This document shows, in pieces, positions 1-64,000 of a stretch of DNA of 64,000 nt (positions within the stretch are counted from its first letter, which is position 1; each line of letters begins with the position of its first letter). Below the pieces are notes generated by a model. That model saw only the letters and a list, made by a program, of their open reading frames with translations. It made no database searches and was not told the DNA's origin. The DNA comes from Chloroflexota bacterium (lineage in GTDB: Bacteria > Chloroflexota > Dehalococcoidia > Lucifugimonadales > SAR202-VII-2). The position numbers and the translations under genes were made by a program. The stretch lies in NCBI GenBank assembly GCA_003228115.1, contig QEVV01000001.1, positions 186,001 through 250,000 of the forward strand, in the 5' to 3' direction.

Positions 1-796
1 AACGCCATACCAACCCTATCTGTTCGGCCTCCCGATCGACGCCCTGCCCGACCGTATAGTCTCATGGCTGCGGCTCGTGTTCTTGGAGCAGTTCACACCT
101 GTTGGCGCAGGCCTGGCTCTGCTGGGGGCCCTGCATCTTTGGGAACGAAACCGTCCGTTGCTCCTGGCCAGCGCCTGGGTGGTGCTGTCTCTGACCTTGT
201 ACGCCATCACCTACGACAGCAAAGACTCAGACGTGTTCTTGATACCTGTCTTTATGGCCCTGGCTACCTGGCTAGCTTTAGGGGTGGATTGGGCGCTTCA
301 GGTTGTCGGCCAATCCAGCCTTGGCCGAGGGCGGCCCTCGGAAATTCGGGTTTCGGGAATGGTTATTGCCGCAGTTCTGATTATGGCGCCGGGAGTTACA
401 TTCGCGGCTAACTTGAGCAACGTTCCACTTAGAGGAGATGCGGCAGCCTACAGGTACGCCCAGGAGACCCTAGCTGGAGTCGAGCAAGGAGCAGTCATCT
501 TCGCTGAAACAGATGAGGAACTCTTCTCGCTATGGTATGGGCGGTATGCATTGGACGAGAGGCCCGATGTCACCGTGGTATCCAGCCGCTTGCTTCAGTA
601 TGACTGGTACTGGGAACAGTTGGAGCGAAGGTATCCCTCAATCGTTCCAGAACAAATCCCGCTTGGCGCTTCGCCGCGCCTGGCAGCCCTGATTGAGGAA
701 TCTATTGGAGTGAGGCCCATATACGCCACGATGCAGGTCCGCGGAGTGCAGGCGTACGAGCAAGAGCGGGTTGGCAATCTGTTAAGACTCAGGTAA
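1..796 (+). CDS. C-terminal part of a DUF2723/mannosyltransferase-like membrane protein (5' truncated by window edge)
   Basis: The frame is open from base 2 to the stop, so the start lies outside the window; 264 residues are visible. The visible part holds about four hydrophobic segments (for example around GAGLALLGALHLW and VFLIPVFMALATWLALGV). A soluble C-terminal domain of about 110 residues follows, with ETDEELFSLWYGRYALDERP then PDVTVVSSRLLQYDWYWEQ. That pattern (reading out a value, then RPDV and a W-Y-W stretch) is typical of the C-terminus of DUF2723 membrane proteins related to protein O-mannosyltransferases. Likely role: transfer of sugar from a lipid carrier on the outer face of the membrane. 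The family call is from memory of the motif and is moderate; the membrane topology is clear. Confidence 0.6.
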   Translation, partial: TPYQPYLFGLPIDALPDRIVSWLRLVFLEQFTPVGAGLALLGALHLWERNRPLLLASAWVVLSLTLYAITYDSKDSDVFLIPVFMALATWLALGVDWALQVVGQSSLGRGRPSEIRVSGMVIAAVLIMAPGVTFAANLSNVPLRGDAAAYRYAQETLAGVEQGAVIFAETDEELFSLWYGRYALDERPDVTVVSSRLLQYDWYWEQLERRYPSIVPEQIPLGASPRLAALIEESIGVRPIYATMQVRGVQAYEQERVGNLLRLR

Positions 797-838
797 AGGA
801 AAAGGCGGCCTCGTTAACGAAGCCGCCTTTTCCTTTAC
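793..838. terminator. Bidirectional hairpin terminator
   Basis: A perfect 17-bp inverted repeat (arm GTAAAGGAAAAGGCGGC) with a 12-nt loop lies between two convergent genes. The arms carry A-rich and T-rich ends, so it can act as an intrinsic terminator in both directions. Confidence 0.85.
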
Positions 839-849
839 CTCACAGTGGT

Positions 850-2268
850 CTAGCCTCGGTAGAGGTATTTGCCCCCCACCACCTCTCGGTTCAGCCGCCG
901 GTTGAGATGGAGGCCTTCCAAAATGAACTCCATTGCGGAGGCCGTCGCTTCAGGGTCTCCGCCTAAACCTAAGGAAGCAATCGAACTGGAGAGACCGTCC
1001 AGCCTAGGAAGCAGGTCAACGTAAGCCTGAGAACTTACCTCACTTCCAAACTCAGCAACCAAGCCCTCCTCAAAGCTCATGACGACGCTCTGCATATCAT
1101 CGGCCGAGAAGTGACGGTTGAATACGCCGAGTATGGCTTTTTTGGTCAGATCCTCGACAACCTTTGGCTCCCGCCCGTCCTCCACGCTCTCAAGCTCAAT
1201 CTTTCCGCTGGTCGTGGCGTGCATAGCCGTAAGGTCGCTGACCCGCGGCACAATGTGTTTCTCCCCTAGTCGCAGGGACCGACGAAGGGCATTGCTTATA
1301 ACACTCTCGTAGTTAGCGATAGAAACGCGAACGCTGACGCCAGACCGCTGGTTGATCTCTGCGCTACGTCGCGCTTGGGCTGTAAATTCACCAATGATCT
1401 CTTGCATGAATGCCGGCATCTGAAGCCGCTTTTCTACGTCCTCAAATCGAGTTATCTCCGCCTCAACAATACCGATCTCCTCCCCAACCGTGCGGGGGTA
1501 GTGTGTGCGGATCTGAGCGCCATACCGGTCCTTGAGCGGCGTGATAATGCGCCCTCTGTTCGTGTAGTCCTCTGGGTTGGCGCTGGCCACCACGAACACA
1601 TCAAGGGGAAGCATGACCCGATACCCCTTGATCTGGACGTCCCGCTCTTCCATGAGGTTGAACAGCGCCACCTGGATACGTTCGGCCAAGTCTGGTAGCT
1701 CGTTGATGCAAAAGATGCCCCGATTGCTCCTGGGGATAAGGCCGTAGTGAATGGTCAGCTCATCCGAGAGATAACGTCCCTCAGCGACCTTTATCGGGTC
1801 GACCTCGCCGATCAGGTCGGCTACGGAGATATCTGGCGTGGCCAGCTTCTCTCCAAAACGATCCTTGCGGGGAATCCAATGAATGAGCGTCTTGTCGCCA
1901 TTCTCAGCGATAAGGTCCTTCGCATAGCGACTGATCGGGTCGAAGGGATTGTCGTTCAGCTCGCTGCCCGCGACAGCGGGGATCTCGTCATCCAACAAGC
2001 CAACCAGACTACGGAATATCCGTGACTTGGCCTGACCCCGCTCGCCCAGCAGAATGATGTCCTGCCCGGACAAAACGGCGTTCTCTATCTGAGGCACTAC
2101 GGTATCCTCATAACCAACGATGCCGGGGAAAAGCGTTCGCCCCTTCTTTATCGCCTCTATGAGGTTCCGCCGCATCTCCTGGCGGACTGTTGTTTGTTTG
2201 TATCCGCTGTCCCTCAATTCACCAATGGTAGAGGGTTTCGTGTCTTTCGTCTTAGCCGTCTTGGCCAT
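850..2268 (-). CDS. MoxR-family AAA+ ATPase
   Basis: 472-residue ATPase of the MoxR/magnesium-chelatase type. Walker A is LLGERGQAKSR (about residue 75) and the Walker B-like segment is GIFCINELPDL, followed by LFNLMEERDVQIKG and the sensor 1-like VVASANPEDYTNRGRI. The ATG at 2268 is chosen because GGAGGAGAG sits just upstream; a longer frame to 2316 has no ribosome site. MoxR proteins usually work with a VWA-domain partner in assembling or activating metalloenzymes. No such partner is adjacent here: the downstream gene is convergent and unrelated. The C-terminal 150 residues are helical and less conserved. Family certain, target unknown. Confidence 0.88.
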   Translation of the reverse strand: MAKTAKTKDTKPSTIGELRDSGYKQTTVRQEMRRNLIEAIKKGRTLFPGIVGYEDTVVPQIENAVLSGQDIILLGERGQAKSRIFRSLVGLLDDEIPAVAGSELNDNPFDPISRYAKDLIAENGDKTLIHWIPRKDRFGEKLATPDISVADLIGEVDPIKVAEGRYLSDELTIHYGLIPRSNRGIFCINELPDLAERIQVALFNLMEERDVQIKGYRVMLPLDVFVVASANPEDYTNRGRIITPLKDRYGAQIRTHYPRTVGEEIGIVEAEITRFEDVEKRLQMPAFMQEIIGEFTAQARRSAEINQRSGVSVRVSIANYESVISNALRRSLRLGEKHIVPRVSDLTAMHATTSGKIELESVEDGREPKVVEDLTKKAILGVFNRHFSADDMQSVVMSFEEGLVAEFGSEVSSQAYVDLLPRLDGLSSSIASLGLGGDPEATASAMEFILEGLHLNRRLNREVVGGKYLYRG

Positions 2269-2516
2269 ACTGCTCTCCTCCAAATATTCCCTTAGAACCC
2301 GCCTGACACGGCACATGAGGCGACCTAGCGCCTGTCAAAGCCGGGGTATGCCCCATTCTCACGGTGCGGGTCAGGTGGTGTCAACCGAAAAGAACCCACC
2401 TAACAGGCCTAGACAGCTTAGAATTTGTGGGCTCGGTGAGGGAGCATGCGAAGTGGGGAGTGGGTAACGGAAAAGCAGCCTCGGCTCCTCCCCAATAGAA
2501 CCAGCAAGGCAACGGC

Positions 2517-3632
2517 CTAGCTTGCGGGGGCGGCCGCCCCTTCGCCGAAGAGCAACGTTTCTGGGTGGTAGTCCTTCCATGCAAACCAGAAGGAGTAGTT
2601 GCTGGGCAATTGTTGCAGCCTCTCACCGGCCAGCGGGCCCTCCAACGACTCCCCTGTAAGGCCGTCCCACAACGACGCGGTCTGCTCATCCCACATCCTA
2701 ACCTCACCGTGTTCAGGGTTCTCAATCTCTACGAAAGAAAGCTCTCTATCGTCGAGCCTGCGGCTGTACGTAGCGGCGAAATGGGTAAGGATGTCAAAAA
2801 CAATGAGGACTGGAATGTCTCCTGCCTGGTCGTTAAGGACGGGCTGAAAGGCCAACTCTTTGAATGGATAGGCCTTGGCCTCGCCTGCCATGAGAAGGCC
2901 AAGTACAAGGTCCTTCCTTCCAAGACGGTCGTCGGAGAAAGTCTCACCGATGATGCCCGGGGCGTTCGGGTCGTCATAGTAGCGGACGTAGGAGTCGAAA
3001 CGGAAACGCCCCGTACTGAGCAACAGAGTATCGGGGTGCACCTTCTTCCATGCGCCCCAGGTCGTCTGCACTGCGGGAATAAACTCCAGTTGCTGGCCCT
3101 TCAACTCGCCCTCAACGGCCTGGCCAAGAAAGTGGCTCCACAATGTGTCTGTCTGGTGGTCGTACATCACCAGAGCGTTCATGATGAGCTTGCCGGACAC
3201 TCCAAAGGTGAGTTCCCGTCCTGCGATATCCCGGGCATACACGATGCCCGAATAGCAGAGCGGTCACCAGGTCACCGCAACAGGCACACCTCCAACTACG
3301 TCGTTGACGATCTCATGACGGCTTAGGGTGGAAATTGGGTAGGCTCGGCTGTCCCCGTTAAGAGAAAGCGCAAGCACCAACTCATTATCCCGCAGATCTG
3401 TTCCTACCTCTTGGGCGGACACCAACGTTGGATCGAGGATTGCAGGTATGCCATCCTTGCTCAAGACCGTGACAATCCGATAGGTTCGGGGCTCCTCACC
3501 TGGCACTTCAACCGTTGTGCTGGTACGGAATAGCCCCGCTTGCCTGAGGAACGTTGGCCCAAACTGCCAAAAGCCTAGGGCAACAACGCCCAAGGCCGCA
3601 AAGTAGAGAAGTACTTTCACGACGGTAATCAC
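2517..3632 (-). CDS. DUF3179 protein, predicted selenoprotein (TGA read as Sec at residue 123)
   Basis: One gene interrupted by an in-frame TGA (3264-3266). The upstream part (122 codons from GTG at 3632) starts with a membrane anchor (VLLYFAALGVVALGFW) and ends GGVPVAVTW. The same frame resumes directly with PLCYSGIVYARD and ELTFGVSGKL. DUF3179 proteins carry the motif VTYCPLC at exactly this point, so TGA replaces the first Cys of CPLC and leaves UPLC. No frameshift is needed and the downstream domain is intact, including two similar segments, TTWGAWKKVHPDTL and SFWFAWKDYHPETL. A SECIS-like hairpin follows the TGA. Total length with Sec is 371 residues, as expected for the family. The biochemical function of DUF3179 is unknown; the CxxC suggests redox or metal binding outside the membrane. 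Alternatives are a recent nonsense mutation or a sequencing error. Confidence 0.82.
3230..3252 (-). promoter_or_regulatory. SECIS-like hairpin downstream of in-frame TGA
   Basis: On the minus strand, starting 14 nt after the TGA, a 7-bp perfect stem CGGGCAT/ATGCCCG closes a 5-nt loop CGTGT. Two G-U pairs can extend the base. The loop begins at nt 21 after TGA and has G at its second position. This fits the bacterial SECIS pattern as I know it: apical loop 16-37 nt from UGA, with a G in the first two loop bases. The hairpin lies inside the coding sequence, as in bacterial selenoprotein genes. Confidence 0.75.
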
Positions 3633-3866
3633 AGAACCACCCTTTGCTTACGGTGGTTTGATGTTGGCACAGAGCAAGCCGATGCAAGCCTACCATCGCC
3701 TGGAAGGCCGCCAGCTATTGGCATGCGCCGATTACCTCCCCTTCGGCAAAAGACGGGAAGTCGAAGGCCAACCAGGACGCGGCACACATGTTGGCGCCCG
3801 CCCTGCAGCTTGCTCGTGGTTGGATAGGTCAGCTACCATACTTTGAGAAAGGCCCGGGAGGAAAGG

Positions 3867-4559
3867 ATGTCCGAACAGCGCCGCCAAGTCCTGAAGTTCG
3901 ATTTTTACAAGATCGATCCGCAGTGGCGATTGCTCCCGCCCAACCAAATGGAGGCGAGCAAAGAAGAGTTCGTCTCCGTTGTTGAGGAGTTTAGTTCCAA
4001 GGTTAGCACGCGCTGCTACAGCTTGGTGGGTATCCGTGGCGATTGCGATTTCTTGCTCTGGAGAACTTCTTGGGACATTGAAGCCCTGCAGGACATGGGA
4101 GCGCAGTTGAATCACACAGCCTTGGCTCCGTACTACACCTTGCCCTACTCATACTTGGCTATGAAGCGGCCCTCGCAATATGTGCAGGAACACCGCCATG
4201 AGGCTCAGGAGGGCTCTAGTACGACCTTCGAGCCCAGCGCAGCGCCTTATTTCATTGTCTATCCCTTCCTCAAGACCAGAGACTGGTACCTTCTTTCGAA
4301 AGAGGAACGCCAAGGGATGATGAACGCTCACTTTGAAGTTGGGCACAAGTACCCCTCGGTTCGAATCAACACCGCTTATTCGTTCGGCCTGGACGACCAG
4401 GAATTCCTCGTATCATTCGAAGCCACTGAGCTGAGTGACTTCCTGGAGCTAGTTATGGAACTGCGTGGCACGGAAGGAAGCCGCTACACTCTCAGAGATA
4501 CTCCCATCTTCACAAGCGTAGCCAAGGACCTGCGGGCCACGCTCGATCAGATAGGCTAG
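3867..4559 (+). CDS. hemQ: HemQ, chlorite dismutase-family coproheme decarboxylase
   Basis: 230-residue protein of the chlorite dismutase-like family, HemQ branch, which converts coproheme III to protoheme in the coproporphyrin-dependent heme pathway. The conserved second domain is clear: YPFLKTRDWYLL, then a probable proximal heme-ligand His in NAHFEVGHKYPSVR, then TAYSFGLDDQEFLVSFE and YTLRDTPIFT at the end. The N-terminal half (FDFYKIDPQWR, CYSLVGIRGDCDFLLW) is the partner ferredoxin-like domain. The ATG at 3867 is preceded by GGGAGGAAAGG and is preferred over an in-frame TTG at 3843. No other heme genes are adjacent. HemQ use points to a Gram-positive-like heme route, also known in Chloroflexota. 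Confidence 0.92.
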   Translation: MSEQRRQVLKFDFYKIDPQWRLLPPNQMEASKEEFVSVVEEFSSKVSTRCYSLVGIRGDCDFLLWRTSWDIEALQDMGAQLNHTALAPYYTLPYSYLAMKRPSQYVQEHRHEAQEGSSTTFEPSAAPYFIVYPFLKTRDWYLLSKEERQGMMNAHFEVGHKYPSVRINTAYSFGLDDQEFLVSFEATELSDFLELVMELRGTEGSRYTLRDTPIFTSVAKDLRATLDQIG

Positions 4560-4624
4560 CCCTCCAGACGAAACCCCGGCTTGAATAGTTGGGGCCCGCC
4601 GGACTTACCAACAAACAGCTTCTA

Positions 4625-4662
4625 AAAAGGAAAGGCCCTTGTCTCCAAGGGCCTTTCCTTTT
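4625..4662. terminator. Bidirectional hairpin terminator
   Basis: A perfect 16-bp stem (arm AAAAGGAAAGGCCCTT) with a 6-nt loop lies between convergent hemQ and ferredoxin genes. Confidence 0.85.
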
Positions 4663-4689
4663 ACATCCATGGAACTAACAGACCACTGT

Positions 4690-4941
4690 TCAGGGCGCCG
4701 TCTGACCGAAGTACTCATAGTTCATAGGTGTGTACTTCTTCCATTCCTCCGGCACCTGATCCTCAGGGAAGATCGCCGCTACCGGGCAAACCGGCTCACA
4801 GGCGGCACAGTCAATGCACTCAGCCGGATTGATGTAGAACATATTGTCGTCGTCTGTGGTAGCAATGCAGTCTACGGGACAGACATCTACGCAAGATGCG
4901 TCCTTCAGATCCACACAAGGCTCGGCAATGATGTAGGTCAT
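4690..4941 (-). CDS. 7Fe/8Fe bacterial ferredoxin
   Basis: 83-residue soluble ferredoxin with two iron-sulfur motifs. The first is CVDLKDASCVDVCPVDCI near residue 9, with the irregular spacing seen in FdxA-type ferredoxins (one [3Fe-4S] or [4Fe-4S] cluster). The second is the regular CIDCAACEPVCPVAAI near residue 42. The C-terminal PEEWKKYTPMNYEYF tail is also typical of FdxA. The start at 4941 is set by AAGGAGGGG upstream. Role: low-potential electron carrier; the partner is not identifiable from neighbours. Confidence 0.92.
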   Translation of the reverse strand: MTYIIAEPCVDLKDASCVDVCPVDCIATTDDDNMFYINPAECIDCAACEPVCPVAAIFPEDQVPEEWKKYTPMNYEYFGQTAP

Positions 4942-5160
4942 ATACCTACCCCTCCTTAGCATGCTTGGGGTTGAGAAGCTCCTGCTTCCCGATTGGACGG
5001 TCTCGATTATACTGGAGCTACGGCTGGGGTTGCAATATGTCTGCAAGAAACCGATGAGACCCCCCCAGACTGAAGGCACGAAAGCCTACCCTTCGACAAA
5101 CCGCCCGCATATGGTACAATCCCATCGATTCAGGCACGAAACGCTACCATCGGAGGGCCG

Positions 5161-5400
5161 ATGTCTCAGGGAAGCACCATCTTCCAGTTGATGCGAAGTA
5201 AGTCCTACAGCCTACCCCTCAGCATTCTCGTGAATCTGCTGCTCCTCGGCGCTGGCTTCGCGACAGTCATCATTGGAGAGCGCCTTGACGGGGTCGTTCA
5301 GGTCGGAAATTCGCTGACCCTTTGGTTTGGCTTCGCTGTTGGGGCGGCTTTCGTCGCCACCTTCAACGTAATCGTAGAGCTAACCGGGCCTTCCAAATAA
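5161..5400 (+). CDS. Small membrane protein, two TM helices, unknown function
   Basis: 79 residues with a clear ribosome site (GGAGG) before ATG 5161. There are two hydrophobic helices, about residues 18-40 (LPLSILVNLLLLGAGFATVI) and 52-72 (LTLWFGFAVGAAFVATFNVI), joined by a short polar loop. I recognise no family. It ends 13 bases before the epimerase gene, so the two are probably co-transcribed. Confidence 0.65.
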   Translation: MSQGSTIFQLMRSKSYSLPLSILVNLLLLGAGFATVIIGERLDGVVQVGNSLTLWFGFAVGAAFVATFNVIVELTGPSK

Positions 5401-5413
5401 GCAAGCCTACACA

Positions 5414-6370
5414 ATGACGAGCCGAGTCCTCCTAACCGGCGGCGCCGGCTTCATCGGCTCCCAGATCGCTGACCAGCTTATTGAAGCGGGCTACGATGTC
5501 GCCATCGTTGACAACCTCTCCACGGGTCGTCGTCAGAATCTGAACCCCAAGGCCCGCTTCTACAACGTCGACCTTTGTTCATCTCAGGTTGAAGAGGTCT
5601 TTGACCGAGAACGCCCTCATCTCGTTAGCCACCACGCAGCACAAATAAGTGTCCAGGCCTCAATGGACAACCCCCAGAATGATGCCGCGACGAATGTTCT
5701 TGGATCGCTGCATGTACTGGAGCTATGCCGCCGATATGGCGTTCGGAAGGTGATCTACGGGTCTACTGGAGGCGCCCTCTACGGGGAGCCCCAATATCTG
5801 CCCTGCGATGAAGGTCATCCTGTTCGCCCTGTTAGCGCCTACGGGATTTCAAAGTACGCCGTTGAGTTATACCTACCGGTCTACAAAGACACATTCGACC
5901 TCGACTATACGATCCTTCGATACGGCAACGTATACGGTCCACGCCAGGACCCCCACGGTGAAGCAGGTGTCGTAGCAATCTTCTCGCAGCGCATGCTCGG
6001 GGGCGATCCCTGCTTCATCTACGGCACCGGCGAACAGCAAAGGGACTTCGTTTACGTAGAGGACGTGGCGGCGGCCAATCTTATTGCTATGGAAACAGCC
6101 TCTGGCAAGGCTATCAACATCGGCACTGGGATGGGCGCCTCAGTAAACCAAGTCTTCGATGGCCTCGCTGAGGCCATCGGCTACCAAGGAGCGCCTGTAC
6201 ATCGTGACTCACGCCCCGGTGAGGTGCATTCGATCCACCTTGACAATAGTCTTGCCCGGCATGAATTGGGATGGCAGCCCACAGTTACACTCCCCCAAGG
6301 TCTGGAGAAAACAGCTGCATACTTCCGGCAAGCCGCGTCAGGTGGGCAAATTTCACAGGTAGCCGGATAG
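5414..6370 (+). CDS. NAD-dependent sugar-nucleotide epimerase (GalE-like, extended SDR)
   Basis: 318-residue extended short-chain dehydrogenase. The Rossmann glycine motif GGAGFIGSQIAD lies at residue 9, the acidic NAD-binding residue follows in VDNLSTG, and the catalytic Y-x3-K is in SAYGISKYAVE. RYGNVYGPRQDP and GTGEQQRDFVYVEDVA are standard for UDP-glucose 4-epimerase and related nucleotide-sugar epimerases. Substrate is not decidable from sequence; UDP-glucose/galactose or UDP-GlcNAc are likely. The start is at 5414 with a weak ribosome site, 13 bases after the small membrane protein. Confidence 0.88.
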   Translation: MTSRVLLTGGAGFIGSQIADQLIEAGYDVAIVDNLSTGRRQNLNPKARFYNVDLCSSQVEEVFDRERPHLVSHHAAQISVQASMDNPQNDAATNVLGSLHVLELCRRYGVRKVIYGSTGGALYGEPQYLPCDEGHPVRPVSAYGISKYAVELYLPVYKDTFDLDYTILRYGNVYGPRQDPHGEAGVVAIFSQRMLGGDPCFIYGTGEQQRDFVYVEDVAAANLIAMETASGKAINIGTGMGASVNQVFDGLAEAIGYQGAPVHRDSRPGEVHSIHLDNSLARHELGWQPTVTLPQGLEKTAAYFRQAASGGQISQVAG

Positions 6371-6454
6371 GAACTTCGAGATATTGACATTGTCGACCGA
6401 GTAACGATAGTATCCAAGTTGACACCCGTTCTAAAAAGGCTCCCAGGAGGCCCC

Positions 6455-6838
6455 ATGCAGCAGATAAAGAATCTCATTGCCCTGAGCCCCATTGCTATTG
6501 AAAAGCTCAAAGAAGTCATGAGCGAGGAAGGCGACGAGTCGGCGGCGCTTCGCATCTCTGTCCTACCCGGCGGAGGCGGCGGCGTCCAGTACATGTTGTC
6601 CCTTGAACCCGAACCGACTGAAGACGACCTCCTTATAGAGGGCTATGACATTAGAGTCATTGTGGACGAAGACTCAGCCTCTTTGGTTGAGGGAGCTGAG
6701 ATCGACTATGTTGAAGGCCTGATGCGAAGTGGTTTCGTCATCAACAACCCCAACCTGCCTCAGGCCGAGGGCGGGGGCGGCGGATGTGGCGGTAACTGCG
6801 CCTGCGGCGGCAACTGCGGTTGCGGCTCCAGCCACTAA
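6455..6838 (+). CDS. A-type Fe-S carrier (IscA/HesB-like) with altered Cys set and Gly/Cys-rich tail
   Basis: 127 residues; the ATG at 6455 follows CAGGAGGCCCC. The body is a HesB/IscA fold: ALRISVLPGGGGGVQYMLSL, then AEIDYVEGLMRSGFVINNPN and a terminal CGCGSSH. A-type carriers bind Fe-S clusters with one Cys in a GCSG loop plus a C-terminal CGCG pair. Here the loop reads GGGGGV, so the first Cys is missing. The tail is expanded to a Gly-rich run with Cys in GGNCACGGNCGCG, giving five or six Cys in the last 17 residues. It may therefore bind a cluster or other metal only through the tail. No isc or suf genes are adjacent. Confidence 0.82.
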   Translation: MQQIKNLIALSPIAIEKLKEVMSEEGDESAALRISVLPGGGGGVQYMLSLEPEPTEDDLLIEGYDIRVIVDEDSASLVEGAEIDYVEGLMRSGFVINNPNLPQAEGGGGGCGGNCACGGNCGCGSSH

Positions 6839-6848
6839 GACTGGAAGA

Positions 6849-6887
6849 AAAAGAAAAGGCCCGGCTTGAAGCCGGGCCTTTTCTTTT
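6849..6887. terminator. Bidirectional hairpin terminator
   Basis: A perfect 17-bp stem (arm AAAAGAAAAGGCCCGGC) with loop TTGAA lies between the convergent IscA-like and Gfo/Idh/MocA genes. Confidence 0.88.
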
Positions 6888-6904
6888 GTCCCCGAAACTC
6901 GATG

Positions 6905-7936
6905 TTAAACGTTTGCCAATTCGAGCCGCACCGTGCGGCCCTCTTTGGCTGCCTGTAGCGCTGCAAGAGTAAGCTCCACCACGCGAAGCCCGTCTACCCC
7001 GGATGGGTCCGGGTCCTCCCCCTTTTCGACACTGTCGCAGAAGCCCTCAATAAGGCTCTGGTACACATCGCCCTCCGTGTAGTCGCGGGAATAGGTCTGG
7101 GACTCGGTTAGCACGTCCAGCGACCCTGTAAGCGAAGTAGCGAGCACTCCATTGGCCGCTACCCTGCCCTTGCTCCCATACACAACGATATCGTTGCGGG
7201 AATCGGAAGCGGCAACCAGGCGCGCCGCCATCACACTGGCCATGGTCCCATCACCAAGCCTCATAAGAACATGAATAGCCTGGTCCAAGTCCTCGCCCCG
7301 GTAGTCGGCCATCGCCGTTACCTCAACAACCTCTTGGCCAGTTAAGAATCGCACTTGGTCCAGAATATGGGTACCGGTCGCCATAATTGCCCCGCCGCCA
7401 ACCATGTCCGGCTCGCTCCACCAGGCCATCAACCCTTCACGTTTGGCGACCCTCTCAATCCCCCGTTGACCGTTGTACCACTGGCCCACTAACTCCACAG
7501 GCCTGCCAATGCTTCCCTCCGCAATCAACCGCTTTGCCTCCGCGAGGCCGGGATGGTGGCGGAGGTGGAACCCTACGCCCAGGCGAACGTTGTTCCGCCT
7601 GCACTCCTCAATCATGGTTCGACAGTCCTGGACGGTCAGTGCCATTGGCTTTTCACAAAGAACGTGCTTCCCTGCCCGCGCCGCCTGGACCGTCTGCTCC
7701 GCATGGACAGCGTTGGGAGATGCAATGAACAGCGCATCCACTCCGGGATGGTCCAGCAAAGCGTCCAGAGACGTATAGCCGGCCTCGGCGCCGTGGTCTT
7801 TGGCGAAAGTGCCCGCTCTATCAGCGTCGCGGCTCATCACGGCCACCAAGCGGGAATTGCGAGACTGGTTAATCGCTGGAGCAATATAGCCCTTTGTGTG
7901 CCGACCTAGACCTACCATTGCCCAACCAATGGACAT
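6905..7936 (-). CDS. Gfo/Idh/MocA-family NAD(P)-dependent oxidoreductase
   Basis: 343-residue two-domain dehydrogenase. The N-terminal Rossmann domain has AMVGLGRHTKGYIAP and the signature AGKHVLCEKPMALT, in which the EKP lysine contacts cofactor and substrate. The C-terminal domain includes GGGAIMATGTHILDQVRFL, with the catalytic-region GTHILD pattern. These enzymes oxidise sugars, inositols or related polyols; the substrate is unknown. ATG 7936 is preferred (GGAGAAG upstream) over an upstream extension to 8089 without conservation. It is transcribed divergently from the Lrp-type regulator at 8177, which may control it. Confidence 0.88.
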   Translation of the reverse strand: MSIGWAMVGLGRHTKGYIAPAINQSRNSRLVAVMSRDADRAGTFAKDHGAEAGYTSLDALLDHPGVDALFIASPNAVHAEQTVQAARAGKHVLCEKPMALTVQDCRTMIEECRRNNVRLGVGFHLRHHPGLAEAKRLIAEGSIGRPVELVGQWYNGQRGIERVAKREGLMAWWSEPDMVGGGAIMATGTHILDQVRFLTGQEVVEVTAMADYRGEDLDQAIHVLMRLGDGTMASVMAARLVAASDSRNDIVVYGSKGRVAANGVLATSLTGSLDVLTESQTYSRDYTEGDVYQSLIEGFCDSVEKGEDPDPSGVDGLRVVELTLAALQAAKEGRTVRLELANV

Positions 7937-8112
7937 GGGGCTTCTCCTGTTCTGTCTGGTTGTCTTGCCTGGTTTCAGACATCGTGCGTTGCCGTCCGTC
8001 AATTCTACCCGAATGGTCCCGATCCAGAACACCGAGGGAACGGCCCTGCTTCTCGCGAAGCACCTCGGAGAGGGACCAAAGCTGTGCACCTAGGAGTGGA
8101 AGCTCGAACCTA

Positions 8113-8141
8113 TTGACAGAATTCGTCAACTCTCATAGCAT
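8113..8141 (+). promoter_or_regulatory. Promoter with overlapping palindromic operator upstream of Lrp gene
   Basis: TTGACA (8113-8118), a 17-nt spacer and TAGCAT (8136-8141) form a plausible sigma-70-type promoter. The -35 box is part of a dyad, TTGACAGAATTCGTCAA (8113-8129), centred on GAATTC. Lrp-family proteins bind such dyads, so autoregulation or control of the divergent oxidoreductase is plausible. Confidence 0.5.
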
Positions 8142-8176
8142 AACAGCGGCAAAACGTACATGTCGGTAGGGGGGCC

Positions 8177-8614
8177 ATGGACGAATTAGATAGCAAGCTC
8201 ATCAACATGCTCCAGCGGGATGGCCGCGCATCCAACGCTCACTTGGCGCGCCAGGTTGGAGTCAGCGAGGGCACCGTTAGGCGTCGTCTGAAGCGCCTGA
8301 TCCAAGAGGGCATCATCCAAGTCGTTGCAATGGTCGACCCACAGCGGGTTGGTCAGCGGACTGAGGCACTCGTAGCCATTCAGGCAGACCCCAACAAGAT
8401 CGAAGATGTGGCCACACACCTGGCGGGGCTGGAAGAGATTCAATGGGTGAGCGCAACCACTGGCGCTTATGACGTCTTCGTGTGGGTTGCCGTGCCTTCT
8501 GCAGATGAACTTCGCACTTTCCTCCGCCAACGCGTGGGCACAGTAGCGGGAGTCCGCCGCACGGAGACATTCGTGAGCTTGGCGATGAGAAAACGAGCCC
8601 ACATCCCTGCATAA
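8177..8614 (+). CDS. Lrp/AsnC-family transcriptional regulator
   Basis: 145 residues. The N-terminal winged HTH (DELDSKLINMLQRDGRAS, then VSEGTVRRRLKRL) is textbook Lrp/AsnC. The C-terminal RAM/AsnC ligand domain follows (VAMVDPQRVGQ, then TGAYDVFVWVAVPS, ending VRRTETFVSLAM). Such regulators sense amino acids or related small molecules. It is divergent from the Gfo/Idh/MocA gene and upstream of an amidohydrolase. The ATG at 8177 has a GGGGGGCC-type purine run upstream. Confidence 0.92.
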   Translation: MDELDSKLINMLQRDGRASNAHLARQVGVSEGTVRRRLKRLIQEGIIQVVAMVDPQRVGQRTEALVAIQADPNKIEDVATHLAGLEEIQWVSATTGAYDVFVWVAVPSADELRTFLRQRVGTVAGVRRTETFVSLAMRKRAHIPA

Positions 8615-8633
8615 ATAGAACCCGGTGAATGAG

Positions 8634-8663
8634 AAAGGCCCGCTGCTCTGGTGGCGGGCCTTT
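8634..8663 (+). terminator. Hairpin terminator after Lrp gene
   Basis: A 10-bp stem AAAGGCCCGC/GCGGGCCTTT is followed by a T. Confidence 0.7.
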
Positions 8664-8670
8664 TGCAATC

Positions 8671-8698
8671 TTGACAGGCTCTCGCTAGATGCTATAGG
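8671..8698 (+). promoter_or_regulatory. Promoter of amidohydrolase gene
   Basis: TTGACA (8671-8676), a 16-nt spacer and TATAGG (8693-8698), 56 bases upstream of the GTG start. It begins directly after the preceding terminator. Confidence 0.6.
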
Positions 8699-8753
8699 TT
8701 CCACTTAATTCGCCGATTGCTGATACCCGCTGGCTGCCAATCTGGAGGGAACA

Positions 8754-9821
8754 GTGCCTACCATTGATTCAGACGCCCACGTAGTAGAAACGGAACAGAC
8801 ATGGGACTTCATGGATCCCTCAGACAGCCATTTGAGGCCGGTTATCGTCACCCCTACGGGTGGCGGCCAGAGCTTCTGGTTCGTGGATGGCAAGACCAGG
8901 GGCCTAGCCAAAGGAGCCATCTCCGCCAAGGGTATATCGGATAAGGTCACGCGAAAGATGGACACGCCCGTAGCCGCAAGGGAGATGGAAGACATCCCCG
9001 GCCGGCTGGCGCACATGGACGAGCTTGGCATCGACGTCCAGGTCCTCTACCCCACGATCTACATCAACCGGGTTTGCGATCGCGACCAGACCGACGTTGC
9101 AATGGCTCGCGCCTACAATCGCTGGCTGGCCTCCATCTGGAAGCAGGCCCCCACCCGGTTGCGTTGGGCCTGTGTCCTTCCTCTCTCGGTCATGGAGGAA
9201 TCCCTCAAGGAGCTACGGTCCTCAGCCGAAAACGGCGCCTGCGCCGTCATGATGCGGGGCATAGAGGGTGACCGGCTACTCTGCGACCCTTATTTCTTCC
9301 CTCTTTACGAGGAAGCAAGCCGATTGAACATCCCCATTGGGGTGCACATCGGCAATGCGAATAATGAAATGAACGACCTCTTGGTCAACGATGGAGCAGG
9401 AGGCACCTTTTCCAGGCTTCGGCTGATGTCGGTAGCAGCTTTTCACGCGCTGGTCATGACCGGCGTGCCCAAAATGTTCCCCAACCTACGCTTTGCTTTC
9501 CTGGAGTCCAGCGCGCAGTGGGTGCCCTATGTACTCCACGATCTGGTCCGTCGTTTCGACACACGAGGGAAGGTGTTGGACTCTCCGGTGCTCAAAAACT
9601 ACAAGCTATGGGTGTCTTGCCAAACAGACGATGACCTTCCCTACGTGCTCAAGTACGCCGGAGAGGACCAGATACTGACGGGCACGGACTACGGACACTC
9701 TGACCAATCAAGCGAAATCGAGGCCTTGAGGAATCTCCGAGCCAAGGGAGACATCAGCACGGAGGCAGCAGACAAGATCCTCTACGACAATCCCAAGCTG
9801 CTCTACAACCTAGCTGTCTAG
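8754..9821 (+). CDS. Amidohydrolase-2 family metal-dependent hydrolase (copy 1)
   Basis: 355-residue TIM-barrel hydrolase/decarboxylase of the ACMSD-like amidohydrolase-2 family. The N-terminus has TIDSDAHVVETEQTW: the usual HxH metal pair of strand 1 is reduced to DAH. A second metal-ligand region is IPIGVHIGNAN (about residue 200) and the barrel-end Asp is in ILTGTDYGHSDQSSEIE. The C-terminal DNPKLLYNL is shared with the paralogues at 19843-23284. The GTG start has GGAGGGA upstream. Family members hydrolyse or decarboxylate aromatic and cyclic acids; the substrate is unknown here. The gene has its own promoter and terminator, so it is probably monocistronic. Confidence 0.88.
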   Translation: MPTIDSDAHVVETEQTWDFMDPSDSHLRPVIVTPTGGGQSFWFVDGKTRGLAKGAISAKGISDKVTRKMDTPVAAREMEDIPGRLAHMDELGIDVQVLYPTIYINRVCDRDQTDVAMARAYNRWLASIWKQAPTRLRWACVLPLSVMEESLKELRSSAENGACAVMMRGIEGDRLLCDPYFFPLYEEASRLNIPIGVHIGNANNEMNDLLVNDGAGGTFSRLRLMSVAAFHALVMTGVPKMFPNLRFAFLESSAQWVPYVLHDLVRRFDTRGKVLDSPVLKNYKLWVSCQTDDDLPYVLKYAGEDQILTGTDYGHSDQSSEIEALRNLRAKGDISTEAADKILYDNPKLLYNLAV

Positions 9822-9845
9822 CCTCTCTCAACTGACGGGATAAGC

Positions 9846-9890
9846 GCAAAAGAAAAGAGGCCCCAAGAACTGGGGCCTCTTTTCTTTTGC
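9846..9890. terminator. Bidirectional hairpin terminator
   Basis: A perfect 20-bp stem (arm GCAAAAGAAAAGAGGCCCCA) with loop AGAAC lies between convergent amidohydrolase and alcohol dehydrogenase genes. Confidence 0.9.
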
Positions 9891-9903
9891 CATCGTTGTT
9901 TCC

Positions 9904-10992
9904 CTAGAGGTTCGGACGCATCACCGCTACCATCGCCTCCAAATTCTCATGCGACTCAAACGCCTCGTTGATCTCGGCAAGAGGGAAATGGTGGGTAATC
10001 AGTTTCTCCACAGGAGCCTTGACCACCGAGTTCATGGCCTCCATGGACCTGAGTATGTACTTGTACGTGGACCCGACCACGCCACTGAGCAACACGGCCT
10101 TCCGGGTAATCAGTGAGGGATTGATCGGCCTGTCGCCATAGTCGGTGAGCTGGCCCACGACCAAATAGCGGCCGCCGAACCTGATCATGCTCAGTCCTTC
10201 TTGCACGGCACTACCAGCCCCTGAGCACTCAATTACCACCTCTGGGCCGTTGCCATCGGTCAGCTCCATGATGCGCTCAATACGAGCCTCAGGAGTTTCA
10301 TATTCCAGGATGCTGACCGTATCGTCTGCGCCCATCTCCTCGGCGAGCTGCAGCCGGTCCGCAGGAGCACCTATGACAATGACGCGCTTGGCTCCCATCA
10401 CCTTCGCCTGATTCAGGGCTCCCATGCCAATAGGACCTGAACCCTGTACTACTACCGTCTCGCCCACACTAATGCCACCGATCTTGTCGATGCCATTCAT
10501 CACCGTGTGGTTGCCAATGACGGCCATCAAAGCCCTTTCCGTAGACATCTCGTCCGGGACCCGGACAACCCAAGGGTCGTCGCCAAGGTAAAGATACTGA
10601 CTAAAGCCGCCTTGGATGTAGGGGGGCTTGTCCGCCGGGATCAGCCCGTAAGTAGGACGCACCCTACACATGTTCCCGATGGTGCAGTTGTAGCAGCGAC
10701 CGCAGGGCGCAGGCCGGAAGATAGCGCGGTCACCCTCCTTAAGGGGGCGGCCCAGCACATCGTATTTGAGCTCAGAACCCAAATCGGCTATGACACCGAT
10801 GTTTTCGTGACCAAAGATGATGGGATGCGGAGCGCTGGGGTTGTGCGTTGCGTGCACATCGGTACCACATACAGCCGCCATCTCCATCTTGATGAGCGCA
10901 GATCCAGGCGCTACCTCGGGTATGGGGAACTCCTGCACTTCCAAGGGCTTCCCCGCACCAACAAATACGCCAGCCTTGCTTGTCCCAGCCAT
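9904..10992 (-). CDS. Zinc-dependent alcohol dehydrogenase (MDR superfamily)
   Basis: 362 residues. The catalytic zinc site is shown by AAVCGTDVHA (Cys) and FGHENIGVI (His-Glu). A structural zinc loop has four Cys in CGRCYNCTIGNMC near residue 100. The nucleotide-binding fold has VVQGSGPIGMGALNQA. This is the threonine/sorbitol/alcohol dehydrogenase group of MDR enzymes; the substrate cannot be named. The ATG at 10992 is preceded by GAGGAGG at good spacing; an in-frame GTG two codons upstream is less likely. Single gene, divergent from rpoB. Confidence 0.9.
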   Translation of the reverse strand: MAGTSKAGVFVGAGKPLEVQEFPIPEVAPGSALIKMEMAAVCGTDVHATHNPSAPHPIIFGHENIGVIADLGSELKYDVLGRPLKEGDRAIFRPAPCGRCYNCTIGNMCRVRPTYGLIPADKPPYIQGGFSQYLYLGDDPWVVRVPDEMSTERALMAVIGNHTVMNGIDKIGGISVGETVVVQGSGPIGMGALNQAKVMGAKRVIVIGAPADRLQLAEEMGADDTVSILEYETPEARIERIMELTDGNGPEVVIECSGAGSAVQEGLSMIRFGGRYLVVGQLTDYGDRPINPSLITRKAVLLSGVVGSTYKYILRSMEAMNSVVKAPVEKLITHHFPLAEINEAFESHENLEAMVAVMRPNL

Positions 10993-11294
10993 AACCACAC
11001 CTCCTCAACGATTGCCCGTATTCTTGAAGAGGCACGGTGGAATGTCAAGGACTGCACGCCGCCAGGGGCTTGCACCTGGATTACAGCCCGCGCTATCATG
11101 TCGCAAGGCCTGTGGCAACGCTGCCAGGCAATAACGAAGGAGGTGGATCCTACTTACTTAGATAGCCACGAACACTAATTCTCAGCCAAGCTGACTGACG
11201 AAATCGTCACGAAACCTTGGATAGACAAGAAAGCTCGCAGGAGTGACCTCGACCCTCCTTTCAATGCGACGTTGGAAGTGTGGGGTGGAGGTTG
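10993..11294. other. Intergenic region between alcohol dehydrogenase and rpoB
   Basis: No convincing gene. A 26-codon frame (ATG 11098 to TAA) has no ribosome site before its ATG. A purine block resembling a ribosome site (GAAGGAGGTGG, about 11136) has no start at proper spacing. A small dyad TGACGA-AA-TCGTCA sits at 11196-11209 and could be an operator. Confidence 0.4.
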
Positions 11295-11323
11295 TTGACT
11301 TTTAGGGGGCTGAGGCATAAACT
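11295..11323 (+). promoter_or_regulatory. rpoBC promoter
   Basis: TTGACT (11295-11300), exactly 17 nt, then TAAACT (11318-11323). Predicted transcription start is near 11330, giving a C-rich leader of about 115 nt before rpoB. rpoB is thus likely transcribed from its own promoter; no rplL or rplJ lies upstream. Confidence 0.65.
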
Positions 11324-11445
11324 GCAATTTGTGCACATTTCCCCGTTACCCATTTCCGCCCTAGAATCACGTCCCTTCCACTACCGCACATAACCTGTGC
11401 CCTCGTCTCTTCGTAACTTTTGCTCGTCAAGGAGCGTGAAGCGTT

Positions 11446-15438
<3,993 letters not shown>

Positions 15439-15468
15439 CCACTAAGTACACATCAGGGGACACCAGAT

Positions 15469-19644
<4,176 letters not shown>

Positions 19645-19664
19645 AACAAACATCTAGTCCAACA

Positions 19665-19719
19665 CCGTAGAAATAGAAGAGGGGTGGGCCAATGGCCCAC
19701 CCCTCTTCTATTTCTACGG
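19665..19719. terminator. Very long hairpin terminator after rpoC
   Basis: A 26-bp perfect inverted repeat separated by only AAT. Each arm runs CCGTAGAAATAGAAGAGG and on through GTGGGCC. It is the longest of the hairpins in this window. Confidence 0.88.
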
Positions 19720-19755
19720 CCTCATCACAACTTTGCGGCTGGCTACAAACAACGA

Positions 19756-19785
19756 TTGACACCTCGTTTGAGCCACGCATATAGT
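19756..19785 (+). promoter_or_regulatory. Promoter of amidohydrolase tandem array
   Basis: TTGACA (19756-19761), an 18-nt spacer and TATAGT (19780-19785), 58 bases upstream of the first ATG of the tandem genes. Confidence 0.6.
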
Positions 19786-19842
19786 GAGGTCTCCGCCTGG
19801 GATGGCGACATCAGCATCCAAGCATAACCAAGGAGGGCAGCC

Positions 19843-20919
19843 ATGCCTGTTGTTGATGCAGACGCACACGTTGATGAAACCGAAGAAACCTGGCAATACA
19901 TCGATGAGCCGCTGAAGCGATACACGCCCATCACAATCACCCAGCAGATGGGGTCGGACGCCGGTGCTCAACCAAAGGGCTACAACCGGTTCTGGTTCTC
20001 CGATGGCCGGTTCCTTGTGCGCCGCGTCCGAGACGACGTCCGAACCAGGACGACTCTGGAAACACGTGAACTGCTTGACGTGCCCGCTCGGATGCGCCAC
20101 CTCGACGAACTGGGCATTGACCTCCAGGTGTGCTACCCAACGTCCTTCTTGATGCGCTGGAACCCCAGCGACCAGGTGGAGCACGCGCTGCGTAAGTCCT
20201 ACAACCGTTGGATGGGCAGCAAGTGGGCACAGAGCGATAACCGGATGCGCTGGGTTGCCCTCCTCCCCATGGGAGACATCGACGAGGCCATCCGCGAGCT
20301 TCACATTGTGAAGGAGAACGGTGCCTGCGGCATCATGCAAAAGGGCATTGAGTGGGGATATCGCTCCGCCGCGGACCCGTACTTCTTCCCCCTATACCAG
20401 GAAGCGGCTGATTTGAACATTCCCATTTGCTTCCATACGGGCACCAGCGACCCAGCCCTGAGCGATGCCCAAGCCCTCAACTTGAGCTTCCATAACATGA
20501 TGGCGCCCGTTATAGATGCCTTCCTTAGTCTTTACACCGCTGGGGTGCCGACGCTATTCCCCAAGCTCCGCGTTGGCTTCATTGAAGCAATGGCATCTTG
20601 GCTGCCCTTGGCGTTGGCAGAACTCAGGGCCAGGGAGGAACGCTCCAGCTGGCTGTTCCCCGAGCTTGGCGTGGTGGACGACCTTGTGAAAGAGTCCCGT
20701 TTCTACGTGGCCTGCCAGACTGTGGAAGACTTGCCCTACCTCATCAGGACGTGTGGCGAGGACAACCTTGTTGCGGGCACGGACTACACCCACGCCGACC
20801 AGTCCGCCGAAATTGAGACTCTCAGCATCATTCGCCGCATGGGCGATGAGAACATTATCACTAAGGAACAGGCCCGCAAGATCTTGGAGGACAACCCAAA
20901 GGCCTTCTACGGCCTGTAG
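19843..20919 (+). CDS. Amidohydrolase-2 family hydrolase (tandem copy A)
   Basis: 358 residues with start ATG 19843 after AAGGAGGGCAGCC. The N-terminus is PVVDADAHVDETEETW, a DAH variant of the HxH metal motif. Further shared blocks are KGYNRFWFSDG, RVRDDVRTRTT, the Tyr-Asn-Arg-Trp helix (KSYNRWMGSKWAQ), ADPYFFPLYQEAADL, the His in CFHTGTSDP, and the Asp in VAGTDYTHADQSAEIE, ending DNPKAFYGL. It is clearly a paralogue of the next two genes and of the gene at 8754. Substrate unknown; the family includes ACMSD, gamma-resorcylate decarboxylase and related C-C or C-N hydrolases. Copy B follows after 33 bases, so they are co-transcribed. Confidence 0.88.
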   Translation: MPVVDADAHVDETEETWQYIDEPLKRYTPITITQQMGSDAGAQPKGYNRFWFSDGRFLVRRVRDDVRTRTTLETRELLDVPARMRHLDELGIDLQVCYPTSFLMRWNPSDQVEHALRKSYNRWMGSKWAQSDNRMRWVALLPMGDIDEAIRELHIVKENGACGIMQKGIEWGYRSAADPYFFPLYQEAADLNIPICFHTGTSDPALSDAQALNLSFHNMMAPVIDAFLSLYTAGVPTLFPKLRVGFIEAMASWLPLALAELRAREERSSWLFPELGVVDDLVKESRFYVACQTVEDLPYLIRTCGEDNLVAGTDYTHADQSAEIETLSIIRRMGDENIITKEQARKILEDNPKAFYGL

Positions 20920-20952
20920 ACAACGCGGCGAATTCCTTCTGAGGAGAACTCA

Positions 20953-22026
20953 ATGACAGTTGTAGATGCCGACGCCCACGTTGACGAAACAGAAGAAACC
21001 TGGGAACACATTCCTAAGGGGTACGAGCGCTACAAGCCCTTCACTGTGGTTCAGGCTATTGCTGACGAAGTATCGGGCCAACCAAAGGGCTACAACCGCT
21101 TCTGGTGCATAGACGGCACCTTCGCCCTCCGCCGAATCCGTAATGACGAGCGAACGCGAACGGTTAGGGAAACGAGGGAACTCATTGATGTCGGTGCTCG
21201 GCTGCGCCATATGGACCAGTTGGGGATCGATTCCCAGGTTTGTTACCCTACCCTCTTCCTCATGACGCCTTCTGAAAAGCCGGAGGCCGAGTACGCCCTG
21301 ACCCACGCTTACAACCGTTGGATGGGCAGCAAATGGGCAGAAAGCAAAAACCGCATTCGCTGGGTGGCAATGCTACCCATGCTCAGCCCGGACAAAGCTA
21401 TTGAGGAAATGCGGTGGGCCAGGAAAAACGGAGCGTGCGGCATCTCCAAGAAAGGCATTGAATGCGGAGACCGCGTCGCCAGCGATCCGTATTTCTTCCC
21501 AATCTACAAAGAGGCTGAGGACTTGGACCTAGCCGTCTGCATCCACGTAGGGAACGGACGAGTCGAATGGATGGACACGAACGTCAAGCACCTAAGCCCC
21601 TGGTTCTTCTCTCTGTCCGCCATCGATGCGTTTCTGTCGCTAACATTGGCGAACATCCCGGACAAGTTCCCCAAGCTTCGCTTCGGCATCATTGAGGCCA
21701 TGTCATCCTGGATTCCCTACGCGCTCTCAGACCTGCGCGCAAGGGACGAGCGTACCCAGTGGCTCATGCCCTTCAACATGAAGTCCAATGTGCTGGAAGA
21801 AGGGAACTTCTACGTGGGTTGCCAGACGGTAGAAGACCTGCCCTACATCATGAAGCACGCGGGCGACGGCTGCCTTGTCGCCGGAACCGACTACACCCAC
21901 GCTGACCAATCTGCAGAGATAGAAACCCTGAACATCATCCATAACATGGGAGAAGAAGGTTACATCACCCAGGAGCAAGCCCGCAAAATTCGGGAAGACA
22001 ATGCCATGAAACTGTACGGGATCTAA
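20953..22026 (+). CDS. Amidohydrolase-2 family hydrolase (tandem copy B)
   Basis: 357 residues; ATG 20953 follows TGAGGAGAACTCA. It is built like copy A: TVVDADAHVDETEETW, KGYNRFWCIDG, NRWMGSKWAESKN, KKGIECGDRVASDPYFFPIY, the His in CIHVGNGR and the Asp in VAGTDYTHADQSAEIE, ending with LYGI. It lacks the His found in copy A's LSFHNMM segment (here LSPWFFSLSAIDAFLSL), so metal coordination may differ between paralogues. A hairpin terminator follows at 22049. Confidence 0.88.
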   Translation: MTVVDADAHVDETEETWEHIPKGYERYKPFTVVQAIADEVSGQPKGYNRFWCIDGTFALRRIRNDERTRTVRETRELIDVGARLRHMDQLGIDSQVCYPTLFLMTPSEKPEAEYALTHAYNRWMGSKWAESKNRIRWVAMLPMLSPDKAIEEMRWARKNGACGISKKGIECGDRVASDPYFFPIYKEAEDLDLAVCIHVGNGRVEWMDTNVKHLSPWFFSLSAIDAFLSLTLANIPDKFPKLRFGIIEAMSSWIPYALSDLRARDERTQWLMPFNMKSNVLEEGNFYVGCQTVEDLPYIMKHAGDGCLVAGTDYTHADQSAEIETLNIIHNMGEEGYITQEQARKIREDNAMKLYGI

Positions 22027-22048
22027 AGAGTGTAGCTCGGAACTCAGT

Positions 22049-22081
22049 GCAGAAGGCCAGCCTCAACGGCTGGCCTTCTGC
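22049..22081 (+). terminator. Hairpin terminator after tandem copy B
   Basis: A perfect 14-bp stem GCAGAAGGCCAGCC/GGCTGGCCTTCTGC with loop TCAAC. Confidence 0.75.
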
Positions 22082-22112
22082 TGCTCTAGCATGCAGGTAG
22101 ACCGAGGCCCCG

Positions 22113-22141
22113 TTGACAGTCGAGTTGAGCATCCCTATCGT
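22113..22141 (+). promoter_or_regulatory. Promoter of amidohydrolase tandem copy C
   Basis: TTGACA (22113-22118), a 17-nt spacer and TATCGT (22136-22141). Together with the preceding terminator, this makes copy C a separate transcription unit. Confidence 0.55.
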
Positions 22142-22207
22142 TGTATCGCCGGAGCGCTTGACCGGTTAGCGTCAAGAAAATCACGATGATCCGAAGGAGT
22201 CAGTATT

Positions 22208-23284
22208 ATGCCAGTCGTAGATGCAGACGCCCACGTAGACGAAACGGAAGACACCTGGGAATATATCGACGAGCCCCTTAAGCGGTTCAAGCCCACCACC
22301 GTGAGCCAGAACACTTCGGGACCAATCGCCGGTATCGCAAAGGGTTATACACGGTACTGGTTTATCGACGGCCGCTTCTGGCTACGCCGCGTGCGCGATG
22401 ATGTGCGCACGGCTACCACGGTTGAAAAGCGGGAGTTACACGATATCCCAGGCCGCCTGGCCCACATGGACGAGTTGGGAATCGACTACCAGGTTGTGTA
22501 CCCCACGCTCTTCTTGATGACCCCAACTGACAAGCCTGAAGTGGAGTTGGCACTGACGAAGTCGTATAACCGATGGATGGCGGCCAGGTCCAAAGAAAGC
22601 GGCGGCCGGATTCGGTATGTCGCCATGATGCCCCTGCTCTCCATGGACGAGGCGGTCAAAGAGGTCGCCTTCGCCAAGGAAAACGGCGCCTGCGGCATCT
22701 CGAAGAAGGGCGCCGAACTGGGAGGCAGGATCGCCAGCGACCCGTACTTCTTCCCGCTTTACAAGGCTGCTGAGGCTGCAGACCTTCCCGTCTGCTTCCA
22801 CGTTGGAAACGGTGACCCCAATATGAGCGACGCCGACTTCACGGCCCTGAGTCCTTGGCACTTTGGCTTGTCGGCCATCGACGCCTTCCTATCTCTCACG
22901 CTCAACGAGGTCCCGGACAAGTTCCCGAAGCTACGCTGGGGCTTCATCGAATGTATGTCGTCATGGCTCCCCTACGCGTTGTCGGACCTACGAGCGCGGG
23001 ACGAGCGCACGCAGTGGCAGCAGCCCTTCACCATGAAGAGCAATGTGGTCCGAGACAGCAACTACTACATCACCTGCCAGACCATAGAAGACTTGCCCAT
23101 GGTCATGGAATACGCCGGAGAAGACAACCTCATGGCCGGCACCGACTACACTCACGCCGACCAGTCTGCAGAGATCCAGACCATGGACATCATCAAACAG
23201 ATGGGTGACAAGGGGATGATCACGAAGCAACAGGCCCGGAAGATACGTGAGGACAACCCGGCGAAGTTCTATGGGCTGTCGTAA
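22208..23284 (+). CDS. Amidohydrolase-2 family hydrolase (tandem copy C)
   Basis: 358 residues; ATG 22208 with CGAAGGAGTC upstream. PVVDADAHVDETEDTWEYI, KGYTRYWFIDG, RVRDDVRTATT, KSYNRWMAARSKES, ASDPYFFPLYKAAEA, CFHVGNGDPNMSD and MAGTDYTHADQSAEIQ show it is the third tandem paralogue, closest in layout to copy B (shared KFPKLRWGFIE and SDLRARDERTQW blocks). The C-terminus is DNPAKFYGLS. Conservation of the same blocks in all three suggests functional divergence after tandem duplication rather than decay. Confidence 0.88.
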   Translation: MPVVDADAHVDETEDTWEYIDEPLKRFKPTTVSQNTSGPIAGIAKGYTRYWFIDGRFWLRRVRDDVRTATTVEKRELHDIPGRLAHMDELGIDYQVVYPTLFLMTPTDKPEVELALTKSYNRWMAARSKESGGRIRYVAMMPLLSMDEAVKEVAFAKENGACGISKKGAELGGRIASDPYFFPLYKAAEAADLPVCFHVGNGDPNMSDADFTALSPWHFGLSAIDAFLSLTLNEVPDKFPKLRWGFIECMSSWLPYALSDLRARDERTQWQQPFTMKSNVVRDSNYYITCQTIEDLPMVMEYAGEDNLMAGTDYTHADQSAEIQTMDIIKQMGDKGMITKQQARKIREDNPAKFYGLS

Positions 23285-23354
23285 GGGATAAAGACCGCTT
23301 CTCACATTGCCGCCCGGCCTCGAGTCAGGGCTGGTCGGCCTTGTAGGTAAATGA

Positions 23355-23394
23355 AACACAGTAGGGGCGTGCAATTGCACGCCCCTACTGTGTT
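23355..23394. repeat. 40-bp palindrome, REP-like (GGGGCGTGCAATTGCACGCCCC core)
   Basis: A perfect 20+20 palindrome with arm AACACAGTAGGGGCGTGCAA lies between convergent genes. The core (TAGGGGCGT, inverted) recurs at 25104-25145 and, in altered form, at 63449-63482. It could act as a terminator but looks like a dispersed palindromic element. Confidence 0.75.
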
Positions 23395-23412
23395 CGCTAG
23401 GCCATTCGCTGG

Positions 23413-23952
23413 TCAGTCCATCGCCTTGTCATGGTGTGCTTTGTAGACCGTGGCCTTGCTTCGCAAGACTGCTAGCTCTTTTCCTGCCCCTTCTCGCTCC
23501 TGATCCGTGATGTCGCGGATCACCTTCCCAGGCACGCCCAGCACGAGCTTCCCGTCGGGAATCTCAGAGCCTGGCGGCACGACTGCGCCAGCACCAATGA
23601 TAGAGTCGTCGCCGATGTGGGCCTTGTCCAGAACAATCGCCCCTATGCCGACAATGGCCCGCTCCCCCACCGTGGCTCCGTGCACGACCGCGGCGTGGCT
23701 GACAATGGAATCCCGGCCTATGATGACCGGCTCATCGCCCGGGGCTTCTAGCACGCAATTCTCCAAGACCATGGCGCCCTCGCGAACGACCACGGGGCCG
23801 TCGTCGCCACGAAGCACCGCCCCCGGCCAAATGCCCACGCCTGATTCGATCTCCACATCTCCCACAATCCGCGCCGCGGGATCAATGTAAGCGCCTTCAG
23901 CAATGCGCGGCCAGACTTCGCCAAAGGGAACAATGTTGGATGGAGTGGACAT
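23413..23952 (-). CDS. Gamma-class carbonic anhydrase-like hexapeptide protein
   Basis: 179 residues; ATG 23952 follows GAGGAGG. The left-handed beta-helix hexapeptide repeats are evident (IVGDVEIESGVGIWPGAVLR, then IVGIGAIVLDKAHIGDDS and GVPGKVIRDI). In gamma carbonic anhydrases three His bind zinc. The latter two are present in VSHAAVVHGATVG, but the first, normally in a VLHA-type segment, is Glu here (ENCVLEAPGDEP). Zinc binding may therefore be altered or lost; YrdA/PaaY-type relatives often have no proven activity. An in-frame extension to 23994 is less likely. Confidence 0.85.
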   Translation of the reverse strand: MSTPSNIVPFGEVWPRIAEGAYIDPAARIVGDVEIESGVGIWPGAVLRGDDGPVVVREGAMVLENCVLEAPGDEPVIIGRDSIVSHAAVVHGATVGERAIVGIGAIVLDKAHIGDDSIIGAGAVVPPGSEIPDGKLVLGVPGKVIRDITDQEREGAGKELAVLRSKATVYKAHHDKAMD

Positions 23953-24063
23953 GTGCCTCCTCGCAGCCACGCTGCTTACGCCTCGGTTACTCATGGGTCA
24001 GCCGTTTACAGTGTGTGATATAGTGCGGGCTGCCGCAAGGCACAACGTCACAGGAGGACCGCC

Positions 24064-25062
24064 GTGGCCAGCAAGCTTGATCTCAGCCTTATCGTCGCCA
24101 GGAACGCCCGGTCAGAGCCCGTCATCAACGGCACCTTCGAGCCCGATGGCATTGACCTAACGGTCACCGTGGCCCACCCATCAGAGATATTCTGGCGACA
24201 ACTTCACTTCGCCGAGTTCGATGTATCGGAGATGTCCATGGCATCTCTGTTCATTGCCAGATCCCACGGGAACACGGACTGGGTCGGCCTGCCGATCTTC
24301 ACCACCCGAGTCTTCTTCCAAAACATGATCCTGGTTCGCAAGGACGCCGGAATTGAACGGCCCGAGGACCTGAAGGGCAAGCGCATTGGAGTTCCCGAAT
24401 ATCAACAAACGGCTGCGGTCTGGTCACGCGGCATCCTTATAAACGAGTTCGGCTTCAAGCCAGAGGACAACGAGTGGTGGATGGAGCGCACGGAGCAGGT
24501 CAGCCACGGCGGCGCCACCGGATTTCAACCGCCGCCCGGTGTAACAATCAATCGGATCCCACCTGAAAAGAACATCGGGACAATGATGCTGAACAAGGAG
24601 TTGGATGCAACGCTCCTGTACATCACCGACGCCAACCTCGTCGACCGCGCCCGCATCGATCTGCACAACCACCCGGACATTCGTCCGCTGTTCACTGACC
24701 CTTTGGCTGAAGGCCATCGCTTCTACAACAAGACTGGAATGTTTCCCATCAACCACGGCATGGTGGTTCGGCGCTCCCTGCTGGAACAACACCCCTGGAT
24801 TGCCCTCAATCTGTTCCGCACGTTCAGGGCAGCCAAGGACAGCGCAGCCGCCAAAGCCAAGGAACTAGCGGAGCCTTACTTCATCACTGGGGCCCTGCCC
24901 CACGAAGCCAGGGCCGGGCTCGCCTCTGACCCGTTCCCCTACGGCGTTCAGGCCAACCGAAAGACGCTGGAGACCATCGCCTCGTACCTCCACGAACAGG
25001 GGCTCACCGCCAACAAGGTAGCCCTTGAGGACGTCTTCGCTCCCAGCACGCTGGAACTCTAG
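24064..25062 (+). CDS. 4,5-dihydroxyphthalate decarboxylase-like / substrate-binding-fold protein
   Basis: 332 residues; the GTG start has GGAGGACCGCC upstream. The sequence has a periplasmic-binding-protein type II fold: VINGTFEPDGIDLTVTV, AEFDVSEMSMASLFIA, VRKDAGIERPEDLKGKRIGV and GMFPINHGMVVRRSLLE. This matches proteins annotated as 4,5-dihydroxyphthalate decarboxylase (Pht5-like), related to NMT1/THI5 binding proteins. No signal peptide is visible at the N-terminus (ASKLDLSLIVARN), consistent with a cytoplasmic enzyme rather than a transporter component. No ABC permease or ATPase is nearby. True reaction unknown. Confidence 0.75.
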   Translation: MASKLDLSLIVARNARSEPVINGTFEPDGIDLTVTVAHPSEIFWRQLHFAEFDVSEMSMASLFIARSHGNTDWVGLPIFTTRVFFQNMILVRKDAGIERPEDLKGKRIGVPEYQQTAAVWSRGILINEFGFKPEDNEWWMERTEQVSHGGATGFQPPPGVTINRIPPEKNIGTMMLNKELDATLLYITDANLVDRARIDLHNHPDIRPLFTDPLAEGHRFYNKTGMFPINHGMVVRRSLLEQHPWIALNLFRTFRAAKDSAAAKAKELAEPYFITGALPHEARAGLASDPFPYGVQANRKTLETIASYLHEQGLTANKVALEDVFAPSTLEL

Positions 25063-25103
25063 AGGCGATCGAAGCAAACAAGGCAAGGCCGTTGCCGTTG
25101 CAC

Positions 25104-25145
25104 AACGAATGTAGAGGCGTTCAATTGAACGCCCCTACATTCGTT
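25104..25145. repeat. 42-bp palindrome, REP-like (second copy)
   Basis: A 21-bp inverted repeat with one A-C mismatch; the arms run AACGAATGTAGAGGCGTTCAA and its complement. It shares the GTAGRGGCGTNCAA core with 23355-23394. It lies between convergent genes. Confidence 0.75.
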
Positions 25146-25201
25146 ATCAGCCTACCCTGTTATCCAAACACTGGGTCGAAGTCTGGCCCGCAGAGAGCGG
25201 C

Positions 25202-25636
25202 TTACGGGTCCCGCTGCACGTATGCCATCACAATACCGCCACGACCCACGTATTTATCCCGCTTTTCCTCGAAGGCCACTAGCCTTAACGGCTGGAAAGG
25301 GATTGGATTCCCTCTTTCGTCCATGTAGGGGTTGGGAAAGTAGATCCTAAACAATGTCTCCTCGGTAATGTCGGAGAAACGGACGTAATAGAGCTTCGGC
25401 GTGCCGTGATCCTCGGCCTCAACAAACTGTGTGCCCGATATATCGGCCAGCTTGATGTGGATGTGCCACGACTCAGCCTTCACGTTGGCATAACCATCGG
25501 TGACTGTGACCTCATTGCCATCAGCGAACATCTCTGCCACAGCCCCCTCCCCGCCCAAGACAAAAAGCATTTGAGGAATGCGGCTGAGATCCAGCAAGAG
25601 CTCTTCAATCAATGCAGCATCAACGATGTCAGTCAC
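25202..25636 (-). CDS. Conserved hypothetical protein, 144 aa
   Basis: GTG at 25636 overlaps the folB stop codon as GTGA, with GGAGG 9-10 bases upstream, so translation is probably coupled. The sequence is soluble and contains AESWHIHIKLADISGTQFVE, PKLYYVRFSDI, ETLFRIYFPNPYMDERGNP and EEKRDKYVGRGGIVMAYV. The Trp-His-x-His and Arg/Tyr-rich strands are reminiscent of small heme- or metal-handling beta-sheet proteins, but I do not recognise the family with confidence. A cofactor-related job is only suggested by the folB linkage. Confidence 0.6.
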   Translation of the reverse strand: MTDIVDAALIEELLLDLSRIPQMLFVLGGEGAVAEMFADGNEVTVTDGYANVKAESWHIHIKLADISGTQFVEAEDHGTPKLYYVRFSDITEETLFRIYFPNPYMDERGNPIPFQPLRLVAFEEKRDKYVGRGGIVMAYVQRDP

Positions 25637-26001
25637 GAGGTACGCCTCCGACTGATCTCAACAGATGCCCCCGACAAGACAGCGCCCTTTATGGGTGGCC
25701 CTGGTTTGTGAACCTTCACGTTCGCGCTCACCGCTAGGGGGCTCGCAGCCAACACGCCCTTACAGATGTCGTCCGCCAGGCTCTCCAGCAAATTGTGAGG
25801 CTCTCCTTCCATCACGTCCCTGGCCACATTGAAGAGGCTGGTGTAGTTCACGGTATCCTCAAGGCGGTCGCTGGCGCCCGCCTGGCTTAGGTCGCACTCA
25901 ACCTCAAGGTCCACGACGAAACGCTGCCCCAGCTTGCGCTCCTCGGGGAGGACGCCGTGGTATCCGTAGAAAATCATGCCTTCCAACCTAACTTTGTCCA
26001 T
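25633..26001 (-). CDS. folB: Dihydroneopterin aldolase
   Basis: 122 residues. FolB converts dihydroneopterin to 6-hydroxymethyl-dihydropterin in folate synthesis. RLEGMIFYGYHGVLPEERKL is the standard N-terminal motif (Tyr and Glu), DTVNYTSLFNVARDVMEG follows, and the catalytic Lys is in VKVHKPGPPIKG. ATG 26001 is chosen (AAGGATGAGC upstream); an ATG six bases further upstream lies too close to the purines. It overlaps the upstream Rossmann-type gene by 14 bases and the downstream 144-residue gene by 4, making a tight three-gene unit. Confidence 0.9.
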   Translation of the reverse strand: MDKVRLEGMIFYGYHGVLPEERKLGQRFVVDLEVECDLSQAGASDRLEDTVNYTSLFNVARDVMEGEPHNLLESLADDICKGVLAASPLAVSANVKVHKPGPPIKGAVLSGASVEISRRRTS

Positions 26002-26791
26002 GCTCATCCTTGATCGAACCCAGCGTCGCCACTGCTGGTTTCTCGAAAGTCGTTCTGGGAGATAGCCGGAGTACACCCAAGACTCCGTGGCAGTGGGAGG
26101 TCGTGGCCACGAGGATACTAACTTCGGCTTGTGAAGCGAGGGCCAGAGCCCTGTCACGAGCATCCAACAGATCTTGCATAGGCATCGTGGATATCCCGAA
26201 AGCGAGATGCCGGCTATGGAAGACGAATGATTGGGCCAAATCCGGCCTGGACTCTGAGGCCAACGAGGTCACGGTCTCCGGCATAGACCAGTCCCGCGTG
26301 TCTTTAATCGCCGGGCAGACCGCAGGCTCGTAGCAATTGGTGGGGCACAACCAGGCTGCGTGGCTAAGGAACAGATTCCCCTTGCCGTCGATGTGCTCAT
26401 AGGGGAGGCCAATCTCGTGGCTAATGGGTACGTCTTCGAGAACAACCTCCCCCACTTCTTTGGCCAGGGCAAGCCTTAGCCACTCCAACGCCACATGTGG
26501 CCCTATGGGAGGCGGTACCAGGTGGGCCGCTGAACCAGCAGATCCTTCCAAATACCCGTGCAGATAGGTGATCCAATCACCCGTCACGATCTCCACCAAC
26601 GACTCATTAGCGAATTCTTTGGATGCAGCGCAGTCTGGCTGACGGTCCACGACAATAATGCGTTCTGCCTCCAGACGTCCCCGTTTGATGGCCTTGAGCA
26701 GTTGCCGAGTGTGATAGCTCCCGAAGCAACCGCCACCAGCGACGACGAAGTCCGAGATCGGAGAGGGTTGCGGCGATAGTACTCCAGGCAA
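25988..26791 (-). CDS. Unknown Rossmann-like protein with Cys-rich segment, upstream of folB
   Basis: 267 residues from a TTG at 26791 (GGGAG upstream). The N-terminus FVVAGGGCFGSYHTRQLLKA followed by ERIIVVDRQPD resembles a dinucleotide-binding beta-alpha-beta unit. A later segment, WLCPTNCYEPAVCPAIKDTR, has three closely spaced Cys that could bind metal or an Fe-S cluster. I do not recognise the family. It overlaps folB by 14 bases, suggesting linked function, but nothing shows it belongs to folate synthesis. The exact start is uncertain. Confidence 0.55.
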   Translation of the reverse strand: MPGVLSPQPSPISDFVVAGGGCFGSYHTRQLLKAIKRGRLEAERIIVVDRQPDCAASKEFANESLVEIVTGDWITYLHGYLEGSAGSAAHLVPPPIGPHVALEWLRLALAKEVGEVVLEDVPISHEIGLPYEHIDGKGNLFLSHAAWLCPTNCYEPAVCPAIKDTRDWSMPETVTSLASESRPDLAQSFVFHSRHLAFGISTMPMQDLLDARDRALALASQAEVSILVATTSHCHGVLGVLRLSPRTTFEKPAVATLGSIKDEHGQS

Positions 26792-26877
26792 AAAGCGGGC
26801 TCCCAGTCACGAATGAGGCGAGTATAGCACACGGTTTCCTTGACCCCTCCCAACGCCCGTGATATAACTCCGGCGCC

Positions 26878-27633
26878 ATGCCAGACCAGCTAAGCATTAC
26901 TGCCATTGAAGGGCTGCCGGAAATCGCCGCAGGGGACGACCTTGGGCAAATGATTGTGCACGCCGCGGCGAGCCAAGGCACATCCCTGAAAAACGGCGAT
27001 GTATTGGTTGTTGCTCAAAAGGTGGTGTCCAAAGCGGAAGGCCGGGTGTTGAAGCTGGAGGATGTTGAGCCGTCGCCCTTCGCGCGGCAGATAGGGCTGC
27101 TCAATGACCGGGACCCGCGGTTGATAGAGACGATCCTGAAAGAGAGCCGCCGAATAGTGAGGATGGACAAGGGCGTGCTCATCACCGAGACCCATCATGG
27201 GTTCGTCTGTGCCAACTCAGGGGTGGATGCCTCCAACCTCCCAGGCGATGGCACAGTCTGCCTTCTACCAGAGCACCCTGATGAATCAGCCCAGCGAATA
27301 CGAGCGAGGGTGCGGGAACTAGCCGCAGCAGAGGTAGCGGTGATCGTGACGGACACCTTCGGACGTCCCTGGCGCGAAGGAACCACCGAGGTCGCCATTG
27401 GCGTGGCCGGCATGTCCGCCTTACAGGACTACAGGGGCACCACCGACGCCCACGGGCACCTGCTCAGGGTAACGGTGATCGCCATTGCCGACGAGCTGGC
27501 CAGCGCAGCAGATCTGGCGCGGAAGAAGACCTCCGGGGTGCCCGCAGTGATAGTGAGGGGCTTCCAGTATGAGACAGGAGATGAAGGGGCTGGCCCTTTG
27601 ATCCGCGGCCCAGGCACGGACATCTTCCGCTAA
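26878..27633 (+). CDS. cofE: Coenzyme F420-0:L-glutamate ligase
   Basis: 251 residues. CofE adds gamma-linked glutamates to F420-0 using GTP. The sequence has LKNGDVLVVAQKVVSKAEGR, the nucleotide/metal region IVRMDKGVLITETHHGFVCA with SGVDASN, and VTDTFGRPWREGTTEVAIGV, all standard for CofE/FbiB-type ligases. There is no bifunctional FbiB extension (length fits stand-alone CofE). The ATG has no clear ribosome site. Divergent from the folB-cluster genes. It implies use of the deazaflavin F420. Confidence 0.93.
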   Translation: MPDQLSITAIEGLPEIAAGDDLGQMIVHAAASQGTSLKNGDVLVVAQKVVSKAEGRVLKLEDVEPSPFARQIGLLNDRDPRLIETILKESRRIVRMDKGVLITETHHGFVCANSGVDASNLPGDGTVCLLPEHPDESAQRIRARVRELAAAEVAVIVTDTFGRPWREGTTEVAIGVAGMSALQDYRGTTDAHGHLLRVTVIAIADELASAADLARKKTSGVPAVIVRGFQYETGDEGAGPLIRGPGTDIFR

Positions 27634-27644
27634 CAATGCCTTGA

Positions 27645-27682
27645 AAAAGAAAGGGGCCCACCTAGGTGGGCCCCTTTCTTTT
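27645..27682. terminator. Bidirectional hairpin terminator
   Basis: A perfect 19-bp inverted repeat (arm AAAAGAAAGGGGCCCACCT) with effectively no loop spacer lies between convergent cofE and the zinc-ribbon gene. Confidence 0.88.
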
Positions 27683-27699
27683 AGCGATATGCTAGAACG

Positions 27700-27975
27700 T
27701 TATTCGGTCTCGCGCTCGGCCGAAGGACCAAGACCAAGCTGCTTGCCGGTGACCTCGGCGGGCGTGGGGTCGTCCTCCCAGTAGGAACTCTCTATGTAGT
27801 TCATAAAGCTACGACCTTCTCCGCAGATCCGGCAGGCGCCCGAACTCGTGGGGCCAGACGGAGTCTCGATAACCCAGAAGTGGGGGCAACGAGGCCCAGT
27901 TTCCTCAACAACCTCTAGCTCTTCAAGCTGCAAATCATCTACGACCAACTCTTTAACTAACTCTTTGACCGCCAT
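27700..27975 (-). CDS. Small zinc-ribbon-like protein, 91 aa
   Basis: ATG 27975 with AAGGATGGG upstream. After an acidic, Leu/Val-rich N-terminus, the protein has CPHFWVIETPSGPTSSGACR followed by ICGEGRSFMNYIESSYW. The Cys-Pro-His plus CxxC arrangement suggests one zinc site. Similar short proteins (C-H-W-x-IE ... GxCxxCGE) occur widely in Actinobacteria and Chloroflexota without known function. It is divergent from the SufR-like regulator across an AT-rich region. Confidence 0.7.
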   Translation of the reverse strand: MAVKELVKELVVDDLQLEELEVVEETGPRCPHFWVIETPSGPTSSGACRICGEGRSFMNYIESSYWEDDPTPAEVTGKQLGLGPSAERETE

Positions 27976-28068
27976 CACATACCCATCCTTGACACTGATC
28001 CCTCAAGGGGAGAATTACAGACACCGCATATTACAACGCTTTTCGTAATTTGTCAAGCTTTCACACTT

Positions 28069-28088
28069 AAATAGCATTTATGCTTTTT
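28069..28088. promoter_or_regulatory. AT-rich palindrome in divergent promoter region
   Basis: The dyad AGCAT-TT-ATGCT (28073-28084) is flanked by AAA and TTT arms. It sits in the unusually AT-rich 140-bp gap between the zinc-ribbon gene and the SufR-like regulator. It is a candidate operator for that regulator. Confidence 0.4.
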
Positions 28089-28173
28089 TACTCCATATTT
28101 CATTGACTGCTTCCCAAGAACGTCGTAGGATTGTTTTTTGGTCGCATTCCACACCGCATTCGGGGGAGGGGCG

Positions 28174-28833
28174 TTGGAGAGCGACACTAGGTCGCAGATC
28201 GTCCGTTTGCTCCAAGAGCACACCAAGGCCACCGTCGACGACTTGTGCCAGGCTCTGGGTCTGGCCGCTGCAACAGTCCGGCGGCACTTGGACATTCTTC
28301 AGAGGGACGCCCTCGTGGCCTACGAGCGCGCCCAGCGCAAGGCAGGCCGCCCCGAGTACGCCTTCTTCCTCACCGAGACCGGCCAGGAGTCTCTACCCAA
28401 GGACTACGGCAGATTGCTTGCCCTTCTCCTACGTGAGATGCGCGAAGTGCGTCCGGCGGAGCTATCGGAAGTTAATGGGCACGAATCGGTGGCAGAGCTG
28501 CTGTTCTCTCGCATAGCTCGCCGAGTGGCCAGCGACCACGAACACTCAAACGGACACAGCGGGGCAGATGGCTTGGATGAGCGTGTTGAGAGAACCGCCC
28601 AGGTCTTGGAGAAAGAGCAGTTCCACCCGCTTGTAGAACACCACCCAGACGGCAAGCGCATCCGTCTCCTAAACTGCCCCTTCCGTACCGCCGCCCTAGA
28701 GGATCCCTCGGTTTGCTCTTTTGACGCTTACCTGATCTCCCGCCTCACCGGCTGTGAGGTAGAGCGAGAGGAGTCGATAACGACAGGGCACGCTAGCTGC
28801 GTATACCACTTGATCACAAACGCTAAGGGCTAG
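28174..28833 (+). CDS. SufR-like Fe-S cluster-sensing transcriptional regulator
   Basis: 219 residues. The N-terminal winged HTH (RSQIVRLLQEHTKATVDDLC, then LAAATVRRHLDIL) is followed by GRPEYAFFLTETGQE, as in SufR. The C-terminal half has four Cys, NCPF-x9-VCSF, then TGCEVERE and HASCVY, spaced C-x12-C-x12-C-x14-C, close to the [4Fe-4S]-binding pattern of cyanobacterial SufR. TTG 28174 is chosen because GGGGGAGG lies just upstream; an earlier TTG at 28138 has none. No suf operon is adjacent, so its targets are elsewhere or it senses redox state for other genes. Its end overlaps the convergent MFS gene by 11 bases. Confidence 0.8.
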   Translation: MESDTRSQIVRLLQEHTKATVDDLCQALGLAAATVRRHLDILQRDALVAYERAQRKAGRPEYAFFLTETGQESLPKDYGRLLALLLREMREVRPAELSEVNGHESVAELLFSRIARRVASDHEHSNGHSGADGLDERVERTAQVLEKEQFHPLVEHHPDGKRIRLLNCPFRTAALEDPSVCSFDAYLISRLTGCEVEREESITTGHASCVYHLITNAKG

Positions 28834-30073
28834 CCTCTGCCTTTCGAAGTCGGGCCTGGCGGGCGGCCGCCAGCACGAGCAGCCCCGCCACCACTGTGAC
28901 CATAGAACCCACGCCTGCAAGCAGCACAAAGGCCCAGTCCGTGCTATGGCGCTCCACGACCCACCCCGTTATTACCCCAGCCGTTGAGCCCACAATGAAG
29001 AATCCCAAGAACAGAAAGCCGAAGATCCGTCCCTGAATACGCCGCGGCGTGTAGTCCGCCAAGAGAGCCGAATAGGAAGGCTGGGCCATGAAGTTGAAGA
29101 AGATGAACAAAGCTGCCGCTCCTACCACAAATATGCCATTGGCAAATGCAGTGAGGAGCAACGCAGGGCCCAGGACCGCAGTCAGTACCAGCGTTAGCTT
29201 TTCCCTAGGAAACCGCTCCCCCAAATGTCCACCGATAAATTGGCCGAATGACCCAAAAATGAGTGCCGCCGCCGTCAAAGACCCGGCCATAGCCTCCGTA
29301 TCTAACCCCAGGAACGTATCACCGACATTGTTCTGTATGTGGGTGGGAAGGAAGACCGCCGTCCCCCGGTAGATAAAGCCATACATGGTGTTTATTAAAA
29401 AGATCAGGGCAATAACCAAAAGGAAGGGTTTGAGAGTGGCGAACACGCTCCCTCCCCTATCCCCTGAGCCGGCCTCCTCCGAATCGTCCTCTTGGGGTTC
29501 TTCAACCTTAGCGGTCGCCAAAATGATGGCAACTGCCAAGAACATCACCCCGAAAACAACAAAGGAAGCCCTCCAACTGATCAGCGCGGCCAGCCCTCCA
29601 GCTACAGCAGGGGCCATCACAGTCCCAATGTTGCCAGCCACCCCGTGATAGCCCAGAGCCTTCGCCCGAGCACTCACTGAGCGAGTGATGAACGAGACAC
29701 CCACCGGGTGATACATGCCAGCAGCCAGTCCAAGAACGGTCATCGTCACAGCGAGCATGACCGTGCCCTGTGAGAAGGCCACCACGATGGACATTATTCC
29801 GGATCCCGCCATGGACAGCGCCAGGGTACGGCGGGAACCAGCCACATCGGCGAGCCATCCCGCAGGCACGGCGGTTAATCCGTAACCGATGGCATAGGCC
29901 GTTCCGATGCTCCCCAACACCAGCTCACCCACGCCGAACGTAAGGCCGACCTGAATGAGAACGGCAGCATAGGCCCAGTCAGGTGTGTGGCTCAGGGCGT
30001 GGGCCAGTCCGGCGTACCCGATCACCTTTCGCTGTTGCCGGTCAAGGCGTTGGGGGCTGGCTTTGTCGGCCAA
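28823..30073 (-). CDS. MFS transporter
   Basis: 416 residues with about 12 hydrophobic segments, consistent with an MFS permease in the inner membrane. Loop 2-3 shows PAGWLADVAGSRRTLALSM (motif A variant), and GMYHPVGVSFITR resembles the fosmidomycin-resistance (Fsr) branch. A central charged loop (EEPQEDDSEEAGSGDRGG) separates the two halves. The TTG start has GGAGG 8 bases upstream. Substrate unknown. It converges on the SufR-like gene. Confidence 0.85.
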   Translation of the reverse strand: MADKASPQRLDRQQRKVIGYAGLAHALSHTPDWAYAAVLIQVGLTFGVGELVLGSIGTAYAIGYGLTAVPAGWLADVAGSRRTLALSMAGSGIMSIVVAFSQGTVMLAVTMTVLGLAAGMYHPVGVSFITRSVSARAKALGYHGVAGNIGTVMAPAVAGGLAALISWRASFVVFGVMFLAVAIILATAKVEEPQEDDSEEAGSGDRGGSVFATLKPFLLVIALIFLINTMYGFIYRGTAVFLPTHIQNNVGDTFLGLDTEAMAGSLTAAALIFGSFGQFIGGHLGERFPREKLTLVLTAVLGPALLLTAFANGIFVVGAAALFIFFNFMAQPSYSALLADYTPRRIQGRIFGFLFLGFFIVGSTAGVITGWVVERHSTDWAFVLLAGVGSMVTVVAGLLVLAAARQARLRKAEASP

Positions 30074-30240
30074 AAAGACCTCCGCTGATATGATCCTAAG
30101 GCGTTTGGTCGGGGCCGCGTCTCAGACCGGCCCTCTCTCCCAGCGGTCGCCTTGAGGAGAGGCGCTCGGCCTGTGCATCGTAGCTAGATGCCCCTAGGCG
30201 TGCAACCTGAAAAGGCCAGCCGCCAACCGATCCCACCTGC

Positions 30241-30295
30241 TTGACGCGGCGCCATGTCAGTTCTAATATCTGGCCAAGATTAATCACTTGCTTAA
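30241..30295 (+). promoter_or_regulatory. Promoter and putative ArsR-type operator
   Basis: TTGACG (30241-30246), exactly 17 nt, then TAATAT (30264-30269): a strong sigma-70-type promoter. An imperfect dyad TTAATCACTTGCTTAA (30280-30295) covers the expected transcription start, 13 bases before the regulator's ATG. This layout suits metal-relieved autorepression. Confidence 0.65.
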
Positions 30296-30308
30296 CTATG
30301 GAACCTTG

Positions 30309-30737
30309 ATGACCAATCAAACGATGACCGACGAGGCTTCTATTGCTAAGAAAGGCACCTGGCAGGACGAAGCTTGCATCGTCCCGGGAGCAGACATCTC
30401 GCTCGTAAGCAAGGGGCTACGGTTATTAGGCGCTGAGAGCCTTTACGCCGATCTGGCCGAGGTCTTCCGCGCCCTGGCTGACCCCAGCCGGGCCAAGATC
30501 GTTCACAGCCTACTCCACCAGGAACTGTGCACCTGCGATCTCGCTGCCATCGTGTCGCTATCGGAGCCTGGAGTCTCCCAGCACCTCCGGATATTGCGCA
30601 ACTTACGGGTCGTCAAGGCTCGCCGGGCAGGCCGCAGGGTTTTCTACTCCTTGGACGACGCTCATGTACGAGAGTTGCTATCCCTGAGCCTGAGCCACCT
30701 GGGCCACGGCGCGGCATCCAGTACAGATGGGGCGTAG
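30309..30737 (+). CDS. ArsR/SmtB-family metalloregulator
   Basis: 142 residues from ATG 30309. The winged-helix repressor core is FRALADPSRAKIVHSLLHQ, then ELCTCDLAAIVSLSEPGVSQ and HLRILRNLRVVKARRAGRRVF. ELCTCDLA matches the alpha-3 metal-site motif (ELCVCDLA) of ArsR/CadC/SmtB sensors. The C-terminus HVRELLSLSLSHLGHG supplies His residues near an alpha-5-type zinc site. It is followed after 4 bases by a cation diffusion facilitator, so the likely inducer is Zn, Cd or Pb. An in-frame TTG at 30288 is inside the putative operator and less likely. Confidence 0.9.
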   Translation: MTNQTMTDEASIAKKGTWQDEACIVPGADISLVSKGLRLLGAESLYADLAEVFRALADPSRAKIVHSLLHQELCTCDLAAIVSLSEPGVSQHLRILRNLRVVKARRAGRRVFYSLDDAHVRELLSLSLSHLGHGAASSTDGA

Positions 30738-30741
30738 GTCG

Positions 30742-31686
30742 ATGGCACAGACCGAGACGACTACCAAGGAACACTTCCTCCACCAGCGACGCGTGGGCCG
30801 GCGCGCCCTGATCCTGGTACTCATCCTTACGACGGCGTTCATGGTGGCGGAGGTGGTTGGCGGAGTCGTTACCGGAAGCCTCGCCCTCATGGCCGACGCT
30901 GGCCACATGGCTAACGATGCCTTTTCGCTGTCCTTGGCCCTGGGCGCTTCCATCTTCAGCGAGCGCCGTCCTACCCAACGCCAAAGCTACGGCCACTATC
31001 GCGCTGAGGTCTTAGCAGCCTTGGTCAGCGGCTTCGCTCTCATCCTGGTAGCAGCCTTCGTCCTATACCAAGCGGCTGGTCGTATTGGGGATGCACCGGA
31101 GATACGCAGTGGTCCCATGCTCGCTGTGGCGTTGGTTGGCTTGGCCGTCAACCTGTTGGCGCTGTTCTTGCTCAGGGAGGTCCAGCACGGCAGCCTAAAC
31201 ATCAAGGGCGCATTCCTGCACGTGCTAGGCGACCTTCTGAGTAGTGTGGGGGTGGTGACCGCAGCTGTGATTATGTGGACGACGGGGTTCTTCCTTGCCG
31301 ATGCCATCATCAGCATGCTCATAGCGGTAGCCATTCTGTTCTCCGCCTGGAGGCTGCTACGCCAGACAACCAACGTCCTGATGGAATCGGTCCCTGAACA
31401 TATTGAACTGGAAGAGGTGAGGTCCGCCCTGATGCGAGTGCCCGGTGTCTGTGAGATCCACGACCTCCACGTCTGGACGCTGACAACGGGCTACGAAGCC
31501 ATGAGCGCCCACGTCTTGGTGGACGATTCAAAAGGGGATGAGGACCAGTACAACAATGTCCTCACGGCGCTGGGGGAAACCCTGAAGTCCAGCTTCAATA
31601 TCGACCACACAACAATCCAGCTTGAGTCAGCGGCGCTTCAGCGAACCGGAGCGGGCCTGGAAGAAGACCTGCTCTGCGACGACTAA
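30742..31686 (+). CDS. Cation diffusion facilitator (CzcD/ZitB-type metal efflux)
   Basis: 314 residues with six TM helices and a C-terminal cytoplasmic domain. The metal-site motifs are LMADAGHMANDAFSL in TM2 (H-x3-D) and FLHVLGDLLSS in TM5 (H-x3-D), as in zinc/cadmium-exporting CDFs. The cytoplasmic ferredoxin-like domain has VCEIHDLHVWTLTTGYEAMS, another CDF hallmark. It exports divalent metal by proton antiport. Co-transcribed with the ArsR-type regulator. An in-frame ATG at 30727 overlaps the regulator's stop; 30742 is preferred. Confidence 0.92.
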   Translation: MAQTETTTKEHFLHQRRVGRRALILVLILTTAFMVAEVVGGVVTGSLALMADAGHMANDAFSLSLALGASIFSERRPTQRQSYGHYRAEVLAALVSGFALILVAAFVLYQAAGRIGDAPEIRSGPMLAVALVGLAVNLLALFLLREVQHGSLNIKGAFLHVLGDLLSSVGVVTAAVIMWTTGFFLADAIISMLIAVAILFSAWRLLRQTTNVLMESVPEHIELEEVRSALMRVPGVCEIHDLHVWTLTTGYEAMSAHVLVDDSKGDEDQYNNVLTALGETLKSSFNIDHTTIQLESAALQRTGAGLEEDLLCDD

Positions 31687-31724
31687 CAAACCGTCGAGCA
31701 AAAAATAAACCCACTCCCATAAAT

Positions 31725-31735
31725 GGGGGGGGGGG
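31725..31735 (+). repeat. Run of 11 G
   Basis: A homopolymeric G tract lies immediately before repeat copy A. It is prone to slippage or assembly error. Confidence 0.8.
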
Positions 31736-31852
31736 TGCAGGGGCAGAGCCCCGCCGGGGTAAAGGGGTGTCCCCCTGTACCTAAAAACCTAAGCGGGTGG
31801 AGTGGGTGGGAAGACGGCATTAGCCACGCCCAGCCGTACGGCCAAGCAAGAG
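31735..31852 (+). repeat. Diverged ~120-bp direct repeat, copy A
   Basis: Starts GGGTGCAGGGGCAGAGCCCC, continues through a CCGGGGTAAAGGGGTGTCCC block and ends near CCAAGCAAGAGG. Copy B at 31929 shares the same order of blocks. The first half can fold into GC-rich hairpins. No protein is supported in this 410-bp gap. Confidence 0.7.
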
Positions 31853-31928
31853 GTCGAAAGCGCCAATGCCGTCCGCTCCTTCAGAAGCCACATGCAGCCG
31901 AGCGAGAGCAAGCTTTCCTTCCACATGA

Positions 31929-32048
31929 GTACAGGGCGCAAGCCCTGCCGGGGGTTACAGGGGGTGACCCCCTGTATTGAAAGATTCGAGGGTGGGCTGG
32001 GTGGAAAGGCGGCGCTAGCTACACCCGACCGTACGCCCAAGTAAGAGA
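31929..32048 (+). repeat. Diverged ~120-bp direct repeat, copy B
   Basis: Corresponds block by block to copy A (CAGGGCGCAAGCCCTGCC, CCCCCTGTA, GGGTGGGCTGGGTGGAAAGG, CCGTACGCCCAAGTAAGAG). It contains the near-perfect dyad TACAGGGGGTGACCCCCTGTA (one extra base), about 31955-31976. Confidence 0.7.
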
Positions 32049-32097
32049 TAAGAAGCGCTAGGGAGGTCGCCCCTCAGCAGCCCCGACCCTTTGCAAT

Positions 32098-32316
32098 TCA
32101 GCCGAGGCCCTCTGGAGGAAACCCAAGGTTTTCCAGCAAAGCCGCCAACCCATCAGCTAGCGTCATTTCAGGGTCGAACTCGATGCGCAACTCCTTTGAA
32201 TCGAGGGCACCCTTCACGGATGTCACTCCCTCGACCCCATACAAAGCATGTTCAACCGTCTCAACGCAGCCGTCACAATGCAGTGCGGGAACGCTGAACA
32301 CTACTGTCTGTTGCAT
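32098..32316 (-). CDS. Heavy-metal-associated (HMA) domain protein, CopZ-like
   Basis: 72 residues forming a single HMA domain. The metal-binding CxxC is in VPALHCDGCVETVEHALYGV, followed by GVTSVKGALDSKELRIEFDP, the usual beta-alpha-beta-beta-alpha-beta pattern. Such proteins are cytoplasmic Cu(I) or other soft-metal chaperones. ATG 32316 gives the compact domain; an ATG at 32349 would overlap the upstream gene by 17 bases. Last gene of a three-gene minus-strand unit with a hypothetical protein and a Rieske ferredoxin. No copper ATPase is adjacent. Confidence 0.85.
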   Translation of the reverse strand: MQQTVVFSVPALHCDGCVETVEHALYGVEGVTSVKGALDSKELRIEFDPEMTLADGLAALLENLGFPPEGLG

Positions 32317-32332
32317 TGGACGTCCGGCACCA

Positions 32333-32707
32333 CTACTTCCAAAGATCATCTATGGACGCGTAAATTTGATCAAAGCGGCGCCTTACGAGCTTGACCCACG
32401 CGCCCTTGCGCAAGGTAACCCCCAGATTGTCAGCCAAACGAACGGAAACCCGCGTCGTTGTGCTCGTAACATCGACCATATCGATAAGCATAGCCACAGG
32501 CACCCAGCGGGCGGGTGAAAAAGCGCCCCCCACCATACGTGTGAGAAACCGAGACCCCATGGTCGCCACGATCTGCGTATCAGTGGCGGTAATGAGCTGA
32601 GGACTCCGCTGCCTCAGCCATTCGATAATCCGGTTCCGGGCTTCCGGCTGAGGCAAATCCAAATTCCAGTTCCGGTCCTCAACGGTCGGATTAAATAGTA
32701 GCTTCAT
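32333..32707 (-). CDS. Hypothetical protein, 124 aa
   Basis: Soluble and fairly basic, with ARNRIIEWLRQRSPQLITAT near residue 23 and a central mixed region, ARWVPVAMLIDMVDVTSTTT. No family recognised. It lies between a Rieske ferredoxin (21 bases upstream) and the HMA protein (16 bases downstream), so it is probably co-transcribed. The ribosome site is weak. Confidence 0.6.
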   Translation of the reverse strand: MKLLFNPTVEDRNWNLDLPQPEARNRIIEWLRQRSPQLITATDTQIVATMGSRFLTRMVGGAFSPARWVPVAMLIDMVDVTSTTTRVSVRLADNLGVTLRKGAWVKLVRRRFDQIYASIDDLWK

Positions 32708-32728
32708 AGTTTTGCAGTCCAGCTATGC

Positions 32729-33040
32729 CTAAGGCCCAACATATATGTCCTCCCCCTCCACCCTGACCTGATAGACCTTGAGGGGCTGATCAGCTGGGTC
32801 CTCAATCACCTCGCCGGTAACCACGGAAAACTCGCTGCCATGGAAACCACAGATCACATGGTCATCCTCTAAATCGCCGCTGCCCCCCAGAGAAAAGTCT
32901 GCATGGGTGCATGCATCACTCACTGCATGAATGGTCCCCTTCACGTTAGCCAGGAGAACCTTCTCCTCTCCGAAGTCTACCGTCTTCAAACCACCCGGCT
33001 TTATTTCGCCGATCGTCGCTAGCTTCACGAAATCCGACAC
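32729..33040 (-). CDS. Rieske [2Fe-2S] ferredoxin
   Basis: 103 residues. The Rieske cluster motifs are ACTHADFSLG (C-x-H) and ICGFHGSEFSVVTG (C-x2-H), the spacing found in soluble ferredoxins of Rieske oxygenase systems and in NirD-like proteins. No TM helix, so cytoplasmic. The GTG start at 33040 is supported by GAGGAGG. The partner reductase/oxygenase is not in the immediate neighbourhood. Confidence 0.92.
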   Translation of the reverse strand: MSDFVKLATIGEIKPGGLKTVDFGEEKVLLANVKGTIHAVSDACTHADFSLGGSGDLEDDHVICGFHGSEFSVVTGEVIEDPADQPLKVYQVRVEGEDIYVGP

Positions 33041-33222
33041 TGGAGCCTCCTCGTGGATCTATTGGGACGACTGCGCCCATGCTCTATCGCTTCTTCATTC
33101 TACTTGGCGTGCCCGTAAGTGGGCAACGCTAACCGCTCGAAGCAAAGGCGGGTATAATATCGCCGGAAGCAGCATATTAAGACCTCGGGGCCTCAACAGA
33201 GAAGCCGAGTACAGGAGTTGTC

Positions 33223-33996
33223 ATGGTGAAATTTGCCCAGTACTTAGCCCACGGCGAAGTGGCTTACGGAGTCGTTGAAAACAACGTTGTATACCAGATC
33301 ACTACCACACCCTTTGAGGAGTACGAGGTTACCGACCACACTCACCCCCTGGACCACGTAGAGCTTTTGTCTCCTATCTACCCCAACAAGGTCCTAGCCA
33401 TAGCGTTGAACTATGTCTCCCATTTGGGCAAGACCGGAGCGGCCCCTCGGGCCCAGCCGGAAAAGCCTGAACCCTTTTGGAAGAGTTCAGGGGCAGTTAT
33501 TGGCCCCGATGAAGAAATTATCATTCCCCGCGATGCTGGCCGTGTTGAAGCGGAAGGCGAGTTGGTTATCGTGATTGGCCGGGAAGGTAAACACATCCCC
33601 AAGGCCGATGCCCTCGATTACGTCCTTGGCTACACCTGCGGCATCGACGTCAGCGCCAGAGTCTGGCAAAAAGGGGATGTTCAATGGTGGCGCGCCAAGG
33701 GCAGCGACACATTCGCTCCACTGGGACCCTTCATAACCACCGACCTAGACCCTTCCAAGCTACACCTGATCACTCGCGTTAACGGCGAGGTTAAGCAGGA
33801 GGCTCCCACATCTGACCTCATCTTTGACGTACCCACCATCGTTAGTTTCATCAGCGAAGTGGTGACGCTTGAAGCGGGCGACGTCATCTACACCGGCACC
33901 CCTGGCATACCGCCGGTAATCGAGCCGGGTGACACCGTTGAAGTAGAAGTTACTGAGATCGGAGTGCTTCGCAACTCTGTCGTATCGGACGAGTAG
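33223..33996 (+). CDS. Fumarylacetoacetate hydrolase (FAH)-family protein
   Basis: 257 residues; ATG with CAGGAGTTGTC upstream. FAH-fold markers: VLAIALNYVSHLGKTG, the metal-binding acidic trio from RVEAEGELVIVIGREG (E-x-E) and YTCGIDVSARVWQ (Asp), then DTFAPLGPFITT and VIYTGTPGIPPVIEPGD. Members hydrolyse or isomerise acylpyruvates and 2-hydroxy-dienoates in aromatic degradation, or decarboxylate oxaloacetate; the exact substrate is unclear. A TATAAT at 33153-33158 is a plausible -10 box. Divergent from the Rieske gene. Confidence 0.88.
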   Translation: MVKFAQYLAHGEVAYGVVENNVVYQITTTPFEEYEVTDHTHPLDHVELLSPIYPNKVLAIALNYVSHLGKTGAAPRAQPEKPEPFWKSSGAVIGPDEEIIIPRDAGRVEAEGELVIVIGREGKHIPKADALDYVLGYTCGIDVSARVWQKGDVQWWRAKGSDTFAPLGPFITTDLDPSKLHLITRVNGEVKQEAPTSDLIFDVPTIVSFISEVVTLEAGDVIYTGTPGIPPVIEPGDTVEVEVTEIGVLRNSVVSDE

Positions 33997-34373
33997 CCAA
34001 GCAGGCTCCCCGGTCGCGAGATGAGTGATGAGCAATACACTGCCGGTCCTGTTCAAAGAAGAGCAACAGTTCCGGCAGTGGTAGTTTCAGACCCTTGTGC
34101 TCGGCATAGCAAATCTCGTCATCGTAGTCTCCGCCCCCTTGTCATTGCCTCGCAAATAGAGGGGGGAGGTTGTCTTGCTGAGGAGCCGGTTGAACCCGCT
34201 CGCCTTCAACCTCGCTCCGCCGACGAAGCCTCTCAGCGTTTGGGATTTTCATTGGTTGCGGCGCCAGAGCCTGCGCCCGGAGTACCCCAGAGGGAGCCTT
34301 ACCCGGGTGACCCGCCTCTCGCTCCGTTGACGGGATCCAACACCCGTCCAGACCAGCCTCCGTGGCCCCTGCC
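33997..34373. repeat. Gene-free 377 bp with hairpin and mosaic repeat
   Basis: A hairpin at 34038-34080 has a 9-bp outer stem CACTGCCGG/CCGGCAGTG and a 5-bp inner stem CTGTT/AACAG; it may terminate the FAH gene. On the minus strand, about 34155-34235 (GCTTCGTCGGCGGAGCG, then GCGGGTTCAACCGGCTCCTC) matches 63698-63770 on the plus strand, so this is part of a dispersed repeat. No coding sequence supported. Confidence 0.6.
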
Positions 34374-35831
34374 CTACACCCCCGCCAGCTTTCGTCCTCT
34401 CATCGACGTAACTACCACGCCTAAGAGAGAAATCACCGCCGCTACCAGCATCGCATCGGCGAAGGCGCCGCCTACGGCACCCGTCGCGAGGGCGGAGCCG
34501 GTCAGACCATCCGCCGCTAGGCGGCCCTGCCATGCCGTCTCCCGCAGCACATAGATCGCCCCGCCAAGGGTAATGCCCAAGGAAAGGGACACCTGCCTGC
34601 CGATCGTGAAGGAAGCAGTGGCCGCGCTGAGACGTTCGCGGGGAACGCTCCCCATGATGTCGCTGGTGTTGGGCGTCTCAAAGATAGATGAGCCTATTCC
34701 CGCTACCCCAAGACCAATTCCGATCAGCCATAAAGACGAGTCAACACCCAGAAAGCTTAAGAACAGAAAGCCCATCCCCATGACGGCCATGCCGGCAATG
34801 GTGGGCCATCGGGTCCCGATCTTGTCCGAAAGCATACCTATGGCAGGAGCGATGAAAACCCGAAAGGCCTGGAAAGCTGCCAGCAAGAGGCCGGCCTTGG
34901 CGGCTGACAGACCAACTCCATCCAACAGGAAGAACGCGCCCATGAAGATGATGAAACCCTGAGGAATGAAGTGAAAGATAAGCGAGGCAGTGGCCACAGA
35001 GAAGACCCTGTTCTTGAACAGCGCCATATCCAACACGGGTCGTGGGACCCGGCGTTCCACCATGAACAGAAGGACAGACAGAAACGGAACAAGTCCCGCC
35101 ATGACCCAAACGAAGGGCTGATCAATACCGCCGCGGCCAGCGAAGTTGATAGCCAGAAGAAGGCTTGCTGCAATTCCCGCCAAAACGAACGGACCCAGAT
35201 AGTCCAGCTGCACTCTCCCCGGGGAGCGCCGGTCTGACGGCACGATGAACAGCGTGACTACGACAAGCAAGGCAGTGGGTAGAGAGCGACTCCAGAACAA
35301 GGCCCGCCAGTCGAATAAGTCTAGGAGTATCCCACCGAACCAGGGCCCCAAGCCTAATCCCAGCCCCACAGGGGCGCTCATGATGCCCACCACTTTCCCT
35401 CGTTGATCCGAGGGGAAAGCCGCGGTCGCCAGGGCCATCCCGCTGGCAAGGGACATAGCGCCCCCAATGGCCTGGACTGCCCGGATAGCTATCAAGGTGC
35501 TCAAGTCAGGCGAGAAGAAAGGCAACGCCAAGCAGAAGGCGTAGATGGTGAACCCGGCGATGTACATGCGTTTACGGCCAAATACGTCGGCGAACCAAGC
35601 CGTGGTCATTACCAGGGCCACGCTGGTGAGCCAGAAGGCGCTTTGGACCCAGACCACCAGGGAGGGACCGGTGCCGAACGCCTCGGCTATGACCGGAAAG
35701 CCGATGGAGACCATGCCCCCATCCAACGTGAAGAAGAAGTTCCCCATTGACAACGTTATGAGCACCACGTACTTGAAAACGGTGCTCCGGTTGGCCAAGG
35801 TTCCCATGTCACGCGCTGGTGAAGCGTTCAA
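34374..35831 (-). CDS. DHA2-type MFS drug transporter (paralogue 2)
   Basis: 485 residues with about 14 hydrophobic helices, the EmrB/QacA layout. N-terminal FFTLDGGMVSIGFPVIAEAF and WFADVFGRKRMYIAGF (motif A) correspond position by position to the next gene's YTLDSGMVGIGFPALIEAF and WFSDVFGRKRLFIAG. LGLGLGPWFGGILLD is the motif C-like region. The TTG at 35831 directly abuts the upstream stop codon; an ATG at 35807 is an alternative. Inner-membrane proton antiporter, substrate unknown. Last gene of the XdhC operon. Confidence 0.85.
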   Translation of the reverse strand: MNASPARDMGTLANRSTVFKYVVLITLSMGNFFFTLDGGMVSIGFPVIAEAFGTGPSLVVWVQSAFWLTSVALVMTTAWFADVFGRKRMYIAGFTIYAFCLALPFFSPDLSTLIAIRAVQAIGGAMSLASGMALATAAFPSDQRGKVVGIMSAPVGLGLGLGPWFGGILLDLFDWRALFWSRSLPTALLVVVTLFIVPSDRRSPGRVQLDYLGPFVLAGIAASLLLAINFAGRGGIDQPFVWVMAGLVPFLSVLLFMVERRVPRPVLDMALFKNRVFSVATASLIFHFIPQGFIIFMGAFFLLDGVGLSAAKAGLLLAAFQAFRVFIAPAIGMLSDKIGTRWPTIAGMAVMGMGFLFLSFLGVDSSLWLIGIGLGVAGIGSSIFETPNTSDIMGSVPRERLSAATASFTIGRQVSLSLGITLGGAIYVLRETAWQGRLAADGLTGSALATGAVGGAFADAMLVAAVISLLGVVVTSMRGRKLAGV

Positions 35832-37253
35832 TTAAACTCGCCCCCGCATATAGGTCACGGCTGTTCCGGCGAAGAGGATAACGGCGGCTAGCAGCATTGC
35901 TTCATTGAAGGCCGAAGCGATGGCCTGATCGGAAGCTACTCTCTCGGCATAGTACGCCTCGCGAAGAGCATATACCGCGCCACCAAGTGCGAACCCCGAG
36001 GATAGAGCTATTTGTCTGCCCACCGCTAGAGACGCCGATGCTGCACTCAACCGGTCGGGATTGACGCTACCCATAATGTCCGCCGTATTAGGAGCCTCCC
36101 AAACCGCCGCCCCGATGCCGGCCAGCGCTAGCGCCGCTGCCACAAGCCACATCGAAGTCCCAGGGCCGACCCAATAAAGCGAGAGGAAACCAATCCCCAT
36201 TACCGCCATACCAAGCGTCGTGGGCCAGCGGGTGCCCAGCCGGTCTGAAATGATCCCGCTTGCGGGAGATCCGACCACCCGCACCAATGGGAACATCGTA
36301 AGCACAAGACCGGCACTGGTCGCAGAAAGCTCCAGACCGTCGAGCAGAAAGAACGCCCCAAGAAACGTCATCATTCCGCTGGGGATGTAATGCAGAATCT
36401 GGCTGGCTTGCGAGACGCTGAACACCCTATTGCTGAACAGGGCCAGGTCCAAAACAGGTCTGGGAGCCCGTCGCTCCACGCTTATGACGAGCGCTATCAG
36501 AAACGGAAGGCCAGCGGCTAGACCCCATACTATGGGATGATCGGCCCCCAAGCGTCCTGATAGGTTGATGGCCAGCAGGGCCGTAACAAGTGCTGCGCAC
36601 AGGGCCACAGGCCCCAGGTAGTCCATCTGCACACGCTTCCCCAGGCCCCTATCTGGCGCAAGGACCACCGCAGCCAAGGCAATGCCAACCACGCCCAGCG
36701 GAATTCGAGTCCAGAAAAGCGCCCGCCAGTCCAGGGCATCCAGCAATGTCCCGCCAAGCCATGGCCCTAACCCCAGTCCCAGCCCAATGGAAGCGCCAAT
36801 GATTCCCATGGCCTTGCCCCGTTCAGCAGCGGTGAAGGACTGCGTCGCTATGGCATTTCCATTGGCCAAGATGAGGGAACCGCCCGCTGCTTGCAGCACC
36901 CGGAACATCAACAGCACGCCAATGTTCGGAGAAAAGGAAATCCCGCTGAGTGCCAGAAGGAAGAGTACCAGGCCCGCTATGAAGAGGCGCTTGCGGCCAA
37001 AAACATCAGAGAACCAGGCGGCGGTGAGCAGCAGAGCTACACTGGTGGCGAAAAAGGCGTTCATGACCCAGACAACAGTAGACGCATCGGAGTCGAAGGC
37101 TTCTATCAGGGCAGGGAAGCCAATCCCTACCATCCCTGAGTCGAGCGTGTAGATGAAGATTCCCAGGGTCACCACGCCCAAGGCGAGCCATTTGTTGGCG
37201 CGCCACTTCCCGCTCTCCGGGGCTGAAGAGAGGCCCCTGGGTGTGCTTTTCAC
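35832..37253 (-). CDS. DHA2-type MFS drug transporter (paralogue 1)
   Basis: 473 residues, about 14 TM helices. The DHA2 hallmarks are the same as in its downstream tandem paralogue: LGIFIYTLDSGMVGIGFPAL, WFSDVFGRKRLFIAGLVLF, ASIGLGLGPWLGGTLLDALD and MGSVNPDRLSAASASLAVGR. The GTG start has an AGGATAG ribosome site. The two pumps arose by duplication and have diverged clearly. Upstream in the same direction are the MocA-like and XdhC genes, though a hairpin at 37271 may limit read-through. Confidence 0.86.
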   Translation of the reverse strand: MKSTPRGLSSAPESGKWRANKWLALGVVTLGIFIYTLDSGMVGIGFPALIEAFDSDASTVVWVMNAFFATSVALLLTAAWFSDVFGRKRLFIAGLVLFLLALSGISFSPNIGVLLMFRVLQAAGGSLILANGNAIATQSFTAAERGKAMGIIGASIGLGLGLGPWLGGTLLDALDWRALFWTRIPLGVVGIALAAVVLAPDRGLGKRVQMDYLGPVALCAALVTALLAINLSGRLGADHPIVWGLAAGLPFLIALVISVERRAPRPVLDLALFSNRVFSVSQASQILHYIPSGMMTFLGAFFLLDGLELSATSAGLVLTMFPLVRVVGSPASGIISDRLGTRWPTTLGMAVMGIGFLSLYWVGPGTSMWLVAAALALAGIGAAVWEAPNTADIMGSVNPDRLSAASASLAVGRQIALSSGFALGGAVYALREAYYAERVASDQAIASAFNEAMLLAAVILFAGTAVTYMRGRV

Positions 37254-37270
37254 TAGCTATCCTGACGGCT

Positions 37271-37305
37271 CTCAGACGCTCCCTCTCAGAGGGGGAGCGT
37301 CTGAG
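37271..37305. terminator. Intra-operon hairpin
   Basis: A perfect 13-bp stem CTCAGACGCTCCC/GGGAGCGTCTGAG with loop TCTCAGAGG lies between the cytidylyltransferase and MFS genes. No strong T tract follows, so it could be an attenuator or mRNA processing/stability element. Confidence 0.5.
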
Positions 37306-37347
37306 AGGGAGTGAAGCATTACTAAAGGGGAAGCAAGACCTAGGAGG

Positions 37348-37950
37348 TTACGAGCCTTCAGCCCTTGCTTTGGCGCGCTCGTAGTCTTCAGGCAGGTCGA
37401 TATCGAAGAGGGCGTCTCCGGGGAAATGTAGCACCGTAGCTTCGTCAAGGTGGCGATTGATGAACTTCTTGGCGCCCTGATCACCGGAACCACTGACCAG
37501 TTCCTCGAAGAAGTCCCTGTGCCAGAGGTGAGGTGGGGCCATTACACCTTCATAGTCGGACACGACCAAGCGGGTAGCGCCTTCGTTGTAGGTATCAACT
37601 GCCTTCTTCAGCATGTCCACGGTGACGAAGGGTTGGTCGGCAAGCATGAACAAAACCGCGTCCGCATCCTCGGGAATGCCAGCGACTCCCACCTTGAACG
37701 ACGTACTCATACCCTCTTCGTAGTCGGGGTTGTCCACAATGGTGCACTGGAGGTCGGCAACAGCCGCCCGCATCTCGTCTGAGTCCCTCCCAACCACGAC
37801 CAAGACAGGATCGAGCCCGGCTTCAACCACCTGGCGGACCATGCGATGTACAAGGGTCTCACCGGCTAAGGTGAGCAGTAGCTTGTTCTGGCCCATGCGG
37901 CTGGAAGCCCCAGCGGCGAAGACGACCCCTGCGATCTTAGCGTCGGGCAT
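37348..37950 (-). CDS. MocA-like molybdenum cofactor cytidylyltransferase
   Basis: 200 residues. The nucleotidyltransferase signature VVFAAGASSRMGQNKLLL is at residue 9, followed by NPDYEEGMSTSFKVGV and FMLADQPFV, the pattern of MocA (CTP:molybdopterin cytidylyltransferase) rather than MobA. MocA makes the MCD cofactor for xanthine dehydrogenase/CO dehydrogenase-type enzymes. It overlaps the XdhC gene by 14 bases, which fits cofactor maturation. No molybdenum hydroxylase subunit is in the window. Confidence 0.88.
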   Translation of the reverse strand: MPDAKIAGVVFAAGASSRMGQNKLLLTLAGETLVHRMVRQVVEAGLDPVLVVVGRDSDEMRAAVADLQCTIVDNPDYEEGMSTSFKVGVAGIPEDADAVLFMLADQPFVTVDMLKKAVDTYNEGATRLVVSDYEGVMAPPHLWHRDFFEELVSGSGDQGAKKFINRHLDEATVLHFPGDALFDIDLPEDYERAKARAEGS

Positions 37951-39088
37951 GAATGGAACTCTTGCGCTCTCTTAGGAATCCAGCCGGACGGCTGCTCTTG
38001 ACCGCGATTATCTCCCCCAGGACGCTCAAAGCGACCTGGGCTGCACCCTCAGCCCCCACATCGACGCCGGCGGGCCCATGGATACGCTCCCAGTCCGCCT
38101 CCGATAGAGGCCCCCGCTCGCTCTGGACATCCGCCAGGATGCCGGCACGGCGTTCCTTCGGCCCCAGCATCCCAATGTAAGGCACAGGAGTTTCAATAAC
38201 CTGCTCAAAAAACTCGCGGTCGTTGAGGTAGTTGTGGGTCTTGGTCACCACGTAGGTCCGTTCGGTAAAAGGAATGTGCTCTTTAACCTCAGGCGGGAAG
38301 CACCGGACGAGCTTGTCGGCCGTGGGGAAACGGTCCTTCGTCACATAGGCGGGACGGCGGTCACAGACCGTGACACGGAAGCCCATTTCCGCAGCGAATC
38401 TCACCAAGGGCATCGAGTCGTCATCTGCCCCGAAAATCACCAGTGCCGGCAGCGGAACCAAAGACTGAAAGAAGACCTCAGCCTCATAAGCCCGGCCCTC
38501 GCGCTCAAAGCTCAGCGTAACGGTGCGCGACTCTTCGCCGAAGAGGTAGGTACTGGCTTGCTCATCGGCGGCGCGGTCGAGTGCTTCTAGACCCAAACCA
38601 CCCATGGAATCCCCATCTTCCTGAAGGAGCCGCTTGCTCCCAGCGTGCAGGCCATCATCATCGGAACTGAGGAGCGTGGCGACGACGAACGACTTCTCGC
38701 GGTCCATGAGGTCAATGGCGTGTTCAATGACTTCAAAGTCCCTGATCTCGGCAACAGGCTCCAAGAAAGCATCGACTTCGCCGTCGCAGCCGACGCCCAG
38801 GCCCATCACAATGTCTTCCATACCACCGGTCTCGTAGTGCACGATCCGTGGTTCGCCGCTGTTCATGACCTGAAAGGCTATCTCACGGATGTCGGTTTCC
38901 AGACAACCACCGCTGATCGCCCCGTTCATGCCGCCCTCCTGATCAATGAGGAGCTTGGCGCCCTCTCTCCGATAGGCCGACCGGCGGATACGCACCACCG
39001 TGGAAAGGGCCGCTTTCTTGTTGGCGATTCTGGCCGCTCGCAAGAGCTTCCAGATGTCGTAGGTTTCCTTGATTTCGGCTTCGCTCAC
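37937..39088 (-). CDS. XdhC/CoxI-family molybdoenzyme maturation factor
   Basis: 383 residues. The N-terminal XdhC/CoxI domain has GGMNGAISGGCLETDI, YETGGMEDIVMGLGVGCDGE. The C-terminal Rossmann domain has LVIFGADDDSMPLVRFAAEM, VTVCDRRPAYVTKDRFPTAD and YIGMLGPKERR. XdhC binds the molybdenum cofactor, helps add the terminal sulfido ligand, and hands it to the target enzyme. The GTG at 39088 is chosen because GGAGGGG lies directly upstream; an extension to 39142 has no ribosome site. First gene of a four-gene minus-strand unit. Confidence 0.88.
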   Translation of the reverse strand: MSEAEIKETYDIWKLLRAARIANKKAALSTVVRIRRSAYRREGAKLLIDQEGGMNGAISGGCLETDIREIAFQVMNSGEPRIVHYETGGMEDIVMGLGVGCDGEVDAFLEPVAEIRDFEVIEHAIDLMDREKSFVVATLLSSDDDGLHAGSKRLLQEDGDSMGGLGLEALDRAADEQASTYLFGEESRTVTLSFEREGRAYEAEVFFQSLVPLPALVIFGADDDSMPLVRFAAEMGFRVTVCDRRPAYVTKDRFPTADKLVRCFPPEVKEHIPFTERTYVVTKTHNYLNDREFFEQVIETPVPYIGMLGPKERRAGILADVQSERGPLSEADWERIHGPAGVDVGAEGAAQVALSVLGEIIAVKSSRPAGFLRERKSSIHARR

Positions 39089-39224
39089 CAACCCCTCCGG
39101 AGCCTGACTGGTGCCCTTCGAACGACCCGCCCCAGCTTGCACTGAGGCACAAGCCTAGTCTAGCACAGCCGTATTTTGAGCGCCCGTGATGCTATAATCT
39201 GGACGAACACCAACGGGCAGGCAG

Positions 39225-39785
39225 ATGGACAAGATCTACACAAAGTACGGCGATTTAGGGGAAACCGGCCTTCTCTACGGCGGCCGCGTGCCCAAAAACG
39301 ACCCGCGTTGCGAGGCCTACGGGGCCGTCGACGAGGCGATCTCAGCAATGGGTTTGGCGCGACCGCTATCTAACGACCCACGGGTTCGAGAGGTCATCCG
39401 AAGCACCCAGAAAGAACTATTCATGGTGGGCGCAGAATTGGCTACAGCGGTCGACCACTACGACACCTTCAAAAAGCATTTCACACCGGTGACGCCGGAT
39501 ATGGTGGACCGCCTTGAGCAGATCATCGATGAGATGAACGGCCAGATTGAGCTACCCCGAGCGTTCATCGTTCCCGGAGCATCGGCCGCGTCAGGCGCCC
39601 TGGACATGGCCCGCTCAATCCTGCGGCGCGCTGAGCGGCGCATTGTTGATATTGCTCAAAAGGACATGCTGACCAACCCTGAGATTTTGCGATACATAAA
39701 CCGCCTGGCCGACCTGCTGTTCATGTTGGCCCGGTTTGAAGACCGGGCATTGCCCTTCGACGCCCTTACAGGAGAAAGCGACTAG
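39225..39785 (+). CDS. ATP:cob(I)alamin adenosyltransferase, PduO type
   Basis: 186 residues. N-terminal KIYTKYGDLGETGLLYGGRV is the ATP-binding motif of PduO-type enzymes. RAFIVPGASAASGALDMARS and then ILRRAERRIVDIAQ hold the conserved R-x3-E-R helix, and INRLADLLFMLAR closes the fold. It converts cob(I)alamin to adenosylcobalamin. A TATAAT box lies at 39193-39198, and a GGGCAGGCAG purine run precedes the ATG. It is the first gene before hisH, 47 bases upstream. Confidence 0.93.
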   Translation: MDKIYTKYGDLGETGLLYGGRVPKNDPRCEAYGAVDEAISAMGLARPLSNDPRVREVIRSTQKELFMVGAELATAVDHYDTFKKHFTPVTPDMVDRLEQIIDEMNGQIELPRAFIVPGASAASGALDMARSILRRAERRIVDIAQKDMLTNPEILRYINRLADLLFMLARFEDRALPFDALTGESD

Positions 39786-39832
39786 ACGAAGCAGGTTCCT
39801 TCGTGGGGATCAACCTTCGTCGACTTACGAAT

Positions 39833-40477
39833 ATGGCCGAACGTCCCACGATTGCCGTCATAGACTACAGAGCCGGAAACCTCCGCAGTGTCCTGCGCGC
39901 CTTGGAGAAGGTGGGCCAGACGCCCGTCCTCATCGACACGCCGGAGGAGTTGAAGCAAGCCCACGCCATCGTGTTCCCAGGCCAGGGAGCTTCACCTGCG
40001 GCAATGAGGGTCTTGGAAGCAAAGGGACTGGTGGAGCCTCTGCGAGAAGCGATCCTTGAGGGCCGGCCCTTTCTAGGCATATGCCTGGGCCTTCAACTGC
40101 TCATGGACAAGTCAGAGGAAGGTGACACCAAGTGCCTTGGTGTTCTGCCGGGTACGACGCGCCGCCTTCCTGAAGGGCTCAAGGTGCCGCACATGGGCTG
40201 GAACCAGGCCCACTTTACCCAGGCCCACCCCATTTTCGAAGGCATCCCTCAAGACTCGAACTTCTATTTTGTGCACAGCTACTACGCCGACCCAGCCGAC
40301 CCTTCAATGGTGTCTGCGGTAACCGATTATGGAGTCTCATTCTGCTCTGCAGTGGCTCGCGGCAATATGATGGCCATGCAGTTCCATCCTGAGAAGAGCG
40401 GAGACCTAGGACTGCAGATCTACGCCAATTTCGCTCGCCTGGCCAGCGAAGCAATGGTGGAATCGCCGTGGAAGTGA
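39833..40477 (+). CDS. hisH: Imidazole glycerol phosphate synthase glutaminase subunit
   Basis: 214 residues, class I glutamine amidotransferase. The nucleophile Cys is in FLGICLGLQLLMD, the catalytic His-Glu pair is in MMAMQFHPEKSG, and the N-terminus VIDYRAGNLRSVLRALEKVG is characteristic of HisH. It supplies ammonia to HisF in histidine synthesis. The ATG at 39833 is preferred to an in-frame GTG at 39803. It overlaps hisA by 10 bases. Confidence 0.95.
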   Translation: MAERPTIAVIDYRAGNLRSVLRALEKVGQTPVLIDTPEELKQAHAIVFPGQGASPAAMRVLEAKGLVEPLREAILEGRPFLGICLGLQLLMDKSEEGDTKCLGVLPGTTRRLPEGLKVPHMGWNQAHFTQAHPIFEGIPQDSNFYFVHSYYADPADPSMVSAVTDYGVSFCSAVARGNMMAMQFHPEKSGDLGLQIYANFARLASEAMVESPWK

Positions 40478-41190
40478 TCCCCGCCATCGATCTGCGGAAA
40501 GGCCAGGTTGTCCGTCTTTACCAAGGCGATTACGAGCGCCAGACCTCTTACTCCACCGACCCAGTTGCCGTAGCACAAGAGTGGGAGCAGCAGGGTGCCC
40601 AGAGACTGCATATCGTCGACCTGGATGGCGCAAAGTCAGGCGGTCAGGAAAACCTGGAAATCGTGCGACGCATCGCCTCAGCGATAACCATTCCCGTGCA
40701 ACTCGGCGGCGGCCTGCGAAGCTTGGAGGCCGTAGAAAGAGCCTTGGAGGCTGGAGCAACCCGTGCCGTGCTGGGAACCGCCGCCATCAACGATCCCGCC
40801 CTTGTAGAGCAGGTTGTCCTCACTGCAGGCGCGGATGCTGTGGTAGTTGGTGTCGATGCCAGAGATGGGTTCGTGGCCGTACACGGTTGGACAGAAGGAA
40901 CGGAACTGACCGCATCCGGCCTCATTGGTCAGATGCAGGCTCTCGGAGTTTTCCGCTTCCTCTACACGGATATCGCCAGGGATGGTACCCTCACAGAGCC
41001 CAACTTCGAAGCGATCGCTGATCTGCTTCTGGAAACTGGCGCAACGCTCTTGGCTTCAGGGGGCGTCGCGACCGTCGACCACATACGAAGATTGGCCGCC
41101 CTTGGCGTGGAAGGCGCAATCTTGGGCCGAGCCCTGTACGAGGGCGCTGTTGATCTGACCGAGGCCCTTAGTACTCAAACGCTTACCTAA
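40468..41190 (+). CDS. hisA: ProFAR isomerase (HisA)
   Basis: 240 residues, (beta-alpha)8 barrel. EVIPAIDLRKGQVVRLYQGD with the catalytic Asp, LHIVDLDGAKSG, IPVQLGGGLRS and LYTDIARDGTLTEPN (second catalytic Asp) are canonical. It catalyses the Amadori rearrangement of ProFAR in histidine synthesis. The GTG start lies inside the hisH 3' end, indicating translational coupling. Confidence 0.95.
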   Translation: MEVIPAIDLRKGQVVRLYQGDYERQTSYSTDPVAVAQEWEQQGAQRLHIVDLDGAKSGGQENLEIVRRIASAITIPVQLGGGLRSLEAVERALEAGATRAVLGTAAINDPALVEQVVLTAGADAVVVGVDARDGFVAVHGWTEGTELTASGLIGQMQALGVFRFLYTDIARDGTLTEPNFEAIADLLLETGATLLASGGVATVDHIRRLAALGVEGAILGRALYEGAVDLTEALSTQTLT

Positions 41191-41216
41191 CATTCGATTC
41201 TAAGAGAGAGCAATTA

Positions 41217-41786
41217 ATGGCCCACAAGTTCGACCCCGCTAAGATGGAAAGGCTCACCTCAGACGAACGCCGCCTGACGCTGGACCCCGACCGCATCATC
41301 TCCATGCTTCCCTTGCGCCCCTACCAGGACGTGGCCGACATCGGCTGCGGGCCCGGCTTTTTCTCCCTCCCCTTCGCCAAGTACCTCTACGACGGTTCGC
41401 TATACGCGGTAGACACGTCGCAGGAGATGCTGGACGCCTGCCAGAAGCGGTTGGAGCCCTTCAAGTTCTCCAAGGTCCACTACATAAAGTCGCAGGAATA
41501 CGACATTCCTCTGGAGGATGCGTCTCTGGATGGTGTCTTCCTAGCCTTCGTTCTCCACGAGGTAGACGACCGAGTCGGCTTCCTCGTGAAGTTGGCGGAG
41601 AAGCTCAAGCCATCCGGATGGTTCGTCTTGCTAGAGTGGAAGAAGACGGAAACGGAAACTGGCCCTCCGCTAAAGGTTCGTCTAGACACCGACGAGGCCC
41701 GTTCAATCCTCGCTGAGGCTGGGCTCCGGGGTCTCACTCCTCACGACATGAACTCGGACCACTACATGATCGTTGGCAGGAAGTAG
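41217..41786 (+). CDS. SAM-dependent class I methyltransferase
   Basis: 189 residues; ATG 41217. Motif I is DVADIGCGPGFFSLPFAKYL with the acidic motif II LYAVDTSQEML. The later block LDGVFLAFVLHEVDD is the motif IV region of small-molecule methyltransferases of the UbiE/Methyltransf_11 type. It lies 26 bases after hisA and before hisF, but no step of histidine synthesis needs it, so co-transcription may be incidental. Substrate unknown. Confidence 0.85.
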   Translation: MAHKFDPAKMERLTSDERRLTLDPDRIISMLPLRPYQDVADIGCGPGFFSLPFAKYLYDGSLYAVDTSQEMLDACQKRLEPFKFSKVHYIKSQEYDIPLEDASLDGVFLAFVLHEVDDRVGFLVKLAEKLKPSGWFVLLEWKKTETETGPPLKVRLDTDEARSILAEAGLRGLTPHDMNSDHYMIVGRK

Positions 41787-41838
41787 GGACTGACTCCGGT
41801 CTGAGCAAGAGAAAAGGAACGCCGAAGCTGGCGAACGC

Positions 41839-41917
41839 TTTCCCCTCCCTCTAACTCCCTCTCTCAATGGAGGGAGGAGCAGAATCATTCCCTCGCCCTG
41901 AGGGAGAGGGGGAGAGG
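41839..41917. repeat. CT/GA-rich inverted repeat element
   Basis: Within the 250-bp gap before hisF, CCCCTCCCTCTAACTCCCTC and the purine-rich GAGGGAGAGGGGGAGAGG can pair imperfectly. Similar CCCTC/GAGGG elements lie at 37271-37320 and 55430-55490. It looks like a dispersed intergenic element rather than a gene. Confidence 0.5.
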
Positions 41918-42036
41918 ATTGAAGAACAACGGCCTCTTAGCTAACACCCCCCGCGCACAACCCACTTGTGCCCACCCACAGCCACCTGCGAAACCGTTTC
42001 GTGTAACATAAAGGTAGCCAACTTTCCCTTAGGGCC

Positions 42037-42843
42037 ATGTTAACCAAGCGTATTATCCCCTGTTTGGATGTAGACAAAGGGCGCGTCGTCAAAGGCACGT
42101 CCTTTGTCAATTTGAGGGATGCCGGTGACCCCGTCGAATTGGCTTCCATGTACGACCGCGAAGGCGCCGACGAACTGGTATTCCTGGACATCACCGCTTC
42201 CTCCGACGACCGGGACACGATCATCGATGTGGTGGAGCGGGTGTCAGCGCAAGTGTTCATTCCCCTGACCGTTGGCGGAGGAATCCGCTCTGAAGATGAC
42301 GTTCGCAGAATGCTGGATGCCGGTGCAGACAAAGTATCCCTGAACTCCGCTGCAGTAGCTGACCCTTCGTTGATTGCCCGTGCTTCAGACCATTTTGGAA
42401 GCCAATGCATCGTCGTGGCCATTGACGCCAAGAGAGTGGACGACTCCACGCCAGTCGAATTCCAGAACGACCGCGCTGTTGCCCTCGATCCCAGCTCCCA
42501 ATGGGAAGTCTTCACCCACGGTGGGAGACGGCACACAGGCATTGACGCTTTGAAGTGGGCCCGCAAGGTCGCCGAGTTGGGCGCAGGAGAGATTCTGCTC
42601 ACCAGCATGGACGCCGATGGTCACCAGCAAGGCTATGACCTAGAACTGACTAAGGCTGTATCTGAGGCGGTCAATATTCCAGTCATCGCCAGCGGCGGCG
42701 CTGGCACCCTAGAACATCTCTATGAAGCCGTCGAGGGGGGGAAGGCTGACGCCGTACTGGCCGCCAGCATCTTCCACTACGGTCAATACCGGATCCAGGA
42801 TGCCAAGGACTATCTGGCGGGGCGGAATGTCCCCGTTCGATAG
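42037..42843 (+). CDS. hisF: Imidazole glycerol phosphate synthase cyclase subunit
   Basis: 268 residues. [20 protein letters not shown] with the catalytic Asp, [30 protein letters not shown], and [20 protein letters not shown] with the second catalytic Asp make HisF certain. It closes the imidazole ring together with HisH. Upstream, a small dyad CGAAAC-C-GTTTCG at 41990-42002 lies near a TAACAT box and may be a control site, so hisF may start a second transcript. Confidence 0.96.
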
Positions 42844-43597
42844 CAAGCGGGCAACACCGCCCCTCAAGGCCATCATCTTCGATGCCTTCGAAACGCTATA
42901 CTCCAACAGCCGCGAGCAATGGCGCCGCACCTTCGAAGAGGTCTGCGAAGACCTAGCGCTTCTCATAGACCCGCAAACATTACGCAGCTGCTGGGTCCAG
43001 TTCGAGGGGGAATTCCGCCGCAGCCGCACGCGCATGGACGACCCCGCCAGCAGCCCTCCCTTCGTCACCTACCGTGAAGCCTGGCGCTCGGCGTTTGAGC
43101 AGGCCTTCGAACAATTGGGCCTCAACGGCGACGCCAACTCAGCAGCGGACATAGCTGTCAGAAATATGGGCCTCAGACCCCCTTACGAAGACGCCATCAC
43201 CACACTTCCAATTCTGCGCAAAGGGCCCTGGAAGTTGGGCCTCTTTTCCAACGCGGACGACGATTTCCTTACACCAGTGCTGAAAACATGGCCTCTCGCC
43301 TCCTTCGACGCTATCCTGTCTTCTGAGTCGGCTGCAGTTTACAAACCGCATCCGGGAGCCTTTCAGGCGGTTCTTGAAAAACTGAACGTCGCCCCGCAGG
43401 AGGCCGTTTACATTGGCGACCAACTGTATGACGACGTGCACGGTTCAAAATTGGTTGGAATGCGGGCCATTTGGCTCAACCGAACGGGGCAAACAGAGCG
43501 CGACGCTTCGTTTCAAGCACCCGATTTCGAGATATCAAGTCTGGCGGAACTACCACAGTTAGTTGAATCTCTCACGGAGAATGGGTCCAATGCTTAA
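42827..43597 (+). CDS. HAD-superfamily hydrolase within his cluster
   Basis: 256 residues; ATG 42827 overlaps hisF by 17 bases and has a GGCGGGGCGG purine run. HAD motif I is [10 protein letters not shown] (Asp-x-Phe, second Asp replaced), a cap domain follows, the lysine motif is [15 protein letters not shown] and motif IV is [15 protein letters not shown]. It is a haloacid dehalogenase-like phosphatase or dehalogenase. Its place between hisF and hisIE makes histidinol-phosphate phosphatase a reasonable hypothesis, but motif I lacking the second Asp is unusual for a phosphatase and speaks for caution. Confidence 0.8.
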
Positions 43598-44207
43598 ACT
43601 CAACGAGCGGGGCCTGATACCGGCCATCGTCCAGAACGCCGAATCAGGCGAAGTCCTGATGATGGCCTTCATGTCACCAGAATCCTTGGAACGCACGGTA
43701 GAAACCGGAGACGCCTGGTTCTACAGCCGTTCGCGGGAAGAACTGTGGCACAAGGGTGAGACCTCTGGAAACTTCCTCCGCGTCCAAGAAATCATCGGCG
43801 ACTGCGATGGCGACACCCTACTCCTCAAGGTCCGGCCGGAAGGGCCTGCTTGCCACACGGGAGCCGTGTCCTGTTTCCACAATCCAGTCACCAATGCCGA
43901 TCCCGGTTTTGAAACCGCCGAACCTACACCGGCCATCCTTGAAGAACTCTTCAGCGTCATTGAAAGCCGGAAGGAAAACCCTCCGCCGGGAAGTTACACG
44001 GCACTCCTGTTCCAAGAAGGCATCGGCCGCATCGCCCAGAAGGTCGTCGAAGAGGCAGCGGAAACGGTCATTGACGCGGTCCAGGGCAACAAAGAAAGGC
44101 TGCCTGAAGAGACCGCCGACCTTTTCTACCACACCCTCGTCCTGCTCGCCGATGCTGGAGTTGATCCAAAGGAAGTCTGGCGGGCGCTCCAATCCAGACG
44201 GCGCTAG
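43590..44207 (+). CDS. hisIE: Bifunctional phosphoribosyl-AMP cyclohydrolase / phosphoribosyl-ATP pyrophosphatase
   Basis: 205 residues. The N-terminal HisI domain has [39 protein letters not shown] and the zinc Cys in [12 protein letters not shown] and [10 protein letters not shown]. The C-terminal HisE domain has [20 protein letters not shown] and [18 protein letters not shown]. It performs steps 2 and 3 of histidine synthesis in one protein. ATG 43590 is preferred, with GGAG 10 bases upstream; its start overlaps the HAD gene by 8 bases. Confidence 0.95.
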
Positions 44208-44382
44208 CGGGAGCCTTCTTCCTCACTTTCCGGGCCTTCCTCACGACCGCCTATACGACCCGCACGTGGTAGTTTGCTTGGAGAAAGCGCCCTACTACCG
44301 CTGACACGCCTGACACGTCCCCTTCGCCTTATCTCGTCGTTGCGCTTATCATCCCCCAAGGAATCTTCCTCCAAGAGGATCC

Positions 44383-44676
44383 ATGCAAGTCGGCTTATGC
44401 CGCGTGACCCTTCGCATGCCGGAAAGCGGCAGTCTTAAAGAAAAGCGCAGGATCACCAAGTCCCTCGTCGAGCGCCTTCGAAGCCGCTTCAACGTGGCCG
44501 TAGCAGAGGTGGACGACAACGACGCCTGGAAAATCGCCACGCTGGGAGTGGTGTGCGTCAGCAACGAAGCAGGCCACGCCAATGAGACCATTAGCAAAGT
44601 CGCCGCTTACATGGAGGCTGCCCGGGGAGACTGGCACGTCGTAGACGTGCACACCGAGATCATCCCCGGCCTGTAA
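44383..44676 (+). CDS. DUF503 family protein (YlxP-like)
   Basis: 97 residues; ATG follows AAGAGGATCC. VTLRMPESGSLKEKRRITKS, then RLRSRFNVAVAEVDDNDAWK and the C-terminal VVDVHTEIIPGL are the DUF503/YlxP pattern, a small ferredoxin-like fold often linked to ribosome-binding factor genes. Molecular role not firmly known. The next gene begins 2 bases after its stop. Confidence 0.88.
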   Translation: MQVGLCRVTLRMPESGSLKEKRRITKSLVERLRSRFNVAVAEVDDNDAWKIATLGVVCVSNEAGHANETISKVAAYMEAARGDWHVVDVHTEIIPGL

Positions 44677-44678
44677 CC

Positions 44679-46976
44679 ATGGACTCCTACTCCTTCATCA
44701 GCTCTCTCCTTGCCGACCCCGAGTACCGCGGCCAGATGGCCCATCGGGAGCGCATTCATCCTCGCGCCCCTACCTACGGTCAGCTCGGCAGGCCGCTGCA
44801 CCCGAAGGTCCAAACTGCACTGGAACGACGCGGAGCTTGGCCCCTCTGGTCGCACCAGGTCGAAGCCATCGAGACCCTGGACCGTGGCGAGAACGTCACC
44901 ATTGCTACACCCACCGCTTCGGGAAAGAGCCTGTGCTTCCAGGTACCGCTCATGGAGGCCATCCTCAAAGACCGCTCAGCCAGGGCGTTGTATCTGGCGC
45001 CTACCAAGGCCCTTGCCCAGGACCAACTCAGGACCTTCCGCGAGCTTTTGCCGGCCGACGGGCCTCGCATCGCCACCTTCGATGGCGACACTCCTCAATA
45101 TGAACGGCCCGAAGTGCGCCAACGAGCGCGCCTAGTCATCAGCAACCCGGACATGCTCCACCTTGGCATCCTGCCCAACCACAGGGCCTGGTCGGCCCTC
45201 CTTCGCAATCTTCGCTACGTTGTGGTCGACGAGGCCCATATGTACCGGGGCGTCTTCGGCTCCCATGTAGCCGCCGTCCTACGACGGCTTCGGAGGATTT
45301 GCTCCATTTACGGAAGCAACCCCCAGTTCATCATGGCGTCAGCCACCATCGGCAACCCCGGCCAACACGCCGAGCGACTTACTGGCCTTCGCTTCAGGGA
45401 GATCAATGAGGACGGTGGATCTTCCGGTGGCAAGGAATTCCTCTTCTGGAACCCTCCCTTTCTGGACGAGGCCAACGGCATCCGACGCAGCACCAGCACA
45501 GAAGCAAACGAACTGTTCACCGCCCTCATTCAGCAGGAGGTCCGCACCATCGCCTTCGTTAGAACGCGACGGTTGGCGGAGTTACTCCTTGTATACGCCC
45601 GCAACCACCTGCGCCGCGAAGCCCCCGAACTGGTCTCGCGTGTAGCCGCCTACCGCGCCGGATACTTGCCGGAAGACCGGCGGGAGTTAGAGCGCGGCCT
45701 CTTCGACGGTCGGTTTCTAGGAGTCGCTTCCACCAATGCCTTGGAGGTTGGGATCGACATCGGCGACCTGGACGCCACGCTCTTGGTCGGGTATCCCGGA
45801 ACGGTAGCCAGCACCTGGCAACAGGTAGGACGCTCAGGAAGGAGGGGTGAGTCCTCTCTAAGCGTCCTGATCGCCCAGAACAACCCCCTGGACCAATACT
45901 TCATGCGTCATCCGGAAGCCTTCATGTCCCGGCCCACCGAGGCAGCGCTTGTCTCCCTGGAAAACCCCTACATTGTGCAGCCGCACCTCATGTGTGCCGC
46001 CTTCGAGGTACCGCTCTCCAAGAGGGACGAAGCGCTGTTCGGTGAAACATTCTTTCATCACGTCGAGGACCTACAGGACGACGGCTACCTACGCCAGCGA
46101 GGCCAACGTTGGTTCTTAGACCCAGGCGTCGGCTACCCGGCACAATACGTCAACATCAGGTCCACATCGCAAGAGGTCTTCACCATCGTCGACCAGAACA
46201 CCGGGGCAGTCCTGGAGACTATCGACCGCTCCACTGCCCTGTCACAGGCACACACCGGTGCAATCTATCTGCACCAGGGGGATTCTTACCTGATAACCCA
46301 GCTTGACCTGGAAAGCGGTATCGCCTACGCAACTGAGTCAGACGCTCCCTATTACACCCAGACCAGAGAGATCACCGACATCCGAATCCTGGGGGTAAGG
46401 GAAGTCAAAGACACCGGCGCAGTGCTCCTCTATGTCGGTGACGTGGAGGTCACCGACACCGTCATCGCCTTCAAGAAGAAGGCCCATTTCAGCGAGGAAG
46501 TCCTGGGTGAGGAATACCTCGACCTGCCGCCACGCGTGTTCCGTACCGTGGCCCTATGGTTTGATGTCCCAAACGAGACGTTGTTCAAGATCGAAAGAGA
46601 GAAGGCCGACCTCGCGGGCGGGCTACACGCCGCTGAGCACACGGCCATCGGCGTACTTCCGCTATTCGCCATGTGCGACAGGAACGACATTGGCGGCGTG
46701 TCGACACCCCTGCACCCGGACACGGGACGCCCTGGCGTGTTCATCTACGACGGCCACTCCGGAGGGGTCGGCATCGCCGAGCGCGGCTATGAGGTCATCC
46801 AGGACCTGTGGCAAGCGACGCTGGACGTTTTGACCGAGTGCCCTTGCGAGGAAGGCTGCCCCAGTTGCGTACAGTCGCCCAAATGCGGCAACAACAACCA
46901 GCCGCTGGACAAGGCCGTCGCCGCCCAAATCCTCCGTAGCTTGCTTGAGGCCCCGGCCACTACTCCATCGCCCTAA
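44679..46976 (+). CDS. DEAD/DEAH-box helicase with DUF1998 (MrfA/YprA-like)
   Basis: 765 residues. Superfamily 2 helicase motifs: ATPTASGKSLCFQVPLMEAI (Walker A), LYLAPTKALAQDQL, VVDEAHMYRGVFGSHVAAVL (DEAH-like), MASATIGNP (motif III), and VGIDIGDLDATLLVGYPGTV with QQVGRSGRRGESS (motifs V-VI). The C-terminal DUF1998 region holds a four-Cys metal cluster, CPCEEGCPSCVQSPKCGNNN. This is the MrfA (mitomycin repair factor A) group of 3'-5' DNA helicases, likely in DNA repair. Coupled to the DUF503 gene. Confidence 0.92.
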   Translation: MDSYSFISSLLADPEYRGQMAHRERIHPRAPTYGQLGRPLHPKVQTALERRGAWPLWSHQVEAIETLDRGENVTIATPTASGKSLCFQVPLMEAILKDRSARALYLAPTKALAQDQLRTFRELLPADGPRIATFDGDTPQYERPEVRQRARLVISNPDMLHLGILPNHRAWSALLRNLRYVVVDEAHMYRGVFGSHVAAVLRRLRRICSIYGSNPQFIMASATIGNPGQHAERLTGLRFREINEDGGSSGGKEFLFWNPPFLDEANGIRRSTSTEANELFTALIQQEVRTIAFVRTRRLAELLLVYARNHLRREAPELVSRVAAYRAGYLPEDRRELERGLFDGRFLGVASTNALEVGIDIGDLDATLLVGYPGTVASTWQQVGRSGRRGESSLSVLIAQNNPLDQYFMRHPEAFMSRPTEAALVSLENPYIVQPHLMCAAFEVPLSKRDEALFGETFFHHVEDLQDDGYLRQRGQRWFLDPGVGYPAQYVNIRSTSQEVFTIVDQNTGAVLETIDRSTALSQAHTGAIYLHQGDSYLITQLDLESGIAYATESDAPYYTQTREITDIRILGVREVKDTGAVLLYVGDVEVTDTVIAFKKKAHFSEEVLGEEYLDLPPRVFRTVALWFDVPNETLFKIEREKADLAGGLHAAEHTAIGVLPLFAMCDRNDIGGVSTPLHPDTGRPGVFIYDGHSGGVGIAERGYEVIQDLWQATLDVLTECPCEEGCPSCVQSPKCGNNNQPLDKAVAAQILRSLLEAPATTPSP

Positions 46977-47000
46977 ACGATGGGCGAGGAGCCCCATCGT

Positions 47001-47031
47001 TTGACGGGCCAGCGACGCCTGCGGGTATAAT
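47001..47031 (+). promoter_or_regulatory. tRNA-Trp promoter
   Basis: TTGACG (47001-47006) and a perfect TATAAT (47026-47031) with a rather long 19-nt spacer lie 26 bases before the tRNA. Confidence 0.55.
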
Positions 47032-47057
47032 GAGGGGACGGACACGCCCGTCAGCGC

Positions 47058-47133
47058 AGGAGTGTAGCTCAGTTGGTAGAGCAGCGGTCTCCAAAACCGC
47101 AGGCCGTGGGTTCGAATCCTGCCACTCCTGCCA
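47058..47133 (+). tRNA. tRNA-Trp (anticodon CCA)
   Basis: 76-nt cloverleaf. The acceptor stem is AGGAGTG/CACTCCT with discriminator G and an encoded 3' CCA. The D arm has AGCTCAGTTGGTAGAGC, the anticodon arm is GCGGT-CTCCAAA-ACCGC (anticodon CCA) and the T loop is TTCGAAT. A terminator hairpin follows, then an integrase remnant, the usual arrangement when an integrative element has used a tRNA 3' end. Confidence 0.96.
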
Positions 47134-47145
47134 CTCTGTAGGCAC

Positions 47146-47182
47146 AGAATAAGGCCCTAGGATGATCCTAGGGCCTTATTCT
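47146..47182. terminator. Hairpin terminator between tRNA-Trp and integrase remnant
   Basis: An inverted repeat of about 16-18 bp (arm AGAATAAGGCCCTAGGAT) with almost no loop, A-rich and T-rich at its ends. Confidence 0.82.
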
Positions 47183-47229
47183 TATTCAATTGGCACCAAT
47201 TTGGCACCAATTGCCTTTCGGGGTCCATT

Positions 47230-47661
47230 TTACTGGCTACTGGCGATGAACTCGGTGAAGCGGTCTGCTGCCCTCCGTCCCATCGTTGGTAGGGTGTGGC
47301 TGTACACCTGCAACGTGAGGCTGACGGTGCTATGACCCAACCGCTCCTGCACCACCTTGGGGTGCTCTCCGGCTGCGAGCAAAAGCGTGGCGTGGGAGTG
47401 CCTAAGAGAATGAACATTGATGGACAGCCCGGCCTTTCTCATGAGCTTTCGGAAGTGCTTCGTGATCACGTCCACATCCAGGGGTCGGCGGCCGGGCTCA
47501 TCGTGGGGGCTGTCGAAGACGTAACCCGCAGGGTCGAAGGGAACTCCTAGCTTCAAACAACGCTCCGCTTGTGCCGCTCTTACCTTCCTGAGCACGTCCA
47601 CGGCAGCGGCAGGCAACTCCACGGCCCTACGGGAGGTCTTCGACTTAGGGGGTAGAACCAC
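47230..47661 (-). pseudogene. Tyrosine recombinase/integrase, C-terminal remnant
   Basis: Only about 143 residues remain of a protein normally about 350 or more. The visible part is the C-terminal catalytic domain: KSKTSRRAVELPAAAVDVLR, then HSLRHSHATLLLAAGEHPK (H-x2-R box), ERLGHSTVSLTLQVYSH with the last His/Trp position and the nucleophile Tyr. The N-terminal arm-binding and core-binding domains and the first catalytic Arg are missing, replaced by the desaturase gene on the same strand. It lies 96 bases from the 3' end of tRNA-Trp, so it is probably the relic of an element once integrated there. Confidence 0.8.
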
Positions 47662-47675
47662 GAGACCCTGACTGG

Positions 47676-48833
47676 CTACGCCTGTGCCCCTCGTTCTCGC
47701 AAAGGCCCGCTTTCCCGGTGTAGATACCCCAGGATTTCTCTCTGCGACTGCACTAGTCCAGTCTCGTGGTAGGGCATGGCGTTGGCCTCGCAGAAGGCTT
47801 TGACTATCTTCCGAGCTTCTCCCAGCTTGTTGCGGGGCATGCTGGGAAACAGGTGGTGCTCAATTTGAAAGTTGAGCCCGCCAAACCAGAAACTGGTGAA
47901 AAGATTCGGTCGCACGTTCCGGGACGTCACTACCTGGCGTTCAAGAAAGCTCAATTCCTCGTCGTCTGCCACGACGCGCATGCCTTTGTGGTTGGGCGCA
48001 AAGGCCGACCCCACAATAAATCCAAATATCCCCTGGTGGACCAGGAAGAATATCAACGTGTTCCAGGCCCCCAGAAAAAAGAACAGTAGACCAAAGTACA
48101 CGGCGAAGTGGCTGATCATGAGCAACGGCTCGGCCACCGGATATTTGACTTTGTTGGAGAGAATGTAGATAAGCCCAGCCAGTCGTAGACCTAGCCCCTC
48201 GAGAAGCAACAGCGGATAAAAGAGAAAGGCCTGGCGCTTCACGATGATCTTGTACAAACCCCTCTTGCTGAGGGCCTGTCCTTCTGTGAAAGCCAGCATC
48301 GGTAATTCCGCGTCTGGGTCCAGGGTCAGATGGTTTGGATTGTTGTGGTGTCGACCATGCTTGTCGATCCACCAGCTTCGTTCGAGGGCCAACAAGAAAC
48401 AAATAGCCAGGCTGGCAATTTCATTGTTCCGAGCCGAGCGGAAGATCTGCCTATGGGCTGAGTCGTGGCCTATGAATCCTATCTGGGCAAAGACGAATGC
48501 TAGAAATCCAGCATTCAGGAGTTGCACCCAAAACGTATCCACCAGCACAAGGATGGCAATGCTGAGAGCCAGTAGTGCCAGTGTCGAGACTATCTTGAAG
48601 GCATAGTAAGCGAGCTGCTTGCTAAGAAGCCCGCTGTCTTCAACCACTCGCCTCAGTCCTGCGTAGTCACCCATTTGGGACGAGCGCGGGCCTTCTAGAG
48701 CCGGGTTCTCGGCCGCCATGTCTATTGTTGAAGTGATAGGGGTCCCGCTGGGAATCGCCTTGTTTACTAGTAGCCCCGTCCTATGCTGTGCCGCCTCATC
48801 ATACCAGATAGCCACGGACGACCTATCTGACAT
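47676..48833 (-). CDS. Membrane fatty-acid desaturase
   Basis: About 385 residues. The three His boxes of acyl-lipid desaturases are present: GHDSAHRQ, HGRHHNNPNH and QIEHHLFPSMP, the last with Gln as in front-end (delta-5/6-like) desaturases. Four hydrophobic segments surround them. No cytochrome b5 domain is fused. Di-iron enzyme of the inner membrane, using O2, which suggests an aerobic host. Start uncertain: ATG 48833 has only a weak purine run; ATG 48719 is an alternative that would drop a low-complexity N-terminus. Confidence 0.87.
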   Translation of the reverse strand: MSDRSSVAIWYDEAAQHRTGLLVNKAIPSGTPITSTIDMAAENPALEGPRSSQMGDYAGLRRVVEDSGLLSKQLAYYAFKIVSTLALLALSIAILVLVDTFWVQLLNAGFLAFVFAQIGFIGHDSAHRQIFRSARNNEIASLAICFLLALERSWWIDKHGRHHNNPNHLTLDPDAELPMLAFTEGQALSKRGLYKIIVKRQAFLFYPLLLLEGLGLRLAGLIYILSNKVKYPVAEPLLMISHFAVYFGLLFFFLGAWNTLIFFLVHQGIFGFIVGSAFAPNHKGMRVVADDEELSFLERQVVTSRNVRPNLFTSFWFGGLNFQIEHHLFPSMPRNKLGEARKIVKAFCEANAMPYHETGLVQSQREILGYLHRESGPLRERGAQA

Positions 48834-49088
48834 ACCGACCCGTGCCTCGCTCCTGCTGCGAGAGGGGATGCGCTGCCGTTGAGTTCGTTTGTCACAACTA
48901 TTCGTCACAACTATTCGTTTGTCAAACCTAAACGAACGCCTACGTCCTAACTCCAACCTCGATTACAACTTCAACGGTTGCATCGGCGGGCCATTCCCAT
49001 AAGATGTATCATGCCCCGTGAACGCGACGAGCCATCGCGCTTCAGCGAATGTAGCGGTGGCAGCATATTCACTCAGGGAGGTAACCCT

Positions 49089-49799
49089 ATGGCAGCAGCA
49101 CCCAAAGTTGTAGAAGTTAAAGGCTCGGATGGACAGATGTCCCTAAACGTCTGGGAACAGGCGGGCGACGGCCCCAAGCCGGCCGTAATCGTCATACAAG
49201 AGATCTTCGGCGTGGACGACCACATCAAGGACATCGCTGGCCGACTGGCGGATGCTGGCTATGTAGCAGCGGCCCCAGACCTTTTCTACCGTGACGGCAA
49301 GAACGCTAGTGTGCCCTACTCCGACTTCGATCGAGCCCGCGAACTGCGCGGACACATTGAAGACGGACCTCTGACGGTAGACCTGCAGGCAACGTTCGAC
49401 TACTTGTCCAGCCAGCCCGGCGTGGACAGCAGCCGAATTGGCATCATCGGGTTCTGCTTTGGCGGCCGGGTAACCTTCCTGGCAGCTGAGCGGATCAAGG
49501 GTATTGCAGCCGCGGCCCCGTTCTACCCCGGCGGCTTCGAGAACTTGATTGACGATGTTGCCAGCATTGGCTGCCCCATCGCTGGGTTCTTCGGCAACGA
49601 CGACAAGAACCCCAGCCCGGAAGTCGTAGACCAAATGGTGGAGGCCCTGAACAAGGCCGGGAAACAGGTCGAGGTCAACAGATTCGATGGAGCTGGCCAT
49701 GGCTTCATGTGCACGGACCGTGGGTCCTACAACGAGGCCGCCGCTACGGCCGCCTGGCCCAAGGTCATCGACTTCTTCGGTCGTACGCTAGGGAAGTAG
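49089..49799 (+). CDS. Dienelactone hydrolase family protein
   Basis: 236 residues; ATG follows CAGGGAGGTAACCCT. Alpha/beta hydrolase with the Cys nucleophile in GIIGFCFGGRVTF, Asp in FFGNDDKNPSPE and His in FDGAGHGFMC, the Cys-Asp-His triad of dienelactone hydrolases. QEIFGVDDHIKDIAGRLADA near the N-terminus contains the family Glu. Carboxymethylenebutenolide-type substrates are known for the family, but many members have other esters as substrates. Probably monocistronic, with a hairpin after it. Confidence 0.92.
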   Translation: MAAAPKVVEVKGSDGQMSLNVWEQAGDGPKPAVIVIQEIFGVDDHIKDIAGRLADAGYVAAAPDLFYRDGKNASVPYSDFDRARELRGHIEDGPLTVDLQATFDYLSSQPGVDSSRIGIIGFCFGGRVTFLAAERIKGIAAAAPFYPGGFENLIDDVASIGCPIAGFFGNDDKNPSPEVVDQMVEALNKAGKQVEVNRFDGAGHGFMCTDRGSYNEAAATAAWPKVIDFFGRTLGK

Positions 49800-49819
49800 T
49801 CTCGCACTGGATCACAGCC

Positions 49820-49857
49820 GAAAAGCGCCGGCCGCCAAATGGCGACCGGCGCTTTTC
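49820..49857 (+). terminator. Hairpin terminator after dienelactone hydrolase
   Basis: A 17-bp stem with one C-A mismatch, arm GAAAAGCGCCGGCCGCC and loop AAAT. Confidence 0.82.
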
Positions 49858-49908
49858 ATACTTGAGGCAGCTGATAATACCCGCACTTAAGGGCATCAAG
49901 GTGGGGTC

Positions 49909-50589
49909 ATGAAAACGTCCGTTGTGAATTGGATGGGAAGGCAGTTCGTAGTCGTTTCTAGCGAGAGTGGTCTCGAGGGGACCCCGGCAGAGCAAGCCAG
50001 CGATGTCTTCAGTAGGATTGGTGACGAACTATCATCACTTGGCCTCTCGTTGGAGCACGGCGTCCGAACACGGCTCTTCGCCAGGGGCCAAGAAGCTCGC
50101 AAGGTGGCCTCAGACGAGAGGATAAAGGCGCTGGCAGGCGGCAAACGGTGCGCCAGCTCCAGCTTCATCGCTCCGGGCTACCTCGACTCGCAAGGCATCG
50201 TCGCCGTGGACTTGATCGCTATGGCACAGGGCGATCCCGCTTCGCTAAAGACGACGGTCGAATACGATCCGCCTCGTTACCCTCCCCACTACGTGCGCTG
50301 GGACGACCTCGTGTTCTTCTCAGGCGTGACCAGCCCGGAAGGCGATCTAGAGCACCAGGTCAGGCACCTCGCGGCCATGTTGGGAGGTTCACTAGCAACT
50401 GTCGGCGCAACCTGGGACAACGTCATCTCGGCGTCTTTCTTCCTCAGACGCGACCAGGACCTCGACTCGCTGCGAAGTCTATGGAGCCCCGTCCTCTCGG
50501 CGCCCATTCCCTACACCAGCACAACCCTTGTAGATGGGTTCGCCAGCGAGGGGAACCTACTGGAGATTGAGATCACGGCAGCGGTGTAG
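49909..50589 (+). CDS. Tandem RidA-like (YjgF/UK114) protein
   Basis: 226 residues, about twice the usual RidA length. Both halves look like YjgF/RidA barrels. The first has ASDVFSRIGDELSSLGLSLE and SSSFIAPGYLDSQGIVAVDL. The second has VRWDDLVFFSGVTSPEGDLE, then LATVGATWDNVISASFFLRR and LLEIEITAAV. Neither half shows an obvious full enamine-deaminase active site, so it may be a diverged member or bind another small molecule. ATG 49909 follows AGGTGGGGTC. Confidence 0.75.
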   Translation: MKTSVVNWMGRQFVVVSSESGLEGTPAEQASDVFSRIGDELSSLGLSLEHGVRTRLFARGQEARKVASDERIKALAGGKRCASSSFIAPGYLDSQGIVAVDLIAMAQGDPASLKTTVEYDPPRYPPHYVRWDDLVFFSGVTSPEGDLEHQVRHLAAMLGGSLATVGATWDNVISASFFLRRDQDLDSLRSLWSPVLSAPIPYTSTTLVDGFASEGNLLEIEITAAV

Positions 50590-50612
50590 GTCTCGGCTCG
50601 ACCTCGGCAGGC

Positions 50613-51101
50613 CTACTCAGCTTCCCTGATGCAGCTCTCCAAAAGATCCAGCGCCTTCTGGGCGAAGGCGAACATGTTGGCCTCGCGATCGTTGCTGCCG
50701 GTCTCCACGATTATCGTCCGCTCCACGGGGCCTTTGACGACTATGCAGGCATGACCAGCGGCGTGGCCGTAGCGGCTGCCCGTGGGTCCCGCTGCGCCAG
50801 TCTCGCTCAGGCTCCATGTGGTTCCGTGAATCTCCCTTATCTTAGTGGCCATGATCCCTGAGTAAGGCTCAGTTCCGGGTGTCATGTCCTTCACATCGTC
50901 AGGGGTAATCCTAAGGAGCCCGAGTCTCGATGCGCCGGTGTAAACGACGGCCCCACCCAAGAAATATGTAGAGGCGCCTGGAACCGACAGAAGAGAGGCT
51001 GATATCAGCCCTCCCGCCGACGATTCCGACACGGAAACCGTCTCGCCTCGCTCTTTCAAGAGCGCCCCAATGGATTCGCCCATTGGCTGAAGAACCGCCA
51101 T
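50613..51101 (-). CDS. CinA C-terminal-domain protein (PncC-like nicotinamide-nucleotide amidase)
   Basis: 162 residues. VSVSESSAGGLISASLLSVP with the Ser/Lys-region motif, STYFLGGAVVYTGASRLGLL and SETGAAGPTGSRYGHAAGHA match the CinA C-terminal domain, which deamidates NMN in the pyridine-nucleotide cycle. The N-terminal MoCF-like domain of full CinA is absent, as in stand-alone PncC. ATG 51101 follows AAAGGAGG. Convergent with the RidA-like gene. Confidence 0.87.
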   Translation of the reverse strand: MAVLQPMGESIGALLKERGETVSVSESSAGGLISASLLSVPGASTYFLGGAVVYTGASRLGLLRITPDDVKDMTPGTEPYSGIMATKIREIHGTTWSLSETGAAGPTGSRYGHAAGHACIVVKGPVERTIIVETGSNDREANMFAFAQKALDLLESCIREAE

Positions 51102-51217
51102 GATGAAGCCTCCTTTCCCAAGCTTTCGCCAGATGATACTCCTTGACCATCGGCACGGCAGCCTTCCACGCCCCATCGGACTGCGGTATCCTCCCGCTAC
51201 CACCTTGAGGAGACGCC

Positions 51218-52360
51218 ATGAAGCTCAGCACCGACCGCATTCTGACCACCCATGTTGGCAGCCTTCCGCGCCCAGACGATGTAGCAAAATTCCTTCTGGC
51301 CAAGGAGAACGGCGACCCGGTGGATCAAGAGGCTTTCGACACACTCATGCGTCAAGCTGTTTCTGACGCCGTCGCCAAACAGGTGGAATGCGGCATCGAT
51401 GTCGTTAGCGACGGAGAAATGAGCAAGATCGGCTATTCGACCTATGTGAAAGACAGGGTCACCGGCTTCGGCGGTGACAGCCCTCGCAAGCCCAACCTGG
51501 ACGTGGCCCCTTACCCCGAGTTCCGCGAGATGATGGCCCGCCTCACTGGCGTCCAGCCCTTCAAGAGGCCGATGTGCGTGGGCCCCATTGCCATCAAAGA
51601 CCCAGAGCCGCTGCGCAAGGACATAGAGCACCACCTAGCTGCACTTGACGGAAGTGGCGCCGCAGAGGGGTTTATGAACGCGGCGTCGCCGGGAGTCATC
51701 GCATCATTCCTCCACAACGACTACTACCCTACGCACGAGGCGTACATCCAAGCCCTGGCGGAAGTAATGAAGGAGGAATACGAGGCTATCGTCGGTGCAG
51801 GCCTGGTCCTCCAGATCGACTGCCCGGACCTGGCAATGTCCAGGCACACCGGGTTCCAAGACCTGACCGACGCTGAGTTCCTTGTGCAGACGGAGATGCA
51901 CGTTGAGGCCCTAAACTACGCTCTGGAGAACGTTCCGGCGGATGCGGCCCGCATGCACATATGTTGGGGAAACTATGAGGGCCCGCATACCCACGATATC
52001 GCCCTGGAGAAGATTCTTTCGGTTGTACTGAAGGCCAAGCCCTCCGCCATCCTGTTTGAGGCCTCCAATCCCCGCCATGCCCACGAGTGGGTCGTATGGC
52101 GGGATGCAGTCATCCCTGACGAAAAGGTGCTGGTGCCGGGTGTGCTGGACTCAACCTCCAACTTTGTGGAGCACCCCGAGTTGGTGGCCCAACGCATATG
52201 CTCCTTTGCCGACATCGTAGGCCGAGAACGGGTAATCGCGGGCACTGATTGCGGCTTCGGGACATTTGCCGGTTTCGGCAAAATGGACGGCAAGATTAGC
52301 TACGCAAAGCTTCAATCGATGGCTAAGGGCGCCGCTATCGCATCTGAGAGGCTCTGGTGA
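51218..52360 (+). CDS. MetE-like cobalamin-independent methyltransferase (UROD/MetE family)
   Basis: 380 residues; ATG follows TTGAGGAGACGCC. Corresponds to the C-terminal barrel of MetE only: TTHVGSLPRPDD at the N-terminus, CGIDVVSDGEMSK, zinc-ligand segments HICWGNYEGPH (His, Cys), ILFEASNPRHAH (Glu) and IAGTDCGFGTF (Cys). Such short forms include archaeal-type MetE and epoxyalkane:coenzyme M transferase. The thiol acceptor is not predictable. It carries an N-terminal region different from true methionine synthase. Confidence 0.87.
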   Translation: MKLSTDRILTTHVGSLPRPDDVAKFLLAKENGDPVDQEAFDTLMRQAVSDAVAKQVECGIDVVSDGEMSKIGYSTYVKDRVTGFGGDSPRKPNLDVAPYPEFREMMARLTGVQPFKRPMCVGPIAIKDPEPLRKDIEHHLAALDGSGAAEGFMNAASPGVIASFLHNDYYPTHEAYIQALAEVMKEEYEAIVGAGLVLQIDCPDLAMSRHTGFQDLTDAEFLVQTEMHVEALNYALENVPADAARMHICWGNYEGPHTHDIALEKILSVVLKAKPSAILFEASNPRHAHEWVVWRDAVIPDEKVLVPGVLDSTSNFVEHPELVAQRICSFADIVGRERVIAGTDCGFGTFAGFGKMDGKISYAKLQSMAKGAAIASERLW

Positions 52361-52484
52361 ACTCCTCGGCACGAAGTGCAACCGCTCCACCAAGACTGAG
52401 CTAGAACTATCCTATCGACATCGTCATTAACCTCCTTGGGTTGGGCGAATCTCTGAACAAGCCCCGGAAGCAACATGCCCCCTT

Positions 52485-52526
52485 ACGCGCAGACAGGGCG
52501 GCGTTACCGCCGCCCTGTCTGCGCGT
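52485..52526. terminator. Long hairpin upstream of alpha/beta hydrolase
   Basis: A perfect 19-bp stem, arm ACGCGCAGACAGGGCGGCG, loop TTAC. GC-rich with no T tract, so it is a terminator-like or structural element rather than a clear intrinsic terminator. Confidence 0.6.
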
Positions 52527-52580
52527 CCTTGACCATCTCCATTCCTGGGGCGACAATCCGGTTGACCCTGGAGGAAAGCA

Positions 52581-53372
52581 ATGGCGATAGCTAAAGTCAA
52601 CGATGTCAATCTGCACTACGAACTGCGCGGAGACGGCACGGAACCGGTTGTCCTGATTCACGGCGCTCAAGGAGATTCGCGTCTCCTGGAACCCTTCGTT
52701 CCGTGGCTCTCTAGCCGCTGTAGGATGTTGCTGTTTGACCAGCGGGGCCTAGGGCGCAGCGATAAGCCGGACGTTCCCTATTCCATGGCGCTCATCGCTG
52801 ACGACACTGCGCAGTTGATGTCAGAGGTTGGGTGGACCTCAGCACATATCATTGGAGTCTCGATGGGTGGAATGATTGCTCAGGAGTTGGCATTGAACCA
52901 CCCTGAACGCGTGCGGTCCCTTGTGTTGGGCTGCACTGCTGCCGGAGGTCGTGGCGATGTTGACAGCAACCCAGCCTACGCTAAGGGAGACCTTTCCTTA
53001 GGCGATCGCGCCAGGCTCTTCGCCGAAGCGATCTTTACACCCGGCCACCTGGAACGGCATCCTGAGACAATTCAGGCTCTCGCGGACTTGCGGCGCACGG
53101 CACCCCTTGACCCCGCGGGGTTTGCCCGTCGGTTGGAGGCACTACGGGCCCACGACACCTTTGACCGGCTAAGCCAGATACTCTGCCCTACCCTTGTCAT
53201 CACCGGGGCCGATGACACTCTTATCCCTGCCGACAATTCCCGCCAGTTGGCCTCGGACATCCCAAACGCAGAACTCGTGGTGCTGGCTGACGCTGCCCAC
53301 GCATTCTGGGCTGAGCAGCCAGAGCATGCCTTCGGGCATATCCTTGGCTTCCTTGCCCGTCAAAGCAGCTAG
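52581..53372 (+). CDS. Alpha/beta hydrolase
   Basis: 263 residues; ATG follows CTGGAGGAAAGCA. The triad is Ser in GVSMGGMIAQELAL, Asp in ITGADDTLIPADN and His in LADAAHAFWAEQPE. The oxyanion region is LIHGAQGDS and LLFDQRGLGRSDKP is typical of the 3-oxoadipate enol-lactonase/epoxide-hydrolase-like branch. A short 6-bp hairpin GGCCCA-ATC-TGGGCC follows at 53376-53390. Substrate unknown. Confidence 0.9.
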   Translation: MAIAKVNDVNLHYELRGDGTEPVVLIHGAQGDSRLLEPFVPWLSSRCRMLLFDQRGLGRSDKPDVPYSMALIADDTAQLMSEVGWTSAHIIGVSMGGMIAQELALNHPERVRSLVLGCTAAGGRGDVDSNPAYAKGDLSLGDRARLFAEAIFTPGHLERHPETIQALADLRRTAPLDPAGFARRLEALRAHDTFDRLSQILCPTLVITGADDTLIPADNSRQLASDIPNAELVVLADAAHAFWAEQPEHAFGHILGFLARQSS

Positions 53373-53390
53373 CTAGGCCCAATCTGGGCC

Positions 53391-53641
53391 GGGCTGGCCT
53401 CAGTCAACCACCCTCCAATGTTGTTGGTGCCCCGAACCCCGCCAGTTTGCTTCGTTTGAGCACTCCTCGCGACGACATTGGAAGGACCTCGCCTAGGTTC
53501 GCGCCTTGCTAAGGCTACCCTCCCCTGAACCAAATACCCTCATTCTCCGCACCATTGCTAGAGGGAATCAACGGCTTCTGAAAACCAGTGCGCCCTTGGC
53601 TGCATCTTAGAAGGCGAACACTCAACAGGAGCCAGAAACAA
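53391..53641. other. Intergenic region with no recognised gene
   Basis: About 250 bases without conserved coding potential. The in-frame GTG at 53588 for the next gene lies here but lacks a ribosome site. Confidence 0.5.
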
Positions 53642-54253
53642 TTGCCCAAGAGACAGCGAGGAACAGATAAGGATCGTCAGCGACAGCGGAGACGTAGCAT
53701 TTGGTCGAGGCCGTGGGTGCTCTGGGGCGGCATTGGCATAGGCGTCGTAGCGCTGATAGCAGGAGTCATAACTCAATCGGTCATTACCTCCGGCAACATC
53801 ACCGATTTCAGGCTAGTGGCCTACGGAGGCCAAGACAAGTTAGGCGGAGACGATATCCTGTTCACCCAGGTGTTTGATCAGGGCAAGCCAGTGGTGCTCA
53901 ATTTCTGGGCCGGGTTGTGCCCCCCCTGCCGCGAGGAGATGCCCGGCTTCCAACGGGTCTCGGAAGAGTTCGCGGGCGAGTTCGTGCTCGTTGGGGTAGA
54001 TATTGGGCCCTTTGTGGGGCTAGGAAGCAGAGCTGACGCGAGAAACTTGATCGATACGCTGAGAATCACCTATCCGACAGCCTATGCTCCTAATGGTGGC
54101 GTCGTGCAGGACTACCTGGTGCAAAGCATGCCAACCACAATCTTTATGACACCAGACCAAAAAATATTCGAGCGGCATTCAGGGTTTCTGCCTGAATCAC
54201 AGATGCGGGCCAAGATTCAAAGACTCATAGCTGCGTCTTCAGAGCCTAGCTAG
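53642..54253 (+). CDS. Membrane-anchored TlpA/ResA-like thioredoxin
   Basis: About 203 residues from TTG 53642 (AGGAG 10 bases upstream); an in-frame GTG at 53588 would add 18 residues. A very basic N-terminus precedes one TM anchor (VLWGGIGIGVVALIAGVIT), so the catalytic domain faces outside. The active site is VLNFWAGLCPPCREEMPGF (CPPC), with VQDYLVQSMPTTIFMTPDQ supplying the cis-Pro loop. It probably receives electrons from the CcdA homologue two genes downstream and reduces cytochrome c apoproteins or other extracytoplasmic thiols. Confidence 0.88.
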   Translation: MPKRQRGTDKDRQRQRRRSIWSRPWVLWGGIGIGVVALIAGVITQSVITSGNITDFRLVAYGGQDKLGGDDILFTQVFDQGKPVVLNFWAGLCPPCREEMPGFQRVSEEFAGEFVLVGVDIGPFVGLGSRADARNLIDTLRITYPTAYAPNGGVVQDYLVQSMPTTIFMTPDQKIFERHSGFLPESQMRAKIQRLIAASSEPS

Positions 54254-54265
54254 AAAGGATTTCCT

Positions 54266-54505
54266 ATGAAGCGAGACCGCAACATTGAACATGTCCCTAC
54301 GGACAATCGCATTGGGAAAGCAGCAGACCAAAGAAGCTGGACAGGTGCCGTGGGGTGGGCTGCTTTGTTCGTGGCAGCGGGGGTCATCCTGAGCGCGGCG
54401 GTCAATCCTCTATTTGGACGGTCAGTCCACTGGGACTGGATGGCGGGCCTTGCGCCGGCCCTACTGTTGGGGCTTGCTTTATCTCTGCGACGAAGATGGA
54501 TCTAA
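54266..54505 (+). CDS. Small membrane protein, 79 aa, in thioredoxin-CcdA operon
   Basis: ATG 54266 after TAGAAAGGATTTCCT, 12 bases from the TlpA-like gene. Two hydrophobic helices, about residues 28-46 (VGWAALFVAAGVILSAAV) and 57-73 (MAGLAPALLLGLALSL), follow a polar N-terminus. No family recognised. Position suggests a structural or accessory role in the TlpA-CcdA system. Confidence 0.62.
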   Translation: MKRDRNIEHVPTDNRIGKAADQRSWTGAVGWAALFVAAGVILSAAVNPLFGRSVHWDWMAGLAPALLLGLALSLRRRWI

Positions 54506-54548
54506 GAGAACGCCCCTGAAGCGGCGCAGCTTTGTCAGGAGCATTACA

Positions 54549-55433
54549 ATGCAAACGATGGTAGACCAACGACGCCTCATACTTCCTATCGGGCTTTCCC
54601 TGGGGTTCCTGCTGGCCGCCTTTCTTGGCGCCCTAATAACAGGCGCCGAAGTGGGGGCAGTAACGGCGGGCGTTGAAAACCTTTCAGCAACATCAAGTAA
54701 CTTCCTGGGAGACGCAAGCACCATACTCCCCTTGGGCTTTGCCTTTGGAGCGGGCATGGTGGCATCGGTCAACCCATGCGGCTTCGCCATGTTGCCCGCC
54801 TATCTTGGCCTCTACCTAGGCGGCGAAGACGAACATGGCGTCCAACCGTCCACTCCTGCTCGAATAAAGAGGGGCCTGCTCATTGGCGGGGTTGTTACGG
54901 CCGGGTTCGTCGTTCTGTTTGGCATAGCCGGGATTGTCATCGGCGCTGGCGCTCAGTCGGTGGCTCGGTACTTTCCTTGGATAGGCCTGTCTATTGGGGT
55001 GGTCCTGGCATTCGGGGGAGGCTGGGTGCTCAGTGGACGTTCCATGTATAGCGGCATGGTGGAACGATTGTCAGCCCACAGTGGGGACCCACGCCAGCAA
55101 GGCGTCCGTGGCTACTTCGCATTCGGTCTTGGCTACGGCGTGGCTTCGCTTTCCTGCACGCTGCCCATCTTCCTGGCAGTCATCGGCAGCAGCTTCACCA
55201 CAGCTACGTTCCTGCAATCGGCCGGGCAATTCTTGATGTACGCCTTGGGTATGGGCTTGGTAATCATGATCCTAACCCTTGGCGTGGCCATCTTTCGGGG
55301 TGCCTTAGTGGGCAAGGTCCGAAGAATTTTTCCCTACATCCAGCCCATTAGTGCCGTGTTCCTGATCGTCGCGGGCGCCTACATCGTGTACTACTGGCTA
55401 ACATTGGGAGGGCTGATAGACTCGATCGTTTAA
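54549..55433 (+). CDS. CcdA-family thiol-disulfide transmembrane electron carrier
   Basis: 294 residues; ATG follows TCAGGAGCATTACA. About seven TM helices, with the two redox Cys in MVASVNPCGFAMLPAYLGLY (TM2 region) and YGVASLSCTLPIFLAVIG, the hallmark pair of CcdA/DsbD-beta. It passes electrons from cytoplasmic thioredoxin across the membrane to the TlpA-like protein encoded upstream. An N-terminal helix precedes the core. A hairpin overlaps its stop. Confidence 0.93.
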   Translation: MQTMVDQRRLILPIGLSLGFLLAAFLGALITGAEVGAVTAGVENLSATSSNFLGDASTILPLGFAFGAGMVASVNPCGFAMLPAYLGLYLGGEDEHGVQPSTPARIKRGLLIGGVVTAGFVVLFGIAGIVIGAGAQSVARYFPWIGLSIGVVLAFGGGWVLSGRSMYSGMVERLSAHSGDPRQQGVRGYFAFGLGYGVASLSCTLPIFLAVIGSSFTTATFLQSAGQFLMYALGMGLVIMILTLGVAIFRGALVGKVRRIFPYIQPISAVFLIVAGAYIVYYWLTLGGLIDSIV

Positions 55434-55473
55434 TCCTCCCCCACCCGAGTCCCTCGTAAGTGGGGAGGATTAA
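55430..55473. terminator. Hairpin after ccdA
   Basis: A 14-bp stem TTAATCCTCCCCAC/GTGGGGAGGATTAA with one bulged C and a 15-nt loop. The next 30 bases repeat GTGGGGGCTCCCCCA, another small dyad of the CCCTC/GAGGG repeat type. Confidence 0.6.
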
Positions 55474-55558
55474 GGTGGGGGCTCCCCCATCCCATCTCTT
55501 CCCCTCACTCGCCAGGAAACAGCCCCGCTGGAAAACGCCACAGGGCATTCCTCAAGGC

Positions 55559-55993
55559 CTAGCTTGTGGCCACTACAAGTTCTCTTATCACCGTTGGCCC
55601 TCCTTCCAGCGTTCTGCTCACAGGGCAGCGCCCTGCGATGGTGAGCAACCTCTCCCTTTGCTCTTCATCAAGATCTCCTCTAGCCGTGATGTTCAGGCGT
55701 ATCAAGGACACCTGAGCGCCTTCGTCTGGAGCATGACCCTCCAAATCGCCTGCCCTCACACGCTCCTGGGTAGCCTCAATCTCGACCTCGGCTAGTGGCC
55801 AGTCCTTGCGGTTCGCATACAGCTTCATCGTCATGCTGGTGCAAGCAGCCAACGCGCTCAGCAAAAGTTCATGGGGACTGGGGCCCAGTCCGTCTCCCAC
55901 ATCGGGCGGTTCATCTGAAACCAAAGTGTGACCAGATCCCGTCATGACAAGCTGGCGAACGTTTCGCATGCTTTCTAACTTGACTGAATTCAC
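55559..55993 (-). CDS. OsmC/Ohr-family peroxiredoxin-like protein
   Basis: 144 residues from GTG 55993 (AGGAGGAAC directly upstream). OsmC pattern: LGPSPHELLLSALAACTSMT with the first catalytic Cys and AGRCPVSRTLEGG with the second. These proteins reduce organic hydroperoxides with thiol help. A longer open frame to 56476 exists but is the antisense shadow of the divergent DsbA-like gene and lacks OsmC features. Divergently placed to the predicted selenoprotein at 56150, sharing a 156-bp promoter region, which suggests a common oxidative-stress or thiol role. Confidence 0.9.
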   Translation of the reverse strand: MNSVKLESMRNVRQLVMTGSGHTLVSDEPPDVGDGLGPSPHELLLSALAACTSMTMKLYANRKDWPLAEVEIEATQERVRAGDLEGHAPDEGAQVSLIRLNITARGDLDEEQRERLLTIAGRCPVSRTLEGGPTVIRELVVATS

Positions 55994-56149
55994 GTTCCTC
56001 CTACCAAACTCGAATCTCTTTGTTGAGGCTCCACTATACATTCGATGATCCAACTCAAACGATAATTCGTTTCCGGTAGCAAGCTCCCAGAGTTGCACGG
56101 TTAACCTTGAGAAGGTAGCCTGAACGGAGTCCGTCCAGGGAGGGGAACC

Positions 56150-56761
56150 ATGGACGTTGAACCAATAGATGTCGTAGTTTGGTATGACTACATATGACCC
56201 TGGTGCTACATCGGCCTGGAGCGGGTCGAACGTTTGCGCCAAGAGTACCCTATCAACCTCGACCTCAAGTCCTTCTTTCTGCGGCCGGACACGCCTCCAG
56301 AGGGCAGACCGAGGGCTGAAAACGAGCAAGAACCAACGTTGCCTGAGCCTCTCCGCACCCGCGCCTTGGAAGCGGGCTTGGACGCCATGCGAAGACCTCC
56401 CTTTGTCGCTGCATCCCGCAAGGCACATGAGGCCACTGAGTACGCAAAGGAGCAGGGCAAAGGGGTAGAATTTCACCGCGCCGTGTATGAGGCATACTGG
56501 GAACAGGGCCTGAACATAGGGGATTCCCAGGTCCTTGAGGGCCTTGCTAATGACACAGGTCTAGAATGGATTCCACTGAAGAGCCTCCTTGATGAGGGTT
56601 TCTACGGGAATAGCGTAGAGGAGCAGAATCACGAGATTACCAACTTCGGTGTTCACGGAGTTCCCTGCTTCCTCATCGACCGATTCTTGTTCACTGGGGC
56701 CCAACCTTATGAGTTCTTCAAACAGGTCGCAGACCGGGTTTTGGCAGAGCGGGCCCTCTAG
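56150..56761 (+). CDS. DsbA/FrnE-like thioredoxin-fold oxidoreductase, predicted selenoprotein (TGA read as Sec at residue 16)
   Basis: The ATG at 56150 has an excellent ribosome site, CAGGGAGGGGAACC. Reading gives MDVEPIDVVVWYDYI, then TGA (56195-56197), then PWCYIGLERVERLRQEYPIN and LKSFFLRPDTPPEG. FrnE/DsbA-family proteins have YDFICPWCYIG here, so TGA replaces the first Cys of the CPWC active site (UPWC). The rest is intact: helical insert, ITNFGVHGVPCFLIDRFLFT with the cis-Pro loop, 203 residues in total. Without recoding the conserved N-terminal strand and the active site would be lost. A SECIS-like hairpin follows the TGA. Probable cytoplasmic thiol/selenol oxidoreductase; no signal peptide. 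Alternatives: nonsense mutation or sequencing error. Confidence 0.85.
56211..56229 (+). promoter_or_regulatory. SECIS-like hairpin downstream of in-frame TGA
   Basis: Starting 14 nt after the TGA, TCGGCC pairs with GGTCGA-type sequence (one G-U, plus a terminal T-G), a 6-7-bp stem closing the loop GGAGC. The loop begins at nt 21 after the TGA, as in the DUF3179 gene, and has G at its first two positions, matching the bacterial SECIS pattern. Confidence 0.65.
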
Positions 56762-56844
56762 CCTTTGCACTTAGGCCTATGTTTTACCTATACTTGTTGA
56801 TGGCTTTGGCCGGAACGGCCTAGCAATGCGCGCCCGGAGGAGCC

Positions 56845-57396
56845 TTGGCCGTTCGTCCCATTCGAACCTTGCCGGATCCAGTGATGCGAGCCAAGACGGT
56901 TCGCATCAAGGACATCCCCGCCGCTATGGGGCGATTGATCGAAGATATGGTGGATTCGATGCGCGCTGCTCACGGGGTTGGCCTAGCGGCCAACCAGATT
57001 GGCATGAGGCAAAGGGTAGCCGTGATTGAGATTCCGGATGAGGAGGTCCGCATATTCCTCAACCCGGAAATCGTGAAGCGGGAAGGGGAAAGAAAAGTTG
57101 AAGAGGGTTGCCTGAGCGTGCCGGGTTATCGCGGCACCATAACGCGATCGGAGAAAGTGACGATAAAGGCCATTGACCTCAAAGGGAGGCCCTTTCGTTT
57201 GAAAGCCGAGGGGCTTTTGGCCCAGGCGCTGGAGCACGAGACTGACCACTTGAACGGCATCGTGTACATTGACCATCTGGAGAGCCCGGACGATCTGTAC
57301 AAGATAGACGAGGACGAAGAAGAAGTGGACGGCGATCCGGAAGGCGATGACGCTGCCGAGGAATCCGGACTCGAAGAAGCCCATACTTCTCACTAG
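56845..57396 (+). CDS. def: Peptide deformylase
   Basis: 183 residues; the TTG start has CGGAGGAGCC upstream. The three deformylase motifs are GVGLAANQIGMRQ (motif 1), EEGCLSVPGYRG with the metal-ligand Cys (motif 2) and QALEHETDHLNGIV (motif 3, HExxH as HETDH). Removes the formyl group from nascent Met. The last 30 residues are an acidic extension (EDEEEVDGDPEGDDAAEE). Probably co-transcribed with secD. Confidence 0.95.
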   Translation: MAVRPIRTLPDPVMRAKTVRIKDIPAAMGRLIEDMVDSMRAAHGVGLAANQIGMRQRVAVIEIPDEEVRIFLNPEIVKREGERKVEEGCLSVPGYRGTITRSEKVTIKAIDLKGRPFRLKAEGLLAQALEHETDHLNGIVYIDHLESPDDLYKIDEDEEEVDGDPEGDDAAEESGLEEAHTSH

Positions 57397-57451
57397 GGAT
57401 GCCACCTCCTTTGGTGGCCGATAGCATCCGATAATATATCGAGGAGAATCC

Positions 57452-58768
57452 GTGAGACTCTTCCGAAGTTGGCATTGGCTCGTCGTCATTGTGGTGTTCA
57501 CCGCAGTGGCCGCAACGCTGTTGGTGCAAGACATAAAGATAAATAATTTCGTCCGCGATGGCTTCGAGTTGGGTCTGGACTTGGAAGGAGGCAGCCACCT
57601 CGTGTTCCAGTCTGAGCGGGAAAACCCCACAGACACACAGATGGAAGGCGTCATAAGCGTTATCCGGAAGCGCGTAGACTCCTTCGGAGTAACGGAGCCC
57701 CTCATTCAACGAATGGGCGCAGACCGGGTGCTGGTGCAACTTCCCGGTGTGACAGACGTTGACGAGGCAGAGGCCCTTATCGGCAAGACCGCCCAGCTAG
57801 AGTTCAAGCAACGAGATTGTGACGACATAAACTGCGATACTTTCACTGACAGCGAAATAGGCCTGACAGGTGAGAATCTGACCGACGCCTTCGTCTCCAC
57901 CGACCCGACAGCTGGCTATCCAATCATCAACCTTCGTTTTGACAGCCAGGGCGCCACCATCTTTGGAGAGGTAACAGGCGGCATTGCCGGAACCAACAAC
58001 AGGTTGGCCATCTTCCTTGACGATGAGGAGTTGATAGCTCCCACCGCCCAAAGGGCCATCTTGACAGGCCAAGCGGTCATCTTCCGCAACAACCCGCCAT
58101 TCTCGATCGAGCAGGCGGAACTCATCACTTTGCAATTGGAAGCAGGTCGCCTACCGGTTCCCTTAATCGCCATCGAGAGGCGCACGGTGGACGCCACCCT
58201 TGGGGCGGACGCTCTGGAGAAAAGCCGGATAGCCGGAATAGCCGGCGGGCTGCTTGTGGCTCTGTTCATGGTGCTGTACTACAGGGTGCCAGGACTCTTG
58301 GCGGCCATTGCCTTAGGGCTCTATGTCGCCCTTGTGCTAGCCCTATTCAAATTGATCCCAGTCACGCTTACGCTTGCTGGCATCGCCGCCTTCGTGCTGT
58401 CCATTGGTATGGCAGTTGATGCCAACATCTTGATCTTTGAACGCATGCGGGAAGAGTTGCGTACGGGGCGCTCCATGCGCGCCGCAGTCGACGTGGGCTT
58501 CAATCGCGCTTGGCCTGCGATCAGAGACAGCAACCTTTCCACCTTCATTATTGTCGGTGTGTTGTGGTGGTTTGGCGAAAGACTAGGCGCATCGTTGGTC
58601 CAAGGCTTCGCCGTAACCTTGTTTATCGGTGTTGCCGCCAGCATGTTCTCGGCCATTTTCGTCACACGAACCTTTTTGCGTTTGGCGGCTTCTACGCCAC
58701 TAGCGAAGCGCTTGGTACTGTTCATTCCGGCGACAGCCAAGGCTCGCACACAGAATCGATTGTCTTAA
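57452..58768 (+). CDS. secD: Protein translocase subunit SecD
   Basis: 438 residues; the GTG start has GAGGAGA upstream. An N-terminal TM helix (WLVVIVVFTAVAATLLV) is followed by GLDLEGGSHLVFQSE, the P1 periplasmic domain, and a C-terminal RND-like block of five TM helices with LSIGMAVDANILIFERMREE, the SecD hallmark. It drives proton-coupled late steps of Sec export with SecF. Somewhat short compared with E. coli SecD, as in many Gram-positive and Chloroflexota forms. Confidence 0.95.
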   Translation: MRLFRSWHWLVVIVVFTAVAATLLVQDIKINNFVRDGFELGLDLEGGSHLVFQSERENPTDTQMEGVISVIRKRVDSFGVTEPLIQRMGADRVLVQLPGVTDVDEAEALIGKTAQLEFKQRDCDDINCDTFTDSEIGLTGENLTDAFVSTDPTAGYPIINLRFDSQGATIFGEVTGGIAGTNNRLAIFLDDEELIAPTAQRAILTGQAVIFRNNPPFSIEQAELITLQLEAGRLPVPLIAIERRTVDATLGADALEKSRIAGIAGGLLVALFMVLYYRVPGLLAAIALGLYVALVLALFKLIPVTLTLAGIAAFVLSIGMAVDANILIFERMREELRTGRSMRAAVDVGFNRAWPAIRDSNLSTFIIVGVLWWFGERLGASLVQGFAVTLFIGVAASMFSAIFVTRTFLRLAASTPLAKRLVLFIPATAKARTQNRLS

Positions 58769-58867
58769 AGCCTACTATGAGGAAAACCAAGGGAGTGAAA
58801 GCCCTGTCAATCTGAGTACCGCTCAGAAAGACATGGGACTCAAGTTCTCAAGGGAAGGGAGTCTTAC

Positions 58868-59848
58868 GTGCTGGACTTCGTCGGCAAGCGGTTCTATTAC
58901 TTCGGGTTCTCCGCCATCATCATACTGATTGGCATCGCCGCGCTGGCGATTCCACCCACATTGAAGGGCAGTATCGAATTCACTGGCGGGTCGTCTCTTG
59001 ATATCGTCTTTTCCGAGCCGGTGTTACTGGACAACGTGCGGACTGCCATGGCAGAACTTGGCCACTCAGACGCGGTAATTCAACGGTCCGGCCTCTCTAC
59101 AGGCGCCGACCGTATAAGCGACAGCTACTTCATCCGCACGAAGACTCTAGACGGCCCCGTTCTAGACGGTAATGGCAACGTTGTCGTTCCTGGTGAAAAG
59201 GACGTCATTCAGCAGGGGTTATCTGATCGGCTCGTGCCAATCCAGGCTCTGGACTTCTTCTCCGTATCCCCGATTATAGCAAGCGAGACAGTGCGCAACG
59301 CTGGCATCGCCGTGGTCGTAGCCATTCTATTGGTCCTGCTGTTCATCACCTGGGCCTTCAGACGCATACCGTCTTCCTTCCGCTATGGCGTTGCAGCGGT
59401 AATAGCATTGCTCCACGACGTTATCATCGTCGTTGGTATCTACGCCCTTCTCAGCAAGTTCATAACGTTGGAAATCAACACCATGTTCATTGTCGGAGTG
59501 CTGACCATCATCGGTTACAGCGTCAATGACACGATCGTCGTCTTCGACCGCATCCGGGAGAACGCTGTCCGCGGTGTGGGCCGCAGCTTTGAAAACACGG
59601 TGAACATCAGCATTCTCGAGACTATGGGGCGCTCCCTGAACACCAGCCTGACGCTGCTTGTGGTGCTGGCAGCCCTGGTCCTCTTCGGCGGGAGCACCAT
59701 CCGTCCGCTGGTGATAGTCTTGCTCGTCGGTCTGGTAGCAGGAACCTACAGCTCCATCGCCATTGCCAGTCAGTTCTTGGTGATATGGGAAAAGGGAGAA
59801 CTTGGGCGCATCCTGCGCCGGCTCCCGCTCATTCCGCGAAGAGCTTAA
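58868..59848 (+). CDS. secF: Protein translocase subunit SecF
   Basis: 326 residues; GTG 58868 after AAGGGAGTCTTAC. N-terminal DFVGKRFYYFGFSAIIIL, GSIEFTGGSSLDIVF, then a C-terminal TM block with TIIGYSVNDTIVVFDRIREN, the SecF motif, and TLLVVLAALVLFGGSTI. Partner of SecD, 99 bases downstream of it. The next gene starts 21 bases after secF. Confidence 0.95.
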   Translation: MLDFVGKRFYYFGFSAIIILIGIAALAIPPTLKGSIEFTGGSSLDIVFSEPVLLDNVRTAMAELGHSDAVIQRSGLSTGADRISDSYFIRTKTLDGPVLDGNGNVVVPGEKDVIQQGLSDRLVPIQALDFFSVSPIIASETVRNAGIAVVVAILLVLLFITWAFRRIPSSFRYGVAAVIALLHDVIIVVGIYALLSKFITLEINTMFIVGVLTIIGYSVNDTIVVFDRIRENAVRGVGRSFENTVNISILETMGRSLNTSLTLLVVLAALVLFGGSTIRPLVIVLLVGLVAGTYSSIAIASQFLVIWEKGELGRILRRLPLIPRRA

Positions 59849-59869
59849 CCTAGCAAGCGGGGGCATTGC

Positions 59870-61000
59870 ATGACCGACCTCGGGTTCATCTCATCGGACT
59901 CCCACATGAGCGAGCCGCTGGACCTGTGGGTGGAGCGAATGGACTCCAAGTACCGGTCCAGAGCCCCTCACGCCGTCCCCGAACACAAGGGCAAGCCTGG
60001 AGCGTGGTGGACCTATGAAGGCTATCCACCACATAACCTCGCCGTAGGGGTTGCTGCCGGAGAGTCCCGAGCCAGAGGGGAGCAGACGGAGTTCCTCAAG
60101 GGCGGCACCTACGCAGACGCCCGGCCCGGTGGCTGGGACCCAGCCCTACGCCTCAAGGACATGGAAGTGGACGGCGTCGTGGGGGAGGTCTTGTACACCA
60201 CCCTTGGTTTCCGTCTCTTCTGGCTCCTAGACCCCGACCTTCAACGCGAATGCTTCCGCGTTTACAACGATTGGCTAGCGGAGTTCTGCAGCTACTCCCC
60301 CGACCGGTTCAAGGGCTTGGCCCTCATTTCCCTCTACGACCCGCAGTTGGGGGCAAAGGAACTTGAGCGTTGTGCCAAAATGGGCCTCAGCGGAGCCATG
60401 ATCTGGGTCACGCCCCCTGAAGACCGGCCTTATAGCCTCGATGTATACGATGTTTTCTGGGCCCAGGCCCAAGAGACAAACATGCCCCTGAGCCTGCACC
60501 CGCCCACAGGTATGCTTCGACCCAAGCTGGAGTTCGAACCGGAGAAGCGGGCGCTGCGGCACACCTTCGCGGCCCAGGAAGTCCAGTTGGCCCTCAGCAC
60601 TATCATCATCTCAGGCGTGCTGGAGCGTTTCCCTCAGCTGAAGATGGTGTCTGCTGAGTACGATATCGGTTGGGTACCCTACTGGCTCCAGCAGATCGAC
60701 CGCTCTGCGTCAGGCCCCAGGAGCTATAACAGCGGGTTCCCAACGGCACTAACGATGAAGCCCAGCGACTACTTCCACCGCCAATGCTACGCCACCTACA
60801 TCGACGATCCTGCGGGCATTCCGTACCGACGCGATGTCGGCCTGGACAGCGTGATGTGGTCCTCAGACTATCCCCACGCTGCCTCCATCTGGCCCAAGTC
60901 CAAGGAGTACATCGCCAGGGACTTCGCTGACAGCCCTGAGGAAGAGAAGTGGCAGATCGTTAGGGGCAACGTCTCGAAGCTCTACGGGTTCGATCTCTAA
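59870..61000 (+). CDS. Amidohydrolase-2 family hydrolase, distinct subgroup
   Basis: 376 residues; ATG 59870. N-terminal FISSDSHMSEPLDLWVERM (D-S-H in place of HxH), KDMEVDGVVGEVLYTTLG, SLHPPTGMLRPKLE with a metal-ligand His, PQLKMVSAEYDIGWVPYWLQ, and VMWSSDYPHAASIWPKSKEY with the barrel-end Asp. It belongs to the same superfamily as the tandem genes but to another branch with an extended 150-residue N-terminal half. Directly follows secF, so it may be read through from it. Substrate unknown. Confidence 0.87.
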   Translation: MTDLGFISSDSHMSEPLDLWVERMDSKYRSRAPHAVPEHKGKPGAWWTYEGYPPHNLAVGVAAGESRARGEQTEFLKGGTYADARPGGWDPALRLKDMEVDGVVGEVLYTTLGFRLFWLLDPDLQRECFRVYNDWLAEFCSYSPDRFKGLALISLYDPQLGAKELERCAKMGLSGAMIWVTPPEDRPYSLDVYDVFWAQAQETNMPLSLHPPTGMLRPKLEFEPEKRALRHTFAAQEVQLALSTIIISGVLERFPQLKMVSAEYDIGWVPYWLQQIDRSASGPRSYNSGFPTALTMKPSDYFHRQCYATYIDDPAGIPYRRDVGLDSVMWSSDYPHAASIWPKSKEYIARDFADSPEEEKWQIVRGNVSKLYGFDL

Positions 61001-61047
61001 GGCCGAGAGCCTTACCGGCCAGGCCGGAGGTCTTCCACCTTGGCGCC

Positions 61048-61173
61048 ATGACGAACGTGTGGGCAGCCCTCATGCCGCCGCCGGTGTTTGAATACGTCGA
61101 GAAGATGATCAGGGAATCGGTCAGTTCCGCTGACTGGGCCGAGCTGTCGAAGCAAGTGCCCCAACTGGCCTAG
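61048..61173 (+). CDS. Possible small protein, 41 aa
   Basis: ATG 61048 to TAG 61171-61173; begins TNVWAALMPPPVFEYVEKMI and continues with an amphipathic helix RESVSSADWAELSKQ. No ribosome site at the right distance (a GGAGG lies too far upstream). No family recognised; it may be spurious. Confidence 0.25.
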   Translation: MTNVWAALMPPPVFEYVEKMIRESVSSADWAELSKQVPQLA

Positions 61174-61201
61174 GAGGCCTCGGACGAGAAATGTTAATTA
61201 G

Positions 61202-61241
61202 AACGAAAGGCCTCGGCGGGGAACCGCCGAGGCCTTTCGTT
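61202..61241. terminator. Bidirectional hairpin terminator
   Basis: A perfect 18-bp stem (arm AACGAAAGGCCTCGGCGG) with loop GGAA, touching the stop codon of the minus-strand sulfurtransferase. Confidence 0.88.
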
Positions 61242-62069
61242 TTAGCTACCCTCAACTAGAGGCGTATCCTCCCGGTTGGCCCACTCTCCCATCGACCCGT
61301 CATCAAGGCGAACGTCGGGATAACCGAGAAGCTTTAGGGTCAGCGCGGCGTGCGCGCCGCGAACGGCTGCCTGGCAGTATGCGTACGTCCGCTGGTCAGG
61401 GCTTAGGCCGACCTCGCTAACGAGGCCCTGTATTTCCTGCAGGGATTTGAAGGTGTGTTCATCAGGGTCCACGACCTCGGACCATTCCAGATTCGTGGCG
61501 CCCGGCACGTGACCGCCGCGAGCGTTGCCGCCAGGCCTGCCGACAAACTCGTCGCTGGTGCGAGCGTCCCAAATGCCGACACCAGGCTGCCCAATGGCTG
61601 AAACAAGCTCCTCCACGGTGGCCAGCACCGTCGGGTCTGGCCTGGGCGTAAAGGTGACGTTACTCGGCGCTGCAGCGGCGGTTAACTCTATCGGGCGTCC
61701 CTCTTTGACCCACTTCCGCCACCCTCCGTTCAGCACCTTCACATTGGAATGTCCGTAATAAGTGAGCACCCACCACAGCCGCGCTGGCCCTTGGATACGG
61801 TTGTGGTCATACCCCACCACGATTGAATCATCCCCAATGCCAAGCGACTCAAACAACGACTTCGCCTCTTCAGGCGTAACCACCAGCCTAGAATTCTCCA
61901 CCCCCTTGATGTACGGATGCGGGATTCTGACGGCCCCCGGAATATGGGCGCGGTCGAATTCGCCGTCCCATCCCATGTCCACAGTGCGCACCTTTGGGTT
62001 CTGCAGGTTTTCGGCAAGCCAGTCCGTCTCGGCTATCAAATCCGGAGCGGCTGGGAACAGAACTGCCAT
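61242..62069 (-). CDS. Two-domain sulfurtransferase (rhodanese / 3-mercaptopyruvate sulfurtransferase)
   Basis: 275 residues; ATG 62069 follows GAGGAGGATGA. Two rhodanese modules. The N-terminal one (VDMGWDGEFDRAHIPGAVRI) has VVGYDHNRIQGPARLWW, lacking a Cys and so structural. The C-terminal one has GIWDARTSDEFVGRPGGNAR, GHVPGATNLEW and the persulfide Cys in TYAYCQAAVRGAHA. Transfers sulfane sulfur from thiosulfate or mercaptopyruvate. The active-site loop CQAAVR differs from the usual CGSGV or CRVG, so the donor is not predictable. Confidence 0.92.
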   Translation of the reverse strand: MAVLFPAAPDLIAETDWLAENLQNPKVRTVDMGWDGEFDRAHIPGAVRIPHPYIKGVENSRLVVTPEEAKSLFESLGIGDDSIVVGYDHNRIQGPARLWWVLTYYGHSNVKVLNGGWRKWVKEGRPIELTAAAAPSNVTFTPRPDPTVLATVEELVSAIGQPGVGIWDARTSDEFVGRPGGNARGGHVPGATNLEWSEVVDPDEHTFKSLQEIQGLVSEVGLSPDQRTYAYCQAAVRGAHAALTLKLLGYPDVRLDDGSMGEWANREDTPLVEGS

Positions 62070-62166
62070 CTCATCCTCCTCAGTTAACTAACCGCCAGTA
62101 TAACAATGAAGTCGTAGCCACGGCCCTGGGGCAGCCATTAACTATGCCGACCCGCACACACTCGAA

Positions 62167-62196
62167 TTGACACGCAAAAATGGCCAAGTGTACCAT
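62167..62196 (+). promoter_or_regulatory. Promoter of amidohydrolase at 62247
   Basis: TTGACA (62167-62172), an 18-nt spacer and TACCAT (62191-62196). Confidence 0.5.
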
Positions 62197-62246
62197 CGGC
62201 TAGCTTCACACAACGCTTAAACACTATGGGAACGACGGAGGTCGCC

Positions 62247-63416
62247 ATGACGACGCTCAAGGCCTGGGATGCTGATGGACACGTAGAGGAGTGGGAACGC
62301 ACCTTCTCGGACGACTATCTGGAACCAAAGTTCAGGGACCGGCGTCCAAAGATCGTCCATCCGGAGGGTTCGTCGTCTTTCCTCTGGCAGGTGGCCGGTA
62401 GAGAGGACCTCTACAAGGTAGGAGGGTCTCCTACCGCTATGAACGGCGTCCCCTCCCGAGAGCAGGTCAACCTTATTGAATGGCGCGGCTCAGTTGAAAG
62501 CTCTGAGGTTCACACGCCTGAGGATCGGTTCAAGGTATTGGACGCAGAGGACACAGAATTGCAGATCAACTATCCCACAATGTTCCTTGGTCACCCCGTT
62601 TCTTATGATTTGGAATACAACTGGGGCATCACTAGGTCTTACAACAACTGGATCGCTGACATCAGCAGCCAGGCGCCGGAGCGCCTCAAGTGGGTAACAG
62701 TCATTGACCCCAGGGATGTTAAGGAGTCTGTGAGGGAGATTGAGCGCACCAAGGACATGGGCTCCGTCGGTATAATGGTCCACGGTGTCTACGGCAACAA
62801 GACGATCGATGATGAGGAATTCGAGCCGATCTGGGCCGCAGCTAGGGACACAGGCCTGCCGCTAGCCGTGCATCCTGGCATGGTCGCTTTCGACCTCCAG
62901 GAGACTCACCGCCCCTTTGCTGACATCCAGTTCAAGTACTCGGTGCTCATGGGCTTCAACCGCATCATGGTCTCTGGCATCTTGGACCGGTTCCCCACCG
63001 TCAAGGTCGGCTTCTTGGAGACTGGGTGCGGCTGGGCCGAATTCTGCCTCTACGCTGCCAATGAATACATCGAGACCGTTTACCAGCGGCGCAACGCAGG
63101 TCTGCCCCGCGAGCCATTCACCGGAAGAAGCGTCGACCTCGCAGTCTCAGACCTGCGGCCTGAGGAATACATGAAGCGAGGCCAGGTGTTTATCGGATTC
63201 GAGGTCGAAGAGGACGTCATCTCCTATCTAGTGGATAAGTACGGCCCTGACTGCTGGCTCTACGCCAGCGACATCCCTCACGGCCACCGCGTTATCAACG
63301 CGCCTCACCACTTCGCAGAGCGCACCGACCTTAGCGATGTAGCGAAGCGGAAGCTGCTCAAGGACAACACCGCCGCCTTCTATGGCCTCGACCTCAACGG
63401 AAGCAGCAGCAACTAA
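62247..63416 (+). CDS. Amidohydrolase-2 family hydrolase (AWDADGHVEEW subgroup, copy 1)
   Basis: 389 residues; ATG 62247 is preferred (ACGGAGGTCGCC upstream) to ATG 62226. N-terminal KAWDADGHVEEWERTFSDDY (D-G-H metal variant), FLWQVAGREDLYKVGGSP, SYNNWIADISSQAPERLKWV, LPLAVHPGMVAFD with a metal His, VKVGFLETGCGWAEFCLYAA, and LYASDIPHGHRV with the barrel-end Asp, ending DNTAAFYGLDL. The next gene begins with nearly the same N-terminus, so this is a second tandem pair of the same superfamily. Substrate unknown. Confidence 0.87.
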   Translation: MTTLKAWDADGHVEEWERTFSDDYLEPKFRDRRPKIVHPEGSSSFLWQVAGREDLYKVGGSPTAMNGVPSREQVNLIEWRGSVESSEVHTPEDRFKVLDAEDTELQINYPTMFLGHPVSYDLEYNWGITRSYNNWIADISSQAPERLKWVTVIDPRDVKESVREIERTKDMGSVGIMVHGVYGNKTIDDEEFEPIWAAARDTGLPLAVHPGMVAFDLQETHRPFADIQFKYSVLMGFNRIMVSGILDRFPTVKVGFLETGCGWAEFCLYAANEYIETVYQRRNAGLPREPFTGRSVDLAVSDLRPEEYMKRGQVFIGFEVEEDVISYLVDKYGPDCWLYASDIPHGHRVINAPHHFAERTDLSDVAKRKLLKDNTAAFYGLDLNGSSSN

Positions 63417-63448
63417 GACATCCCAGGCAGCAATACCCTAGGCAAGTT

Positions 63449-63482
63449 CAGGAAGGGGCGTTCGGTCGAACGCCCCTTCCTG
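63449..63482 (+). terminator. Strong hairpin terminator, REP-like core
   Basis: A perfect 16-bp stem CAGGAAGGGGCGTTCG/CGAACGCCCCTTCCTG with a 2-nt spacer, followed by CTTTTTT. Its GGGGCGTTC core resembles the palindromes at 23355 and 25104. Confidence 0.85.
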
Positions 63483-63509
63483 CTTTTTTAGTTTCCTCGC
63501 CGCCATTGA

Positions 63510-63775
63510 AAAACAGTAACAATGTCGTCCTTGAGCCCTTCGGCATGCTCAGGACAGGCTCCGCGAAGGACCTTGTTGGCCTTGTCGCCGGCGCCAGTCA
63601 ACTCTCCCCTCTGCGGCGCCCTGTGTGGACCCGTCGTTGCGAGGACCGGTACTCCGGGAAGTGGCAATCCGGCGGGGGAGGAGTTCTCCCCACCCCAGAT
63701 GCTTCGTCGGCGGAGCGGAACGCGGCAGACGGGTTCAACCGACTCCTCAGCATGACAATACCCCCTCGTCGTTGA
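63510..63775. repeat. Mosaic of dispersed intergenic repeats
   Basis: Three repeat-like blocks in 265 bp. One is GTCCTTGAGCCCTTCGGCAT with GCTCAGGAC (imperfect inverted repeat, about 63521-63570). One is a TCGTTGCGAGGACCGG block with GTGGCAATCC (about 63631-63675). The third is GCTTCGTCGGCGGAGCG with GGGTTCAACCGACTCCTCAG (63700-63755), which is shared with the minus strand near 34155-34235. No gene is supported here. Confidence 0.65.
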
Positions 63776-63812
63776 CTCCCAACGGGCCAGTGTGCTAAAC
63801 ATAGCTCCGACT

Positions 63813-64000
63813 ATGAGCAAGGAACCCCAAATATTTGAGGCCTGGGATGCGGACGGCCACGTTGAAGAGTGGTCGGAAACCTTCTCAGACCAATACCTCG
63901 ACCCCCCTTTTAGGGACCGTCGACCTGAGGTGGTTGACCCCAACGGCGACGGACGCTACCTCTGGAAGATTGCTGATCGCCCTAGCCTCTTCAAGGTTGG
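63813..64000 (+). CDS. Amidohydrolase-2 family hydrolase (copy 2, 3' truncated by window edge)
   Basis: 62 codons visible from ATG 63813. QIFEAWDADGHVEEWSETFS, DQYLDPPFRDRRPEVVDPNG and YLWKIADRPSLFKV match the start of the gene at 62247 position by position. It is therefore a tandem paralogue, separated from it by the repeat mosaic and terminator. No obvious ribosome site is seen. Confidence 0.8.
   Translation, partial: MSKEPQIFEAWDADGHVEEWSETFSDQYLDPPFRDRRPEVVDPNGDGRYLWKIADRPSLFKV

Follow-up and report, generated by a model that had tools for sequence, protein, structure and literature searches.

A predicted selenocysteine-containing DUF3179 protein from a marine-type Chloroflexota bacterium and the hairpin behind its in-frame TGA

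Analysis of the gene on the minus strand at positions 2517..3632 of the window (the whole stretch of 64,000 nucleotides that was analyzed) leaves us almost certain that it is a genuine selenoprotein gene of the DUF3179 family. Its UGA codon would be translated as selenocysteine (Sec123) by means of a hairpin, giving an anchored two-domain product with a Sec/Cys pair acting in redox chemistry or, alternatively, in metal or metalloid binding. Work at the sequence level establishes the reading frame, the Sec machinery, the covariation of the SECIS-type hairpin, the Sec/Cys exchange among homologues, and an internal duplication of the protein, and the Sec reading of the TGA is strongly supported. 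The evidence for Sec in a DUF3179 protein is unusually complete here, with an RNA signal that dictates part of the protein sequence.

The gene, its TGA codon and the proposed product

Read-through translation of the minus strand from 3632 to 2517, with TGA taken as U, gave a single open frame of 371 residues, running from a GTG start at 3632 to a TAG stop (2519..2517) and containing one TGA (3266..3264). The sequence-only reading had described this TGA as the sole interruption of a continuous frame without stating the strand, and the translation bears the description out. A purine-rich AAAGGGTGG ahead of the GTG (3637..3645, minus strand) is a candidate ribosome binding site, as judged from the sequence. 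The Pfam family DUF3179 (PF11376) covers the whole read-through product (profile positions 1-292 of 292, 293 bits against a gathering score cut-off of 27), and homologues with the same TGA share 45-55% identity with the gene. Within the read-through protein, the TGA (3264..3266, minus strand) stands in the context VTW-U-PLCYSGIVYARD. Alignment with Cys homologues places it at the first Cys of CPLC, in agreement with what had been proposed, with the resolving Cys126 of VTW-U-PLC kept. U123 and C126 are the only cysteine-type residues of the protein, and UxxC is the sole conserved Cys pair of the family, no other Cys being conserved in the family alignments (A1 and A3). Standard ORF calling split the gene into ORFs of 122 and 241 aa, as had been anticipated. 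Because annotation by standard means cuts such genes in two, selenoproteins of the Chloroflexota are easily missed, and no in-depth treatment of them was found in the open-access literature searched.

For signals of this type, the decoding of UGA by SelB and Sec-tRNA with the help of a hairpin is well established. Applied to the present gene, SelB together with GTP and Sec-tRNA(Sec) would bind the hairpin that closely follows the UGA and decode the codon as Sec123; when selenium is absent, translation would stop at the UGA and leave a 122-residue fragment. The product would be membrane-anchored, probably extracytoplasmic, and composed of two homologous Rieske-like beta domains, with the active pair Sec123-Pro-Leu-Cys126 in the first domain only. 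Judged by the UxxC motif, Sec123 and Cys126 would most likely cycle between the selenol/thiol and the selenenylsulfide state and so serve a thiol-disulfide-type oxidoreductase as its redox centre.

The alternative that survives best accepts genuine Sec insertion and assigns the pair a non-redox role, in which Sec123 and Cys126 would bind a metal or metalloid (e.g., Cu, Hg, As, or Se species) and the product would be an extracytoplasmic binding or transfer protein. Metal-handling proteins also carry CxxC or UxxC motifs, the predicted fold resembles a metal-cluster fold, and Asp158, Thr161, and Trp165 are conserved in the second homologous loop. Weighing against metal binding, and making it rather unlikely in our view, neither a further conserved Cys nor an invariant His is found near the UxxC motif, and Sec usually serves redox chemistry in recognized selenoproteins (PMC9312934). 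We prefer the redox reading of the pair. The neighbours of the gene in the window encode an AAA ATPase, a chlorite dismutase-family protein, and a ferredoxin, and no conserved gene neighbour of DUF3179 emerged across 80 loci.

Selenocysteine machinery and the SECIS-type hairpin

The host genome (2.78 Mb, 58.6% GC, a draft of 18 contigs, 92% complete) harbors a tRNA-Sec with the anticodon UCA as well as selA, selB, and selD, with profile scores of 564, 362, and 386 bits, respectively. All four genes that the sequence-only reading had named as a check, i.e., selA, selB, selC (tRNA-Sec), and selD, are thus present in the same genome. The host selD (G000:C7:30580-31503, L023) carries an in-frame TGA of its own, so that SelD is probably a selenoprotein itself. 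In 464 kb of the host genome, comprising the window and the loci L199-L218, TGA ends 59 out of 295 long ORFs, compared with 164 ending in TAG and 72 in TAA, and in the window alone it ends two out of 43. TAG is strongly favored as a stop for a genome of this GC content. A reassigned TGA, read as Trp or Gly in this lineage, could draw on TGA not being the commonest stop, but is rejected as a next to impossible reading: the codon is an ordinary stop elsewhere in the genome, a full prfB (RF2) is present, the complete Sec machinery is encoded, and the in-domain TGA of the host's DUF3179 genes occurs only at the Cys column. Among the genes looked at, no housekeeping gene showed an in-frame TGA where Trp or Gly is conserved.

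The SECIS-type hairpin (3232..3250, minus strand) begins 14 nt after the TGA and has a 7-bp stem, CGGGCAU/AUGCCCG, closed by the 5-nt loop CGUGU. With the T of the TGA counted as position 1, CGGGCAU at 17-23 pairs with AUGCCCG at 29-35, i.e., 14-32 nt past the TGA, exactly as claimed from the letters alone. Bacterial SECIS elements are defined by a stem of 4-16 bp, a loop of 3-9 nt with a G in its first two bases, a distance of 16-37 nt from UGA to loop, and an energy at or below -7.5 kcal/mol (PMC13188914); the present hairpin lies within all of these bounds, with 20 nt from UGA to loop and a local fold energy of -11.9 kcal/mol. Folded alone it is unexceptional (z -0.8 to -2.4), so that its significance derives from conservation and not from lone folding. 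In-frame TGAs flanked on each side by 60 or more open codons were screened across the window, and only three of them have a SECIS-like hairpin behind them, the one in DUF3179 being in the frame of a recognized family.

The hairpin was compared between 79 distinct TGA sites and 60 homologous Cys sites, one of the latter being Ser. Over the seven stem pairs, 86% of the cells were paired in the TGA genes vs 43% in the Cys/Ser genes, a contrast partly confounded because the two sets differ in phylogeny. Shuffling of the 3' halves among the TGA genes gave a mean of 69% paired, with none of 2,000 shuffles reaching 86%, a test that relatedness of the genes inflates, and slid 3' partners were paired to 30-62%. 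In synonymous-codon shuffles, the TGA genes had a mean z of -1.39 and the Cys genes one of +0.02 (P 5e-11), subject to the same confounding by phylogeny. A G within the first two loop bases was found in all 79 TGA genes.

Compensatory changes were seen to keep the hairpin in the TGA genes only: the stem pairs 18-34 and 20-32 occur as both GC and CG, and the pair 21-31 occurs as CG, AT, TA, and TG. The encoded residues at +6/+10 after Sec vary in step, being Gly/Ala (GGC..GCC), Ala/Gly (GCC..GGC), Ala/Ser (GCT..AGC), Gly/Ser (GGA..TCC), or Ser/Ala (AGC..GCT) with the stem kept in each case; position +10 of Cys homologues is mostly Asp. Such residue swaps around a retained stem argue that the protein sequence has given way so that the RNA structure could be kept. 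Compensation through different codon pairs, seen again in separate subfamilies, is a stronger argument than either the contrast between the sets or the shuffles. On these comparisons, the hairpin is under selection in TGA genes, and the covariation across TGA homologues supports its proposed role as the Sec signal. With 79 distinct SECIS sites, this one family provides a clean natural experiment in which the RNA stem overrides the choice of amino acids flanking the loop.

Homologues and exchange of Sec and Cys

The host genome contains five DUF3179 genes, three of them with one TGA at the Cys column (UPLC, UTLC, and UPIC) and two with CPLC. A search of the same order covered 59 genomes, i.e., the host and 58 others, and detected DUF3179 in 32 and a TGA copy in 26 of these. 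A full selA is found in 22 of the 26, short selA fragments only in two, and none in the remaining two (74% and 81% complete); as selA is near-universal in the order, this co-occurrence is a weak test and adds little. In named genomes, TGA copies are found in Chloroflexota (Dehalococcoidia/SAR202, Caldilineae, and others), Deltaproteobacteria/Myxococcota, Poribacteria, Neomarinimicrobiota, and SAR324, which places Sec-DUF3179 in at least five bacterial groups. MAGs bearing the labels Chloroflexi, Dehalococcoidia, or SAR202 are the nearest named relatives, and none of the viral contigs searched encodes a relative.

A pseudogene or a sequencing error would make the TGA either a nonsense mutation or a TGC/TGT codon that was called wrongly. 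In favor of such a reading stand the draft state of the genome (18 contigs), the single-base change that would suffice to restore Cys, and the lack of selA in two low-completeness relatives with TGA copies. It is rejected, and in our estimation has hardly any probability left, because independent assemblies have the TGA at this column in 78 other distinct sites (79 in total), two additional paralogues of the same genome carry it as well, the hairpin is held by compensatory change, and the sequence behind the TGA is conserved. That sequence retains a mean identity of 41% compared with 50% before the TGA, so that the downstream decay that had been named as evidence against a selenoprotein is absent.

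Pairs of Sec and Cys at the TGA column, which the sequence-only reading had suggested looking for, occur in many homologues. The Sec subfamilies of DUF3179 display the motifs UPLC, UTLC, UPIC, UIKC, UVLC, and UPVC. The contig search used a closer set (A2), the alignment of all subfamilies being too diverse. The A2 patterns are biased toward the subfamily of the present gene and toward the Cys codon, so that the numbers of Sec and Cys copies cannot be read as frequencies. A tree of 132 sequences, built as a quick tree without a mixture model, implies 11 Sec/Cys switches by parsimony, at least five of which are forced by well-supported branches.

Several individual copies deserve mention. Cys copies in three genomes (L054 in G030, L052 in G036, and L092 in G009) are nested in the otherwise all-Sec UTLC clade and may have reverted from Sec to Cys; of these genomes, G030 is 97% complete and without a full selA. 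In G041 (91% complete, likewise without a full selA), the motif U/CPLC is replaced by SPIS at L040, with both redox residues lost, and the nearest relatives include Sec copies. In genome G261, where no selA was detected, an intact Cys copy is accompanied by a TGA copy that has a perfect hairpin and is cut short after approximately 221 residues (L197 and L198); decay after loss of the machinery, a contaminating contig, or assembly incompleteness could explain the latter. At L122, two adjacent DUF3179 genes, one with Cys (VTWCPLC) and the other with Sec (VTWUPLC), share one frame in a head-to-tail arrangement, and the homologues L160 and L164 have CPLT for CPLC, matching the UxxT form of published tables. 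Sec-to-Cys changes have been called rare in bacteria (PMC13188914). The switches among Sec, Cys, and Ser in this family, some of them likely Sec-to-Cys changes in genomes that lack selA, inform the question of selenoprotein gain and loss.

Predicted fold and comparison with known systems

The protein begins with a hydrophobic helix predicted for residues 2-31 (H2-31; 3540..3629, minus strand), a putative membrane anchor or export signal, and because of this helix the protein probably sits anchored on the outer side of the membrane, in an extracytoplasmic position. The N-terminal half with the UPLC motif (residues 58-215; 2988..3461, minus strand) and the C-terminal half without a Sec/Cys motif (2536..2936, minus strand) are homologous (hhalign 99.9%, E 1e-33), and a search with only the C-terminal half hits the first half of PF11376 (E 4e-24). 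By these profile comparisons, DUF3179 is a tandem duplication.

AlphaFold models reached a pLDDT of 92 for the whole protein and 94.2 for the N-terminal half alone. In VIA-align, the C-terminal half of the whole-protein model (rows spanning 248-364) and the N-terminal half folded alone each gave, among the matches listed (n=50), only Rieske folds, with best Z values of 8.8 and 8.5, respectively, the alignments covering about 92-97 residues per half and Z being near the background level of the tool. Foldseek E-values for the model were not significant, the Rieske profile PF00355 did not match the protein, hhalign against the host genome's own Rieske domains scored no better than shuffled columns, and the cluster ligands C-x-H and C-x2-H are absent from the protein. 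We accordingly speak of a resemblance in fold and not of membership in the Rieske family. Searches for a sequence match to a solved structure or to an NCBIfam model were equally negative. Each half is predicted to adopt a Rieske-like fold without [2Fe-2S] ligands, a prediction that offers the first testable idea for this domain of unknown function. CPLC was considered as the second Rieske ligand motif (CPxH) and rejected, as D158-x-x-T161-x-S/T-x-W and not UPLC sits at that loop, a placement drawn from the residues that the structural match spans and from a profile alignment that is weak. The 2.8-Mb host genome has 37 Rieske-domain matches, many in closely related oxygenase-like paralogues, one of the 37 lying in the window at about 32771-33028 on the minus strand.

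A tentative scenario, which we hold to be possible though doubtful, sees in DUF3179 a duplicated Rieske-fold protein that lost its Fe-S ligands, with the Sec-x-x-Cys of one half taking over as an extracytoplasmic redox centre, many switches between Cys and Sec, and several Sec paralogues in Chloroflexota.

The expectation that a Sec-containing DUF3179 protein was undescribed proved wrong, as DUF3179 (PF11376, motif UxxC/T) is already tabled as a predicted selenoprotein family in two reviews, which credit it to Zhang & Gladyshev 2007, Nucleic Acids Res 35:4952 (PMC9312934, PMC13188914). In view of these tables, the present gene is a further member of a known selenoprotein family. What appears to be new is the tandem duplication together with the Rieske-like fold that modeling predicts for each half; in the part of the literature searched, we found neither these nor the wide distribution, the several subfamilies, and the codon-level trace of the SECIS element.

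With the family of 2007, the present gene shares the Pfam family, Sec in the first position of UxxC, and Cys homologues at the same column. The 2007 report reportedly concerned a Sec-DUF3179 from the deltaproteobacterial symbiont of a gutless worm, whereas the gene described here belongs to the Chloroflexota, with three Sec paralogues in one genome and several subfamilies. With the bacterial SECIS model, the hairpin shares the 7-bp stem, the 5-nt loop, the G in the first two loop bases, the distance of 20 nt, and an energy below -7.5 kcal/mol; it shows no feature outside the model, the difference being that the encoded amino acids covary with it in an unusually visible way. With Rieske and Rieske-like proteins (PF00355 and the cluster-less NirD), the likeness lies in the fold predicted per half, the matches listed including the NirD-type structures 2jo6 and 3c0d. 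Unlike those proteins, DUF3179 lacks the C-x-H...C-x2-H set as well as a significant sequence match, is a tandem duplication by profile comparison, and carries a predicted Sec-x-x-Cys instead.

Follow-up and report, generated by a model that had tools for sequence, protein, structure and literature searches.

Comparative evidence for selenocysteine in the active site of an FrnE/DsbA-family protein of a Chloroflexota bacterium

The gene and its reading frame

The window (the whole stretch of 64,000 nucleotides analysed) carries a gene of the FrnE/DsbA family that is interrupted by one in-frame TGA (Table 1). An earlier note on this DNA, made from the letters alone, had claimed a strong ribosome site before an ATG, a TGA on the first Cys of a CPWC active site and an otherwise intact protein. 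All of these were found. The Shine-Dalgarno-like AGGGAGGGG lies upstream of the ATG, and the frame stays open to the TAG at 56759-56761, its only TGA standing in VVWYDYI-U-PWCYIG. When this TGA was translated as selenocysteine (Sec, U), the product began with MDVEPIDVVVWYDYI-U-PWCYIGLERV... and reached 203 aa. With translation table 11, the longest downstream ORF was one of 175 aa that starts at TTG 56234, so that 28 residues are lost from the N-terminus and the active site with them, as the note had said of a reading of TGA as stop. Genes of this kind are thus shortened when TGA is taken as a stop.

Table 1. Features of the selenoprotein gene and their positions in the window
Feature	Position	Strand	Details and basis
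FrnE/DsbA-family selenoprotein gene	56150..56761	+	203 aa + TAG; TGA as Sec at residue 16
Shine-Dalgarno-like AGGGAGGGG	56137..56145	+	ends 4 nt before ATG; sequence
In-frame TGA, first position of the U-P-W-C motif	56195..56197	+	translation; homologue column
TGC codon of Cys19, resolving Cys of UPWC	56204..56206	+	translation; alignment
SECIS hairpin	56211..56229	+	stem 56211-56217/56223-56229; loop GGAGC 56218-56222; near-invariant G 56219
Codon of invariant Pro172 (GVP), expected cis-Pro of the thioredoxin fold	56663..56665	+	alignment; cis form inferred from family

Family and active-site residues

A profile search of the protein matched Pfam DSBA (PF01323) at 8.3e-34 over residues 8-192, and the nearest solved proteins by phmmer were the Deinococcus FrnE structures 5cnw and 5cp1 (5e-18), in line with the DsbA/FrnE-like assignment of the note. 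The SCO1869 structure 3gl5 was matched at 2e-13. U16 aligns with the first Cys of CPWC in these proteins, and D13, U/C16, P17, C19 and P172 were invariant in 41 aligned rows. The trait of the FrnE subfamily, CP(W/F)C with an opposing conserved Pro, is present with Sec replacing the first Cys. C19 and C173 are the only Cys residues of the protein, no signal peptide was seen in it, and a search of its 203 aa for the C-terminal CX4C found none. Since some other FrnE proteins also have no CX4C, for some of which a different regeneration has been suggested (PMC8945050), this motif does not define the family. None of the NCBIfam selenoprotein models names the protein, and the sole matches were far below their cut-offs. 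Identity with the Rcas_1661 thioredoxin-like (seleno)lipoprotein (NF041057), a selenoprotein model of a lipoprotein family, was rejected, as its weak C-terminal match scored 41.4 bits against a curated cut-off of 190 bits.

The Sec/Cys column in homologues

Homologues were collected from 393 genomes of the class at a threshold of 1e-25, taking the best match per genome. A homologue was present in 125 genomes, 96 with one TGA and 29 with no stop in the best match, a genome-wide split that is based on the stop count; the position of the TGA was confirmed by codon in the fetched loci. Within the order (59 genomes), nearly all of the nearest homologues carry exactly one TGA. Sec forms were found elsewhere in the phylum too; the named relatives are Chloroflexi MAGs, and the single Armatimonadetes relative carries Cys. 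The aligned column was readable in 94 fetched loci, with TGA in 69 and a Cys codon in 25 (17 TGC and 8 TGT). Three weak, distant matches among them (L048-L050) were excluded from subsequent tests.

These counts bear on the possibility that the TGA is a true stop, or a Cys codon that was misread, and that only an N-terminally truncated product is made from TTG 56234. The 175-aa ORF, which is all that table 11 yields, agrees with such a broken gene or read error. However, a TGA occupies the same aligned position in 69 of the 94 loci, and the frame is intact on both sides of it; as nearly all of these loci come from independent assemblies, a misread Cys codon at 56195 is excluded. Selection on the hairpin downstream, described below, also speaks against a broken gene, and we regard this explanation as highly improbable.

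The SECIS hairpin

The hairpin with loop GGAGC claimed after the TGA is present. Its pairing was evaluated by redrawing the codons around it among synonyms in each gene (1000 draws) and counting six core pairs. The 65 distinct TGA genes averaged 5.45 core pairs. Their redrawn versions averaged 4.03 (sd 0.11, z 13), and none of the 1000 draws exceeded a mean of 4.38; all six pairs were formed in 44 of the TGA genes against 4.5 expected. The 23 Cys genes, in contrast, showed no excess (3.96 against 3.85 expected, z 0.6), and the loop G at 56219 was present in 64/65 TGA genes versus 11/23 Cys genes. In an alignment of 24 rows, 89.9% of the cells were paired versus 83.5% in shuffles, the covariation score was 0.195 versus 0.091 (0/500 shuffles as high), and the given register of the hairpin was the best-paired one. 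The stem is rebuilt with other letters in L037 (CGGGGC-GGCCA-GCCUCG) and L114 (CGGCAAG-GGA-CUUGUCG), and in L112 it is shifted (GGUGUCC/GGACACC).

By itself, the hairpin of the window is within chance (fold z = -1.4; 10% of synonymous recodings pair as much), and its significance appears only across the homologues. An Rfam search at the hairpin gave no match; such silence is unsurprising at bacterial SECIS elements. Judged by the 65 TGA genes, the hairpin is a real SECIS element, and this comparison, together with that of the TGA column, argues for Sec coding. Measuring pairing against synonymous recoding in TGA and Cys homologues offers clean sequence-based support for bacterial SECIS elements.

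Gene neighbourhood

A cluster of redox genes occupies 53588-56761 of the window, in the order ResA/TlpA-like, DsbD_TM-like, OsmC-like and the Sec gene; it is not conserved in relatives. The DsbD_TM-like (CcdA-like) neighbour is just below the Pfam cut-off, and the OsmC-like one, on the minus strand, is a Cys form. None of the six neighbour genes recurs within 1.5 kb in the 93 other loci.

The UGA could alternatively serve mainly as a selenium-dependent switch, which would make the gene a selenium sensor giving the full-length protein with selenium and a 15-residue abort without it. Selenium-dependent output is in principle a property of any UGA-Sec gene, and this counts for the idea. The lack of a conserved operon at these loci counts against it, and a switch adds nothing that is required beyond ordinary Sec decoding. 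We give it a very small probability, and ordinary insertion of Sec is preferred.

Sec machinery and the genetic code

Profile searches of the genome (2.78 Mb, 92% complete) detected selA (564 bits), selB (362 bits) and selD (386 bits), and a tRNA-Sec with the anticodon TCA (read as UCA) was also found. The absence of Sec machinery, which the note had named as a ground for giving up its reading, therefore does not apply. The selD of this genome (L009, G000:C7:30580-31503) is a selenoprotein gene too, with an in-frame TGA of its own in ...HCAG-U-ASKFS....

From the window alone one might suspect that TGA has been generally reassigned as a sense codon, for it is the most frequent of the three triplets there and yet closes just 3 of the 50 long ORFs. 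This is the least probable of the alternatives and next to negligible, since TGA still terminates ~20% of long ORFs (47/232) in a 304-kb sample of the genome, prfB is present and the sole tRNA-Trp in the window has the anticodon CCA. In the sampled genome outside the window, TGA ends 44/182 long ORFs, and TAG is the commonest stop. As TGA still serves as a stop and prfB is present, the code is standard apart from Sec.

The Sec machinery, the TGA column, the SECIS element and the FrnE homology agree with one another and with the note's reading of a Sec-active-site thiol oxidoreductase. On this sequence evidence, the UGA in the active site is almost certainly read as selenocysteine.

Co-occurrence with selB and evolutionary history

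selB was found in 84 of the 96 genomes with the TGA form, in 10 of the 29 with the no-stop form and in 166 of the 268 remaining genomes. The difference between the two forms was significant (Fisher p = 6e-8), with the significance overstated because the genomes were taken as independent. The 12 TGA-form genomes that have no selB at the cut-off may reflect assembly gaps.

With the Sec column masked, the unrooted tree inferred for 88 proteins requires a minimum of 10 changes of the Sec/Cys label, 7 of them forced by well-supported branches, as compared with 20 when labels were shuffled. Sec and Cys have thus been swapped repeatedly, with the direction of the swaps depending on where the root of the tree is placed. 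We tentatively raise the possibility, which we hold to be somewhat less than even, that FrnE in this phylum originally carried Sec and that Sec and Cys have since replaced each other many times, which would make the family a natural experiment on the payoff of selenium in a cytoplasmic disulfide reductase. The many switches at one column provide matched pairs for biochemistry.

Proposed function and relation to known proteins

The gene very probably encodes a cytoplasmic FrnE-type disulfide oxidoreductase of the DsbA family, whose exposed catalytic residue would be Sec16, inserted through SelB and the hairpin. SelB with Sec-tRNA(UCA) would bind the hairpin, which lies 14-32 nt downstream of the UGA, and direct Sec to residue 16. 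The Sec selenolate would then attack disulfides of substrates (or oxidised substrates), Cys19 would resolve the selenenylsulfide, and an electron donor, probably thioredoxin-like, would regenerate the enzyme.

Its family suggests that the enzyme catalyses this reaction, resides in the cytoplasm and acts in redox or metal stress, as does FrnE of Deinococcus radiodurans. The latter works in the cytoplasm as a disulfide reductase/isomerase, and its mutant shows sensitivity to cadmium and diamide (PMC8945050). That protein (DR_0659; 5cnw, 5cp1) is a whole-length homologue with the CPWC motif, and it differs from the protein here in having Cys in place of Sec and a C-terminal CX4C as the regenerating pair. 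Because CX4C is absent here, regeneration would have to differ from that in D. radiodurans. Streptomyces SCO1869 (3gl5) belongs to the same DsbA/FrnE family and is by annotation a Cys protein (putative DsbA oxidoreductase) and not a selenoprotein.

The family is not new, and selenium forms of DsbA-like proteins have already been described. COG2761, to which one of them was assigned, is presumably the FrnE group. As the note had stated, Sec variants occur in DsbA-like families: a DsbA-like UxxC selenoprotein classed as COG2761 was reported from Sargasso Sea data in 2005 (PMC1088965), and 'DsbA 1' (PF01323, UxxC), with 63 sequences in GOS and commoner in marine samples, in 2008 (PMC2398784). A 2026 review lists the family as 'DsbA-like form 1' (PMC13188914). 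These proteins share with the present one the Pfam domain, UxxC at the first active-site Cys and a downstream bacterial SECIS element. The published forms, to which the likeness is by description, are mainly metagenome fragments, whereas whole genes in genomes with Sec machinery are presented here. What is added is a well-supported member, its spread across the phylum and the SECIS evidence.

Other candidates

L117 (G000:C1:507229-507807), a paralogue of the DsbA family encoded in this genome, has SPFA in place of CxxC and is therefore probably not a disulfide enzyme. The distant DsbA-like homologue L050 (G008:C16:772-1248) reads DFR-U-PYV and so has a UxxV motif; a UxxV selenoprotein, 'DsbA 3', is listed in GOS (PMC2398784). 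Another selenoprotein candidate in the window, the second besides the gene described here, is a DUF3179 protein (PF11376, 2.5e-87 on readthrough; the term DUF3179 occurs in two selenoprotein reviews). It lies at 2520-3575 on the minus strand, with a TGA at 3264-3266 in the motif VAVTW-U-PLC and a hairpin after it.
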